Shown here: positions 1 to 64,000 of the stretch, piece after piece
How the letters are laid out: the number at the start of each line of letters is the position of its first letter
Numbering within the stretch: position 1 is the stretch's first letter
Assembly (NCBI GenBank): GCA_029378245.1
Contig: JARKIF010000002.1
Location: forward strand, 3,100,001-3,164,000
Length of the DNA stretch: 64,000 nucleotides
Direction of reading: 5' to 3'
Origin: Roridomyces roridus
Taxonomy: Eukaryota > Basidiomycota > Agaricomycetes > Agaricales > Mycenaceae
Program-made: the position numbers and the translations under genes
The notes under the pieces: model-generated
Databases searched by the model: none
What the model saw: only the letters and a program-made list of their open reading frames with translations
Told to the model about the DNA's origin: nothing

Positions 1-1101
1 CGAAGGTCGCTGTAAGATAATCAAATGATTATTCCATTCCACGGAACGGCCCACACACCAATAAAGTGACTCATTTACCAACCGGCGGCGGTAACAGCTA
101 TTAAGCGCGCAGAGGCGCTTAATTGATTGTGGGCGCTACCGCCAGATCCCAGCGGTAACACTTGTGGGGAAGCACAGCATCATTGCATTAGATCTACACG
201 AGGCACGGCGTTATGGCACAAACAAGTCCACGGAACCTGCTGGAATCTTGCGGAAACGATAATCGAGTCTTGTCGAGTCAGAGTCGGTCTTCCAGCGGGT
301 GCCGCAGTCGGGTGCCGCAGTCTAGGTGTGGGGCAGCAGCAGCAACGTGGCCTGGAAGTAACAGCAGATACAGATCGGGGGAGCTACAGCAGCGGGTCGA
401 CGCAAAGAGCCAGGTGGTTTGCAAGCGGCTATCGGCGTCTCCAGGAAAGGAAACACTGAATGGATGGGCGCCATGCTGGGCGCTACCCGGTGAAGGAGGC
501 AAGAGAAACACATACCACGATTGGAATGCCTCTGCGAACATTAGTCTGATGCATCCAAAAGTTGTGCCATAAGCGCCGGTCGCAATGCGCTGGCGTCGGA
601 CGAGTGTCTGTCCGAACTCTTCGTGGATGGGGCGAAGGACTACAGCTTCAACACATCTTTCCTTGAAGCTTCAAGCTTGCTGTTCTCTTCAAGTTGCCCG
701 ATCTGGACGGGAAATGAGAACAACAGCAGGATCGGTGGCTTCAGATTAACATTGCACGAACGCTGTTATGTTCAGCTTGAAACTTGAAGGGGTCATTTAA
801 GGCATGGCTTCTGATGAAGGCGTCAGTGCCTCAACGATTGGGACTCGGGGAAGAGCCTGCTCCGACGAAATGCGCTGCTGGATTAAATCTGGAGAGGGTC
901 GAAAATGCTCGTGGCACGGCGTACTAGATATCTTTTTTGTTTTAACCAACGGCTCGAAAAATCCGATTGAACAAGAGTTCGGGAAGATGAAGGCAAGACG
1001 AAAGACTGCAGAGATCCCATCAGTGATATTGCATCATCAATCAAGGTTGACTCCTTTCTTGACTCAGTCAACTCGCTCCTTTCTTACTCCTCTCAACATC
1101 C
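1..1101. other. Gene-poor left edge
   Basis: I see no gene that I can support here. Open frames at 127-459, 213-572 and 804-1301 have no recognisable domain and uneven composition; the last simply runs into exon 2 of the downstream F-box gene. The final 100 bases are the promoter side of A1 and contain the motif shared by the A paralogues at 1039-1053. Confidence 0.5.
1039..1053 (+). promoter_or_regulatory. Shared upstream motif of family A (A1 copy)
   Basis: AATCAAGGTTGACTC lies about 50 bp before the A1 start codon. Near-identical copies precede A2, A3 and A4 at similar distances, while much of the surrounding sequence differs. It may be a promoter element or part of the transcribed leader; no function is known. 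Confidence 0.4.
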
Positions 1102-2770
1102 ATGCCAGACACTTACATCCTCAGGTACTTTTTTTTTGGCTCGATATCAAGAGCCCTGCCAATTCCCCTAGATTTCCTCCTAACATACCGCGCTTGACTG
1201 ACTTACCTAAATGCACCTTGTTACAAGTTATGCGGCATCTCGGGACTTCGGATATCGTACGCCTCCTGCAGGTACGGCATTGTCCAACGCGTGCGCTTTG
1301 AACGATGTGAACTCTGGGCCAGACGTGTGTTTATATCCACAGTCTATCCCAAGACCGTAGCCTGTGGGTTCCGCTTCTGGAGACTACTCGAGCCAGATAC
1401 CCGGTAGGGTGCCCCAAACATGCCGATCTAGCGCAGTACACTGTCCAGACCCTCAAGAACCTCATCGTCTCTCGATTCAAACTGGAGAAAATTTGGAAAC
1501 TCCCATCTCCCAAGATTGTTGGCCACCGGGTGACCTCGCTCCATGAAGGCGTCCAAGTCCACACTATCATCGGTCTTGTCCAGGGCACTGATATCGCACT
1601 CTTCTGTGTCGAGACAGGGCATGTTGTTTGTTGGGACTCAAAGCTGGCGGCACCGTTCCCGTTCCCGCCTATTAAGACTGGCCGGCAGCTCAAGGAGTAC
1701 TCGGAGCCATCTGAATCGACCCACGGGGTCTGCTCTTTCGTCGTTATATCCAGAGATGATCACGGGTAATGTGTCTTTTGACTATCAAGAGCAGCTCATA
1801 GAATTCCCCTTAGCACCGTTTGGCGGTACATTATAGCCGTCACACATGTGAATCGAAAGGCGACTCGTTTTGAGAGCGTCCGCACCGAGATCCAAGAACC
1901 AATATACCGTTTCAGGTCATTATTCTTGACCAAGGACGTCGTCGGCGCAGTGACTGTCAAGGAGGGCGCCGACCATTGCGCAATTACGACGAGCAAGGTC
2001 GGTGCTGGTGCCCGCAGTGCGAAAGAATCCATAAGCCGCATGAAATTGAATCAGCGGGCGAGTCAAGCAGATCCCAGTTACTATTCTAAGCTCACTCGCC
2101 TCAGATTTCCAAGCGCCACCTACTGGTTGCATTCACTTACAAAGGCCACCTCTACAACATTTTGGAAAACGGCGCCACGGCTCAAATTCAACATATATCC
2201 CGGAAAGCCTTCACGTCCGGCCGGTGTGAAGAGCCTACCGATGTGTTCAAGGTGGACATCCCGAACCTCGGAAAGATGTCCAACGGTGAACCGTACTACA
2301 TGCTCCCAACTTGTGCGTCTTGCGGCGTCGCAGCAGCCTTTGTGCGCCAAGTAAGTGTCGTGCGCCAAGTACGCGGCGTGCGCCAAGTGCGCGACGCAAC
2401 CATGTTCACCTTCCTCCCTACCACGCCCGTGAGCTCTCCAACTGGGGATGATGGCGTCTCATCCCCCCTAGCCTTCCCCCTCTCCTGTGCAACAGAGCAC
2501 GTTCCCGGACACCCACTGAGTTCCAACCTCATTTGTATGGACCACGGCGGTTTGAACATCGTTGCTGTCCTCGAGAACCATCCCCCCAAGCTTGTCCTGG
2601 TACGGTATCATCCCGAGACGCAGTCGACCTCCACGCACCACCCCGATGTGGCGCCTTCTCTCGATCTCGACGGGTTGATCAATGTGTGTGTGGATGATAC
2701 GGCCGGTATCATATTTTTGACTGCGCTGAGAGAGTCAAAGCGAAGCTTTTTCACATTGCGATATGCGTGA
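1102..2770 (+). CDS. F-box protein, family A (A1)
   Basis: Model: five exons 1102-1124, 1172-1271, 1323-1765, 1814-2057, 2105-2770, giving about 491 aa in one frame. Residues 20-40 form a short F-box (DLPKCTLLQVMRHL), the Skp1-binding part of SCF ubiquitin-ligase receptors. The long remainder has blade-like stretches (VVCWDSK, GVAAAFVR, MDHGGLNIV) resembling the propeller-type C-termini of mushroom F-box proteins; that fold is inferred. Residues near 2340-2395 repeat a six-residue VRQV unit three times, as in A3 but not A2 or A4. The last intron (2058-2104) fits the frame only if it starts with GC (GCGAGT). Substrate unknown. No lesion seen, so it could be functional. Confidence 0.72.
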
Positions 2771-3060
2771 TTTATATATATACCTCTTGGTTGGACGTGC
2801 GTACAATTCAGTTGTTGTGATTTTTCAAAAATTCAAAGCAGGTTCTAGACTGGCGCCGAATGATTCGTTCTCATTGGCAGCGCTCAGCGCTTGGCCCGCA
2901 AGCGAACGATCTTCAACTCATTATATCCTTGTAATGCTACAAATGAGCTATCTAACTATTATACAAACCGACGCAGGATCAGTGGCTTCAAAAACGAACG
3001 TTGGAGTAACGATGCTGCATTCAACTTGAACGAGCACATGTCTGTCAAATGGGTAGTACC

Positions 3061-3224
3061 GCTGTGGTGTTGACAGTCCGTATTGTCGCGTTCAATTAGT
3101 CGAGGACGAGTCTATCGGCATTGCAAGCTCGATATTGATGACGCTGGCTGCGTATAGTATACCGTATACCGCCTTGAATGCGCCGGTGTTACGCCCGGTG
3201 ACAGTCGAACGGGAGTTCAATTGA
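3061..3224 (+). pseudogene. Last-exon remnant of the barwin-like gene (D1)
   Basis: This stretch matches the final exon of the intact secreted gene at 22847-23299, through the ending that encodes VNWEFN and a stop. It carries an extra segment after the GTGGTGTTGACAGTC stretch and a second small insertion (GTATACC repeat) that breaks the frame. The first two exons are absent. It sits between A1 and the C1 remnant, as D2 does in the next repeat block. Confidence 0.6.
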
Positions 3225-3422
3225 AGATGTACATTCCGATGATAGTTATTCAACTCTATATCCATATTATCTACCGATCCGTTTCGCTCTCCGTCTGATA
3301 ATTCAGCTGGTGGAAGCTGTCAGGGTCCCAATGCGATTCTGCCTCGAACGGACGGCCCTGGTATCGGCGCCCAGAAACCAATCGCGAGAGAACAAAATCA
3401 CGGTTCACCTCGTCGTCAATTC

Positions 3423-4506
3423 CATCAGGAAAAACCTCCCTGGATATTTTATCGCAAATCTTTCAAAAATATCTCGCAGCTCAAATATTTTGCAGTCATT
3501 CTCGAAACTTTTGCCCAATGTTGACAAAGTTTCCAAAATGGAGATTTTGCTTTTCATCAGTATGACATTGGGAACCTGATCAAAATGCAGTACATTAAAG
3601 GTAGCTGCTGTACACCTGTATAAAGTACCAATTCCAACTGACCAGAGCTTGTCCACCAAAATTTCTGAAAGCTTTGCAAAAATATCACAACTTTTTTTGG
3701 GGAGCCAGAAATTTCGAGGTATTTCTCAGCAAACTGGCCAAACTTTTTTTGGTGGGCCAGATATTTTGAGGTATGTTTCAGCAAATTTCCCAAACTTTCT
3801 AGTCATCCATCCACAGCCAGGAAGTCTTGTATTCCAGGTCACCAACTCACCTCAGTCTTCTGGTATAGAGTCTGTGGTGCACCTCAAACAAGATCAGTCT
3901 CTTTGGACTATGAAGTGGAGGCACATCTGCCCTTGATTGGCTTTCATCTCTCACTAAGCCCATCCCTGAGTGCTCTTCTGTTGGTGCATAATACTGTTGG
4001 ACTCATGGGGTCACATCATGGGAGCTAAGATTGCCAGACTCATGTCTCTATTGTAGTGTAGTAGTAAGCTTCCCCCTTTGTGTTGTCTGTACCTTTTACA
4101 GGAGGTTCCTCGTTCGACTCCCCTTTGAAACATCATTTAATTATCCTTGTCATTTAAATAAAATAGCCTTAGCTACTGAGATCCCAATCACTTCTGTAAG
4201 TTCCTGTCAGTCATTGATTATCAGCTGTGCCTGACTGTTCCTGATCAACAATCAGTGGGCAGAGCTGATGGTGAATGTTTTGCTCCCACTGAGATGCAAT
4301 GTTCCCCCTCTGCTTCATTCTTCATTTCTGCTCTGTTGGCAAGGTTCAACCAATGCCAATATCCACTCCAAAAGTGCCAAAAGTTTTGGTATTTTTGTTG
4401 GGACTAACATATTCTTGCTCATTCTTCGGATATTCAGCTATTCTCAATATTTTTGGCAAATTTTGGCAAAATGTGCCAAAAATACCTGGGGAGGTGTTTC
4501 CTGATG
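3423..4506. mobile_element. Non-autonomous inverted-repeat element, 1084 bp
   Basis: The ends are inverted repeats of about 28 bp: the left starts CATCAGGAAAAACCTCCC and the right, read on the other strand, starts CATCAGGAAACACCTCCC. Compared with blocks 2 and 3 (near 9460 and 23420), the sequence is a clean insertion into the C1 remnant flank. A 2-bp duplication (TC) is the best-fitting target-site duplication. The inside is AT-rich with many short repeats and no transposase-sized frame. A sequence resembling a tRNA B box (GTTCGACTCCC) lies near 4110. The superfamily is not assigned. Confidence 0.7.
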
Positions 4507-5215
4507 TCTGAATCTGAGCTGCGTGACACGCCAGGTACCGCAGACGAGGACGAAGCACGAGCGCGGGGAGGGTGCCCGTGAGCAGCACAAGCTCCGGGGT
4601 TTCGTGAGGAATCATCTTGTACCAGTGTCTATTAGAGAGAAAGTCAAGTTCGAAACGGCTCCATAGCGAAGGAGTCTCCATGATGAGTTGGTGCCTTCGA
4701 GAGCAAATTTGAGATACCCTGACCAAATCAGCGTTCGTTGCGTACCGCATCTCTGTGGGCGTCCTGGTTTCGTTGCCTCTTCCCAGGGCCGACGTAGCAC
4801 GAAGCCAAGGTGACTCGACCAGAATTTCCGTGGCAGGGAGTAGACGGACGGACAAATCAAAGGAAAACGAGACAGAGACGCGCGTAGTCTTGAGCAGCAG
4901 CCCGTTTGCCTTCTTCTGTATCGAGGGCAGTCCTGAGGCGGAGATCTTCTGCATCAAGGTATGCGGCTGAGGAGGCTGGATGGCACGGGATTGAAGGTGC
5001 AGGGGATCCGTCTCCCGTGAAGCGCGCGCGCACTCTGCTCTTTTGAGGCTATTCTTGAGGCGGAGACTCAATCTCTGTGTCATGACGCTCTGCGGCCGAT
5101 GTAGAGACAATGGTTCGACAGTGAGTGGCTTGGGACGGAGATGGAGTGTGGTTGGAGTCCCAGAGACTGCGTGGTTCTGTCTCCTGCGTCATTTGAGAAT
5201 GTCGCGTCGGAGGGA
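4507..5215 (-). pseudogene. Broken family-B F-box remnant (C1)
   Basis: The minus strand reads pieces of the family-B protein: fragments of the coiled-coil and F-box region, then ETPSLW and ELDFL, then a jump to the C-terminal LVLLT / YLACHAAQIQ region. Roughly the middle half of the protein is missing. C2 and C3 share the same jump, so the deletion came before the blocks were copied. It is divergent from B1, whose start is about 70 bp away. Its downstream side carries the 1084-bp insertion. Confidence 0.6.
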
Positions 5216-5283
5216 GGAAGAGAGATTCATCAATTTGTTGGCACAGACAAATGTAAACGCGACTTTCCTCTGTCGCCACCACA

Positions 5284-6939
5284 ATGGCAGAACCGTGTAC
5301 ATGCGCTTTCCAACGCCACCTCTTCTCCCAATGCACGCAGGAGAAGGAACTACGCGACTTACTGCGTTCCAACGACCCTCCATCCAAGTTCCAGGTCGCT
5401 CACTGCCGATCCATCTCAACCTCTTTGCCAGCGGAGCTCGAACGATACGACGACGAGATTCGTCGTCTCAATGCGGCTCTTTTGAAGGCAGAATCCGAGC
5501 GCGTCACTGTACAAGACTACTTCCGCCTCTGCGATGCTGTCATTTCCCCAGTCCGCCGACTCCCCGCGGAAATCCTGGTGGAGATATTCGGTCACTTTGC
5601 GACCGCGCTGCATTGGCCTTGGTTGGATTTCACCAAAAGTGACACCGTCGAGCAGGAAATGGGACGCGTGGCAAACGTGGATCTCCTGCGCATTGCCGAA
5701 GTCTGCCCTCGGTGGCACGAACTCGTCATAGGAACCCCCTCGTTATGGAGTTGCATAGAGCTTGACATATGCCAGTGGGCGGCATTCGATTCACGCCTCC
5801 TCCTCTTGCTCAAAACTGTGTTGGATCGTGGAGGCACTTTCTCACTGGATCTCGGCATCGTCTGGGGTGAAGGAGATGCCACTTCTCACATCCTGGAGCT
5901 CTTAGCCTCGTATTCCACGCGATGGCACCATGTAGCATTCATGACTTGGACGTCTCCACTCGACGAATACTCTCAACTTTCCGCCATTGCGGGCAATCTG
6001 CCCCTTCTACGCAGCCTTGCAATCGACGTGGGCTGGGAAGACACCGAGGCGATGACTTTTTTTGAAGGTGCCCCTCGACTTGTGGAAGTCTGCTTTAACG
6101 GATTGCCCGCCAAACTGCCCAAGTTGCCTCTGGAACAGTTGAAGTCTATGGACCTTGGTGCCTCGGGACCAGACGATTTGACGCACATTACAGCTACTAC
6201 CATGACTCGTCTTTCCGGGCAGGTGGCAATCACTTTCTATTCCGCTACCTGGGAAGAACAGGTGGCTACCATCCGGGTAGTCCCAAGAGTTTCCGATGTC
6301 CTCGGACTTTCAATCTGTGTGGAGGGTGAGTTCGATGATGAACATGTTCGTTCAGCCATGAGGGACTGGATGATCCACCTCACGCTACCGCACCTGGACC
6401 GTCTGCAGTTTGATTACACCGATTACGTGGGTGTCCCACTGCCTTGGCGAGCCGACCACTTTTTGGCGCTCGCCCATCGGTCGTCCTTCTCCAGCCATCT
6501 CCGCGTCCTAGAATTGGACCTGGTACTTCTCACTGAAGCGGAGCTTTTCGAGATGTTAGACGTGCTGCACGCCTTGGAAAATTTGACCATTTCCGACCAC
6601 AAGCGGATTCCTGGTGCATCCACAGAATACCTTCTTCTCACCGACTCTCTTCTCCATCGTCTCACCTGGACGCCAGGTCCCGCATGCCTCGTGCCTGCCC
6701 TTAGCTACTTGGGCTGCCACTCGCTGCTCAAATTTGACGACGGCGTTTACCGAGACTTTGTGTTGTCGAGAATTCGTCCAGGACGGAACGAGCTTGGTCC
6801 GTTTGAGGTGGAATTACTCTGGGATTCGGACAATCATCGCGATTTGGATTCAGGTGTGCTGGCGCAGTTCAAGGAGCTCCAATCGTGCGGCGAGTTGTTG
6901 TTTTCTCTTGCACCGAGTCCCATGTTTGAAGGGCGGTGA
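5284..6939 (+). CDS. F-box protein with leucine-rich tail, family B (B1)
   Basis: Single-exon gene, 551 aa, starting at an ATG in the context ACAATGG. N-terminus: cysteine-containing MAEPCTC, the conserved block LRDLLRSNDPP (about 24-34), a coiled coil at about 50-75 (ELERYDDEIRRLNAALL), then an F-box from about 92 (RRLPAEILVEIF). The remainder has irregular leucine-rich repeats (LPLLRSLAI, LPLEQLKSM, FSSHLRVLEL). Such proteins usually bind Skp1 through the F-box and substrates through the repeats; the substrate is unknown. Complete and unbroken, it best represents the ancestral form of the six B copies. The flanking 3-prime sequence TGAAAAATGTGTATCTTAC is kept in several copies. Confidence 0.85.
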   Translation: MAEPCTCAFQRHLFSQCTQEKELRDLLRSNDPPSKFQVAHCRSISTSLPAELERYDDEIRRLNAALLKAESERVTVQDYFRLCDAVISPVRRLPAEILVEIFGHFATALHWPWLDFTKSDTVEQEMGRVANVDLLRIAEVCPRWHELVIGTPSLWSCIELDICQWAAFDSRLLLLLKTVLDRGGTFSLDLGIVWGEGDATSHILELLASYSTRWHHVAFMTWTSPLDEYSQLSAIAGNLPLLRSLAIDVGWEDTEAMTFFEGAPRLVEVCFNGLPAKLPKLPLEQLKSMDLGASGPDDLTHITATTMTRLSGQVAITFYSATWEEQVATIRVVPRVSDVLGLSICVEGEFDDEHVRSAMRDWMIHLTLPHLDRLQFDYTDYVGVPLPWRADHFLALAHRSSFSSHLRVLELDLVLLTEAELFEMLDVLHALENLTISDHKRIPGASTEYLLLTDSLLHRLTWTPGPACLVPALSYLGCHSLLKFDDGVYRDFVLSRIRPGRNELGPFEVELLWDSDNHRDLDSGVLAQFKELQSCGELLFSLAPSPMFEGR

Positions 6940-7144
6940 AAAATGTGTATCTTACTACTCAACATGTTGTCGACTGTTGCACTCTAGTTATTCTTTTCCT
7001 CCAGCTTAGTATGCGATGAACGGCAAGGGTCTGTTGGAAAGTTGGATTCAATTGACTGTTGAAGGACAATAATTAAGTATATAAGATCAAGGCAAGCCGC
7101 AACGAAGACGCAAAGGGGATCACACAAACCGTGATCGCGTCACA

Positions 7145-7158
7145 ACCAAGGTTGACTC
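7145..7158 (+). promoter_or_regulatory. Shared upstream motif of family A (A2 copy)
   Basis: ACCAAGGTTGACTC, about 17 bp before the A2 start codon. It differs by one base from the A1, A3 and A4 copies. Confidence 0.4.
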
Positions 7159-7174
7159 AGAACTCTCACCACCA

Positions 7175-8835
7175 ATGCCATCCAGAGTCCACAGGCACTT
7201 TTTCCCGTTGAATTTCAAGATTACTGCTAACTTCTCTCAGATCTTTTCACAAAATACGACCCGTGGGTCTCTTAGATTTGTCCAAAGACACCATGTTGGA
7301 AGTCATGCGGCATCTGGCGATTCCAGATGTCGTACGCCTCTTGCAGGTGCGGCATGGTACAACACGCGCGCTGTGAGCGAGCTGAACTCTAGTTCAGACC
7401 TGCTCCTCAATCCACAGTCTATCTCACGAGTGCACCTTCTGGATTCTGCTTGTGGAGGCCACTCGGGCCACATACCCATTAGGATGCCCCAGATATGCGG
7501 ATCTATCGCAATACAATCTCCAGACCCTCAAGGACCTCATTACCTCTCGGTTCAAGCTGCAAAGAAATTGGAACCTCGAGTTTCCGAAGGTTGTCGACCT
7601 ACAGGTAACCTCGCTCGATGAATGCGTCAAAATCCTCGGTCTGGTACAAGGCACGCCTATCGCACTCGTCCATATGCCCAAGACTGAGGATGTCGCTTGT
7701 TGGGACGTACAGCTGGGCGCGCAATTTCCGTTCCCGCCGATTAAGGTCGGTGGGAAGCTCAACAACGTATCCGAGCCATTTGTTTCGTCCTACGGGGTCT
7801 GCTCTTTTGTCGTGGTTGGGGGTAAAGTTGAAGATACCAGCAAAGGGTAATGATGAGTCCTCTAATCTTTGAGCAGCTCATGGAATCTCCTTTAGTGAAC
7901 GTTGGCAATATATCATAACTATCAAGCACGACAATCGCAAAGCGACTGGTTTCGACAGTGTCCGCACCGCGACCGCATACCCAACCAGCCCTGACGGGTC
8001 AATATTCTTGACCAGGGACGTGATTGGTGCACTGATTGCCAACAAGCGCGAAGACCACTGCACAATTGTAACAAGCAAGATTGGAGACGGTCCTGGGTCT
8101 GAATCCGAGAGCCCCATGAAGTTGAATTGCACGGCGAGTGAAGTTGTTAAAGCTGCTATTCAACCGCTCACTCAGCTCTAGTTTTCGGACCGCCACCTAA
8201 TGGTTGCCTTCACATGCCGAGGCCATTTCTTCAACATCCTCGAAGACGGTTCCAGGGCTCAAATCCAACATGTATCACGGGAACGTCTCACACATAGCGA
8301 AAAGGTTGCCACAGTATATGAGGCAGACATCCTGGACGTCGGAAAAACCTGCCGTCCAATGTACCCCATCCTCCCGAGTTGTCCGTCTTACGGCGTCGCC
8401 GCAGCCTTTGTGCGCGAAGCAAAAGTACGTGACGAAACCACCTTCACCTTCCTCCCTGCCACGCCTATAAACTCGCCAACCGGGGACGATGGCGTGTCTT
8501 CTCCCTTAACTTTCCCCTTCCCCTGTCCAACAGCCCGCGTGCCCGGAAGAACAATCGATCCCAGCCTCATGTGCATGGACCACGGTGGCTTGAATATCGT
8601 CGGCGTCCTCCAAGACCCTAACCCCATGAATTCCCCGAACCTTGTCCTGGTACACTACCATCCCGAGACGCAGACAACTTCGGTCCACTATCCTGATGTA
8701 CCGCCTTCCCTCGATCTCGACGAGATGCAAAATTTGTGGGCGGATGATACGGCCGGTGTCATATACTTGATTGGGAAGGAGGAGTTGACTGGGAAAAAGT
8801 CACAGTGGAGCCTTTTCGCGCTGCGATATGCGTGA
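7175..8835 (+). CDS. F-box protein, family A (A2)
   Basis: Model: exons 7175-7194, 7241-7346, 7398-7846, 7896-8133, 8182-8835, about 488 aa. The N-terminus MPSRVHR joins across intron 1 to an F-box (LDLSKDTMLEVMRHLAI), followed by QTCSSIHSLS and the long blade-like tail ending LRYA. Introns 7195-7240 and 8134-8181 both begin with GC rather than GT (GCACTT and GCGAGT); no GT choice keeps the frame. Introns 2 and 3 are ordinary GT-AG. No disabling change is visible. Probable SCF substrate receptor; target unknown. Confidence 0.75.
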
Positions 8836-9120
8836 TTTATGCCTCTTGAACGTGCGTACGATTCGGTTGTAGTGATTTTTTCCCTGAATTCCAACCAGTT
8901 TCTAGATTGGTGTTGAATAGTTCTTTGCTTTGCTTTTCTGGCATTGGGAGCTTCGCTCAGCGCTTGGCCCACACGCGAGCTATCTTGAACTCATGATATG
9001 AACAAATGAACTATCCGACTATTGCACAAACCGACACAGGGTCTAGGGCTTCACAACGAACATTGGACGAACGATGCTGCATTCAACTTGAAAGAGGACA
9101 TTTCTGTCAAATGAGAAGTA

Positions 9121-9268
9121 CTGTGGTGTTGTCGCGTTCAATACTAGTCCAGGACGAGTCTATCGGCATTGCAAGCTCGATGTTGATGAGCCAGGCTGCG
9201 ACGCTGCGTATACGGCCTTAAATGCGCCAGTTTTGCGCCCGGTGACGGTCAACTGGGAGTTCAATTGA
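9121..9268 (+). pseudogene. Last-exon remnant of the barwin-like gene (D2)
   Basis: Second copy of the final exon of the gene at 22847-23299, ending in the sequence for VNWEFN and a stop. It carries an insertion near 9131-9150 like that in D1 and an extra small insertion that breaks the frame. Earlier exons are missing. It lies between A2 and C2. Confidence 0.6.
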
Positions 9269-9461
9269 AGATGCTACATTCCAATGCTAGTTATTCAACT
9301 CTATCCATATCTGCCGATTCGTTTCGCTCTCCGTCTGAGAATTCAGCTGGTGGAAGTTGTCAGGGTCCCAGTGCGATTCCACCTCAAACGGACAGCCTCC
9401 CGTATCGGCGCCCAGACACCAATCGCGAGAGAATCACGGTACACCTTGGCGTTGGTTCTTG

Positions 9462-10215
9462 AATCTGAGCAGCGTGTGACACGTCAGGTACCGGACGAAG
9501 CACGAGTGTGGGGAGGATGCTCGTGAGCAGCACAAATTGCGGGGTTTTGTGGAATCATCTTGCACTAGTGCCTAGAGAGAAAGTCGAGTTCGAAGCAGCT
9601 CCATAACGAAGGAGTCTCCATCATGAGTTGGCGCCATCGAGAGTAAGTTTGAGATACTTTGACCAAGTCAGCGTTCGTTGCCTACCGCATCTCTGCGGGC
9701 AAGGATTGTATCTCTGCTCGTTTCGGTGCCTCTCACAAGGGAGAGCGTAGCACAGAGACCAAATTCACTGAATATCTCGACCAGAATCTCCGCAGGGAGC
9801 CGACGGACAAAGGACATGACAGCGAGGCAGAGACGTGCGTAGTCTTGAACAGCGACCCGTTCGCCTTCTTCAAGTTCTATTTCGAGGGCAGTGCTGAGGA
9901 GAACTTCTGCATCAAGGTCTGCGCATGCGGCTGAGGAGATAATGGTTGGAGGCTGAAAGGCACGGGATTGAGGGTGCAAGGGACCTGTCTCCTGTAAAGG
10001 GGGCGCGCGCTCTGCTCTTTCGAGGCGGAGAATCTCTGCATCATTGACGCTCCAGCTCTGCGGCCGATGTAGAGACAATGGTTCGACCGTGAGTGGCGTG
10101 GGATGGATATGCGAGGTGGAATTCAAGAGGGAGAATGTCGTGTCGGAGTCGAAGATGAGGAGAGTTTCATCAATTTGGTGGCACAAACACCGAGACTCAC
10201 CAAGAGTGACTTTCT
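9462..10215 (-). pseudogene. Broken family-B F-box remnant (C2)
   Basis: On the minus strand a readable N-terminal part survives (RVAVQDYARLCLAV and VRRLPAEILVEIFSEF). It then runs into frameshifted sequence corresponding to METPSLWSCFELDFL and a fragment of the C-terminus. The internal deletion is the same as in C1 and C3. It is head-to-head with B2, a few tens of bases from its start. Confidence 0.65.
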
Positions 10216-10326
10216 TCACCACCACACATGGCAGAAACGTGTACTTGCGCGTTTCGACGAGATATTATCCCTCAAATCACGCAGGAGAAGGCACTACGCG
10301 ATTTACTGCGTTCCAACGACCCTCCA

Positions 10327-10690
10327 CATCAGACTTTTAACAGTTTGATTGTCAGGTCGTACGACCTGACAACCTCTGCCAAAATGCGACAACCAGCCGA
10401 TTTTCCACAACCTCACAACCTTATGTCCAAAAGCCACAAGGTCCACTGTTCGACTCTCGATCAGCGCATCATTTCATTTTTCTATTTCTTCCGTGGAGGC
10501 TCTGATACTGTCAGTCTGCTGGTGAAAAATGCGGGGACAGTCTTTGCAATGTATTTTGTGAACTCTAATGGATCCCCATTACATTGTGGAAAGATAAAAT
10601 TAAAGGTCTTCGTTTGGATTCGAACTCGTGAGATTGTCCACAACCTCACGACCGCCAAAACCCGGCAATCAGATGGTTAAAAGGCTGATG
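10327..10690. mobile_element. Non-autonomous inverted-repeat element, 364 bp
   Basis: Inserted in the B2 coding sequence. The ends are imperfect inverted repeats (CATCAGACTTTTAACAG left; right end read backwards CATCAGCCTTTTAACCA). A 2-bp duplication (CA) fits the uninterrupted sequence of paralogue B1. Inside are a perfect palindrome (GTCAGGTCGTACGACCTGAC), a direct repeat of CCACAACCTCAC (near 10404 and 10638), and tRNA B-box-like words on both strands (GTTCGACTC near 10450; GAGTTCGAATCC on the minus strand near 10620). It shares the terminal CATCAG and a B-box-like core with the 1084-bp element. No coding capacity. Confidence 0.75.
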
Positions 10691-12090
10691 CATCCAGGTT
10701 CCAGGTCGCTCACTGCCGATCCATCTCAACCTCTCTGCCAGCGGAGCTCAAGCGCTACGACGACGAGATTCTTCGTCTCCAAGCAGCTCTTTTGAGGGCA
10801 GAATCCGAGCGCGCCGCTGTGCAAGACTACTCCCGCCTCTGCGATGCTGTCATTTCCCCTGTCCGCCGACTCCCATCGGAAATCTTGGTGGAGATATTCG
10901 GCCACTTCACGACCGCGCTGCATTGGCCTTGGTTAAATTTTCTCAGAAGTGTTATCATCGAGGAGGAGATGCGACGCGTCGCAAACGTGGATCTCCTGCG
11001 CGTTGCCCAAGTCTGCCCTCGGTGGCACGAACTCGTCATGGGAACCCCCTCGTTATGGAGTTGCATAGAGCTTGACCTGTGCAAATGGACGGCACCCGAT
11101 TCAAGCCTCCTCCTCTTGCTCAAAACTGTTTTGGATCGTGGAGGAAATTCTCCGCTCGATCTTGGCATCATCTGGGGTGAAGGAGACGCCACTTCTCGCG
11201 TCCTGGAACTCTTAGCCTCGTATTCTCGGCGATGGCGCCATGTAGCATTCCTGACGTCTCAACCCCATCAAAATGCCCACCTTTCCGCCATTGCGGGCAA
11301 TCTTCCCCTTCTACGCAGCCTTGCATTCGAACTGGGGTGGGAAGAGACCGAGACAATCACTTTTTTCGAAGATGCCCCTCGACTTGTGGGGGTTGGCTTT
11401 AGCGGATTGCCCGCCAAACTGCCCACATTGCCTCTGGAACAATTAAAGTTTTTGATTTTGGGCGATGTGGGGCCATACGAATTGGCGGGTGTCGCGACTA
11501 CCATGACTCGTCTTTCCGGCGGGGAGGTCACGATCACCGTCTACTCCAGTACTTGGGAGGAAGCAGCCACCATCCAGGCGGTCCCAAGGATTTCCAACAT
11601 CACCGACCTTTGGGTCAATGTCCGGGATGAGTTCGGTAATGAAGCTGCTCATTCAGCCATGACGGACTGGATGCTCCATTTCACGCTACCCCGCCTCCAA
11701 TATCTGCAGCTTGATTACACCCATTACGCGGGTGTCCCACTGCCTTGGCCAGCCGACCACTTTTTGGCCCTCGCCCATCGGTCGTCCTTCTCCAGCCATC
11801 TCAGCGTCCTAGACTTGGACCCCGTACTTCTAACTGAAGCGGAACTTCTCCAGATGTTAGACGTGCTGCAATCCTTGGACAATTTGACCATTTCCGACCA
11901 CAAGCGGATTTCTGGTGCACTCACAAATCATGTTCTGCTCACCGACTCTCTTCTCCACCGTCTCAGCTGGACGCCAGGTCCCGCATGCCTCGTGCCTGCC
12001 CTTAGCTACTTGGGCTGCCACACGCTGCTCAAATTTGACGACGGCGTTTACCGAGACTTTGTGTTGTCGAGAATTCGTCCAGGACGGAAC

Positions 12091-12736
12091 TAGTGCTGGC
12101 CAAAAATACGATATGGGAAAATATATTTTGAATATATTCAGGTGAATATGGATATGATACGAGCTCTGGGGTCCAATCAGATATGAATACGTCTGAATGT
12201 GAATACAATAAAATATGGATATGAATACAATATGCAGTGAGCATATTGAAATATATTCAGATACGCCGGCCACTGGCAATGAGGCTCAAATCAGGCTCGG
12301 AGAGCACGGCAATCACAGAATTGATAATGATCTTGATGATCGGCACCGGTGTCCCGCTTTGCTAACAGTGATTTGCTTGTGCAAAATACCCAAAATGGAA
12401 ATTTGATTTGAATGCCGAGTGATCCTTGGTCCGAATACTTCTTCTCCATGAACTTGTTAGCTACTGGTTGACATTACAATGCTGGAGAGCGTGTCAGCCA
12501 ATGTTGTGACACAATGTTGGGCCAAGACACAACCAAGTGGGGACTCACAAGGGCCTGGACTGGGTGGTTCATGCAGGGTAGAATATATTTGAATATATCC
12601 AAAATATATTGTATCGTATTCACCATGGTGAATACGATACACTAGAAATACGATACAAGTGCAGTGAGGTGAATATGATATGGATATGAATATAATACGG
12701 GATTTAGCGTATCGTATTCATATTTGGCCAGCACTA
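12091..12736. mobile_element. hAT-type miniature element, 646 bp
   Basis: Terminal inverted repeats TAGTGCTGGCCAAA and TTTGGCCAGCACTA flank AT-rich DNA full of ATATTC / GAATAT words. A perfect 8-bp target-site duplication (GACGGAAC at 12083-12090 and 12737-12744) brackets it, and the same 8 bases occur once in the uninterrupted paralogues. An 8-bp duplication with TAGTG-type ends is the signature of the hAT superfamily. No transposase frame is present, so it would have been moved in trans. The inverted repeats contain GTGCTG at the left and GGCCAG at the right, in splice-site order for the B2 sense strand. Confidence 0.85.
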
Positions 12737-13018
12737 GACGGAACGAGCGTGGCCCATTTGAGGTGGGATTATTCTGGGATTCGGACAATCAGCGCGATTT
12801 GGATTCAGGCGTGTTGGCACAATTCAAGGAGCTTCAATCGTGCGGCGAGTTGTTGTTTTCTCTTGCACCGAGTCCCATGTTCGAAGGGCGGTGAAAAATG
12901 TGTATCTTACTACTACTCAAAATGTAGTCGACTGCACTCTATTATTTTCCTCCCGCTTAATATAAGATCAAGGCAAGCCTCAAGACGAAGACACAAGGGA
13001 TCGCCAAACCGTGATCGA

Positions 13019-13034
13019 CAATCAAGGTTGACTC
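13019..13034 (+). promoter_or_regulatory. Shared upstream motif of family A (A3 copy)
   Basis: CAATCAAGGTTGACTC, about 17 bp before the A3 start codon. It lies in a longer upstream stretch of about 100 bp that A2 and A3 share. Confidence 0.4.
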
Positions 13035-13050
13035 AGAACTCTTACCATCA

Positions 13051-14854
13051 ATGCCATCCAGAGTCCACAGGCACTTTTTCCCGTTGAATGTTAAGACTCC
13101 TGCTAATTTCTCTCAGATCTTTTCACAAAATACGACCCGTGGGTCTCTTAGACTTGTCCGAAGACACCATGTTGCAAGTCATGTGGCATCTGGCGATTCC
13201 AGATCTCCGACGCCTATTGCAGGTGCGGCATAGCGTAATGTGCGCGCTACAAACGATTTGAACTCTGTGCCAGACATGTCGACACATCCGCGACGAGCCC
13301 ACCTTCTGGATTCCACTTGTGGAGGCCACTCGAGCCCTATACCCAATAGGATGCCCTAAATACGCCAACCTTTCACAGTACGATTCGGGCGAACTCCAGG
13401 ACCTCGTTTCTTTTCCATTCAAACTACAGAAAAATTGGAACCTCGAGTTCCCCAAGTTTGTCGACATGCAGAAGGTGACCTCGTTCAAGGGATGCGTTGA
13501 AACCCTGTTCAATGATGGCGAACGCGTTGACGGCGTCGACATTATCGGTCTGGTACCAGGCACGGATATAGTCGTCCTCCATACAACTACGCTGAAGACG
13601 GAGACGAAGGCGGTCCAGGTGCCGGAGCCAGAGACGAGGACGAGGACGAGGACGAGGGCGAAGGTGGAGGCGGAGGAGAAGGTGACGGTGACGGTGACGA
13701 CTCGGACAGGGCATCTTGTTTGTTGGGACTCGAAGCTGGCCGCGCCGTTCCCGTTACCGCCGATTGAGGTCGGTGGGCAGCTCAACCACGTGTCCGCGCC
13801 ATCTGAATCGGCTTATGGGGTCTACTCTTTTGTTGTTCTCGGGGGGAACGCCAAAGATCCAAATCCCGAGAAATTTGGGGAGGACGCCGAAGATCCGAGT
13901 CCCATGAAAGGGTAATATCTCTTCCAACTTTTACGAACAACTTATGGACTCTGTTAACAGAATCGAAAAATTTTGGCAGTACATTGTCAATATCAATCAC
14001 CACAGTCGCAAGGCGACGGGTATTGAAAGCGTCTGCACCGCGACCGACTATCCCCACTGCACTGACGGATCGATCTTCTTGACCTCGGACGTGGTCGGTT
14101 CAGTGACTGCCAAGACCAACGAAGACCACTGCACAATCACCACCAGCAGGATTAGTGACGGTGCCGGTGGTGAAGAATCCGCAAACCGCATGAAACTCAA
14201 TCACACGGCGAGTAAGCAGATCCAAGCAGCTATCTCACGCTCACTGAGTTCTAGATTTCCAAACGCCACCTAATGGTCCCCTTCACATACCAAGGCCATT
14301 TTTACAACATTTTCGAAGATGGTTTCATGGCTCGAATCCACCATGTTTCGCGGAAAAGTTTCACGTCCGGACGGTGTGAAAAGGCCACCCATGTGTATGA
14401 GGCGGAGGTCCTGGACGTCGGAAACACCTTTGGTGAAATGTACACGATCCTCCCAACTTGTGCGTCTTACGGCGTCGCAGCAGCCTTTGTGCGCCAAGCA
14501 AGTGTCGTGCGCCAAGTACGCGGCGTGCGCCAGGTCCGCCCCGAAACCACGTTTACCTTCCTCCCTGCCACGCCTGTGAGCTCGCCCACCGGGGACGATG
14601 GCGTCTCATCCCCCCTAACTTTCCCCTTCTCCTGTCCAACAGAGCGTGTTCCCGGGAGCCCAGTGGGTTCCAGCCTCGTATGTATGGACCACAGTGGCCT
14701 GAACATCGCCGCTGTCCTCGACAATCCTGACACCAGGTACTCCCGTAGGCTTGTCCTGGTACGCTACCACCCAGAGACTCGGTCAACTTCCGCACACTAC
14801 CCCGATGCGGAGATTCCGTTTGATTTTGACCAGGTGGTGGATGTGTGTGGATGA
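13051..14854 (+). CDS. F-box protein, family A, with shifted C-terminus (A3)
   Basis: Model: exons 13051-13070, 13117-13222, 13274-13911, 13961-14207, 14255-14854, about 536 aa. It starts like A2 (MPSRVHR, then LDLSEDTMLQVMWHLAI). Exon 3 holds a charged insert of about 40 residues encoded by GAC/GAG-type simple repeats, absent in the other copies. Near 14842 a two-base loss in a GTGTGTGTG run gives VDVCG and a stop; the other frame continues VDDTAGVIY to LRYA at 14942. The protein is therefore cut by about 35 residues, and it may be a young pseudogene or a tolerated truncation. Introns 1 and 4 need GC donors. Confidence 0.65.
13605..13700 (+). repeat. Simple repeat inside A3 exon 3
   Basis: Runs of GAGGAC, GAGGCG and GTGACG units encode alternating acidic/basic/valine residues (TRTRTRTR, VTVTVT). 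The stretch keeps the frame open. It is a local expansion by slippage, found only in A3 of the four paralogues. Confidence 0.7.
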
Positions 14855-14942
14855 TACAGCCGGCGTCATATACGTCACCAGGGAGAAAGAGTTGACTGGG
14901 GAAAAAAAAGAGTTGACTCTCTTCACGCTGCGATATGCCTGA

Positions 14943-15583
14943 TTAACGTGCGTACCATTCAGTTGCTGTGAATTTTCTGAATTCCAACAAGTTTCTAGAT
15001 TGGCGTTGAACCTCAAACAAACTATCTTGAACCCATTGTATGACTGTGATATTACTGGCGACCTATATGGCTGTTATGGAAACTGCCGGCGGGCGGTCGG
15101 TGGCTTGAAACGAACATTGGACGAGCGTCAACTTGAACGGGGGGACAAGTATGTCGTAGCGTTAACTCAATAGGTGCGCCTCTTCTAATGGACATGGTCT
15201 CCCACCGCCGTGAGCGGGACTCGGGGAATATTTTTCCGACGCCCGAGATGCGCAATGCCAGAAAGTCCGGAGACAGATAGAGACAACAAGTTTTTCAACC
15301 AAATTTCGTCCGAGTCGAGTGCCCAAGAAATCTTGAGATGTGAATGCGCCCGATATCGGTTAGTCGCTCGGCGACACAGATTTTCAGAAGGTGTTGAACC
15401 CAGAGTTCGATTGAGGTGCTCCAAGTCCGAGTCGAAGTTGAATGACGTTGCCAAAGAACGCCACACAGTGAATGATCGCGTGCAATCAAGGTTGACTCTC
15501 ACCATCATCCATCCCCAGGTATTTCGTTGAAACTCATGATTCCTGGCTACATGCTCATCCTTCAGGTTAGATTTCATTGTACC
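14943..15583. other. Spacer between A3 and A4
   Basis: No gene seen. The first part resembles the 3-prime flanks of A1 and A2 (TTTCTAGATTGG), but the barwin exon and C remnant found after A1 and A2 are missing. The last part is the A4 leader, with a probable untranslated-leader intron (about 15521-15568, GTATTT to CTTCAG) aligned with coding intron 1 of A2 and A3. Confidence 0.5.
15483..15498 (+). promoter_or_regulatory. Shared upstream motif of family A (A4 copy)
   Basis: CAATCAAGGTTGACTC, identical to the A3 copy. Here the start codon used by A2 and A3 just downstream is lost, so translation must begin later, at 15584. Confidence 0.4.
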
Positions 15584-17193
15584 ATGCCTCCGTGCCGTTT
15601 CTCCGATTTGCCCATCGACACCATGTTGGAAGTCATGCAGCACCTCGCGATTTCAGATCTCGTGCACCTCCTCCTGGTGCGGCATACTACTCCAACGCGC
15701 GTCCTGCGAGGGATCTAAATTCTTGGCCAGACGTGTTCGTCAATCTACAGTCTATCCCAAGAGCGTAGCTTTTGGATATCGCTTCTGGAGACGACTCGCG
15801 CCGTATGTCCAATAGGATGCCCTAAATATGCCGAGCTTTCACAGTACGATCTGCAAAACCTCAAGGACCTCGTTGCTTCGCGATTCAAGTTGCAGACAAA
15901 TTGGAACCGGTCATTCCCCGAAGTTGTCGACCTGCATCTAACCTCGCTCGACGAACGCGTCGACATCGTGTGTCTGGTACAAGGAACCGATATTGTGCTC
16001 CTCCATATGCGGGAGACGGGGCATGTCGTTTGTTGGGATTCAAAGCTGGCGGCGCCATTCCCATTTCAGCCGATCAAGACTGGTGGGCAGCTCAACGACG
16101 TCTCGGCGCCATCTGAATCGACCCACGGAGTTTGCTCGTTTGTCGTTCTTGCGAAAGGCGATACCAGTCGTCGGTAAACGTGTCTTTTTGCACATTGCGC
16201 GCGGTTTATGGAATTCCCTCTAGCACCGTTTGGCGGTACATTATAACCATCAAGCACGAGAATCGAAAGGCGACTGGTTTTGAGAGCGTCTGCACCGAGA
16301 TCGCAGACCCAATCTGCCATTTCGAGTCGATATTCTTAACCCAGGATGTCGTCGGGGCAGTGATTGTCGAAGAGCTCGGAGACCATTGCACGATTACGAC
16401 GAGCAAGGTCGGTGACGGTGCCGGTGGTAAAGAATCCGTCAACCACATGAAATTGAATTATCCAGTCAGTTATAAAAGGAGATTCAAGTTGCTAAAGCTG
16501 ACTCGGCGCCAGATTTCCGAACGCCACCTAATGGTTGCTTTCACATACAAAGGCCACCTGTACAACATCCTGGAAGACGGCGTCACCGCTCAAATCCAAC
16601 ACATATCCCGAAAGAATCTGACTTCAGGGCGGTGTGACGAGCCCAGCAGCGTCTATAAAGCGGATATCCTGAACGTCGGAGAGACCTCCTTCCCTCTGTA
16701 CTACATCCTCCCAAGTTGCGCGTCTTACGGCGTCGCAGCAGCCTTTGTGCGCATCATAGACGACGACGACGAAGCCGGCGACGGTTCAGTCCCCGCCATC
16801 ACGTTCACATTCCTCCCTACCACGCGTGTCGGGGACGATTCAGACGACTCGGACGTTTCATCCCCCCTAACATTCCCCCTCCCCTGCCCAACAGCCCGCG
16901 TCCCCGGTCGTTTAACAAGCCCCTCCCTCCTATGGATGGACCACGGCGGCTTCAACATCGTCGCCATCCTCGACGACATCGACAGTAATAACACCGATAT
17001 CCTCCCTACCCTCGTCCTGGTGCGCTACCACCCCTCGACACAGTCAACTTCCGTACACTACCCCGGTATATCACCTTCGCTTGATCTGTACGCCGTGACG
17101 AATGTATGCGTGGATGATACGGCTGGGGTCGTTTACCTGACTGGGGTGGTGGAAGAGTCCAAGTGGAGTCTTTGTACGCTGTCTTACGTGTAA
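15584..17193 (+). CDS. F-box protein, family A (A4)
   Basis: Model: exons 15584-15676, 15731-16173, 16224-16464, 16513-17193, about 485 aa. The first ATG after the leader gives MPPCRF and then the F-box (DLPIDTMLEVMQHLAI), LSQERSFWISLLETTRA and the propeller-like tail. The last intron has a GT donor (GTCAGT) exactly where its three paralogues have GCGAGT. It is 48 bp long without a stop, so retention would also give a protein. No lesion seen. Probably the most intact member and a plausible SCF receptor with unknown target. Confidence 0.78.
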
Positions 17194-17425
17194 TCTTGAA
17201 TTCCAAGTCCCGATTTTCTTGCACTCGTTATATGATTGTGATGCTACTAGTAGACTATTGTACAAACTGTGACGAGGGAGGGAGGGGAATAGACGACAGC
17301 ATGGATCGTAGAAATGTATGGGTGTGTGTGCTGCAAGACCGACCTACGCTACATTATGCAGGATAATCGTCCGTCCTTCCATGGCTCGTGCTCCCGCCAA
17401 TTCAGCCAGCCAGCCAATCACACCC

Positions 17426-18951
17426 TCAAGCAGAAGTGGCGTTGTTGAAGATGAGCAGATTAGGCGTCTTGCCTGGGAGATCGCTCAACAGACCCTCGCT
17501 CGAGAGGGCAATGAGCGCCTTCTTGAGCTGCGCGGGCGTGACCTTCTTCGGGGGGGTAGGCGGCATGAACATCTCAGTCCGGGGAGCGGGCAGGAAGCTC
17601 GACGCCCAGCGCGGGAGCGCAGCGTGGACAAAGAGGTACGTCGGCGAGGAGAGAGTGGCGACGAGGGGCTGCATCAACGTCGTCTCGGGGACCATGCTGT
17701 TGAGCGCGGGGTCAAAGCTCTTGGAGGGGTAGATCGAGAGGAGGTACGCGAGAAGGCCGGCGGTGTGGGGAGAGGCCATGGAGGTGCCGGAGAGGGTGGC
17801 GGTGGCCTGGGTGGAGCCAATGTAGGTGGAAAGGATGTTCAGGCCAGGTCCGAAAACGTCGACGCACTCGCCGTGGTTGGAGAAGTAGGCGCGTTCGTCG
17901 CCGAGGGTGGAAGCACCAACGGTGACGGCCTTCTCGGCAGCAGCGGGAGAGTAGTTGCATGCATCACGGTTGTCGTTGCCGGCGGCGACAGCAAAGTGAA
18001 GACCAGAGTCGACAGCGGCATTGACAGCCCTGTCGAGGGCAGGGGACTTGCCTCCACCGAGACTCATGTTGGCGACAGAGCCTTTGTGGGAGGTCTTGCC
18101 GGTAGCCTTGAGCTCGGCGTCGGCAGCGGCGGCCTTCTCGAGGGCGGACTCAGCAGCAAAGTCAACGCCGGCAACGACGTCGGACATGGAGCCGCTACCA
18201 TTGGATCCGAGGACCTTGACGGCGATGACGTTGGCGCCCTTGGCAACACCGTATTTGCGCGAAGCAATGGTACCAGCACAATGGCTTCCGTGACCGTTGC
18301 CGTCCTCGTCGACGTCGTTCAGAGGGATGGTCTTGCCCCAGGAGGCACGGCCCTCGAACTCGACGTGGTTGACGTTGATGCCGGTGTCGATGACGTAGAC
18401 ATCAACACCCTCACCGCCAGTCTCCTCGAAGAGGTACTTGGTGAAGGTCCCGAAGGTCAGCTTGGGACGGTGGCTGATACGGGCCAGACCCTTGGAGGTC
18501 GTCAGACAACAGCAACCCCCACAACGGGAGAATGACTCACCCAAGGAGCAGACTTCTGTGTCTTGAAGTCTTGCGTGCGTACAATCTGGTCCTGCTCGAT
18601 AGATTCGACCTCGGGCAGCTCGCGCAGCTGCTCGACAGCGCCTGGGGAGAGACGGCCGGAGTAACCGGGCTGTTGCGTGTAAACGTGTCTCACAGCGAAC
18701 TCGCCGTCGACGAGGGGACTCGTCTGGTGGGCGGCCTGGAGGAAGTTGAAGTGGTTCTGGAGGACGTTGCCGGGGGTGCCTTGCTTGAACATGACGATGT
18801 ACGAGTCGTTGATAAGGCCATAACGGTGCTCGTTCGTGAAGGAAGCGAGAGAGATGGGGGTGCGCGAGTCCGCGGGGTAGTAATGACTAGTAGAGAGCGG
18901 TGTTGCGCCCGTGGCCGCAAGGAAGAGTGCAAGGGTAATGAGGGAGGCCAT
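17426..18951 (-). CDS. Secreted subtilisin-like serine protease (S8, proteinase K type)
   Basis: Two exons (18541-18951 and 17426-18490; intron GTGAGT to CCAAG), 491 aa. The start MASLITLALFLAATGA is a signal peptide. An I9-type propeptide follows (SYIVMFKQGTP to VESIEQDQ). The mature domain begins near APWGLARIS and contains the catalytic triad: Asp in YVIDTGI, His in GHGSHCAGT, Ser in GTSMASPH. The C-terminus is longer than in proteinase K, with PPKKVTPAQLKKALI and ending NNATSA, which is usual for mushroom vacuolar/extracellular members. It degrades peptides broadly. The gene starts about 570 bp from the divergent dehydrogenase. Confidence 0.92.
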
Positions 18952-19518
18952 GGTGGTAAGGAGAATCAATGTCGCAACCCCACCGGCTTGATAACGCAGT
19001 CTTGTTGACACTTATTTATCCTTCCCGATTGAGCCGAGTTTGCTCGTGTGCTGTGCGTGGTCGTCGACATGACTCCATTCTGGTCGTCTCCCTGCCCCGA
19101 TTTACGAAACTGTATATGCCTCGCCTGGGGACGCGTCACTCAGCGCTGGACGCGCGTCCACCACTGTTTGGAGTTAACGCAATCACCGACAGTCCCCCCA
19201 AGTTTCACCTAGTTTCACTATCTTCGTGCTATCCTACTGGTCGATTACATGTCTGCGAGATAGCGACGCGTAGCATAAACCCCCACATCCGCTTGTGTAG
19301 GCTAGGGAAGAAGCAATGGTGTGCTAGGGTGTACTCCGTACAAACTCCACGCGTGCGCCAAGACCGCGTCTTGAGTAGTTCATAAGCTCAATGTCGATCC
19401 GATTCGAAGAGTCCATTGCAGGCTATGAACGAAGAGCGTCTGCTCGAGGAAGCGAACGTTCAACGCGCCCTTACCGAAATAAGCACAATTCACGTGCCAA
19501 TCCCGCCCCTCCTCTCCC
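18952..19518. promoter_or_regulatory. Divergent intergenic region
   Basis: Upstream region shared by the subtilisin (minus) and the acyl-CoA dehydrogenase (plus) genes. No coding sequence, repeat or recognised site stands out; no TATA-like box is obvious on the dehydrogenase side. Confidence 0.4.
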
Positions 19519-20681
19519 ATGTCCATCCCGCACGGAATACGGACCCTAGGTGTCCTCGGCGCCGGGCAAATGGGCCTCGGTATCGCCTTCGTCTCTGCCC
19601 TCCGCGCCAAAGTGCCCGTCCTGCTGCACGACCGCTCCCCAGAACAAGTCACCAAGGGCCTCGCCCTGATGGACAAGCTCCTCGCCAAGGACGTCTCCAA
19701 AGGACGCATCACCACCGAAGCAGCCAAAGATGCCCGGGAGAGGGTCACCGTCGTTGACGCCAAGGGGTTGAGAGACGTGGATATGGTCGTCGAGGCAGTC
19801 TCAGAGAACCTCCTTCTCAAACAATCCATCTTCCGCTCATTGGCAGCCGAGCTCCGCCCAGACGCCATCCTCGCGTCTAATACCAGCTCAATCAGCATTA
19901 CTAAAATTGCAGCAGCGGCTGTACCAGAGGGCCTCAGCGCGGCCAGTGAGCAAGGCAAAGCCAGTGCTGGACGCGTCGTCGGCCTCCATTTCTTCAACCC
20001 CGTGCCGGTCATGGTCTGTACGCTCGTGAACTCTGTCATCTTACTTGGTACTAAGAACATCTACAGAAACTCGTTGAGCTGATATCCGCACTCCAAACAA
20101 CGCCAGAGACCCTTGGACGCGCCGAGTCCTTTGCTATCGCGTGTGGCAAGGGTACGGGACTCTAAACCCTTCCTTCGTTCCCTGCTAATTGAAAACAGAG
20201 GTAACCACCTCCAAGGACGTGCCCGGCTTCGTTTCCAACGCCCTCCTCATGCCGTTCATCAACGAGGCAATAATGTGTCTCGAGAAGGTAGTTCCGCCTT
20301 TCCCCTCATTACCCAGATATGAATTGCGCACACAGGGCACCGCGACGCGCGACCACATCGACACAACCCTCAAGCTGGGCATGAACCACCCGATGGGGCC
20401 ACTACAGCTCGGTACGCCCGCCATCTAACTCCCCGAGACGTGACTAAGCGCTCTTCGAAACTTTCCAGCCGACTTGTGAGTTACACAGGCTCCTCCTTCC
20501 CTCCTTCGCACTGACGAGACTCGCCAGCATCGGCCTCGACACCTGCCTCGCGATCCAGCAGACGCTCTACGAGGGAACGCGGGACTCCAAGTACAGGCCA
20601 AGCATCTTGCTCGAGCGAATGGTCGACGCACAGTGGTATGGGCGGAAAAACGGCAAGGGGTTCTATGAGTACAACGATTGA
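19519..20681 (+). CDS. 3-hydroxyacyl-CoA dehydrogenase (3-hydroxybutyryl-CoA type)
   Basis: Six exons: 19519-20013, 20067-20151, 20199-20287, 20336-20411, 20469-20475, 20528-20681; 301 aa, normal for the short monofunctional family. The Rossmann NAD site is [13 protein letters not shown] near residue 10. SNTSSISI and [10 protein letters not shown] carry the catalytic Ser/His region. The C-terminal dimer domain has [15 protein letters not shown] and ends GKGFYEYND. It oxidises L-3-hydroxyacyl-CoA with NAD in fatty-acid or butyrate breakdown. Exon 5 is only 7 nt (CCGACTT), needed to spell ADFIGLD. It converges on the OPA3-like gene, with stop codons about 35 bp apart. Confidence 0.9.
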
Positions 20682-20716
20682 GTTGGTGGTTGGGTATACA
20701 ATTAAGATAATAATAT

Positions 20717-21567
20717 TCAAGGCGAATCGGAGGTCGGGTCTTTGGGATCTATCCGCGAGTCGGATTGTGGTGGAACGAGCTCGATGTGTGGGAGCTGTAA
20801 AGGCGTCCCTTCGAATTCGGCCCAGCCGCCGCTCAGTCCAAAGTCGACGATCCGCTGCATTATTCGCGCGAGCTCGTCGTTCCTGCGCCGACGTCAATTG
20901 TACAAGCTGGCGAAAAAGAAAAAAAAACGCGTATTGCTTACCGCGTCTCCACATCGCGTTTATGCTCCTCCATATCCGCCACGAGCGCCGAAACCTGCTC
21001 CGTCAATCCCCCGATTTTGGTTCCTAGCTCCTCGAGCTGCTCGTCCACGGCGTCTCGTCGTTTGGATTGGGAGCGACTTGAGCGGTAGCTTTCGCCGAGG
21101 ATGAGGCCTGCTGCGACGGTGAAGAGGAATCCTTCTGCTAGGGCGTTTGCACCGTTTTCGATTGCACTTGATGTTTTTTTGGAGTGAGTGGAAAGAGGGG
21201 AGGAGGGTAGAGAAGGGACAGACCGTGTTTCGGAAAGAGGCCGGATGTGCTTTGCAGGCTCCCCGAGAATGTTGGTGCGTAGCTTCACCTCGGAACGGTA
21301 CATCATCTGCGCGAGGTCGACGCAGAAGCCGCGGAAGAATTCATGTCTGGAGGGGCGTTCTCAGTCCCAGTCTCGTTTCCGTCCTACATATAGCAGGAGC
21401 AGAGAAGAGAAAAAGGCGTACTTACTGCTTGGCTTGGTTTTTGAGTTGCGCGCTAATGGGTTTTGCTACGGTCTAGATACGGGGACGCGTTTGTTGTGAG
21501 AATGAATTTAAAGGGGCGTATAGAAACGTACACGGATGAGGAGGGTCGCGATTTTGGCTGTGGCCAT
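20717..21567 (-). CDS. OPA3-like mitochondrial protein
   Basis: Five exons: 21532-21567, 21426-21472, 21224-21346, 20942-21166, 20717-20882; 198 aa. The N-terminus MATAKIATLLIRTVAKPIS matches the mitochondrial targeting/anchor region of OPA3. The core RSEVKLRTN, RPLSETRAIENGAN and ALAEGFLFTVAAGLILGE is the family signature with a hydrophobic segment. It is followed by a coiled coil (EQLEELGTKIGGLTEQV) and a variable tail. Members act at the mitochondrial membrane; the human gene is mutated in optic atrophy and 3-methylglutaconic aciduria. All introns have GT-AG ends. Confidence 0.9.
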
Positions 21568-21604
21568 ACTATAGTGGTGGTGGCGATTTTTAGGTGACGC
21601 GGTT

Positions 21605-22140
21605 GACCGGCAGCCAGGTGTTTGTGCATGTGGCTGTACGACGCGTTTCTTGTTCCGAACCTCCGAGTTCAAAATCAACAGTGTACTTGCTTGCTGGAGA
21701 GGAGGCAAACCATTTTTTCTGCAGCTTGACCGTTTGAACGCTCCAATGTCGAAAGAAGGCCTCAAGAACGGCGTTTTCGGACTCGGATCTTCAAGTTCTC
21801 CTTCGGTCGGCATTGTCTCTCGAGTCTCCATATGCTGTAGACTCGGGCCTCGGACGATATTATCAAGCGTCAATTACAAGGCAATATCTTCGTTCAATTT
21901 GAATACGCCGCTGCTGCCCGCTAGCAGTCTTCGGTCGAGACTAAAGGCAATCCGAAGCCGCCATCCCGAGAATCCCCGTGTTGTTGGAAAGCTCTGTGGG
22001 AAATTCAGCAATACAGAATGCGGCGAGTTTTCATCCGCGATTGATTCAACTTTGCGTCTGGGCTCTGGAGGCCCTTGAACCAACATTCTGTCTTCGGTTC
22101 ACCTGCAAGCAAGACGCCGCGGCAGTTTTAACTTAACTTC
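21605..22140 (+). repeat. Upstream direct repeat, copy 1
   Basis: About 540 bp that recurs at 22190-22735 with many changes. Shared landmarks, in order: CCAGGTGTTYGTG, CAGCTTGAMCG, AATGTCGAAAG, TATGCTGTAGACTCG, TTCAACWTTGCGTCTG, GCAAGACGCCGCGG, ATATGTCCGAG and TAATCTCCGTATTC. No coding sequence is supported in either copy. Confidence 0.65.
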
Positions 22141-22189
22141 CGGTCTATGTACTAGGCGCTTTGGAGGCACGCCCATATGTCCGAGCATC

Positions 22190-22735
22190 TAATCTCCGTA
22201 TTCAGCGCTGGCATCCAGGTGTTCGTGGCTGTACTTACGACGTTTCTGGTTCCGACCCACAACTGCAGCTCAAATCACCGATACTTTCTGGAAAGCAGGC
22301 GGACCATTTCTCTGCAGCTTGAACGCTGGCCCACCGCCGAATGTCGAAAGCAGGGCTCAATCACGGCGTTTCGGACCCACATGTTCAAGTTTGCGGATCT
22401 TCTCTCGCGGTCGGCATTCCTCTTCATATGCTGTAGACTCGGACCTCGGGGGTATTGTCAAGCGTGAATGCACGGCAATTGAGACCTCTCAATACGCCAC
22501 TGCTGTCGACTAGCACGAGTCAGTCTTCGGTTGAGACAAAGGGCGTTCCGGAGTCGTCATCCCCATTCCAACAGCTCTGGCGCGAGATTCAGCAGTACCA
22601 GCCGCAGCAAGCTTCCAGGTGCGATGGATTCAACATTGCGTCTGTGCTCTGGAGACGCCCTTAAAACCAGTATCCCGGCTTCGGTTCGCATGCAAGACGC
22701 CGCGGAAGTTTAACTTAGCTTCCGGCGGTCCACTA
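22190..22735 (+). repeat. Upstream direct repeat, copy 2
   Basis: Second copy of the repeat at 21605-22140. It ends just before the core promoter of the barwin-like gene, so the pair looks like a duplicated promoter region. Divergence is substantial (I estimate around three-quarters identity by eye). Confidence 0.65.
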
Positions 22736-22805
22736 GTCGTGTTGGGGACACACACATCCATATGTCCGAGTGGCACATAATCTCCGTATTCGGCGCTCCG
22801 TCTCA

Positions 22806-22815
22806 CTATATAAAA
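22806..22815 (+). promoter_or_regulatory. TATA box of the barwin-like gene
   Basis: CTATATAAAAG lies about 35-40 bp before the start codon at 22847, preceded by the duplicated upstream region. The leader would be very short. Confidence 0.55.
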
Positions 22816-22846
22816 GGGCCTGAAGACCCATGCTAGACAGACAACA

Positions 22847-23299
22847 ATGAAGCTCCTCCACACTTTTTCGGCGCTTTCCTTGTCGCTTCTGCTGGCTCGT
22901 CTTCCGGGCGCAGCTGCTACTGTTGGACAAGGTTCGTTCACCCATGTTCGACCTCTTCATCTTACTTACAAACTGGTAGCTTCGTTGTGGATCACCGAAA
23001 ACGAATTCGACGCCTGTGGATCCCCAACCCAAGACTCGGACTTTGCAGCAGCCGTTTCAACCGACATATTCAACGGCGGCGCAGTTTGTGGGAGTACCAT
23101 CACCGTTGAATGTGGGTTTCAACTCTAGATGCTCTGCTTTTTACTGACCTACCTTGAAGTTGGGGGTCAATCCGTGGTGCTCACAGTCAAGGACGAATCT
23201 ATCGGCATTGCGAGCTCAATATTGATGACGCAGGCTGCGTATACCGCCTTGAATGCGCCAGTTATACGCCCGGTGACGGTCAACTGGGAGTTCAATTGA
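22847..23299 (+). CDS. Small secreted barwin/RlpA-like (double-psi barrel) protein
   Basis: Three exons 22847-22931, 22980-23111, 23160-23299; 118 aa. The start MKLLHTFSALSLSLLLAR is a signal peptide. The mature part DACGSPTQDSDFAAAVS, VCGSTITVE and the end VTVNWEFN follow the layout of fungal expansin-like/RlpA-like double-psi beta-barrel proteins. The usual DEC/DQC motif is replaced by KDESIGIASS, so one conserved cysteine and probably the typical active site are altered. Likely extracellular, perhaps wall- or protein-binding. Only its last exon was copied into the repeat blocks at 3061 and 9121. Confidence 0.75.
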
Positions 23300-23420
23300 A
23301 CATGTACATTATGATGCTAGTTATTCAACTTTATCCATATTATCTACCGATTCGTTTCGCTGTCCGTCTGAGAATCCAGCTGGCGGAAATTGTCAGGGTC
23401 CCAATGCGATTCCACCTAAT

Positions 23421-23985
23421 TCTTGAATCTGAGCAGCGTGCGACTCGCCAGGTACCGGAGACAAGGACGAAACACGAGTGTGGTGAAGGAGGGTGGTCGT
23501 GAGCAGCACAAGTTCCGGTGTTTCTTTGGGAGTCATCTTGTGGTGTGAGAGGCCAGGACCGACGTAGCACAGAGGCTAGGTGACTAGATATCTCCACCAG
23601 AATTTCCGCAGGGAGTCGACGGACAAGGCAAATGACAGCGAGGCAGACACGGGCGTAGCGCGTAGTCGTGAGACAGAAACCCTTTCGCCTTCTTCTGTAA
23701 CACTGTTTCAACAAGTTTCAAGGGCAGGAACTTCTGCATCATGGTCGGCGGCGAAGGAGGGAGACCGAATAAGTAGCATCATGCCATGCATGGGATGAAG
23801 GGTAGTTTGACTGCTCTTGTGCAGCGCGCTCGTGCACTGCTCTTTCAAGGGCGAATTTCTGCAGACTGCATCAATGAATGACGCTCGAGCTCTGCGGCCG
23901 ATGTACAATGGTTCGACAGTGAGTGGCTTGGGATGAGATGGATGGTGGTTGGAGTCCAAGAGACTGCGACGTCATTTGAGCTTGG
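23421..23985 (-). pseudogene. Broken family-B F-box remnant (C3)
   Basis: The minus strand shows RYARVCLAV and LVRRLPAEILVEI (F-box region), then frameshifted C-terminal fragments, with the same internal deletion as C1 and C2. Here it follows the intact barwin-like gene directly, which suggests the original order from which blocks 1 and 2 were copied. Confidence 0.6.
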
Positions 23986-24069
23986 AGAATGTCACGTCGG
24001 AAAGATGAAGAGAGATTCATCAATTTGGTTGCACAAACAAGCGCGACTTTCTTCTGTCACCACCACACA

Positions 24070-25725
24070 ATGGCAGAACCGTGTAAATGCGCTTTTCAAC
24101 GCCACCTATTTCCTCAATGTACGCAGGAGAAGGAACTACGCGACTTACTTCGTTCCAACGACCCTCCATCCACGTTCCAGGCCTCCCACTGCCGATCCCT
24201 CTCAACCGCTTCGCCAGCGGAGCTCGTGCGCTACGACGACGAGATCCTTCGTCTCAAGGCGGCTCTTTTGAGGGCACGATCCGACCGCGCCGCTGTACAA
24301 GACTACTCCCGCCTCTGCGATGCTGTCATTTCCCCCGTCCGCCGACTGCCCGCGGAAATCTTGGTGGAGATATTCGTTTACTTCACGACCGCGCTGCATT
24401 GGCCTTGGTTAGAGTCTCCCAGAAGTGACAGCATCGAGGAGGAGATGCGACGCGTCGCGAACGTGGATCTCCTGCGCATTGCCCAAGTCTGCCCTCGGTG
24501 GCACGAACTCGTTATGGGAACCCCCTCGTTATGGAGTTGCATAGAGGTTGACATGCGCCATTGGACGGCACCCGGTTCACGCCTCCTCCACCTGCTGAAA
24601 ACTGTTTTGGATCGCGGAGGGGGTTTTCCGCTGGATCTTGGCATCGTCTGTGGTGACGGAGATGTCACTTCTGGCGCCCTGGAGCTCTTGGCTTCGTATT
24701 CCCTGCGATGGCGACATGTAGCATTCCGGGTGTGGACGACTAAGCTCGCCGAATACTCCAAACTTTCCGGCATTGCGGGCAATCTTCCCGTTCTACGCAG
24801 CCTTGCAATTGACCCAGGGTGGAATGACCTCGGGGTGATGACTATCTTTGAAGGTGCCCCTCGACTTGTGAAAGTTTTCCTCCGCGGATTTCCGGACGAG
24901 CTGCCCGAATTGCCTTGGGAACAATTGGAGTATGTGGGCTTCGAGGATGTGGGACCAGAAGAATGGGCGGGTGTTGCGACTACCGTGGCTCGTCTTTCCG
25001 GCAGGGTGTTAATCACCGTCTACTCCAGTAGTTGGGAAGAAACAGCTACCATCCCGGCTGTCCCAGCAGTTTCAAATATCCTCCGCCTTTCATTACGTAT
25101 AGGCCCCGAGCTCGATAATGAACCTGCGCGTTCAGCAATCAAGGACTGCATGCTGCAGTTTCACGCTACCCTTCCTCGAATCTCTCCGTTTCTACTCCCA
25201 ATACGCGGGTGTCCCTCTGCCTTTCCCAACCGACGATTTTTTGGCGCTCGCTCATCGGTCGTCCTTCTCCAGCCATCTCACGGTCCTTATGCTGGATCCC
25301 GTCCTTGTTACTCAAGCAGAGCTTCTCCAAATGTTGGAAGTGCTGCCGTCATTGGACAATTTGTCCATCTCCGACCACAAGCAAATTCCTGGTGCACCCA
25401 CAGAATTCGTTCTGCTCAGCGATTCTCTTCTCCGGCATCTCACCTGGACCTCAGGTCCTGCATGCCTTGTGCCTACCCTCAGCTATTTGGGCTGTCACAC
25501 GCTGCTCAGATTCGATGACTCCGTTTATCGGGACTTCGTGTTGTCGAGAATTCTTCCAGGGCGGAACGAGCGTGGCCCATTTGAGGTGGAATTATTTTGG
25601 GACTCGGACAATCATCGCGATTTGGATTCAGGTGTGTTGGCCCAGTTCAAGGAGCTCGAATCGTGCGACGAGTTGTGGTTTTCTCTTCAACCGAGTCCCA
25701 TGTTCAAAGCCGGGCGCCGAAAAAT
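24070..25725 (+). pseudogene. Frameshifted family-B F-box gene (B3)
   Basis: Starts MAEPCKC like B1. The coiled coil and F-box (RRLPAEILVEIF) are intact. Near 25153 one extra base (CTGCAGTTTC where B5 has CTGCGTTTC) shifts the frame after about 360 codons; the rest of the protein continues in another frame to about 25,700. The final codons are also changed, so the usual stop after MFEGR is lost and the second frame runs to 25828. The first 65 residues are nearly identical to B4, whereas the part after LLHLLKTVLDRGG is nearly identical to B5. A truncated product of roughly 480 aa could still be made. Confidence 0.75.
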
Positions 25726-25905
25726 GTGTACATCATATCTTGCTACTGACAAAAAAAATCTTAACGCCAATCTTCTGGATGATATCCCTCATGTGATGAA
25801 CGGCCTTTCGTCTCAACGAACGCGATAGGGGGTTCCCCTTGACGCGGATGATGCTGACACATTGTGGGTCCAGTAACCACTTGACCGGGTGCCCCTCTTT
25901 CCCTC

Positions 25906-26775
25906 ATGGATCGAGGTGGGCTCACTTTCATCGGCTCCGCTAGACTCATCTTCTTGCTGCAGACCTCCCCTTTCGTGTCATAACGCAGTCAGTCGTATTC
26001 AACGACGAGACCTTTGCTTTTTGCCAGCTCCTATTCGAGAAGGATGGCGAATACTATACATGCCAGAAGGCAGAACGCCAGCCCGCTTCCGCCAGTCGCC
26101 TGCTCGACCTTTTCGCCGAGGCGTCTGTAGTTCCACACGCCTTCTATAGGACTCCGGTGCCCACCACCTTCGCCTGCACCCAAGCTCGAGAGCTGGAACC
26201 CCACATGTACCTGAAAGTGGCCGAACCCTTGACCTACAGCAAGGAGAATACTCTCACTGCTGCGGAGGGAATCACCGACGATCAGCTTCGAGAATTCAGG
26301 GCTTGCGAGGTGCTCTTACAGAATCCGCACCCAAATATCTGCCGCTACTACGGCTACCTTCCTTCTGCTAACGGCGACTACATTCGCGGTCTGTGCTTCG
26401 AGCGGCACGAGACGCTGCTGTTTGATGCTGTTATTGCTGGAGCCCAATTTCCTCCCTCATTCTTGGACGGAATTCATGAAGCCCTAGAACATCTACACTC
26501 CCTGGGTTACGCACATGTGAGACTTTTTTCTCGAAAAATTGCATCTCCTCTCTCTGATCTCACGCGCCCAGAATGACATTAATCCAGGCAACATCATGAT
26601 CTCCAAAGCTGGGGAGCCCATTCTCATCGATTTTGACTCGTCTCTCCCACTGGGGCTCAAGGTGAAAAAGGGCAAGAGTCCTGGATGGGAATACGAGGGT
26701 CGCGTTTCCGCCGAGGAGAACGATCTGTGGGCATTGGCGAAGCTACGTGAATGGATTGCGGGCAAACGTGAATAG
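25906..26775 (+). CDS. Kinase-like protein (K1)
   Basis: Exons 25906-25915, 25963-26516, 26572-26775; 255 aa. Exon 1 is 10 nt (MDR plus one base). Protein-kinase landmarks: a beta-3-like lysine in MYLKVAEP, a helix-C-like EFRACEVLL, the hinge-side GLCFERHETLLFD, and the catalytic loop HNDINPGNIMI with Asp and Asn. LIDFDS stands in the DFG position. A clear glycine loop is absent. Lengths and exon borders match K3 exactly. It is short for a kinase, so whether it phosphorylates is open. It follows B3 closely, as K2 follows B6. Confidence 0.7.
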
Positions 26776-26931
26776 GGAGCGGCTTTCCGACATTTGTCAT
26801 CCGCTGTGCTGTTCTGGATTCCGATTCTGGAATAGTTATGAATTGGTTGCGGGCGCAAATAGGGATTGTTTCGCTTGATTTTGTCACTGTGGTAGAATAG
26901 ATAGTCATAAAATGTTATGTTTGGTTTTTTT

Positions 26932-28081
26932 CTACGCCCCATCTATCCTTCTCCTCGCAAACGCCGCCACGATCAACTGCTCGACCCGCCCTTTAACCAG
27001 GAACGTTACCCCTTGGCTGAAAAACCCCTTGAGGATCTGCATCTCCAACCCTTGATACAGGGCAGGGATTCCCGGTCGTCGCCGGTGCTTGCCTCCCTCC
27101 TCGCCACGCGCACTGATGTTGAGACTACGACCGCGTCCCAGATACGCGTCGCGCAGGACCTCGCTCAGAGACGTTGCAGACGTAGCCTGGAGACGCGTTT
27201 TGGCAAGAATGAGCGGGTAGAGCACGATGGTGACTGCAGTAGTCCTATTAGTACTCGCCATGGAGGTCAGCTTAACAACCAACCGATGGAATTCGAGACC
27301 GCCGCCCCGAGGAACGCCTGCCTCGGACTGGGATCCGCTCTGCCCGTTGTCTTTGAAAGCACTCGACGGAAGACTTGAAATAGCGCAAGCGTCATGGCTG
27401 GGTTGAGAGATAGTAGGGTCGTTGTTTGGAATCCTTTTTAAAAAATTATGGCACGCGCGCGGCATGAAAAAGTCGAACGCATACCGCGCCAAAACCCCCA
27501 AGGTCCCTCTTCGCTATAAATCTTCTTGATAACAGCAGTGAAACCTCGTTCTTGCTCTGCTTTATCCTCGCTACTCCGGTCAATTTGCAGACGCAGCGTC
27601 ACGATGTTCAAGGGAGTGGAGACTGCGCGGGAAGCGACGCCCGCAATAAACCCGAGCAGAATTTCCTCGAACAAGCTGGGTTTATGAATATGCGGTGGAT
27701 GGTTTGGTTTTACTGGCGCGATCCCGAGGCGCCGTCGGGTAAGAAGGTATCTAAGGCCGGCGTAGAAGTAAAAGTAGAAAAAACTGCAAGATATGTCTCG
27801 CTAAATAATACAGGAGACGGAGACATGTACACGCACTTGGAAAGCAGAGTAGCCCCAGTATCCGAACCCAAACCGGTGTACAAATGCTGCAAGCCGTGTT
27901 TGCCTAGGATGTCGCGGAGAATGCGGATGGCGCCCCGCAGACCACCGGGGGAGGAATGATTTTGAGGCTGGAGTTGGACGCGGGTGGTGACGAGATCGAG
28001 AGGGTAGGTCAGTGCGTTGGCGGAGGCGCTCCCTATTGAGCCTGAGACGGCTTGGACTATGGGAGGGAGTGTGCTTGTCAT
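26932..28081 (-). CDS. Mitochondrial-carrier-family transporter, peroxisomal adenine-nucleotide type
   Basis: Four exons 27837-28081, 27485-27783, 27284-27433, 26932-27233; 331 aa. Three repeats show carrier signatures: YPLDLVTTRVQ, TPLNIVTLRLQ and YPLILAKTRLQ. The second and third vary at the usual acidic position, as in peroxisomal carriers (ANT1/PMP34 group), which exchange ATP/AMP or cofactors to support beta-oxidation. The matrix-side GFWRGFQTTTLLSLNPAMT also fits that group. Exact substrate is inferred. An ATG at 28081 was chosen over an upstream non-ATG extension. Confidence 0.85.
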
Positions 28082-28244
28082 GGTTCCGGGCAAAGAGGAA
28101 GCGGTGATGTCACTGGTGATTAACGTGAAATTGAACCGAACAAGTTCGAAAGTTGGGGCGAGCGGAAATTATCAGTATTCACATAGGTAATTCCAAGACA
28201 ATAGACATAAGTATGAATTTCAGCTACGTATCACCGCCATTTCA

Positions 28245-29903
28245 CTAGTCCTGGAACAAAGCACTCGGTTTGGCAGAGAAAATCAACTCTCCACGCGAAG
28301 AAAGTTCCTCAAACTGGGCGAGCATACCAGAGTCCAACTCGCGATGGTGGTCTTGATCCCACAGCAGCTCCACTTCAAATGCGCTGGCAAGCTCGCGCCG
28401 CACTCTAGACAACACAAAATCCCGCAAAAGGCCGTCGTCGAACTTGAGTTGCGTATGGCAGCGAAAGCACCTGAGGGCGGGAACAACACATCCAAGACCA
28501 GGCGTCCAGGTGAGGTGTTGGAGAAGAGAGTCGGTAAGTACTGCCAAATCTCCCCATTCGGCGTTGATCATCTTGCGGTCGGAAATGGTCAAATCATCCA
28601 ACGAATCGAGGGAGGATAATGTCTGGAGGAGCTCCGCTTCCGTGATGAACACAGGGAACAATATGAGGGTCCGAAGATGTGTGGAAAACGATGAGCGATG
28701 GGCAAGGGCCAGAAATTGATCGGTTGACCAGGGCATGGGGAAATACAATTGTCGGCCTGTGCTATCAACATATAGAGTGCGCAGTCGGGGAAGCGTAAGA
28801 CGCGCTAGAAAGTCTTGCATGGCGAGATCGGCAGCCTCGGTACTGACTTGCGATGCGTTTCTTCCACGGATGAAAAGTTCAAACGCATTGGATACCTGCG
28901 GGGACGCCTCAGCCCTCGGAGCGGTGATCTGTTCCTCCCATCCAACAAGGTGAAGGTAGATCCCCACCTCCCCGGAGAGACGAGTCATGATCCTGGTAAC
29001 ATCGTCAAGTTCCTTTGGTCCCTCCGGGTCGCCAAAAACGAGCAGCTTTAATTGCTCCAGAGGTAATTTGGATATGTTCGAGGTCAACGCGCGAACACGT
29101 ACGGTGGCAAGTCGGGGAGCGACTTGGAAAAATGGTATCACCCCGGCCTCGTCCAATCCAGCAACTTCGATTGCCAAGTTCTCCAGCAAAGGGAGATTGC
29201 CCTCGATCGCGGGAAGTCGGAGGTGTTTCTGTGGGCCGTATGCTGAGATTGATACATTCCTCCAACGGCAGGAATACGTGGCTAGAACATTCAAGCCCCG
29301 AGAAGTTGCTTCGCCGTCACCACAGACAACACCGAGGTCAAGAGGAAAATTGCCCCCATGATCAAGGACAACACGCAGTAGGGTGAGCAGTTGAGGATCA
29401 AACTCATCGTCCCACACGCGCAAGTCGAGGTCGACACAGTTCCACAGGCACGACGTTCCCATGATGAGCTGGTGCCAACGAGGGCAAACTCGGGAAATGC
29501 CCAATAACTCCACGTTTGCGAGGCGTTTCATTTCGGCAACTTTGCACTTCCTCCTTCGATCCAGCCACGGCCCAAGGAACGCGGTCGTGAAGTGAGCGAA
29601 TATCTCCACCAAAATTTCCGATGGGAGTCGGCGGACGGGGGAAGTGACAGCATCGCAGAGGCGGGAATAGTCTTGTATAGCGGCGCGCTCGGATTCTGCC
29701 GTCAAAAGAGCCGCCTTGAGACGAAGGATCTCGTCGTCGTAGCGCACGAGCTCCGCTGGCGAAGCGGTTGAGAGGGATCGGCAGTGGGAGGCCTGGAACG
29801 TGGATGGAGGGTCGTTGGAACGAAGTAAGTCGCGTAGTTCCTTCTCCTGCGTACATTGAGGGAAGAGGTGGCGTTGAAAAGCGCATGTACACGGTTCTGC
29901 CAT
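28245..29903 (-). CDS. F-box protein, family B (B4)
   Basis: Single exon, 552 aa from the ATG matching B1 (MAEPCTC); the frame is open a further 57 codons upstream but those residues are not conserved. It has an N-terminal block LRDLLRSNDPP, a coiled coil, an F-box (RRLPSEILVEIFAHF), and a leucine-rich tail more diverged than in the other copies (LDLRVW, LPLEQLKLLVFG). The first 65 residues almost equal B3. Intact; likely Skp1-binding. Confidence 0.82.
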   Translation of the reverse strand: MAEPCTCAFQRHLFPQCTQEKELRDLLRSNDPPSTFQASHCRSLSTASPAELVRYDDEILRLKAALLTAESERAAIQDYSRLCDAVTSPVRRLPSEILVEIFAHFTTAFLGPWLDRRRKCKVAEMKRLANVELLGISRVCPRWHQLIMGTSCLWNCVDLDLRVWDDEFDPQLLTLLRVVLDHGGNFPLDLGVVCGDGEATSRGLNVLATYSCRWRNVSISAYGPQKHLRLPAIEGNLPLLENLAIEVAGLDEAGVIPFFQVAPRLATVRVRALTSNISKLPLEQLKLLVFGDPEGPKELDDVTRIMTRLSGEVGIYLHLVGWEEQITAPRAEASPQVSNAFELFIRGRNASQVSTEAADLAMQDFLARLTLPRLRTLYVDSTGRQLYFPMPWSTDQFLALAHRSSFSTHLRTLILFPVFITEAELLQTLSSLDSLDDLTISDRKMINAEWGDLAVLTDSLLQHLTWTPGLGCVVPALRCFRCHTQLKFDDGLLRDFVLSRVRRELASAFEVELLWDQDHHRELDSGMLAQFEELSSRGELIFSAKPSALFQD

Positions 29904-30383
29904 TGTGGTGGCGACAGAAGAAAGTCGCTCTTGTTTGTGCATGCATGCAAACAAATTGATGAAACTCTCTTCCGCAGAGCACTTTTCCCAAATCACCAAC
30001 TCCCTCTTGACCAGGTCACCTGGAAGTCGGTGACCTGCATCGTCCCATCCCTTACTGCCCTGGACCCTCCTCAAAGTTGAGGACGACGTTTATCGCAAAT
30101 TTGTACTAAGTATCACAAGTACGACTCTACAAGCACCTGATTCGAGGTGGTTGTGCTAGTACCCAGCCATGATCGCGAATTAGACTGCGAGATGATGGGT
30201 GAATTCGAGGCCCTTCGGTCGCGGTGTAAATTCCTTTCCACTGTCGGTCCCAGTGAGTTGCTCGCCGAAAGCAAGTCAGAGATGAATAATCGTAGCCTTA
30301 CAATTTGAAAAAAAACTTGCGGGAGGAAAGAATACATGGATTGCAGCAGTTAACAACATTTTGAGTAGCAAAATACACATTTT
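29904..30383. other. Spacer between B4 and B5
   Basis: No gene seen. The left part holds the B4 leader, and the right part is the B5 3-prime flank with the shared TTTTTCACCGCCCTTC ending. About 250 bp in the middle match nothing else in the window. Confidence 0.4.
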
Positions 30384-32027
30384 TCACCGCCCTTCAAACA
30401 TGGGACTCGGTGAAAGAGAAAACAACAACTTGCCGGACGATTGAAGCTCCGTGAACTGTGCCAACACGCCTGGAGCCAAGTCGCGACGATTTTCAGAATC
30501 CCAAAATAACTCCACCTCGAATGGACCAAACTTGTTTCGTCCTGGTGCAATTCTCGACAACACGAAGTCCCGATAAACGGAGTCATCGAATCTGAGCAGC
30601 GTGTGGCAGCCCAAATAGCTGAGGGTAGGCACAAGGCATGCAGGACCTGAGGTCCAGGTGAGATGCCGAAGAAGAGAATCGTTGAGCAGAACGAATTCTG
30701 TGGGTGCACCAGGAATCTGCTTGTGGTCGGAGATGGACAAATTGTCCAATGACTGCAGCACTTCCAACATTTGGAGAAGCTCTGCTTGAGTAACAAGCAT
30801 GGGATCCAGCATAAGGACCGTGAGATGGCTGGAGAAGGACGACCGATGAGCGAGCGCCAAAAAATCGTCGGTTGGGAAAGGCAGAGGGACACCCGCATAT
30901 TGGGGGTAGAAACGGAGAGATTCGAGGAAGGGTAGCGTGAAACGCAGCATGCAGTCTTTGATTGCTGAACGCGCAGGCTCATTACCGAGCTCGGACCCTA
31001 TACGTAATGAAAGGTCGAGGATATTTGAAACTATTGGGACGGCTGGGATGGTAGCTGTTTCTTCCCAACTACTGGAGTAGACGGTGATTAACACCCTGCC
31101 GGAAAGACGAGCCACGGTAGTCGCAACACCCGCCCATTCGTTTGGTCCCACATCCTCGAAGCCCACATACTCCAATTGTTCCCAAGGCAATTCGGGCAGC
31201 TCGTCCGGAAATCCGCGGAGGAAAACTTTCACAAGTCGAGGGGCACCTTCAAAGATAGTCATCACCCCGAGGTCATTCCACCCTGGGTCAATTGCAAGGC
31301 TGCGTAGAACGGGAAGATTGCCCGCAATGCCGGAAAGTTTGGAGTATTCGGCGAGCTTAGTCGTCCACACCCGGAATGCTACATGTCGCCATCGCAGGGA
31401 ATACGAAGCCAAGAGCTCCAGGGCGCCAGAAGTGACATCTCCGTCACCACAGACGATGCCAAGATCCAGCGGAAAACTCCCACCGCGATCCAAAACAGTT
31501 TTCAGCAGGTGGAGGAGGCTTGAATCGGGTGCCGTCCACTGGCACATGTCAAGCTCTATGCAGCTCCATAACGAGGGAGTTCCCATAACGAGTTGGTGCC
31601 AACGAGGGCAGACTTGGGCAATGCCCAGGAGCTCCACGTTTGCGACGCGTCGCATCTCCTGCTCGATGGAGTCACTTCTGGGAAAATCTAACCAAGGCCA
31701 ATGCAGCACGGTCGTGAAGTGACCGAATATCTCCACCAGGATTTCCGATGGGAGTCGGCGGACGGGGGACATGACCACATTGCAGAGGCGGGAATAGTCT
31801 TGCACAGCTGTGCGCTCGGTTTCTGCGCTCAAAAGAGCCGCTTGGAGCCGACGAATCTCGTCGTCGTATCGCTCGAGCTCCGCTGGCAAAGAGGTTGAGA
31901 TAGATCGGCAGTGAGCGGCCTGGGACGCGGATGGAGGATCGTTGGAACGCAGTAAGTCGCGTAGTTCCTTCTCCTGCGTACATTGAGGAAAGAGGTGGCG
32001 TTGAAAAGCATATGCGCATTCGGTCAT
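30384..32027 (-). CDS. F-box protein, family B (B5)
   Basis: Single exon, 547 aa, starting MTECAYAFQRHLF. Coiled coil ELERYDDEIRRLQAALL, F-box RRLPSEILVEIFGHF, leucine-rich tail ending MFEGR. From the middle onward it is nearly identical to B3 (LAIDPGWNDLGV, LPWEQLEYVGFEDVG). B5 is intact at the base where B3 is shifted, so it serves as the reference for that lesion. Confidence 0.85.
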   Translation of the reverse strand: MTECAYAFQRHLFPQCTQEKELRDLLRSNDPPSASQAAHCRSISTSLPAELERYDDEIRRLQAALLSAETERTAVQDYSRLCNVVMSPVRRLPSEILVEIFGHFTTVLHWPWLDFPRSDSIEQEMRRVANVELLGIAQVCPRWHQLVMGTPSLWSCIELDMCQWTAPDSSLLHLLKTVLDRGGSFPLDLGIVCGDGDVTSGALELLASYSLRWRHVAFRVWTTKLAEYSKLSGIAGNLPVLRSLAIDPGWNDLGVMTIFEGAPRLVKVFLRGFPDELPELPWEQLEYVGFEDVGPNEWAGVATTVARLSGRVLITVYSSSWEETATIPAVPIVSNILDLSLRIGSELGNEPARSAIKDCMLRFTLPFLESLRFYPQYAGVPLPFPTDDFLALAHRSSFSSHLTVLMLDPMLVTQAELLQMLEVLQSLDNLSISDHKQIPGAPTEFVLLNDSLLRHLTWTSGPACLVPTLSYLGCHTLLRFDDSVYRDFVLSRIAPGRNKFGPFEVELFWDSENRRDLAPGVLAQFTELQSSGKLLFSLSPSPMFEGR

Positions 32028-32303
32028 GGTGGTATGGCGAACAAGCAGTGAACAAATACCGGAGTTGATCGAGTCGAAGATCCAAACAGGACTCCGAGTC
32101 AGAGTCTTGTCAAGAGGACTACATGTAAGCGAGCTATGTACGACAGAATATTCGTCTATGCATTCGCAGAACCGTCTCCACTCCGCAGCCGTCTGACTGC
32201 CACCAGCCCAACGTCTCTATCCCGTCGAGCGTGGCGGGCGATAGGCGCGTAGTTCCATCCGAAACAGGTTCAAGGAGTGGCAGGTCAAGGCCGTCGAATG
32301 GCT

Positions 32304-32915
32304 CTACACCTCCTCCAAGTATCCTTGCACAATGAGATGCTCAATGTCCGACCGGCGGACCATGAATCGGCGCCCCATCCGAAAGTCTATACTGCCCGAT
32401 TCCGTCTGGATTACACCGCAGTCGCGCACGACGTGCACGAGGACATGCAAGTCCTTTGGGGGCTGCGTGATGCTAGCAGTGATGTCGAGTTCCTGCGAGA
32501 ACTCGGCACGGAAGGACATGACAGAGGCGTGGTAGGAGCGAAGGTAGTCGACTTCGTGTGGGGAAAGTTTGGCGCGGATCGACGTGGATTCGGCGGAGAG
32601 GAGTGGTGGCAGGGACGCGCCTAGGGACCAGTAAAGGGTGGCGAGGAATGAAATGCGGTGGTGATGGTACGCGAGAAGGCAGCGTTTGTTGCGTGCAATG
32701 GCGGTTTGTATGATCATAAGTGCAGGCGGGGGATTAGGCAAGGCAGCAGAGGCCAGGACGTGGGCTACTGCAACCTTTTCTAGATCCCGTTGCTCGCGAA
32801 TGATGGAGCGGACAAGAGAGTCATTGTACTTGAGCAAAGTGTCCGTCTGGGTTGAGCGGCGCGATTCCATGACGAGCTGAGTGGCCAGTTCACCAAACTG
32901 GCGCGCGTCACTCAT
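32304..32915 (-). CDS. GINS complex subunit Psf1
   Basis: Single exon, 203 aa, typical for Psf1. The start at 32915 gives MSDARQFGELATQLVMESRR, matching the usual short N-terminus. Helical A domain: RNKRCLLAYHHHRISFL and LSPHEVDYLRSY. C-terminal B domain: PPKDLHVLVHVVRDCGVIQT, FMVRRSDIEHLIVQGYLEE. Psf1 with Psf2, Psf3 and Sld5 forms GINS, part of the CMG replicative helicase; the B domain is needed for chromatin binding. Divergent from ALG12 with only 68 bp between the start codons. Confidence 0.95.
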   Translation of the reverse strand: MSDARQFGELATQLVMESRRSTQTDTLLKYNDSLVRSIIREQRDLEKVAVAHVLASAALPNPPPALMIIQTAIARNKRCLLAYHHHRISFLATLYWSLGASLPPLLSAESTSIRAKLSPHEVDYLRSYHASVMSFRAEFSQELDITASITQPPKDLHVLVHVVRDCGVIQTESGSIDFRMGRRFMVRRSDIEHLIVQGYLEEV

Positions 32916-32983
32916 GATGGTTCGGAGAAGAGAGACGCGTTGTTTGGCAGTGTCAACATCACTCTTTGTCGTCATCCACCGCG
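32916..32983. promoter_or_regulatory. Compact bidirectional promoter, Psf1/ALG12
   Basis: Only 68 bp separate the two start codons, so transcription of at least one gene must start inside, or its leader must overlap the other gene. No TATA box seen. Confidence 0.5.
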
Positions 32984-34923
32984 ATGAGTCTCGCATTGGA
33001 CGCACTCATTCTCGTCACGGGCTGGACACACGTTCTCCTGGCGCCTTACACCAAAGTCGAAGAAAGTTTCAATCTCCACGCGGTCCACGATGTACTCATC
33101 TACGGCGTTGGCCCGTCCAGTCTCCCAAATGTCCGTTCTTCAATGCCTTTTCAGAAATCTTCCTTGACTGTCAGCTAGTAGTACGACCACTTTATCTTTC
33201 CAGGAGCTGTCCCCCGCACATTCATCGGGAGTGTTCTCCTTGCCTGGATATCCCAACCCGCCATCTTTCTGGCCAACTTTTTCCACCTCGTACCCTCCAA
33301 GTTCGAGCTTCAGATCATCGGTTCGTGCTGTCCTCTCTTCCTGTGCCTTATAAACCTTACCTTCTATCAGTTCGCCTGGTACTCGCAACCACTAACGCCG
33401 TCGGACTCTGCCTCATTCGCCATGCCGTATCCCGACGCTTCGGGCGCCCCACAGGCTTTTACTACGCTCTATTGACATGCTCGCAATTCCATGTTCCCTT
33501 CTGGATGGGTCGCACATTGCCTAATATGCTTGCCCTCTTCCCTGGTGCGTTTCTAGCCTATCACAGTTACCAAGTATTGAAGCGCATCGCAGTAAACCTG
33601 TCGGTCTACCTACTGGTCAATCGCGCCCCGAATACCCTCAAACCATCGCAAAGAAGTGTCAGCGCTGCAATCGCTCTCGTTGCCTTCTCTGCCGTAGTAT
33701 TTCGTGCAGAGCTCGCGGCGCTTGTTGCAGCCCTCGCCTTGCAATCCGTGTTCCTGGGCCATATTTCCTTGTGGCGGGCATTGGTGGTTGGCGCGGTCGC
33801 GTCTTGTGCATCAGTCGGTATGTCTTTTCGTTTTTTCTGTTTTGCGTATCCACTCACAACTGTGCAGCATTGACGGTATCGGTGGATTCGTACTTCTGGG
33901 GTCAGCCTTACCTGTGGCCGGAATGGCACAGTATCTATTTCAATGTCGTTGAAGGGAAGAGCGCCGATTGGGGGGTGCGTTCATCGGCATTCTGGCCTGA
34001 AACCCGCTCATCTCTATGCAGACCTCTCCGGCCCATGCCTACCTGACCTCGCACCTTCCGAAACTTCTCCTTTCTGCCCTCCCAGTCTCATTATTCGCTG
34101 CCTTTTCCTCCGCTCCGCGTCGGCTGCTTCCCCTCGTCATCCCTGGAGCGGTGCTTGTCGGGGCAATGAGCGCCATCGGACACAAGGAATGGCGTTTCAT
34201 TGTGTACGTCGTACCCGCATGGAACGTTGTCGCCGCCCGCGGACTTCAGACGATGTAAGGCTCTCCTGCAGTATGAATCTCTGATTCTCACACCTCTTCG
34301 GTAGGGCATCACACCGCAAATCTTCTCTCTTCGGACGTATACTCTTCCTCGGGGCCTGCGGCGCTCTGTTCGTCAATCTCGGCGTGACCGTACTGCTCAC
34401 TAGTGCTGGGATGCGAAATTATCCTGGCGGAGAGGCCATGGCGCTCCTCAATGCTCAGCCCGCAGGTGAGAACTGTCACCTCTTGTCACCAGTCTGAGCT
34501 AACACGCACTTGGAAGAGACCCCAGTTAAAGCGCACCTATGCAACCTTGCACTGCAGAGCGGGGCTTCGCTATTCACGCATGTCCATGCGCCACCGTACC
34601 CCTCCTTCCTCTCATCCTCTGCCAACAACGCTTCCTGGGTGTACGACAAGACGGATGCGCCGGCTTCCCTGGCTGAATACACACATCTGGTGTCGGAGGC
34701 CCGGGCACCGACAGCGGGGACGAAGGGTTCCAGTGCGTTTGGGTTCCTGAAGAGAAAGGAGGAGGCAGGGTGGAGGGAGCTGGGGAGCATCAGCGCGTTT
34801 GAGCGTTGGACGGTGGACCGAGGGCGGTTGCGTGGCAGCGAGGGGGAAGGGATGCTCGATCGGGTCAAGGGGGTGCTACTTTTGGAGGAGAGCGAGAAGT
34901 TGTGGGTTTTGGAGAGGAATTAG
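32984..34923 (+). CDS. ALG12 alpha-1,6-mannosyltransferase (GT22)
   Basis: Eight exons: 32984-33130, 33182-33320, 33371-33544, 33593-33817, 33868-33974, 34022-34254, 34305-34465, 34517-34923; about 530 aa. The N-terminal luminal motif KVEESFNLHA, repeated membrane spans and the conserved HKEWRFIVYV identify the dolichol-phosphate-mannose-dependent GT22 family. SVDSYFWGQPYLWPEW and FNVVEGKSADWG point to ALG12, which adds the eighth mannose to the lipid-linked N-glycan precursor in the ER lumen. The 3-prime part of the last exon is variable. It is functionally linked to glucosidase II alpha, 5 kb downstream. Confidence 0.9.
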
Positions 34924-34989
34924 GGAAAGTGAAGTGCGAGAACGGTTGGAGATGTGCTGTACGATATACGAAATCGCTATCTTTCGGCC

Positions 34990-36384
34990 ATGAAAGCGCA
35001 GGTGCCGGCCGTTGCCGCATCGGACTTTGAACTGAACTTGAGTCACCGCCAAGCCATGGCCAACCTTCGTGTTCAAGTACGTACCACCACCACGTTGTAC
35101 TTGCGCGCTTTACCTCGATGCAGGACAAACGTCGTGTTCTGCTGCTGGGCACTCCTTCATACGCCCTCTCTGTAAGTCCTCTAGCTCCGGCTGGCGGATG
35201 CTCATTGTTCAACCGTTGCAGGAATATGAAGACATTTGCAAGCGGTACTTCGTCCAAAGCATCTCTCGCGACGGTTTCAAAAACCACAAAGACGTGACCG
35301 AGGCCATTGCTCGAGAGGTTTCTCAGGCCACGGCTGCCGGGGAACAGCCGTACGTCGGCTTCATATGGTTCTTCGATACCTCGCGTCTCGGGCCTTTCGA
35401 TGAAAGCATGCTGCACCCGCTCACAGACAGTGGCTGTCGGTTCTTCAGGTCATTTTTGTCCGCTCACCTGTGAAGTTCCTCCCGGCTTATCGCAATCTCT
35501 AAAGTGGTGGGGGAGCAGGGTACGACGATATTGAAACCCAGTGGATGGCTAGCCAGGGTGCATATTATTGCAATACGCCCACGGCAGTCACGATTTCCAC
35601 TGCGAATGCAGCACTTATGCTCATCTTCGCTGCTACCCGCGCAATCACCCACGGCGATACATCTACCAAGGCTGGAAAGTGGCGAGGAGACCAGGCCGTG
35701 CCCGAAGAGTTTCTCCCTATTGTGCCGGATGTCGAAGGCCTCAAACTGGGTATAATTGGTTTGGGTGCCATTGGTAAGGCGCTTTCTGTGAGAGCCCAGG
35801 CCTGCGGCATGGAGGTGATGTATTACGCCCGCAATCGGGTTCCCGATTCAGGTAGGATGCTCTTTCCAAAATTTCAACCACAAATTTCACCCGCCTTGCT
35901 CTAGAGTCGACCAGCGCGACCTACGTATCAATGGACGAGCTATTGGTGTCCTCGGACGTCATATCGGTAAACTGCCCACTTACACCTGAAACTCGTCATC
36001 TCCTGGGGCCTGTGGAATTTGCCAAGATGAAGACGGGAGTTTTCATTGTCAACACTGCCCGAGGGCCTATCATCGACGAAGAAGCACTAGTTGCAGCTTT
36101 GAGGTCGGGTAAAGGTCGGTGTTGCTTCACATCTTGTACTGGCACGCACACGCTACAACACTGGTCTAGTCCTTCGCGCCGGATTGGATGTGTTTGAGCG
36201 CGAACCCATCGTTCACCCCGGCCTCCTTGACCCTGCATTGTCTCGGCGCGTCACGCTGCAACCCCATGCGGCTGCACGGACACACCAATCTTTCATGAAA
36301 GCTGAAGGGCAGATTTTCAAGAGTTTGAAAGAGTTTATGAGAGGCGAGAGGCCGGAGTATGCGGTCAATCATCCCAAGATTTGA
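34990..36384 (+). CDS. D-2-hydroxyacid dehydrogenase (glyoxylate/hydroxypyruvate reductase-like)
   Basis: Six exons 34990-35076, 35124-35171, 35222-35448, 35505-35851, 35905-36114, 36170-36384; 377 aa. A later start at 35056 (MANLRVQ) is possible. NAD(P)-binding GIIGLGAIGKALSVRA, substrate loop NCPLTPETRHL, NTARGPIIDE with the active-site Arg, and C-terminal QPHAAARTH with the catalytic His. The family reduces glyoxylate, hydroxypyruvate or related 2-oxoacids; the substrate cannot be fixed from sequence. It converges on the sedolisin gene, with stops 50 bp apart. Confidence 0.88.
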
Positions 36385-36433
36385 ATGCAACAGATGTATC
36401 TATTTACGTAGATTTGGTTCGTGTTCAACTTCT

Positions 36434-38987
36434 TCAAAGCAACGCAAGCTCTTGAAGTTTTTGGAAGTTGGGATAACCGAGACCTGCAAGATGAAAGTCA
36501 ACTGTGAATCCAGTCGAATTGCGGCGAACGCACCACTTGCGGGATCCCAGCTGAAATAATCAAGTTCAACTGGCGAACACGAAGAGAAAAGAAATCTTAC
36601 CCAGCAGTGGCGTTGAATCCTGGTTGCTCACACCCATCGACTGTACCCTCACTGCAATTGTATGAATTCACTAGCCAACAGACGAGGTGAAAAGAACACC
36701 AACGTGATATCCGTGAACCCAGCCGAACCAACGCCGTAAAGGAAGGGATTCAAGAACCCCATGGTCGGTTTACCATGCCGAAGTCGCCAGTCGTTGAGTA
36801 GCGCGATTATGCCAGCTGCGGTGGGAACTGAAGCGCTGGTACCTCCGCCGATATCCCAGCGATTGAAGAAAGAATCGAAGAATGCGCCGCTGCCTAATGC
36901 CATGTTAGCTTAAATTGGGATCGCGGGAGGTGGAGAGCCATACCAATCAGCACCATGTCGGGAAAAGCGCGGCCGCGGTGGTTGTACATCCTGGCTTGCT
37001 CAGGTGTTTCGTTGGCATTTGCTGGACCATCCAGATAAGCGGATACAACGGCGTCTAGGGTTGGATTGAACAGAGTTGACAAGTTTAGTTACCGTCCTGA
37101 CCTTGGTAAGAAGGCCGGTCAAAGTAATTTGAGAAGCCAGCTCCCGAGTCTGACTCGGCCATTTGCGGAACGAAGCCTCCTGAACCATCTTGGGGACCGA
37201 AGGATTCTCCGACCGTGGTCACGCTACGCGAATGAGGACGTTGCTGTTGAAATTTGAATACAATTGAATAACTTACTATGGGCAAGAGGCAGGAAAGTTG
37301 GGAAGGAACGTCGACGCATTGTTTCCAGTGTTTGCTATACAGAGCTGTGACGCAGAAGTTCAGAACAAGCGGAAGATTGAATGTTCACTCACAGGTGCAG
37401 AGCCAACACCCAAACCACTGTCGCCGCTGGAAAAGAGCACAGAAATTCCTCTGAGCCAGAGTCAGTTGAAATGAATCACGGGAAAAGAAACTTGCCTGGC
37501 TCCCAGTTTTGCGAAGCCTTGGCAGACCGCAGTAGCGTAATCCTGCAAGTTATGAGAAAAAAATGCGTTGGCGAGTAGATTGGCTTGCCTTTGGAACCTA
37601 GATACGGGCTCGTCGATGATCTCGACATTGGATCTGTGGATAGCTCACGGTTTGTTCCTGCACAAAATGAGTGAATACCAAGAGATTTGAACGAAACTGC
37701 GTACATCGTCCCCATACGAAGTCGTAATTACGGTGGGAGGATCGTCCAACCCCATGATATAGTCGATGAAGCTGGTAATTGTCAACTTTGGAAGGACACA
37801 ATTGCCTAGGTCACTCACTTGAGGTACGGTTCATTGATCCCAGGCGGATCGCCATCCTCGCCAAGGGATGGTGGGATCGAGTTGGTCGTGTAGTAGGTCA
37901 TCGGGATAGGATACGCCACTTGGATAGCTGGAATCTCGTCAAACATCGCCGGGACTCGAAAATGATTGATCCTACCGAGCTGAGTATCTAGGTTGCCTTC
38001 ATCTACCCCTGTCTGCGGCTCAAATGGTCCTGAAAAAAGCCTCATAAATGGAGAATCAAAGAACCTAACAAGTAACTTACCGGTGATGTTCACAACATCG
38101 AACGTGTAATTAGATCCGACGGACTCTGGAATGTAGTCGTCGAGATACAGCCGCAATGAATCCCTGGAGACTCTTCAGCAGAGCTACTGAATTTTTCATC
38201 ACACATACTGCCGCGCCGAAATATTGAGGTATCCCGCCCTACGGAATCGTCAACATTGCCCAGCAAGAAAAGGGATCACAAACACTCCGAGATGGTTGGG
38301 TAGTGAGGCGTCCGGGGTGTAATTGCCAATGTTGTACACCGAGCGCACGCATGGCGGGTCCATAATGGTGACGCAGCTGATAAAATCGCTTTGGTTCAAA
38401 GGAGAAGGTCCTGCCTCGCGCGCAGTGTGCCGAACGCCGATTTCGCGCAATCCGTGCCGCCGTGGGTCGAGGAACGCCGTTGTTGGATGAACAAAGTCGA
38501 TGTGGTCGAGTAGAAAATCAGGCAGACTGTAGCTGAGAGCCCGCACGATGCGTTCTCCGGTTTTCGTGTGTTCGAAAAGGCTGAAACGAGTGGAGAGCAT
38601 CTCTTCGGCGGAAGAGACGGAGAGCACGGCAGAGACGCTGTCCTTAGCAGGCGACCACGTCATGGAATTAGCGTCGTGCGCCGAAAGCCAGGCTTGTACT
38701 TTGTGCAAGGTGTCGTCGGTAGGTGCGGAAAGGATGTGAACCTCTTCTTTGGAGAGGTGGTTTCCGTAGTTGGGATGGCTCGGGTCGCTGATATCCTGAA
38801 GCAAGGATTCAATGGTGGAAAACCCATGAGCAAGTCCGAATCGGAGGTTTATGCCCTGAGTCGGAGGCAAAACATCCAGAGTTTGAATCCAACCATCGGG
38901 GACGCCGGAAAGCGAGTGTTTCACTTGAGATGATGCAAAAGCAACATTTAGACTGGCGAAAAGCCACAAGAGAGACAACGGTGCCAT
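36434..38987 (-). CDS. Sedolisin / tripeptidyl-peptidase (S53)
   Basis: My 17-exon model gives 592 aa, usual for the family: 38987-38284, 38238-38209, 38163-38081, 38029-37976, 37927-37819, 37771-37705, 37657-37649, 37597-37589, 37542-37496, 37450-37393, 37344-37277, 37223-37102, 37054-36944, 36893-36704, 36651-36601, 36550-36534, 36483-36434. Signal peptide [18 protein letters not shown]; propeptide; mature part near [12 protein letters not shown]. Catalytic Glu/Asp in DEGNLDTQ, oxyanion Asp in SSGDSG, Ser in GGGTSASVP; calcium site DITEG and GWDPASGLG. An acid protease, secreted. Exons 7 and 8 are 9 nt each (EQT, VPK), and two introns have GC donors (GCAAGC, GCAAGT). Confidence 0.88.
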
Positions 38988-39306
38988 TGTACGATAATTG
39001 CGCTGGAAAACCTGCTTTTTATACGCACCGCTGTGTTCTCATGCGGCCAGACTCGCCCGCAGGATTAAGTACTCGCTCGGACACCAATGTCACCGTCTGA
39101 CGGCCAGCACCGCGCTCGCGCCATAAAAACAACTCACTGGTGAATCGAAACGTATTGCGGTGAAATTTTGCATATCCGGTTTTATGAGACCCAACATGGT
39201 TGAAAGAGAGGATGCAGTGATCGTGTTTACCCAACAAATAACCTTGACGTGGTCCATACTCTCTCTCTAACTTTCCTCAGTCTGCTTTCCAGGCTGTTAG
39301 CCTAAG
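38988..39306. promoter_or_regulatory. Divergent intergenic region, sedolisin/glucosidase
   Basis: 319 bp between divergent start codons. A TTTTTATACGC stretch near 39014 could be a TATA-like site for the sedolisin (minus strand reads GTATAAAAA about 25 bp upstream of its start). Nothing else recognised. Confidence 0.4.
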
Positions 39307-42300
39307 ATGCAGCCGTGGACGCTCCTGAGCGTCCTCTCACTCCTACTCGCCGTCCCTGACGCGCTTGCCGTCAAATCACACGACTTCAAGACATGCTCCC
39401 AAGCCGGCTTTTGTCGGCGAGGACGCGCCCTCTCCGAACGCGCTGCAGAGGCCAAATCCTCTTGGAAATCCCCCTACTCAATAGACGTGCCCTCTATCGC
39501 GGTCACCCCAAACAAGGCCGTCTTCACCGCTGGCGTCAAGTCCTCCCTTTACCCCGACATCAAATTCGGTTTGGAGTTACGTGTGCACGACGATGGCGTG
39601 GTCCGTGTTCGCATGGACGAGGTCGACGGGCTGAGGAAGCGATACGACGAAGCTGCTTCATGGGCGTTGATATCCGAGCCTCAAATTAGCCAGGACATTA
39701 GCTGGACTGTGGGCAAGAAGGACATTCGGGCAAAGTACGGCAACAACGAGGTCGTCGTCGTGTTCCAGCCACTCAAGATCTCTCTCCTTCGCGGCGGCAA
39801 GGAGCAGGTCGTTTTGAACGGGCAAGGGCTACTGCACATGGAGCACTTCCGGAATAAAGCCCCAGAGGTTACCAAGACCGAGGAGGCAACCCCAGAAGCG
39901 GAGGAGGGGGCAGAACAGGTTGTTTTGCAGGAGGCTGAGCCGGTGGTGAATCCCCGGGCATGGTTTGAAGGAGACAAAGAGGACGATTTGTGGGAGGAGA
40001 GGTTCTCTACTTGGACCGACTCCAAACCCAAAGGTGAGTGTCTACGCTCGCGTTTCTCGTTCCTTTCCCAACCATTTGTATCAAGGGCCCGAATCTCTTT
40101 CACTCGATATCTCTTTCCCTAACCACGGCACAATCTACGGCATACCCCAGCATGCGACGAAACTTGCGCTACCAACCACAACTGGTGATTCGCCCACCTT
40201 CAGCGATCCCTATCGTCTGTACAACTCTGATGTCTTTGAATATCTCGCATCCTCACCCATGTCGCTCTACGGCTCGATTCCCGTCCTCCACGCCCACTCT
40301 GCCGATTCCACTGTCGGCATATTCCACGCCGTAGGCTCCGAGACGTGGATTGACGTCTCCCACCCGTCAGCAAAGGCAACCCAGACACACTGGATCTCCG
40401 AGTCGGGTATCCTCGACCTATTCCTCATGCCTGGGCCCACCCCAGCCGATATCTTTGCGCAGTACTCGCGCTTGACTGGCACTCCCGTTCTCCCCCCTCA
40501 CTGGAGTCTCGGGTACCACCAGTGCCGCTGGAACTACATCAGCAGCGACGATGTGCGCACTGTCCAGAAGCGATTTGACGAGGAAGACATGCCTGTCGAT
40601 GTGTTTTGGCTCGATATCGAGTACGCGGAGGAACACAAGTACTTTATGTGGGACGACAAGAACTTCCCCGACCCTGTCGAGATGACCAACGATGTCGCGG
40701 CTGTAGGACGCAAGGTCAGTGGAATCTGTCATATGTGCCATCGTCGCTCATTTCCAGTAGATGGTTGTGATCATCGATCCTCACCTGAAGCGCACCTCAA
40801 ACTACCCCGTCTTCCAAGAGGCTTCAGAGCGCAAGGTTCTCGTCAAGCCGTCTAGCGGTGAAGGAGAGTACGAAGGGTGGTGCTGGTCTGGTAGCAGTTC
40901 CTGGATCGACTTTTTCAATCCGGGTGCCTGGGACTGGTGGAAATCGGTCTTCAAGACGACCGCGCTCAAGAGCGGTTGGTCGTGGACAGCTAGCACGACG
41001 GATATCCACATCTGGAACGATATGAATGAGGTGCGTTACTTGGCTGTTTGTCTGCCTTTTTTCCTGAGATGGATGTTTGTAGCCCTCGGTTTTCAACGGG
41101 CCTGAGATTTCGATGCCTAGAGATAATGTACATCATGGCGGCTGGGAACATCGCGATGTGCACAATATCAACGGAATGCTTTTCGTATGTTCTCTTGCGA
41201 ATATCTGGTCTCACGACTAATTATTATGCAGTCAAATCTGACCTCTCAAGCTGTTCGCGAGCGGACGGACCCTCCGACGCGGCCGTTTGTCTTGACCCGT
41301 TCTTTCTATGCGGGTTCGCAGCGTTTCGGTGCGATGTGGACTGGCGACAACCTCGGCACCTGGGAACACATGGCTGTCGGAATCAAGATGGTATTGGCCA
41401 ATGGGATCGCTGGGATGAGTTTTGCGGGGTGTAAGTTTGTTTCCTGCAGTATTTGATGAAATCCCTTGTGCTAATACAAGATTATTTCAGCCGACGTCGG
41501 CGGTTTCTTCGGGAACCCCGAGCCCGAGATGTTGGTGCGGTGGTATCAAGTTGGGATTTTCAACCCCTTCTTGCGCGCCCACGCACACATTGACACCAAG
41601 CGCCGTGAGCCGTTCCTGTATGAGGAGCCCACCAAGGGCTACATCAAGGATATGCTCAGGCTGAGGTATACGATGTTGCCTGTGTGGTACACTGCGTTCC
41701 GCGAGACGAGCGTTACGGGTGTCCCCGTGCTGCGGTAAGATACTTTCTGTAGATGATGCTTTCTGTTCGCTGACGAGCACTCAGCCCGCATTATGTGATG
41801 TTCCCGCAAGACCCCAAGGGCTTTGATCTTGACGACCAGTACTATATCGGTTCCTCGGGATTGCTTGTCAAGCCCATCACTGAAAAGGGCGTCACGCAGA
41901 CGACGGTGTACCTCGCCGAGGACGAGGTGCGTTTTTCGCTTCTTCTTTGAGAAAGTGATACGATTTGATTCTAGGTCTACTACGACTACTTTACGCACCA
42001 CGTTTACCGCGGGGCAGCAAAGGGCAAGGACATTAGTGTCAAGGCCGAGCTGCATGAGGTACCGGTGTTTGTGCGGGGAGGGTCGATCGTTCCGACGCGC
42101 GAACGGCCCGCGCAGAGCGTCGACGTTGATGAAGCTGGATCCATTCACGCTTCGGGTGGCGTTGAGCAAGGCGGGCAGTGCCAAGGGCGAGCTGTACCTG
42201 GACGACGGGGAGTCGTACGCGCACGAGCAGGGGCAGTTTGTGTGGCGTGAGTTTACGGCGACGAGTGGTGGGAAGAAGAGTGTGAAGATTGCGAGTCGGG

Positions 42301-42593
42301 ATTTGGGGAGTGAGAAGCCTGGGTCTGCTGTGGATGGGGTGGCGCTGCAGGCTTATAATGCTGGGAATAAGTTTGCGAAGGAGGTCAAGGATGTGAGGGT
42401 TGAGAAGGTCGTGGTGCTGGGACTCGCTGCCAAGCCTACGAGTGTCAAGGTCGAGGGTGGGCAGGAGCTTGTTTGGGAGTATGTTGCTGGTGTTGGGGCG
42501 AGTGGGAAGGGGGAGGGTGTTGCGAGCGTGCTGACTATCAAGGATCCCAAGGTGTTGGTCGTAAAAGACTGGGCAATCGTTGTAGAGATGTGA
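39307..42593 (+). CDS. Glucosidase II alpha subunit (GH31), with one apparent frameshift
   Basis: Exons 39307-40033, 40086-40714, 40761-41030, 41083-41184, 41232-41430, 41491-41734, 41785-41926, 41976-42593. Signal peptide [15 protein letters not shown], then [18 protein letters not shown] as in glucosidase II. Nucleophile Asp in IWNDMNE; acid/base Asp in [27 protein letters not shown]. It trims glucose from N-glycans in the ER and so gates calnexin folding. In the last exon, after [11 protein letters not shown], the frame must shift by one base near 42108 to continue [14 protein letters not shown] to the natural end. As written, the protein stops at 42250. An assembly error or a real lesion; no GT-AG intron can explain it. 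Confidence 0.85.
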
Positions 42594-43318
42594 GCTCGTG
42601 ATAAAATTTGTATATTTATTTTTTCTGGAAAGTCAGCTGCGAAATCCCCATCTTGAAAGCTTCCGAGGACCGGCAACGCGGGGAACATAGCAAAAAGCCG
42701 GGACCTTTTTATCGCGGGTAGATTAAGTCCAGGAACAGCAGCGGGAAAGAGGTGGGAGAGGGCAGAAAGGCACAGAAAGGCTATAGAAGTTACTGCGAAT
42801 CGCGCATTCGTTCCTCGGCACACGACAAAAGGGAGACGTGGAGCATCGGCATGTAGATGCGGTGCCGCTCGGCGACATGAACGACAGAGCGGCGGAGATG
42901 AGCGAACCAGCAGAAAATGTTACAGAAACGAGGCTGCAGAACGCGTTCAAGCCTGGGTTTTTGGGAGATGGTTTCGTGCCAGTAGATACCACAGCTCCGA
43001 GGCATGCTTGGCTCCTTGTTCGCAGGCAGAGTCTCGCCGACCTCTTGTGGGTATGGATCGAAGATGATGGTACAAAGCAGAAACGGCTGCATTGTTCCGT
43101 ACAATGGAATGACTACACGTGCCAAAGCCTCGTCCCTCCTTCGACTGTGCTTGGTGTGTATACACCTCGCTCGGTTTTTTCCATTCTTCCTGCCCTTTGA
43201 CTCGTTTGTACTATATTTCCCCACCCCCACTTGGCTGACACGCATCCGTGGGTCCCGACTCGAAATCTTTCTGACTCACGTCGGTCTCATTCTGTTTCAG
43301 ACCGTCAAGTGGTCGTCT
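42594..43318. other. Intergenic, with leader of the next gene
   Basis: No convincing gene. A minus-strand frame around 42790-43245 has no recognisable domain. The last 150 bp look like a leader with an intron ending CTGTTTCAG at 43300, just before the start codon at 43319. Confidence 0.45.
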
Positions 43319-44950
43319 ATGCTACGCCCTCCAGAACACGGGTGGCAGGTTGTCCCGCCTCAGTGGTGGAGAATCCCTTACACTGCTGTCTCGTGGGCGT
43401 ACCAGGACGCGGCAGTGGCCCACAAAGTAGCACCTTCTACCGCGTCTCTCTTTCACATCCGCTCCGACGATCTCCATGACGAGGACATCTCTACGGAGCT
43501 CAATCCACACCTCGTGGGCTGCCAGAGTGCATTGGATGCAGTCGAGTCCTACGAGGCCAACGTCGGCTTCGATTGGCCACCACCACCCGAGATGGACGTG
43601 CAGGCTCATCCCGATCTCACTGTGGTCCGCAAGGAGGAACACGTTGCTGTTGCAAAGGAGCAGTGGGACGGTCTCGTGCGCGTTCTCACCGGTGGCTTGT
43701 CCATCGCAGACTGCCATCACGATTCCGACGACGATGACTCGCTGAGCGACGTACAGCGCAGCACCTCCAGCATTGACCTCACCGACTCTGAACGCTCCGT
43801 TTTGTCGCTTCCGATGCCTGCCACACCAACTGCCCGCCGGTCGTTTGCTAATATTCTCGTTAAACGGCCGTCTGCCAGCAGAAGCAGCAGCCACAGCTCG
43901 GAACGGTCCCCACATCGGCTCAATGCTGCGGCTTCTGCCTTTGTGCCCAGCCCTTCCAAGCCGAGACTCCAACAGTCCCCCGTTCATTCGAGGACGCCCT
44001 CGCCACCGTCGCCGACGTTCAACACCACTTTTGTCTTCCCGTCGCTCAACACGCCGGCGGTCAAGATCGCCAAGGACGAGCAGGGTTTCTACTACGAAGT
44101 CCCGGCACCAGCGCCCGTGCATTCACATTCGCGCTCGTCGTCGTCATCGAACAGTCTCTTGCCCGGGTTCTTGCATCCCCGCAGGCGCACACCCACGTCC
44201 AAGACCCGGGCAATTGTCGACCGCCTCAAGTCCGGCACGCCGGCAGAGTCCGCCGCACGAGAGCCCGTCAAGTCTCCGCCACCGCTCGAGCTTTCAACGC
44301 TCGCCAAGCGCAAACCGCGTCTTTCGCTCTCGGAGGATGGTGACGCGGAAGATGACGGCGGGTGGATTTGCATGGATGAAGGGGTGGCAGCGGCTGCAGC
44401 AGCCACTGCGGCTACACCTGACAACGCCAAGACGCGTAGGACGCGTGACTTGTTCCTTGCACTCACCAGACGGAGAGCCAACTCGTCACCCACAAGGAGT
44501 AGCGCGGTTGAAGCGATCAAGGTGGAACTGCCGTCACCCTTGCCCACGTCGGCCTCTGATGATGGAGACGGCTGGATCGAGGGCAACGCGCTACTGCTAC
44601 CCCCGGAGCCAGTGAAGATCAAAGCTCCTTCTCCCTCTCCCGTACGCAAGGTGGTTCCTCTTCCCAAGCCTACTACCGCTCCTCCGCGGCCAAGACGGAC
44701 CAAACGAGCTCCGCCACCTGTGCCCGTTCCTGTCCCGGTTCCCGTGTTTGGTCATCCGCCACCGCCGCCGTTGCCGGGCATGTGGTACTACGCGCCGCAC
44801 CCGCAGCAGTATGCCGCCACCGCGCAAGCCCAGGCGTACATGCATATGCAGCACTGTACAGCAGGTACAAGCCCAGATGCACATGCTGCACGTGCGACGC
44901 GTGTCGGTTCCCACGCACACGCCCCGCGCGAGTGTGAGCAGTACTGGTAG
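43319..44950 (+). CDS. Low-complexity protein of unknown function
   Basis: 543 aa as read from the ATG at 43319 (MLRPPEHGWQVVPP). The first 120 residues look folded (WWRIPYTAVSWAYQD, LVGCQSALDAVESYEANVG). The rest is disordered: serine-rich tracts, an acidic run (HDSDDDDSLSD), two separate GGWI/GDGWI motifs preceded by acidic residues, poly-Ala, and a Pro/Val run (PPVPVPVPVPV). Near 44850-44880 a shift to another frame would give AQMHMLH and an ending MFGTGA at 45026, which looks more protein-like than the present ending ECEQYW. I do not recognise the family; it may be a regulatory or scaffold protein. Confidence 0.6.
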   Translation: MLRPPEHGWQVVPPQWWRIPYTAVSWAYQDAAVAHKVAPSTASLFHIRSDDLHDEDISTELNPHLVGCQSALDAVESYEANVGFDWPPPPEMDVQAHPDLTVVRKEEHVAVAKEQWDGLVRVLTGGLSIADCHHDSDDDDSLSDVQRSTSSIDLTDSERSVLSLPMPATPTARRSFANILVKRPSASRSSSHSSERSPHRLNAAASAFVPSPSKPRLQQSPVHSRTPSPPSPTFNTTFVFPSLNTPAVKIAKDEQGFYYEVPAPAPVHSHSRSSSSSNSLLPGFLHPRRRTPTSKTRAIVDRLKSGTPAESAAREPVKSPPPLELSTLAKRKPRLSLSEDGDAEDDGGWICMDEGVAAAAAATAATPDNAKTRRTRDLFLALTRRRANSSPTRSSAVEAIKVELPSPLPTSASDDGDGWIEGNALLLPPEPVKIKAPSPSPVRKVVPLPKPTTAPPRPRRTKRAPPPVPVPVPVPVFGHPPPPPLPGMWYYAPHPQQYAATAQAQAYMHMQHCTAGTSPDAHAARATRVGSHAHAPRECEQYW

Positions 44951-45692
44951 CGCGGACTGGTTTTATCCCGTCCCTGCGCCACAGGTGTATTCTATGCATG
45001 CCCCGATGTTTGGCACCGGCGCTTGACAAATTCGTATGACCGCTATGACCCTCTCTCGCATCTGTCTCTCCCTCTCACTGCGTCCCCTCCATCATGCTAT
45101 CCTGTCCTAAATCAAACCGCGTCTCATTCATTCCTGGTTATTTACTCGCCCATCCACTGCATAAATACAACAAAGAAACGACATACGACATACTGGAGTG
45201 TAACAGCATCGCAAATCATTCGTCCTCAACTTGATTTTCTTGTTTTGATTGAATAGCATGGACACTCATACATCCAAACCAACGTCACCTACATACATCT
45301 CATTATTCGCCGCGCCTCGCTGGTGCTGGTTCCTTTCTTTCTTTTTTTCGTAGCTACAAATTCGTTGTTTTTTATTCAACCTGTCGAGCTGATACTTTAT
45401 GTTTAGTGTACTGTGTATGTGTGTACTCTTGGGCGTGTCCCCTCTGCTATCTATTCGTCTTTCAGTCTAGTTTGGATATCTGATTCCGTGATTTGCCATC
45501 AAACCCGCATCTTTGCTTAAGCTTCTTCCAACTTGAAAAATTCGTCCTGCTCCTAGACCATGTCTGCTTGTCGTTTGGAAGCATTATCCCGAACTGGAAA
45601 ACTCTGAACTATGATATTATTGCAATTCGTGGTGATATAATAAGCTACACTCCCTCCCTCCCTCCGCTCCCCGACACCGACACGCTCTCCTC
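44951..45692. other. Gene-free stretch
   Basis: AT-richer than its surroundings, with long pyrimidine tracts (TTTCTTTCTTTTTTTCG near 45335, CTCCCTCCCTCC near 45650). Probably the 3-prime region of the low-complexity gene and the terminator side of the small minus gene. No gene seen. Confidence 0.45.
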
Positions 45693-45962
45693 CTAAACAC
45701 GACGCCGTGGCGGCGGGCTCACATCTCTCAACAGCAACTTTCCTGAACTAGATGGGCTTATCTGATATAACTTGGCCCGCTCAAAGCTCAGGACTTTGGT
45801 CCCTGTGACCAGGCGATACTCGGTGGCGGGCGTGGTAAGTTTGAGCTCGGGGCAGGATGTACTGCGCGGAAAGGCGTGTGCTTGGGGTGAGTTTCTGTGG
45901 GGAGAATCCTGCGACTGATCAGCGAACTGAGTTTGGGAGGTCGAGAGGCGGGGACGTACCAT
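45693..45962 (-). CDS. Small protein of unknown function
   Basis: Open from ATG 45962 to 45693 (89 aa). A GTACGT donor directly after the ATG and a TCGCAG acceptor at 45909 define a 51-bp in-frame intron; splicing would give about 72 aa. The C-terminus is basic and proline-rich (SPPPRRRV). A TATA box on the same strand (TATATAAG, 46052-46059) lies about 90 bp upstream. No homology recognised. Confidence 0.5.
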   Translation of the reverse strand: MVRPRLSTSQTQFADQSQDSPHRNSPQAHAFPRSTSCPELKLTTPATEYRLVTGTKVLSFERAKLYQISPSSSGKLLLRDVSPPPRRRV

Positions 45963-46288
45963 CGAGTTTTTATGATTTTATCGGGCCAGGGAATGAAAGG
46001 ACGATTCTTAGTAGGTGGATTTCTTATCTTCCATGACGAATGTTCGAGGGCTTATATACGCACCAAGGAGGACAAAGGGTCGATGCCACTGGGCACCGCG
46101 CTTTGGTGGCTTTGAGATCGTGTGAAGGCGAACAATGTCGGTCGATGCGCGATCGGCGTGAACAATGGCGCTGAGTTCTGAATTGGGCAAGTGCACCAAA
46201 GAGGCCCATGCCACTGTCCTCTGCCGATGGGGTATAAAGGGAGGCTCTCGCTTGTCGAACTAAATTACTATCCCGCACTTTTATTATC
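45963..46288. promoter_or_regulatory. Divergent promoter with two TATA boxes
   Basis: Minus-strand TATATAAG at 46052-46059 serves the small gene. Plus-strand GGTATAAAGG at 46231-46240, about 50 bp before ATG 46289, serves E1. Two strong TATA boxes facing apart suggest regulated rather than housekeeping expression. Confidence 0.55.
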
Positions 46289-46988
46289 ATGGAAGCAGCT
46301 CGTCTTGATATCATGGACGCTCAGAGATTCGACCCATCGAAGCGGACTGTAAGCCCACTATTTTCTTCTCTTGTCCCGACGCGTTTTCTCATCCAGATTC
46401 CAGTCTAACCGTTCTGAGCTTACCGTTCGCACCGGTGGCAACGAAGAGGACGCGTCGACCGCGCCTGCCACCCCGAGATCTTGGGTCACATTCCTCGAGC
46501 CCTGCATCGAGTCCTCCTCCTCCTCCGACTCTGACGCGGGCTCCGTCTCCATCGACGAGGAAAGCTCCACCCCTCCAACCTCCCTCCAATCATCCATCAC
46601 ACTCGAGGACGCCCTCGATCCCAAATCCATCCAACAATTTGACGTCTTTGACAAGGGCGACAGCATCACGACGCGGACTATCATCCGCCCCGTCCCACGC
46701 GCGGGCTGCTTCTCGCGCCCTAGCAGCCCCGTTACCTCGCGCCCCACCTCCCCCATCAACTTTGCCGCACTCAACTGCTTTACCGGCGACGCGTTCGCAG
46801 AAGAAGTCGATTACCTGCAGGAGAAGCGCGCGCAGGAATTGGCTGGGCAGGCCTGTGCGCTCGAAGTGCGTGTGCAGAGGCAGATCGTATTCGAGGTGGA
46901 GATGCCTTATATCGTGCAGAAGACGGTCGATCCAGAGGGGTTGCGGCGTCGTAAGATGGGGAATGTCTCGAGCGTGTCTTGTCCTTGA
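46289..46988 (+). CDS. Protein of unknown function, E family (E1)
   Basis: Exons 46289-46348 and 46404-46988; 214 aa. It starts MEAARLDIMDAQRFDPSKRT. Serine-rich middle (ESSSSSDSDAGSVSIDEESS), conserved SLQSSITLEDALDP and FDVFDKGD, arginine-containing IIRPVPRAG, and a predicted helix EEVDYLQEKRAQELA before EMPYIVQKTVDPEGLRRR. No domain recognised. A broken copy (E2) lies 2.2 kb downstream, and the HExxH gene G1 converges on it. TATA-driven. Confidence 0.65.
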
Positions 46989-47106
46989 TTTGGATTGCTT
47001 TTCTCGTGTATTGCCAACATATTCTTCAACGCCTGTACTCTGGATTTATGTAATCTAACATTAACAACGATTATACTTGTGTAATAACTGGAAGAGTGCT
47101 CTGTAG

Positions 47107-49052
47107 CTATGATGCAGGGTCCGGATGTTTGATGTGAGTAACGGTGCATTTGGGTCCCAGATGTTCTCGGACCACCACAACTTTCTCAGTAGCAGGTAAA
47201 GGAATAGTACCCGAGGTAGTATGCGGATTCGGGGCGGGAGATACGGTAACCGTGGGTAAACGTGCAGGGGAATTCGGGGCCGAACGAACAACGCGAGTCT
47301 TCTGCCGCTGGACCGGCGTCCCGGGCTCGAGGTATACTGACTGGGACTGTATTTGTTCGTTTGTGAAAGTGGGTAGAGCAGAGGAACTGAATTTGGAGAC
47401 AAGCTCCGGCTGGCAGATGAACATGCTATAGGGCGAGTCCTCAGGGCAGAATTCGTCATCCTCCTCGGGTCGTTGGTTGACCAGCTGGATAGGTGACCCA
47501 AGAAGGAAGGTTGTACCACACTCTGCGGCGTTTGTACTCGGGCTGTCGTAGGTGTTGGTACTCGCAGTGTCGTCGCCCTTGTTTAGGACCAAGGACAGCC
47601 ATCCGTCTGTACAAATTGACTTGGTCAGTGTACGATGTGCAGACATTGTGACGCACCATTTCCAACCCCCAACTCGTGCACACCCCCCATCCAGACAGTC
47701 TCGACGAGGAGCCCAGCCTCAATACGCCCTTCATGCTGAGAGCTTTCGGCTACATCGAATCGTGGAATGTCAGCGCCGCTGACTTTGCTCCTCGGCGGAG
47801 AATCAATTCCCTGGAAGAGCGGACATCAGATCATCGAGCAAAGGATACCAACCTGAGAATCTCACCTCATCTGAAACAAACATGTGGCCTAGTTCATGTA
47901 CCACCGTCATCTTCAAGCTTGCGGTAGCAGCAGCTAGTGATGCGGCAGCATGCTCCTGATCCGGACCTTGCTGGCTGCTGGCGGCCGACACAGCCGCCAT
48001 GAACCAATCAACAACTTCGAACGAGATCGCGATGTATCTCCGAGAGGTGGTGGGGATTTCATGGCTGCAGTTGTCTTGACGAATATGGACTCCATAGTTC
48101 CCTATAGGTAAGGACATCCACTTGCTAGGAGCGTCGCCGGTCCCATTCCACGTGGGCAGACTTGGGAGATGTCGGACAGCAGGGAAACTGCCAGCGGAGG
48201 CTGGATCATCGCGCCAGTCGATGAGCGACGGAAGCTGGTGCGAGGCGCTCGGGGGAAGTATAAGAACCAGTGGGGGTGGCTGGCTCCTCAGACTTTGTTG
48301 GACGCGGCTAATGGCACGCAAACGGTTTTGTGGATTCCGAGGTTCCACGGACCAATCAACGAGCGGGGCAAAGATCTCAGCGCAGTCGCTGTACGTGAGG
48401 GAGGTCAGGACCGAGGTGACGAGATCCGTAATTTCACAAGGCGTTATGAGGGTTCCTGGTGATGCCTTGGGAGAGCAGATTTCGGACAGGAGGTAGATAT
48501 TGGTTTGCAGTTCAGCTGTTACATTGGAGTTTTTAACGGCTCTGCGGAAGTCTTCGCAGTCTAAGGGATCGTATTAAAACCGCTATTGGTGATTTGTGGA
48601 TAAATTTGACCTGGTCGTGTATCAAATACGAGGTCCATCTCAAAATCGTCCAGAACGTTGGCTCGCCGCGGGAGCGTGACGAAGGAGATTTCCCTAATGT
48701 GTTTACAGATCACGGCGGTCAAGTCGAGAAGTGCAAGTCTCTCTGAGACCACCCGTAGGGTCAATATCGGATCACAGACGACGGATGGAATGAACGCACT
48801 TTCGAGAACGACCAGAGAGTTTTCGGCGAGTAAAATGGCACTCTGAGTGACTACCATCCTAATGAGCCAGTGCCTCCAGAAGACGATGCATTACGGACCG
48901 TAGACGCGGTTGATAGCGTCGAGATGCCCCATAAGTGGATCTGCTACCGAAACACAATGGCAGGGGGCCTCGAAGACGATATCTTGGGCGGGTGGGACTT
49001 GAGCGGAAGTTGGACGTAGTAGTGGCCCAGGAGGCCATTTCAGGTAGTCCAT
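47107..49052 (-). CDS. HExxH putative zinc protease (G1)
   Basis: Exons 48895-49052, 48611-48858, 47866-48560, 47657-47810, 47107-47606; 584 aa. It starts MDYLKWPPGPLLRP. The core LKMTVVHELGHMF has the HExxH zinc-binding helix, followed by a domain with VAESSQHEGRIEAGLLVETVWMGGVHELG, which resembles the C-terminal region of mushroom HExxH proteins of unknown role. The third zinc ligand cannot be named, though Glu/His residues in that region are candidates. No signal peptide, so probably cytosolic. The first intron would be only 36 bp, which is unusually short. Paralogue G2 has an identically long 695-nt central exon. Confidence 0.72.
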
Positions 49053-49139
49053 TCAAAAGGCGAGAGAGAAGCAGGTGGAGAGGGGCTTGTTTGTTGCTCG
49101 CAAATACCCACGGCCAAGCCACGGCTAGGTTGTTTTGAC

Positions 49140-49729
49140 GACGCGTTTCTCATCCAGATTCCAGTCCAACTGCTCCGATTTACCGCGCCTGGCCACCCCG
49201 AGATCTTGGGTCACATTCCTACTAGAGCCCTACGTCTCCTCCTCCTCCTCCGACTCGGTCTCGGGCTCGCTCTCCATCGACGAGGAAACCTCCACACCTC
49301 CAACCTCCCTCCAATCATCCATCACCCTCGAGGACGCCCTCGACCCCCAAACCATCCAACAATTCGACGTCTTTGACAAGGGCGACACCATCACGGCGCG
49401 GACTATCATCCGCCCTGTCCCCCGCGCCCCGATCCTTCCTGGCTGCCTCTCACGTCCTGGGAGCCCGTTGGCGCCTCCTCGCGACCCACCTCACCCATCA
49501 ACTTTGCCGCACTCAACTGCTTTGGCGCCGACGCGTTCGCAGAAGAGGCGGATTACCTGCAGGAGAAGCGCGCGCAGGAATTGGCTGGGCAGGCCTGTGC
49601 GTTCGAAGTGCGTGTGCAGAGGCAGATCGTATTCGAGGTGGAGATGCCGTATATCGTGCAGAAGACGGTCGATCCAGAGGGGTTGCGGCGTCGTAAGATG
49701 GGGAATGTGTCAAGCGTCTCTTGTCCTTG
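49140..49729 (+). pseudogene. Truncated, frameshifted copy of E1 (E2)
   Basis: Matches E1 exon 2, including the intron end TTTCTCATCCAGATTCCAG before it, but exon 1 is gone: the sequence upstream belongs to the start of G1. One base is missing near 49463 (GGGAGCCCGTTGG), so the frame leaves the E1 protein after the proline-rich part. The remaining E1-like frame (AEEADYLQEKRAQELA to VSCP) is otherwise intact to 49729. A 5-prime-truncated product of segment duplication. Confidence 0.75.
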
Positions 49730-49787
49730 AATTGTATTGCTTTTCTCGTGGATCGTTGGATATTTCACTGCAAATTTGTGCTCTACT

Positions 49788-51673
49788 TTATACAATGTTT
49801 AAACTATCATCCCCGCCGGCAGGAACGTGAATAACACCGGGCCACTTGTTTCCTCTACCTCTATTCGGTCGGATGACCACCATCATCTCTGAATCGGTAG
49901 CCATACTGTAGTTAATCGGTGGTTTAGCCACTGGAACCACTGGACGAGGAACCGGAGAGCTTGGCCACGAACAAGGAATCGCGCACGAATTCCGTCGTTG
50001 AATGGCCATGGGTGCGGTGAGGAGTGTCGACTGAGATTCCACCTGGGTGCTGGTGAAAGTCGGTAGGGTCGCACAAAATTGGGACACAAGTCCGGGCCCA
50101 CAGATCCGCATGGTGTGCGGTTTGATTGACGCAGAATTAGCAGGAGGGTGTTCACTTGCTTCAGGTGCACTTTTGAGAACAAGATCAAGCCAACCGTCTA
50201 AGCGAAGCAAGTATTCAGCGATGAGTCGATGCACTGTGTAATCTGAACGCACCATTACTGAGACCCAGCTCGTGTACCCCTCCCATCCAGGCCGTCTCTA
50301 TCAAGAGCCCCACATCGACGCACTCGGCGGTGTCATAGCTTTCAGCGACGTCGTATATCTTACTGCCTGCATCCCAGGCCGACATCTCGTGCCTCCCCAG
50401 AGAGGATCTCCCCTGAAACCGTGCCAGTGATTAGATCATCCAAGAACGTAAGAGAGAGGAAATTCTCACCAGTTTGTCTAACAGAATAATGTGCGCAAGC
50501 TCGTGCACGATGGCCATTTTGAAACTGGCAGTAGCAGCGGCTAGTGATTCCAAAGCGCGCCTCTGTTCTTGCTCATCAAGACCTGCCCGGGTGCTTGCAG
50601 CATGCGCTGCAAGGTAATAATCAACAAGCTCGAACGGCAGTGCAATGTACCGCTGAGAGTCTTGGTCCCGCTGTGAGTCTAGTATCCGACGGCCATGAAT
50701 CCCATATTTTCCTATGGGTAGCGACATCCAGCTATCGGGAGGATCACCAGCGCCAGTCCACGTCGGTACGCTCGGTAGATGTTGTACGCCGGGGAAATCG
50801 ACGATGGACTCCTTATTATCGTGCCAGGTGATGAGGGAGGGAAGGGCCGCGCTCGAAGCCTGCGGAAGGATGAGAACAAATGGTGGTTCCCGGGCTTGCA
50901 AGGCTCGCTGGGTGTCCCCGATCGTCTGCCGACGAAATGCTGGCCGTAAAGGCCGAACCGACCGGTGACTCGGAGCGAGAGGCACCAGAACCTCAGCGCT
51001 GTCGCTATAGGCGAGCGCAGTGAATACTGAGTCGACTATGTCTTGAATCTGTGAATTCTTGACAAGTTTGGCGTGGGGGACCAAGTCTTCAAGGAGATAA
51101 ACGCTCGTGTGGAGTTGGGGTGGGACGGTGGCCTTTTGCACGATGCTGAGGAAGTTCTCGCGATCTGAAAAGACGAGTTGAGATGTTATTCATGTGAAAA
51201 CGACTTGAGAAAACCTGACCTGATTCCGTCGGGAAAATAAGGTGGAACTCCAAGTCGTCGAGCACATTGGGTCGCCGAGGGATAGCTATTGGGTATCTTC
51301 CCTCCCAGGACCGTGTCTTCCTCACACACTCTGTTTCCATGAACATGAATTTTTCTGTCTCCGCGGTCAGTGATCTCATGGCGACGCGGGATGAAATGAA
51401 CGCACTTTCAAGAACTATCTCTGAATCTTGGTGGCCACCGTCTGCAAGAAGGATGGATTCGACGGTAACTGCATCCTAGGTGAGCAGGTTCTTCTACAAG
51501 ACGATGGAATACGGACCGTAAACGTGCGCCACATTATCCAGACGCCCCAGAAAATCGTCGTCCGAGAGGCATTCGCAAGCAGCGTGAAAGTTGATATTCT
51601 GTTGAGGGGGAATGGTGGAAGAGGTTGGACGAAGGAGAGGTCCAGGCGGCCATCGAAGGTCCTCTGAAGTCAT
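49788..51673 (-). CDS. HExxH putative zinc protease (G2)
   Basis: Exons 51517-51673, 51220-51441, 50470-51164, 50253-50412, 49788-50197; 547 aa. It starts MTSEDLRWPPGPLLRP. The zinc helix is MAIVHELAHIILL (HELAH). Downstream, YDVAESYDTAECVDVGLLIETAWMGGVHELG parallels G1. The first intron is 75 bp here (donor GTCCGT, acceptor CTTGCAG), different from G1. The overall domain order is kept, so both could be active. Function unknown; the pairing with E copies is seen twice. Confidence 0.72.
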
Positions 51674-51816
51674 CGTGGTGAAGAAGAAGAACAGACAGGG
51701 GGCCGACTTAGTAAGCACGATATGATTCACGCAAAAAAATGAGACAGAGCAGATATTCAATTGAGCCAAGTAAGTAAACAGTAAGAGAATACGCAAGAAA
51801 GGAAGTCGATGTAGTC

Positions 51817-52674
51817 TCACGCAGGCTGGACCAAGACAATACTCGAGATCTTGCAGGTCGTCGTGCCGCCGCTGACAATCGCCACGGGAGTGGTCTTGGT
51901 CACGACCGCTGCGTTCTGGTAGTTTGACGGTCCGTTCGTGCACCAGGAGGTGGAGGTCGTGTTGGCCGTGATAACGACGTTGCTGAATGCGAATTGGCCA
52001 AAAGTCCACGCGACGTCGTAGAGCTCGATCGCCAGTATGGCTTGATTCATCTGGTGGGTTGCTGTATCATGCGTCAGATTGATGGGTGAGCAGGATGTCA
52101 AACGGACGCACGGAGGGCGAAGGAACCCGTAGCAGAGCCGCCCCCGCTGCTGGAGAGCGACGTCGACCACGTCCCACTGGAGACGCTGTTCACGGAAAAA
52201 CCAAAGTTGACCGTCTGACCATTCGGGACTAGTTTTTTTTCCCGTCAATTTTTCCGCCAATAGGATGAGGAAGGCTCACCATTGAAGCCGCTGCCCCAGG
52301 CAAGAGAGGGGTCCGAGCAGCAGTAGCCGTCACCGATCCACCATTCGCCGCTTCGGCCGTCGAGGACGGCTTGGAGGACGCCGGCATTGCCGGGCGGCTC
52401 TGGGCGCAGGTTGGCCTCTTATCCACATGGGATTCAGATGAGACGCACGGAGACCGGGCCAAAGGTAGTAAGTGGCGGCTTGAGGAAGGGGCGGAGCCAC
52501 GAATGAGCCCGAGTAGGACGTGATGTACGACCCGGCAGGCGTCGTGAAGGTCAGGAAGTACCTGGGACGTCTTTGAGTTTCGACCACATGCACAAAAGGC
52601 AACACTGACCAAGTCTGAGCGGACACATGATGAACGAGCGCGAGAAGCGCAAGACAACTGGTGAAAAGCTTCAT
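51817..52674 (-). CDS. Small secreted protein of unknown function
   Basis: Starts at 52674 with signal peptide MKLFTSCLALLALVHHVSAQ. Exon 1 ends at 52610; exon 2 starts 52561 (tryptophan at the junction, TWYFLTFTTPAGSYITSY). Further exons read VLDGRSGEWWIGDGYCCSD, a Gly/Ser stretch (SSSGGGSATGS), and a last part with LYDVAWTFGQFAFSNVV and SWCTNGPSNYQN, ending VLVQPA at 51817. Intron borders in the middle (near 52400-52440) are uncertain, with a possible intron under 40 bp. The aromatic, beta-rich composition suggests a lectin- or glucanase-like fold, but I do not recognise the family. Confidence 0.6.
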
Positions 52675-54195
52675 GATGCCGGCTGAGCAATTCGCTGAGA
52701 GCCTTTATATCCATTTTCCGTGGCAGATAAGCTGTATGATCACATTCACCAACGGACTATCCGAAGCATTGTCGGGTTGCGAGATACGCCGAGATTAGCA
52801 GCCGTCTCAAAGGTTCATTTGCTCCAGAGTCAAGGCGACGAGTCAGTAGGATGATGCTGATAGAGAACGAACGGGGGCCTAAGAGCGCTAGTTTCCGATT
52901 GGCGGACTGAAGATGCATATCCGTGGTCAGCATGGATGGCGAGCAAGCCAAAACTGTGGCAGCGATAACTGCTGCATCTACACACGGCGGATAAAAGCTT
53001 GTCATTTGGCACCTGAAAAGTCCTGTCATTTGCGTGCATACCTGGGCTGTCATCGGGTTGTCATTTGGCCAAGGCCCTCGCTCCTCCTTTGTTCTTCAAA
53101 CTAGGATGCCTGGAGGCAGCCTCGTGGCTTGACAAAGGGTTGATATTTCTTTAAATTCCATTCGGCATGACATTGATTGAGTGGGCTGCCGGATTCGGCT
53201 GTTAATACATTGTCGGACCAACGTCGGATGCACCGAACTCTGCCGACCCAATGTTTGCACTGAAGTAGTGATAACTGGACGAAAATCTGCACTGTCCGAG
53301 CTTCCGGAATACATCTGAGAATGATGTGGGCCATCGGTCAACACCTTGGACCTGTGAAAGTGCAAGAGCACAGGCGCGATCCGTGAAATTGAATTTCGGC
53401 AAATTCCGGCCAGAAATCGGCATGGAAAATCAACTGGATGCCAACCCTGCAACTACACATGTATTCTGAGCCAGAGTGAAAAGAATGGCATATGTGTGTT
53501 CAATGAGAATACGGGACCTCTGCACAACATTGCCACACCCGGACCGCAGCCTACGGATCGGTTCGGCCTGATATCAGCAATTCTTCGGGAAACACCTTAT
53601 ACAAATGTGTTTGCATTTCAGTCAACTAAAAACAATAATATTTCTGACATGAGGCAGCCCCGTGGCATCTCCGGGAGGCCAAGGCAAGGGGTTAGCCGCG
53701 AGGACAAAGGAGTAGCTGTGGCCCTCAGCCAAATGACAGACCCATGACAAACCTAATGTCAACTCGGTGACTTTCGCAGATGACAAGGCGTTATCCGCCG
53801 TGACACGAGGAGATTGGAAAGAAGAGGCAGAAAAGAAGGGCGGGCAATGTTTGGTGAACAAACTTGATCTCTCTTCAAGTTTGATCTTGTTCATGCCGCC
53901 CATCAGCGTCGGTCAACTTCCGCCATCAACCAACCCCGCCGTCGTCGCATTGCACTCGAAAACCGATTCCTGGATCTAATCTTTTTACTCCGCGGAGTAC
54001 CATGGTGTGCGCCATCGACTGGAAATGTTCCAACGCAATGGCAAGTGAGTAGCATCTCCGTTGGCCCTTGGGGCTCGGTCCCCACTCAGTCCAGGGCCGT
54101 CCGACCGTCGACAGTTCGATATTGAAAGACAATTAGACCGATAAACATAGGTAATGTACATACAAAAACCCAGAGAAAACTGTACATCCATATCT
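52675..54195. other. Long gene-free stretch
   Basis: Over 1.5 kb with only short frames of mixed composition, none with a domain, good splice signals or a matching paralogue in the window. A TATA-like site for the upstream secreted gene is plausible near 52705 (minus TATAAAGG). Otherwise nothing is recognised. Confidence 0.5.
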
Positions 54196-55013
54196 TTAGA
54201 AGGAGGAATCGACATTCATGGAATCCCAGTTGGGAATCGGCAGCCGCGGGGGAAGACGCGCGTTGCCCCGCAGGGGACGAGAGGCAGTCTCACGCTCAAG
54301 AGCATCCTCCTTATCTTGAGCCAGCTCGTCCAGTGGGTGCCTGGGAGGAGCCTCGTTCTTCTTGGGCGAATGGGTGAGGTCTCGACTCGTCATGAATGTC
54401 ATGAACCGCGAGTGCGGCGTCGAAACGTCTTCCTGTACGATTGTGAGTGTAAAGAACACCAATGCAGACGGTCTTTGACGAACCTCGTCAGGGATAGTTA
54501 CAATGGTCGATGTCCTGCCCAAGACCACTGATGGAGGACGAACTGGTGGCATGAGCTCTTGGTGCTCCGTCTTGCTCGACGCAAAGATTGCTCAGCGACT
54601 TCTCTGTGAGGCTCCTGAACTGGTACGAGTCCTCGGAATAAATCAGGCGGCGCATAGGTGGGCGGGCTCGGACTGGGCGCCTTCGCACCCCTTCTGACTC
54701 GGGCGTCCCGCGTTGCGAGCCAGGGGGAGACAAGGCGCCGGGAGCGCCAGGGATGTAGTAAGGACGCGACAATGAAATGTCACCCCTTGCGGACAGGGTG
54801 TACCCGTCGTCTTGGGAGTCGTCGATGTCGAACTCTTGGGTGGCATTGCTCTCCTGCGACTGTTTGTCGAAGACTGGTGTGTCCCTGTGCCGAACGGGAG
54901 TCTTGAATCTACTTAGGACTGACTTGCGGCGCGGTGGAGTCCTGACGGTCTGACCCGAAGAAAAACAATGAGACCCAGGTTGGATTGGAAGAGGCGCGGT
55001 TACGCACCCTCAT
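54196..55013 (-). CDS. Proline/arginine-rich protein of unknown function
   Basis: Starts at 55013 with a 6-nt first exon (ATGAGG, 55008-55013), then a 58-bp intron (GTGCGT to GGTCAG) and an exon from 54949 encoding TVRTPPRRKSVLSRFKTPV, DIDDSQDDGY and PMRRLIYSEDSYQF. The frame either ends at 54488 or passes, through a 97-bp intron with donor GTCGAG near 54585, into the frame PSALVFFTLTIVQED to 54196 (ending NVDSSF). I prefer the longer form but am not sure. Basic and disordered, it is perhaps a nuclear or phosphorylated protein. Confidence 0.5.
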
Positions 55014-55382
55014 GTTGAATTTTTTGGTGGGGACACTTGCGAACTAACTCAAGACCAAAGGGATGAAGGGGAGAGGAAAGGAAGCTCTGAAGGCGTGGTT
55101 GTGGTTTATATAGACGCGTTCGGCGCGTGATGACAATGTGTGGCTCGATGGACAATGCGAGGTCTGATTTCCATTTTGAGCCTCGTTTGGGCCATTCATC
55201 TGAAAATCGAGATCTCTGACTCAATGAAAGGTCGCGACAGCCTCGGCACACTTTGAGTACATGAGCGGGCGAGAAATTTCGAGAGTTAGGGGCAACTATT
55301 AGGACACGTGATGGCGTTCTTGCTTACCTTCGGCCATCATCATCAATGCATCATGATCTCCACAAGTTGTTAAAGTACCGCC
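55014..55382. promoter_or_regulatory. Upstream region of B6, with repeated cassette
   Basis: Contains the cassette CACGTGATGGCGTTCTTGCT (about 55306-55325), preceded by AAATTTCGAGAGTTAGGGGC. Related sequence occurs before K3 (about 58340-58460) and before the F-box-like gene at 59731. CACGTG is an E-box type site; its role here is unproved. A TATA-like TTATATAGACGC at 55107 reads on the minus strand (TATATAA) for the preceding minus gene. Confidence 0.5.
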
Positions 55383-57029
55383 ATGACCGACTGCACATGC
55401 CCTTTTCAACGGCACCTCTTTCCTCAATGTACGCAGGAGAAGGAATTACGCGACTTACTGCGTTCCAACGATTCTCCATCCGCGTTCCAGGTTGCTCACT
55501 GCCGATCCATCTCAACCTCTTTGCCAGCAGAGCTCGAGCGATACGACGACGAGATTCTTCGTCTCAACGCGGCTCTTTTTAGAGCAGAATCCGAGCGCGC
55601 AGCTGTGCAAGACTACTCCCGCCTCTGCGATGCGGTCATGTCCCCCGTCCGCCGACTGCCCGCGGAAATCTTGGTGGACATATTTGGTTACTTCACGACC
55701 GCGCTGCATTGGCCTTGGTTAGAGTTTCCCAGAAGTGACAGCATCGAGGAGGAGATGCGACGCGTCGCGAACGTGGAGCTCCTGCGTGTCGCCCAAGTCT
55801 GCCCTCGGTGGCACCAACTCGTCATGGGAACCCCCTCGCTATGGAGTTGCATAGAGCTTGACCTGTGCCAGTGGACGGCACCTGATTCGCGGCTCCTCCT
55901 CTTGCTGAAAACTGTTCTGGATCGTGGAGAGAGTTTCCCGCTCGATCTTGGCATTGTCTGGGGTAACAGAGACGCCACTTCTCGAGTCCTGGAGCTCTTA
56001 GCCTCGTATTCCACGCGATGGCGCCATGTAGCATTCATGACTTGGACGTCTCCACTCGACGAATACTCCAAACTTTCGGCCATTGCGGGCAATCTCCCTC
56101 TTCTAAGTAGCCTTGCAATCAACACAGGGTGGAATGACGTCGAGGCGATCACTTTTTTTGAAGGTGCCCCTCAACTTGTGGACGTTCGCTTTAACGGATT
56201 GCCTGCAAAACTGCCCAAATTGCCTCTGGAACAACTCAAGAACCTGGGCCTTGGTGCTTCGGGACCAGAAGATTTGACGCACGTTGCGGCTACCGCGACC
56301 CGTCTTTCTAGGGAGGTGGCAATCGCTGTCTTCTCTAGTACTTGGGAGGAAACAGCCACCATCCAGGCGGTCCCAAGAGTTTCCAATGTCCACGTGCTTT
56401 CAGTCCGCGTGATTGGGCCGTTCGATGCAGCACCTGCTCGTTCAGCGATGAGGGACTGGATGCTCCATTTCACACTACCCCACCTCGATCATCTGTGGTT
56501 TGATTGTTCCCAATACGCGGGTGTCCCTCTGCCTTGGCCAGCCGACCACTTTTTGGCCCTCGCCCATCGGTCGTCCTTCTCCAGCCATCTGACGGTTCTA
56601 GAACTGGATCCTGTATTCATCACCGAAGCGGAGCTTCTCCAGGTGTTGGATGTGCTGCAATCCTTGGACAATTTGACCATTTCCGACCACAAACGGATCC
56701 CTGGTGCACCGACAGAATACGTTCTACTTACCGACGCTCTTCTCCGCTGTCTCACCTGGACGCCAGGTCCCGCATGCCTCGCGCCTGCCCTTAGCTACTT
56801 GGGCTGCCACACGCTGCTCAAATTCGACGACGACGTTTACCGAGACTTTGTGTTGTCGAGAATTGGTCCAGGACGGAACGAGGATGGTCCGTTTGAGGTG
56901 GAATTATTTTGGGATTCGGACAATCAGCGCGACTTGGATTCAGGTGTGTTGGCGCAGTTCAAGGAGCTCCAATCGTGCGGCGAGTTGTTGTTTTCTCTTG
57001 CACCGAGTCCCATGTTCGAAGGCCGGTGA
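55383..57029 (+). CDS. F-box protein, family B (B6)
   Basis: Single exon, 548 aa, starting MTDCTCPFQRHLF. It has the same architecture as B1: LRDLLRSNDSP block, coiled coil, F-box RRLPAEILVDIFGYF, leucine-rich tail ending MFEGR. It is very close to B1 in the middle (MTWTSPLDEYSKLSAIAG). Intact. It is followed by the K2 and K3 kinase-like copies, as B3 is followed by K1. Confidence 0.85.
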   Translation: MTDCTCPFQRHLFPQCTQEKELRDLLRSNDSPSAFQVAHCRSISTSLPAELERYDDEILRLNAALFRAESERAAVQDYSRLCDAVMSPVRRLPAEILVDIFGYFTTALHWPWLEFPRSDSIEEEMRRVANVELLRVAQVCPRWHQLVMGTPSLWSCIELDLCQWTAPDSRLLLLLKTVLDRGESFPLDLGIVWGNRDATSRVLELLASYSTRWRHVAFMTWTSPLDEYSKLSAIAGNLPLLSSLAINTGWNDVEAITFFEGAPQLVDVRFNGLPAKLPKLPLEQLKNLGLGASGPEDLTHVAATATRLSREVAIAVFSSTWEETATIQAVPRVSNVHVLSVRVIGPFDAAPARSAMRDWMLHFTLPHLDHLWFDCSQYAGVPLPWPADHFLALAHRSSFSSHLTVLELDPVFITEAELLQVLDVLQSLDNLTISDHKRIPGAPTEYVLLTDALLRCLTWTPGPACLAPALSYLGCHTLLKFDDDVYRDFVLSRIGPGRNEDGPFEVELFWDSDNQRDLDSGVLAQFKELQSCGELLFSLAPSPMFEGR

Positions 57030-57237
57030 AAAATGTGTATCTTGCTACTCAGAAATGTGTTATTTTCTTGACGCCCGCATCTTCTGAATGATAGTATTCT
57101 CATGCGTCGAACGGCGTTTTGTCTCAACGGGCGCGATAGGTTACTGTTACCGGAATGCCGGCGCATTGTGGGTCCAACAACCCTGACCGAGATTCTGACC
57201 AGCCAGGGGACTCTTTTCCTCATTCTGACTTTCCCTC

Positions 57238-58111
57238 ATGGACAAAGGTGCGTGGCATTCCACCACCTGCGATGGTGCTCATCGTCTTGCTGCAGACCTC
57301 CCCTTTCGTCTCGTAATGGAATCGGACGTATTCAACACCGAGCTGGAGACCTTTGCTTTTGTCAGCTGTTGTTCGAGAAGGATGGTGAATACTTTACCTG
57401 CCAGAAACCAGACCGGGCCCCCGCTTGAAGTTCTGCCAACCGCCTGCGGGACCTCTTCAATCAGGCGACTCCAGTGCCACGTACTATAGGACTCCAGTGC
57501 CCACGACCTTCGCCTGCACCCAGGCGGAAGAGCTGAAGTCCAACATGTACCTGAAGATAACCCAATCATTCAGGTATAATAATGAAACTGACCCCGCGGC
57601 AACGGACGTCGCCGACGATCAGCTTCGAGAGCTCAGAGTTTGCGAGGTGTTTTGACAGAATCCACACCCAAACATCTGCCGCTACCACGGCTACCTTCCT
57701 TCTGCTAACAGCGACTACATTCGCGGCCTGTGCTTCGAGCGGCCGGAGAGGACGCTGGATGATGCTGTCATCGCTGGCGCTCAGTTTCCTCCCTCTTTCT
57801 TGGACGGAGTTGAGGAAGCTATAAAACACCTACACTCCCTGGGTTACGCACATGTGAGAGATACGAGCTTTGCTGATATATTACCTCTCACTCCTTGCGC
57901 ACAGAATGACCTCAATCCACACAACATCATGATATCCAAAGCCGGTGATCCCATTCTCATCGACTTCGACTCTTCGCTGCCCCTGGGACTCAAGTTGACC
58001 AAGGGTGGTACTTTTGAGTGGGAATACGAGGGCGGCGTCTCCGCAAAGGAGAACGATCTGTGGGCATTGGCGGAGCTACGTGAATGGATTGAGGGCAGAC
58101 GTGAATACTAG
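57238..58111 (+). pseudogene. Broken kinase-like copy (K2)
   Basis: Same exon plan as K1 and K3 (ATG, 10-nt exon, GT intron to CTGCAG, then DLPFR). One base is lost after ETFAF near 57361, putting the next 100 bases out of frame. A stop codon (TGA, about 57653) replaces Leu in EVLLQNPHP. The segment upstream of that is also rearranged. The C-terminal part stays readable: HLHSLGYAH, HNIMISKAGDPILIDFDSS, ELREWIEGRRE. Clearly degenerate. Confidence 0.75.
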
Positions 58112-58422
58112 GGAGCGGGCTTTCCGCTTGGGGGCATTTGTCGCCACTGGCTAACAAAGCTATTAATGAAATAGGCTTCAGCCTTCTCCTCGGCTGCCAC
58201 AATCAAATTTCAATGTGTGACTGGCCAGAGGCACAAGGCGAACTTCCAAGTCTGATGAAAGTCTGATTTCATATGTATGCATTTTGAGCCTCATTTCCGG
58301 TCACCTCGACCATTCGCTCGCAGTCTGAGACGTCCAACTCAAGGAAAGATCACGGCAGCCTCCACTCGACGCTTGGGCTACATGACCGACAAGAAAGGGG
58401 CCTGTTTGACCTCGTATTCTGC

Positions 58423-58442
58423 CACGTGATGGCGTTCTTGCT
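58423..58442 (+). promoter_or_regulatory. Repeated upstream cassette before K3
   Basis: CACGTGATGGCGTTCTTGCT, identical over 20 bases to the copy before B6 and nearly identical to that before the gene at 59731. Confidence 0.45.
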
Positions 58443-58623
58443 ACCCTCGACCACCATCGTCGAATTTGGACCCGCCTTTTCTGCTATCCCAAATCCGTGT
58501 CTTCGACGCCAACAGTCACTTAGTTACAGGCTCGACGGCTACAGGGGCTCGACGCGAACGAGGCTGCTGTGACCGGGCCCGCAGAGACGACCGTGTTCAA
58601 ACCCAACTCTCAATCTTTCCCTC

Positions 58624-59497
58624 ATGGATCAAGGTGGGCTCACGTTCACCGCCTCCGCTAGACTCATCATCTTGCCCCAGAGCTCCCCTTTCGTGTCGTA
58701 ACGCAGTCAGTCGTATTCAACGACGAGACCTTCGCCTTTTGCCAGCTCCTATTCGAGAAGGATGGCGAATACTTTACTTGCCAGAAGGCAGAACGCCAGC
58801 CCGCTTCTGCAAGTCGCCTGCTCGACCTTTTCGCTGAGGCGTCTTTAGTTCCGCACGCCTTCTATAGGACCCCGGTGCCCACCACCTTCGCCTGCACCCA
58901 AGCTCGAGAGCTGGAACCCAACATGATGTACCTGAAAGTAGCCGAACCCTTGACCTACAGCAAGGAGAATATTCTCACTGCGAAGGGAATCACCGACGAT
59001 CAGATTCGAGAGCTCAGGGCTTGCGAGGTGCTCTTGCAGAATCCGCACCCAAATATCTGCCGCTACTACGGCTACCTTCCTTCTGCTAACGGCGACTACA
59101 TTCGCGGTCTGTGCTTCGAGCGGCAGGAGACGCTGCTGTTTGATGCTGTTATTGCTGGAGCCCAATTTCCTCCCTCATTCTTGGACGGAGTTCATGAAGC
59201 TCTGAAACATCTACACTCCCTGGGTTACGCACATGTGAGACACTTTTTTCTCTCGAAAACTTGCATCTCCTCTCTCTGATCTCACGCGCCCAGAGTGACA
59301 TTAATCCAGGCAACATCATGATCTCCAAAGCTGGGGAGCCCATTCTCATCGATTTTGACTCGTCTCTCCCACTGGGGCTCAAGGTGAAGAAGGGCAAGAG
59401 TCCTGGATGGGAATACGAGGGTCGCGTTTCCGCCAAGGAGAATGATCTGTGGGCATTGGCGAAGCTACGTGAATGGATTGCGGGCAAACGTGAATAG
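58624..59497 (+). CDS. Kinase-like protein (K3)
   Basis: Exons 58624-58633, 58681-59234, 59294-59497, with the same exon lengths as K1; 255 aa. It starts MDQELPFRVVTQ. Lysine in MMYLKVAEP, EVLLQNPHPNICRYYGY, catalytic loop HSDINPGNIMI (Ser where K1 has Asn after His), then LIDFDSSLPLGLKVKK and LWALAKLREWIAGKRE. The catalytic Asp and the metal-binding Asn are present. DFD takes the place of DFG. The intact partner of the degenerate K2 next door. Confidence 0.72.
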
Positions 59498-59694
59498 GGA
59501 GCGGCTTTCCGCTTGACATTTGTCATCTGTCGCTGTGCTGTTCTGGATTCTGATTCTGGAATAGTCATGTATTACATATCCAGCTCGATGAAAAGGTGGC
59601 GACAGCCTCGACTCGCCGTTTGGAAGTTACATGAGCGGACAAGAAATTTCGAGAGTTAGGGGCTTACTGTTTGGTGATACTTCAATATTCTGAC

Positions 59695-59716
59695 ACGTGA
59701 TGGCGTTCCTGCTTAC
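59695..59716 (+). promoter_or_regulatory. Repeated upstream cassette before the 59731 gene
   Basis: CACGTGATGGCGTTCCTGCT, one base different from the copies before B6 and K3, about 15 bp before the start codon. Confidence 0.45.
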
Positions 59717-59730
59717 CTCAACCGTTCATC

Positions 59731-61259
59731 ATGAAATTGACTGAGCTCGGCCACGACGTATTGCTGGAGATTTGTGGACATATCTATGAAAGTAATGAAC
59801 TACCGTGCAAATTAACTTAGCGCTGCTGAACTTGCCCAGACCATCCTCGAGACAGGGTTTTCCTCGGCTGGTACGAGATTGACCGAGACAGCCTCGAACG
59901 TCACCGCATCTTCCCTGGTCCCCCTGCACAGATTTTGCTAGAGTTGGCATCCATGCACTCACAGCTGGCCATTGCGACACGACCTTACATATGGCGTGAA
60001 GTCGCTGTCGTATTCGCGGGGACGGAGGGCCGTAAAGAGGAAATTATCGAAGACTACAACCCCACACACTTTGAGCGTGCTCAAATGCCGCACATCGCGC
60101 GATTTGTCCGGGCGCTCTTCATTGCGTGTTGTTCAGACGGTCTCCTCCCACAAAGCCTCCCAGGGACGATCTCATCTTTCACATCCCTGCGCAGCGTTTG
60201 CTTTACCAGATTTCCCAATCAAGCATTCGACGACCAGCCGTGCATGGACGAGAACCTGGCTGCAGCCATTCGCATGCATCCCTCCATTCACACGCTCAGT
60301 GTGTGTGCCATGACCGACTGCGCGAATCTCATACAGCCGAAGACCACAAAAACCTACAACATAGCCTTGAATTTCTGCCTTGGAAACTCGATGGCTCTTC
60401 TCGCGAGACCGAACGCAATAAAATATTTGTGTCTGCGCACCCACGATTATCAACCCCAGGCTGTCGAAGAGAGCTGGCCGTGCGATATCTGGGATACTTT
60501 GGAGCACCTTGATGCGGGATACGATACTACAAATTTGGTTCCAGATTCGCAGAATCGAATAAATCAAAGGTTTATATTTACTTCCTTCAAGGTCGGTGGT
60601 ATCAGAGCGTGTGTGTGTTTTTTATTCTGATTTATTGGATCAGAATTATCTCTCGACGGGTCGTCGCCTAGCTCTGAGATCCCTGGATCTCTCCGGAGTT
60701 TTGCCTCGCCACGTCGTTCCTTACCTCGAAATGTTCAATGGCATTGGTTTGGAGACTCTCACCTATATCCCAACATGGCATGCCAATATGCAGTTCGAAA
60801 CCCTCGCCGAAGTTTGGGTCAATTTCCCAAAGTTGAAAAGGCTTCGTGTGGCGATCCCACTTCGAGATGAAGAGTTCCACTCAGAAACTCTGAATCATCT
60901 TATGATCCAGGCGCGTCCTCCCGTTATGTTCTGAGAGTCTTGTTGGAGATACGTCCTTAGCCAGACACAATCGACCTGTTGCAGAAATTCTCAGATCTGG
61001 TCGACTCTGTGTGTCGTTCGACCGAGAGAATTTCGACAAGGCGAAAGTGGCGGAACTCGGGCCATCTGTACGGCGATTGGCTGACACTTGTCCGCTGTTG
61101 AGAAGCGTGGAGGTGATAGTCAGGTCGGATTCATGGCACTCCCCTTTCATCACACAGTACGCTATTCGGCGCTGCGCAAGATCAGGGCAAACAAGTGTCG
61201 AAGTTGCGCCCCGGCGGTTGCTGGATGGCACCGTTTTCGAGTTTTTGCAGTGGAAATAA
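59731..61259 (+). CDS. F-box-like protein, 3-prime end unresolved
   Basis: Exons 59731-59791 and 59840-about 60593, then from 60647; the frame is continuous to about 60900. The start MKLTELGHDVLLEICGHI is an F-box-like helix pair. Leucine-rich-type text follows (FTSLRSVCFTRFP, LRSLDLSGVLP, FPKLKRLRVAIPL). After 60900 the sense frame changes at least twice (YVLRVLLEIRP, then RRLADTCPLLRSVEV to FEFLQWK at 61259) with no good intron for either step. It is probably a decaying gene or one with sequence errors. Unrelated in sequence to families A and B. Confidence 0.55.
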
Positions 61260-61306
61260 TGACTGGTGTCTGAAGAATTACATAAAAATTACAGCTCTGT
61301 ATTTGC

Positions 61307-62083
61307 TTATTGGAGTTTGAGCCTTTGTTCCTCCAAATCCTTCACCGTCCCAAGATATTCAAGCAGACGCCGCTCCTTTTTGTGTACCTTCTCAACCACC
61401 ACACGAGTCCTCCACGGCGTATTCGTCGCCGCTTTAAACTGGGACGTCCCGAACGCCTCACGACTGGCCCACTCGTGTAAAGCGAGGTACAGAGGCGGGC
61501 TACTGGAAGGCGAACTAGATAATAATCTAAAGCGAGAAGACGACCGCCACCCGGGGACGGCGCTCAGCATTGGTATATGCTCGTCCGTGTACCAGTCGTT
61601 GAACATGTCCTCTGCCCCGTCGTCCGGCGTCATCCCGTTTAAGACCATGTAGTGTTTGGCAGACGAGCTCGGGATGAGTATCTGGCCGTGGGCACCTCGG
61701 GGGAAGCGCTCGTAGAGCCGGATTTCGACGGTTCCGCCCAGATATTGGCCAAGTTGTTCGACGATTTGTGGATCATCTGGTGTGGGTAAATGCGAATTGA
61801 GCGGGGAGACAATTGCTAAAGTCTGGAGATCCACGGAGTCACTGGGGGTGCGATACAGGACTGGGTTATACGAGACGCCGCCTAATTTCTTCAAAGCGTC
61901 GGCGACATCTGCTTGATGCGTCAGACTGGGCGAGACGAGCGGAATGAAGGTGCTTGCGAGTCCACTGCTGGTCAATTTCTTTCGTTGTCGGGAACGCAAG
62001 GATAACAAGCAGATTTTGGTCTGCCATGGTGGTGCGAGAGCAAAGTGGGTTAATTGCATTTTCGGAGTTGAGCCGGACATCAT
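61307..62083 (-). CDS. EthD-like dimeric alpha-beta barrel protein
   Basis: About 257 aa from a Met at 62083 or 62080. The second half has NDWYTDEHIPMLSAVPGW and SRFRL, the pattern of stress-responsive/EthD-like alpha-beta barrels that often occur twice per fungal protein. It ends with a charged coil (VVVEKVHKKERRLLEYLGTVKDLEEQ). The first 65 residues (basic, RSRQRKKL) look unlike the family and may hide an intron or a different start. Such proteins are small-molecule enzymes or binding proteins of mostly unknown substrate. Confidence 0.6.
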   Translation of the reverse strand: MMSGSTPKMQLTHFALAPPWQTKICLLSLRSRQRKKLTSSGLASTFIPLVSPSLTHQADVADALKKLGGVSYNPVLYRTPSDSVDLQTLAIVSPLNSHLPTPDDPQIVEQLGQYLGGTVEIRLYERFPRGAHGQILIPSSSAKHYMVLNGMTPDDGAEDMFNDWYTDEHIPMLSAVPGWRSSSRFRLLSSSPSSSPPLYLALHEWASREAFGTSQFKAATNTPWRTRVVVEKVHKKERRLLEYLGTVKDLEEQRLKLQ

Positions 62084-62202
62084 GATTTCATCGGTCCTCC
62101 GGCCCACTTATCCGATATCTTATCTTATCTCTGGCTCTGGAATTCCACCCAATCACCCCAAGAAATTTATGGTACAAGTAGTGTCAAAATCATGAACTGG
62201 TT

Positions 62203-63260
62203 TCAAAAGGCTGGCGTCCTGGATTCAACACCGATGCAAATGGAATGAGGAAACGCACTAACCTTTCCAGAAAAACGCAAACAAAAAGGGAGGATACTCT
62301 CAACCGTCTCATCCAGGTTGTCGTAGAACAGCGAATGACTCCCTCCCTCGATCGTCAGAACCTCCAGATTCGTGAAATGGGGCCGAGCATGAGCCGCCAC
62401 GATGCGCCCGTCCTGAATCTGGTCCTCGGTTCCATAGATCACCATAGCAGGAAACCCTCGCGCCCCGAGCTCTGCAATCTTTGTCTGGTCCGGCTTGTGC
62501 CCACCTCTGATCGCTTTGAAGATATCCGGGGTCTGCATGACGGTACTGCCAATCCACGCCGCCTTGACAGAGAACGAGACGTTCTCGGGGTCAAGGAATG
62601 CGGCATCGGCGAAGGACACGCGGGCGTTGAGAGCCGTTACAGTGTCGGAGGAGAAGAGCTTTGGGAACAGTTCTACGAGTTTGGGTTTCAGGGTTTGAGC
62701 CGCACCTGAGACGCAGAGGGCTCCAGACATGGCGATGACGCCGCCGAGAGGGACCGGGGCGATATTGGTGCATATGTCTGAGGCGACCGGGGCTGGAGAA
62801 GAGGCATAAAGGAAATATTATTGAAACAAGGCGGGTATTGCGCACCCCCTGCACTCCTTGAGAAAGGTGGTGATCGTGGAGGAATTCAAGGGCCGACATG
62901 ACACCTACCATCCAACGTATACGGGATTGTTCAAAGAAAACTCTCTGGCCACGGCAGCGAAATCGTCTGCGTACATGGCAGACGTGTATGCCGATGGCAC
63001 GGTCGGTTTCCCACTCCGCCCATGGCCTCGCACGTCGTATCGCACCTGCAAGTCCATGATTGGAGGATCATCCATAGGGGATAGCATACAAGATAGAGTT
63101 TGTCCAGCATCCTCGAGTCAGAAAACAGCTTGTCAAAGACAATGCCGCTCAAAAGCATTCCGTGAACAAATACAACGCTGGGGTTTGCTGGATTGCCCGA
63201 TGCCTCGGCGTAAATGTGAGTACCATCTGAAGAAGCGCAAAATTTGGAAATCGAGGCCAT
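62203..63260 (-). CDS. Alpha/beta hydrolase
   Basis: Exons 63090-63260, 62909-63045, 62846-62856, 62203-62792; 302 aa. Oxyanion region VVFVHGMLLSG, RYDVRGHGRSGKP, nucleophile elbow GWSAG, acid VIYGTEDQI, His EGGSHSLFY: a complete triad. The elbow Ser and its neighbours come from an 11-nt exon (62846-62856). Without it the frame is lost and there is no nucleophile. An alternative final intron from 62270 (donor GTTAGT) would change the last residues. Substrate unknown; haloperoxidase/lactonase-like relatives are typical. Confidence 0.8.
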
Positions 63261-63364
63261 CTGGAGGGGGGAGATCATGATGATCACGATAACGGTATCA
63301 ACCAGTGATTATTATATAGTCGGCGCCGAGACATATTTCTTTCTTTTTCAAGTTTTTGTCCGCC

Positions 63365-63604
63365 ATGTTGCAAGCCTCGACGGTGTTAAACCTACGCACG
63401 CACATCGACGAGCTTTCGGGAAAGATGGAAATTCAAAAACGAGTTCTACAAGACTTGGAGGCGCAGCGAGCTCGACTCTGGCGTCTTATTGCGCTATCTA
63501 CCCCGCTACTGTGGACGATCGCGATGGATTCCTTGCCACGAAGGGCTGCAGTATCGGCTGCCATCGAGACCTCTCCCTTCCCTCAAGCTCAAGATCAAAG
63601 CAAT
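63365..63604 (+). pseudogene. Possible F-box N-terminal fragment
   Basis: MLQASTVLNLRTHIDELSGKM, followed by EIQKRVLQDLEAQRARLW, is a coiled-coil stretch of the sort that precedes the F-box in many mushroom proteins. The expected LPxEI motif does not follow. The same bases are partly covered by the hydrolase gene on the other strand. Weak. Confidence 0.25.
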
Positions 63605-63637
63605 AAAGCAATAATACAACAGTTGTGCGTGCAGCAA

Positions 63638-64000
63638 TTAGCATTGGTCTCCAAGAAACGCCACAGTTCTCTTATCCCCAAGGATCCCATAGTGACCAAC
63701 GCCGGGAATGAGCAGATGTTTGACAGGCTTGAAGCTCTTCCCAACACCAAGATCCCCATACTCCCGACGGACCTCCTCGGTCATGGCCGCGAGCACCCCA
63801 AACTCGGCCGTCAGGGCGCTCAACGGAGCTTTGACTGACGAAACCCAGCGATTGACCGCGTCCGCATACTCGCTTTCCGAAGCTTCCGCAGGCGCGAATT
63901 CAGAAAGGAAGTTGACGAGTGGCGCAATCGTACGTTTGCCAACTGCGAGCGAGTCGAGATCCTCCTGCTGTGCATCCGGAGAACCAGACTCTGCTGCCTC
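63638..64000 (-). CDS. Partial protein with alpha/beta-hydrolase-like C-terminus
   Basis: Open to the right edge of the window; the stop is at 63638. Visible residues include LVNFLSEFAPAEASESEY, VRREYGDLGVG and the ending HLLIPGVGHYGILGD, similar to the histidine-bearing end of some fungal alpha/beta hydrolases. The start lies outside the window, so the assignment is tentative. Confidence 0.45.
   Translation of the reverse strand, partial: EAAESGSPDAQQEDLDSLAVGKRTIAPLVNFLSEFAPAEASESEYADAVNRWVSSVKAPLSALTAEFGVLAAMTEEVRREYGDLGVGKSFKPVKHLLIPGVGHYGILGDKRTVAFLGDQC

What the first reader, a model, noticed from the sequence alone, without database searches (positions are those of the whole stretch)
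12083..12744. hAT miniature element in an exon whose ends could act as an intron
The 646-bp element has an 8-bp target duplication and TAGTGCTGGCCA / TGGCCAGCACTA ends. Read on the coding strand of B2, the left end contains GTGCTG and the right end GGCCAG. Splicing from that GT to that AG leaves TA + CACTA + GACGGAAC, exactly 15 nt, so the F-box protein would continue in frame with five extra residues. This is how introner-type transposons make new introns. The length is large for a fungal intron, so the idea is a hypothesis.
Basis: partly seen in the sequence, partly recalled or inferred. Interest (0 to 1): 0.78.

Follow-up and report, generated by a model that had tools for sequence, protein, structure and literature searches.

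The report
Mobile DNA breaking a mushroom gene
A short, common jumping-DNA element has landed in one of several duplicated mushroom genes and most likely breaks it; its ends happen to spell the minimal signals of an intron, but no better than scrambled sequence would.

Summary
A 646-bp element (12091-12736) with TAGTGCTGGCCA inverted ends and an 8-bp duplication (GACGGAAC) sits in an F-box gene, and GT(12093)-AG(12731) splicing would leave 15 in-frame nt. It belongs to a multicopy non-autonomous hAT-like family in a mushroom genome, Roridomyces roridus by protein matches. The intron idea is not supported. The 15 nt is a constant of the family (2+5+8), not a feature of this site. The proposed donor scores below 24 of 25 introns that I curated by eye from the same genome, and those introns are 40-56 nt long, against 639 here. 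Shuffled elements at the same site give an equal or better frame-restoring intron in 60% of 300 trials. Both proposed splice sites lie in the predicted terminal stem. The same gene is also interrupted upstream by a second, unrelated element (10327-10690, Plavaka-B-like ends, CA duplication) with its own in-frame stop; a second, 99.7%-identical contig carries both insertions. No protein model of this gene was among 51 homologues found. Most likely: a recent double insertion made a pseudogene. RNA-seq was not available, so weak splicing is not excluded (about 4%).

The parts
12091..12736 (+). 646-bp non-autonomous hAT-like element (MITE)
   Evidence: 70 matches in own genome (partial and self included); nearest full copy at another site 99.7% identical (L003)
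12083..12090 (.). left 8-bp target site duplication GACGGAAC
12737..12744 (.). right 8-bp target site duplication GACGGAAC
12091..12102 (+). left terminal inverted repeat TAGTGCTGGCCA; its first codon TAG is an in-frame stop for B2
12725..12736 (+). right terminal inverted repeat TGGCCAGCACTA
12093..12098 (+). proposed donor GTGCTG (score -0.12; below 24 of 25 curated donors; rank 23 of 31 GTs in 12083-12744)
12726..12731 (+). proposed acceptor GGCCAG (ordinary CAG acceptor; best pair among 14 frame-restoring GT-AG pairs scanned)
10228..10326 (+). 5' coding part of B2 (ATG to ...RSNDPP), homologous to the start of the paralogues
10327..10690 (+). second insertion: 364-bp Plavaka-B-like MITE, ends CATCAG...CTGATG, CA duplicated at 10325-10326 and 10691-10692; in-frame stop TAA at 10678-10680
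   Evidence: family features from passages of PMC12730594
10691..12090 (+). main coding part of B2, F-box-like PF12937
12745..12894 (+). 3' coding part of B2 with stop codon; lost if the element's TAG is read

Best explanation
A recently moved, non-autonomous hAT-like transposon inserted itself into the last coding stretch of an F-box gene (B2) in a tandem F-box cluster of a mycenoid mushroom. Its TAG end truncates the reading frame by about 50 residues. Because a Plavaka-type MITE with an in-frame stop also sits near the 5' end of the same gene, B2 is most likely a pseudogene. Shown: the two insertions, their ends and duplications, the stops, and the empty sites in paralogues. Inferred: loss of function and absence of productive splicing.
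For: Exact ends, 8-bp duplications and many copies. Paralogues at 5381, 55462, 30319(-), 24167 and on C34 have the empty site and read through it; the last two are not open over their whole length. A second insertion 10327-10690 with TAA in frame is absent from the paralogues compared. Contig C218 (99.7% identical, collinear where compared) carries both insertions. No B2 model among 51 homologues, the best being 78% identical, although proteins of five neighbouring paralogues are listed. Donor weak and length far outside the curated range. Splice potential equalled by 60% of 300 shuffles. The RNA fold pairs the two ends in a terminal stem, z -5.74 on 20 shuffles.
Against: No RNA data, so lack of splicing is not shown. 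The proposed pair is the best of 14 frame-restoring GT-AG pairs scanned across the element, whereas the end-to-end pair is the best in only 10.5% of 400 in-silico placements of the element in the B2 frame. GTGC starts 7 of the 25 curated donors (5 GTGCGT, 2 GTGCGC), so the donor is weak mainly at +5, +6 and the exon side. Joined across the 3' insert the frame is still open, and differences between the two contigs are few (5 codons in the main ORF: 2 non-synonymous, 3 synonymous; 1 more, non-synonymous, in the 5' part). The insertions are young, so decay is not expected yet.
Confidence: 0.86

Rival explanations
1. The element acts as a new intron (introner-like): GT at 12093 and AG at 12731 are spliced, adding YTRRN to the F-box protein.
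For: Exact in-frame arithmetic; best of 14 frame-restoring pairs. A precedent with the same layout exists in Aureococcus: 4 bp of the element plus the 8-bp duplication stay in the mRNA (PMC9860276, passages). Ds elements of maize have been reported as spliced from messages (only titles in a reference list seen).
Against: Donor score below 24 of 25 curated introns and length 639 vs 40-56 nt. Not better than shuffles. Donor and acceptor lie in the predicted terminal stem. Upstream insert with a stop. No gene model found. Three other copies inside long frames lie in multicopy ORFs.
Confidence: 0.04
2. B2 is transcribed and makes a shortened F-box-family protein ending at PGRN, from an internal start after the upstream insert, with a changed or dominant-negative role.
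For: The frame from the upstream insert to the element is open, about 470 codons.
Against: The first in-frame ATG after the upstream insert lies inside the F-box region (MRRVANV; Pfam match at residues 62-129), so the F-box would be cut. No such protein is among the homologues found.
Confidence: 0.05
3. The element belongs to another 8-bp-duplication superfamily (Zisupton of the KDZ group) and is not hAT; consequences for B2 are the same.
For: KDZ transposases are abundant here (160 matches, a lower bound) and Zisupton makes 8-bp duplications (PMC12730594). No hAT dimerisation match lies near a listed end (closest 56 kb).
Against: The TAGTG end fits the recalled hAT end rule (YARNG). hAT transposases are present (32 matches). 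None of the KDZ matches that were listed lies inside a pair of these ends (compared by eye; both lists were cut short).
Confidence: 0.2

Closest known systems
MarorhAT-4 and related non-autonomous hAT elements of Marasmius oreades (PMC9674265; passages seen)
   Same: Mushroom-forming fungus, non-autonomous, 597-631 bp, terminal inverted repeats, recent activity
   Different: Sequences not held, so ends were not compared; there an autonomous partner (MarorhAT-10) is known, here none was found
Introners of Aureococcus sp. (PMC9860276, Fig. 2F legend and methods; passages seen)
   Same: Element with 8-bp duplication carrying both potential splice sites, leaving a few element bases plus the 8 bp in frame (12 bp there, 15 here)
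   Different: There an ortholog comparison is reported, the cited example spans 77 positions, and the lineage is an alga; here no splicing evidence, 639 nt, a mushroom
Maize Ds elements spliced from messages (titles of Dennis 1988, Wessler 1991, Giroux 1994 seen in the reference list of PMC3260210; the first and last looked up and not held)
   Same: hAT element in an exon supplying splice sites (recalled; only titles seen)
   Different: Reported from maize RNA; here only sequence potential
PlavakaB (PMC12730594; passages seen)
   Same: For the upstream insert: ends CATCA..TGATG and 2-bp duplication
   Different: 364 bp, too short for a transposase; a MITE of that type

Membership tests
hAT non-autonomous element (MITE) | 8-bp target site duplication | tested here: met
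   of 31 distinct paired-end sites held, 24 exact, 2 with one mismatch, 5 without a clean one; exact at this site
hAT non-autonomous element (MITE) | short terminal inverted repeats of hAT type (YARNG, recalled) | tested here: met
   TAGTGCTGGCCA/TGGCCAGCACTA
hAT non-autonomous element (MITE) | mobilised by a hAT transposase sharing the ends | tested here: inconclusive
   32 PF05699 matches, none within 55 kb of a listed end (100 of 103 ends). Three longer copies of 2.1-2.6 kb were read for ORFs: two have no internal ORF over 183 aa, the third (L042) has ORFs of 355 and 275 aa, the 275-aa one gag-like by eye, not searched. One sub-threshold PF04937 match
Introner | copies spliced as introns in mRNA | not testable with these tools
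   no RNA-seq
Introner | usable splice sites in host context | tested here: not met
   donor below 24 of 25 curated introns, length 639 vs 40-56; no better than shuffles
Introner | many copies inside coding exons of host genes | tested here: not met
   7 of 27 sites lie in a frame of 200 codons or more against 35% of 1620 random points (4 further sites left out); B2 is the only one shown to lie inside a Pfam-recognised gene, with 9 pieces from 8 of the 27 loci scanned
Plavaka B (upstream insert) | ends CATCA..TGATG and 2-3 bp duplication | tested here: met
   CATCAG..CTGATG, CA duplicated; duplication checked at this site and in its C218 copy only

The most novel reading that the evidence does not exclude
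A hAT-type cut-and-paste element acts as an introner that carries both its splice sites in a mushroom: any copy with an 8-bp duplication would leave 15 nt, so exonic copies would stay in frame, and here one rescues an F-box gene (with the upstream Plavaka MITE also removed or bypassed).
Probability: 0.04. Interest if true: 0.75.

Novelty: new member of a known kind. Interest (0 to 1): 0.2.

Why it matters
If the element were spliced, it would be a DNA-transposon introner in a mushroom. In the passages I saw of the large introner survey, the only fungi named are ascomycetes, their introners lack inverted ends and duplications, and 'basidiomyc' does not occur in its main text (PMC9860276). As it stands, the site is a clear example of two unrelated small transposons breaking one gene in a fast-changing F-box cluster. 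It also warns that a frame-restoring GT...AG is nearly always available in a 650-bp insert.

Tried and rejected
Looked for an autonomous partner: of the paired ends 2.1-2.6 kb apart (C81, C112, C257, C361, C301) I listed ORFs for three. L045 (C301) and L041 (C81) have no internal ORF over 183 aa; L042 (C112) has ORFs of 355 and 275 aa, the latter gag-like by eye, so probably a nested other element (not searched further). L043 and L044 were fetched, but their ORFs were not listed. hAT, KDZ and DUF659 matches lie outside the paired ends, as far as listed. Considered that other exonic copies show the intron pattern: the long frames at L007, L024 and L051 belong to multicopy ORFs (16, 29 and 18 matches, fragments included) without Pfam hits, most likely other mobile elements, so they say nothing about host introns; L057 had no Pfam hit, and L041 and L059 were not followed up. 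Four fetched sites with paired ends but no clean duplication (L042, L049, L050, L054) were left out of the 27 used; single-ended copies were not used. Considered better introns across the element: none of 14 frame-restoring pairs beats the proposed one. Considered selection as a test: dN/dS of B2 to three paralogues is 0.39-0.51, like three paralogue pairs at 0.34-0.46, but the insertions are too young for this to inform. Automatic enumeration of chaperonin introns was too ambiguous; I curated 25 by eye instead, guided by recalled chaperonin conservation; one (donor GTTTCA) is doubtful and was kept. One possible 3'-terminal intron in L062 was dropped as uncertain. Paper searches: hAT + MITE + spliced + new intron + target site duplication gave 0 papers holding all five terms; Roridomyces roridus + genome + transposable element gave 0.

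Full report
What is there. The element is at 12091-12736, 646 bp, with perfect 12-bp inverted ends and GACGGAAC on both sides. The host gene, B2, is an F-box-like gene (PF12937, E 8e-10), one of a tandem set. Paralogues at 5381-7027, 55462-57049, 30319-31948(-) and 24167-25730, and one on contig C34, have the empty site and read through it; those at 24167 and on C34 are not open over their whole length in one frame.

Whose genome. The assembly has 90.8 Mb in 501 contigs. Contig C218 (32.7 kb) is collinear and 99.7% identical over the stretches compared, window 3890-5926, 5929-8289 and 9200-13589, so it is probably the other nuclear haplotype, though a recent duplication is not excluded. It carries the same element (647 bp there) at the same place.

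The element family. In this genome 70 BLAST matches reach E 0.001, partial and self matches included. The 12-base end occurs 52 times forward and 51 times reverse, against 2 and 0 for the reversed pattern. Of 31 distinct paired-end sites among the loci held, 24 have an exact 8-bp duplication, 2 one mismatch and 5 no clean one. The nearest full copy at another site is 99.7% identical (L003), so the insertion is young. hAT is the likely superfamily, but no transposase was linked to it: the nearest of 32 hAT dimerisation matches is 56 kb from a listed end (100 of 103 ends compared).

Is it an intron? Four tests bear on it. (1) Splice sites: I curated 25 introns by eye from seven stretches of chaperonin genes of the same genome; they are 40-56 nt (median 49) and 21 of 25 have G at +5. 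The proposed CTA|GTGCTG has T at +5 and scores -0.12, below 24 of 25 in leave-one-out scoring, 23rd of the 31 GTs in 12083-12744; 47% of all GTs in the held sequence score at least as well. In its favour, GTGC begins 7 of the 25 donors, and the acceptor and a weak branch site are within the range of the real ones. (2) Chance: the proposed pair is the best of 14 frame-restoring GT-AG pairs scanned, but all of 300 dinucleotide shuffles of the element also offer one, and 60% are as good or better; with the real element placed at 200 positions on both strands of the B2 frame, 81% of 400 placements reach the same score, though the end-to-end pair is the best one in only 10.5% of them. (3) Structure: the two ends pair in a terminal stem in the RNA fold (-204.8 kcal/mol, z -5.74 on 20 shuffles), with donor and acceptor in it. 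A stem can also bring splice sites together, so this counts only weakly. (4) Family: 7 of 27 sites lie in a frame of 200 codons or more against 35% of 1620 random points in the same flanks, so there is no sign of enrichment in coding sequence. Three of those frames (L007, L024, L051) belong to multicopy ORFs; B2 is the only site shown to lie inside a Pfam-recognised gene (9 pieces from 8 of 27 loci scanned). At L056 an F-box gene has the element just upstream of its likely start.

A second insertion. Compared with seven paralogous sequences, B2 carries an extra 364 bp at 10327-10690 after ...RSNDPP. Its ends are CATCAG...CTGATG and CA is duplicated; this matches what is reported for PlavakaB, 2 or 3 bp duplications and CATCA..TGATG ends (PMC12730594, passages). 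It has 43 matches in the genome, this one included. It puts TAA (10678-10680) in the B2 frame. C218 carries it too. A functional B2 would therefore need two inserts removed or bypassed; 51 GT-AG pairs could formally do so upstream, the best scoring 14.6, higher than the proposed pair's 9.2, which again shows how easily such pairs arise.

Gene models. Among 51 homologues of B2 (proteins of 0.55-1.75 times its 470 residues; only the 7998 candidates sharing most words were scored) the best is 78% identical. Five of the nearest lie on a contig of this length and map to the paralogues at 55383, 5284, 32027(-), the 24167 locus and 29531(-), none to B2. Two of the five carry a public name; the other three are plain window ORFs, for which the tool shows no source. 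So neither a spliced nor a truncated B2 protein of that size was found. This is moderate evidence only, because the collection is clustered and gene calling can skip genes.

Precedent. The layout is not absurd: Aureococcus introners leave 4 bp of element plus the 8-bp duplication in the mRNA (PMC9860276, passages and figure legend), and titles seen in a reference list report Ds elements spliced from maize messages. The same survey states that fungal introners lack inverted ends and duplications, and the passages I saw name only ascomycetes among fungi. A working hAT introner in a mushroom would thus look new, which is why I keep it as the novel case at 4%.

Verdict. Confirmed observation; the intron reading gains no support beyond chance from the tests I could run, and a double-hit pseudogene explains the sequence better. 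The missing RNA evidence is the main limit.

Noticed in passing
window 10327-10690: Plavaka-B-like 364-bp MITE (CATCAG..CTGATG, CA duplication) in the 5' coding part of the same F-box gene; 43 matches in the genome, the best at another site near 100% identical.
   Followed up: partly
L039/L038 (contig C218), relative to window 5926-5929: On the second contig the paralogue at 5284-6936 carries an insertion of about 1.57 kb with inverted ends resembling TTGATACG / CGTATCA; the window contig has the empty site. It is a presence/absence difference between two 99.7% identical contigs.
   Followed up: partly
whole genome G000: 160 matches to the KDZ transposase family (a lower bound) against 32 to the hAT dimerisation domain.
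   Followed up: no
L061-L067 (chaperonin genes): 2 of 25 curated introns begin with GCAAGT (L062, L066), and GTGC begins 7 of 25, GTGCGT being the commonest donor with 5.
   Followed up: partly
L041, L043, L044: Three 2.5-kb elements with the same ends share the same 8-bp duplication TTTCTGTC, so they are probably copies of one insertion in duplicated DNA.
   Followed up: no
L042, L049, L050, L054: Four paired-end sites lack a clean 8-bp duplication, but their flanks share 5-7 letters near the ends, as if the duplication had been altered after insertion.
   Followed up: no
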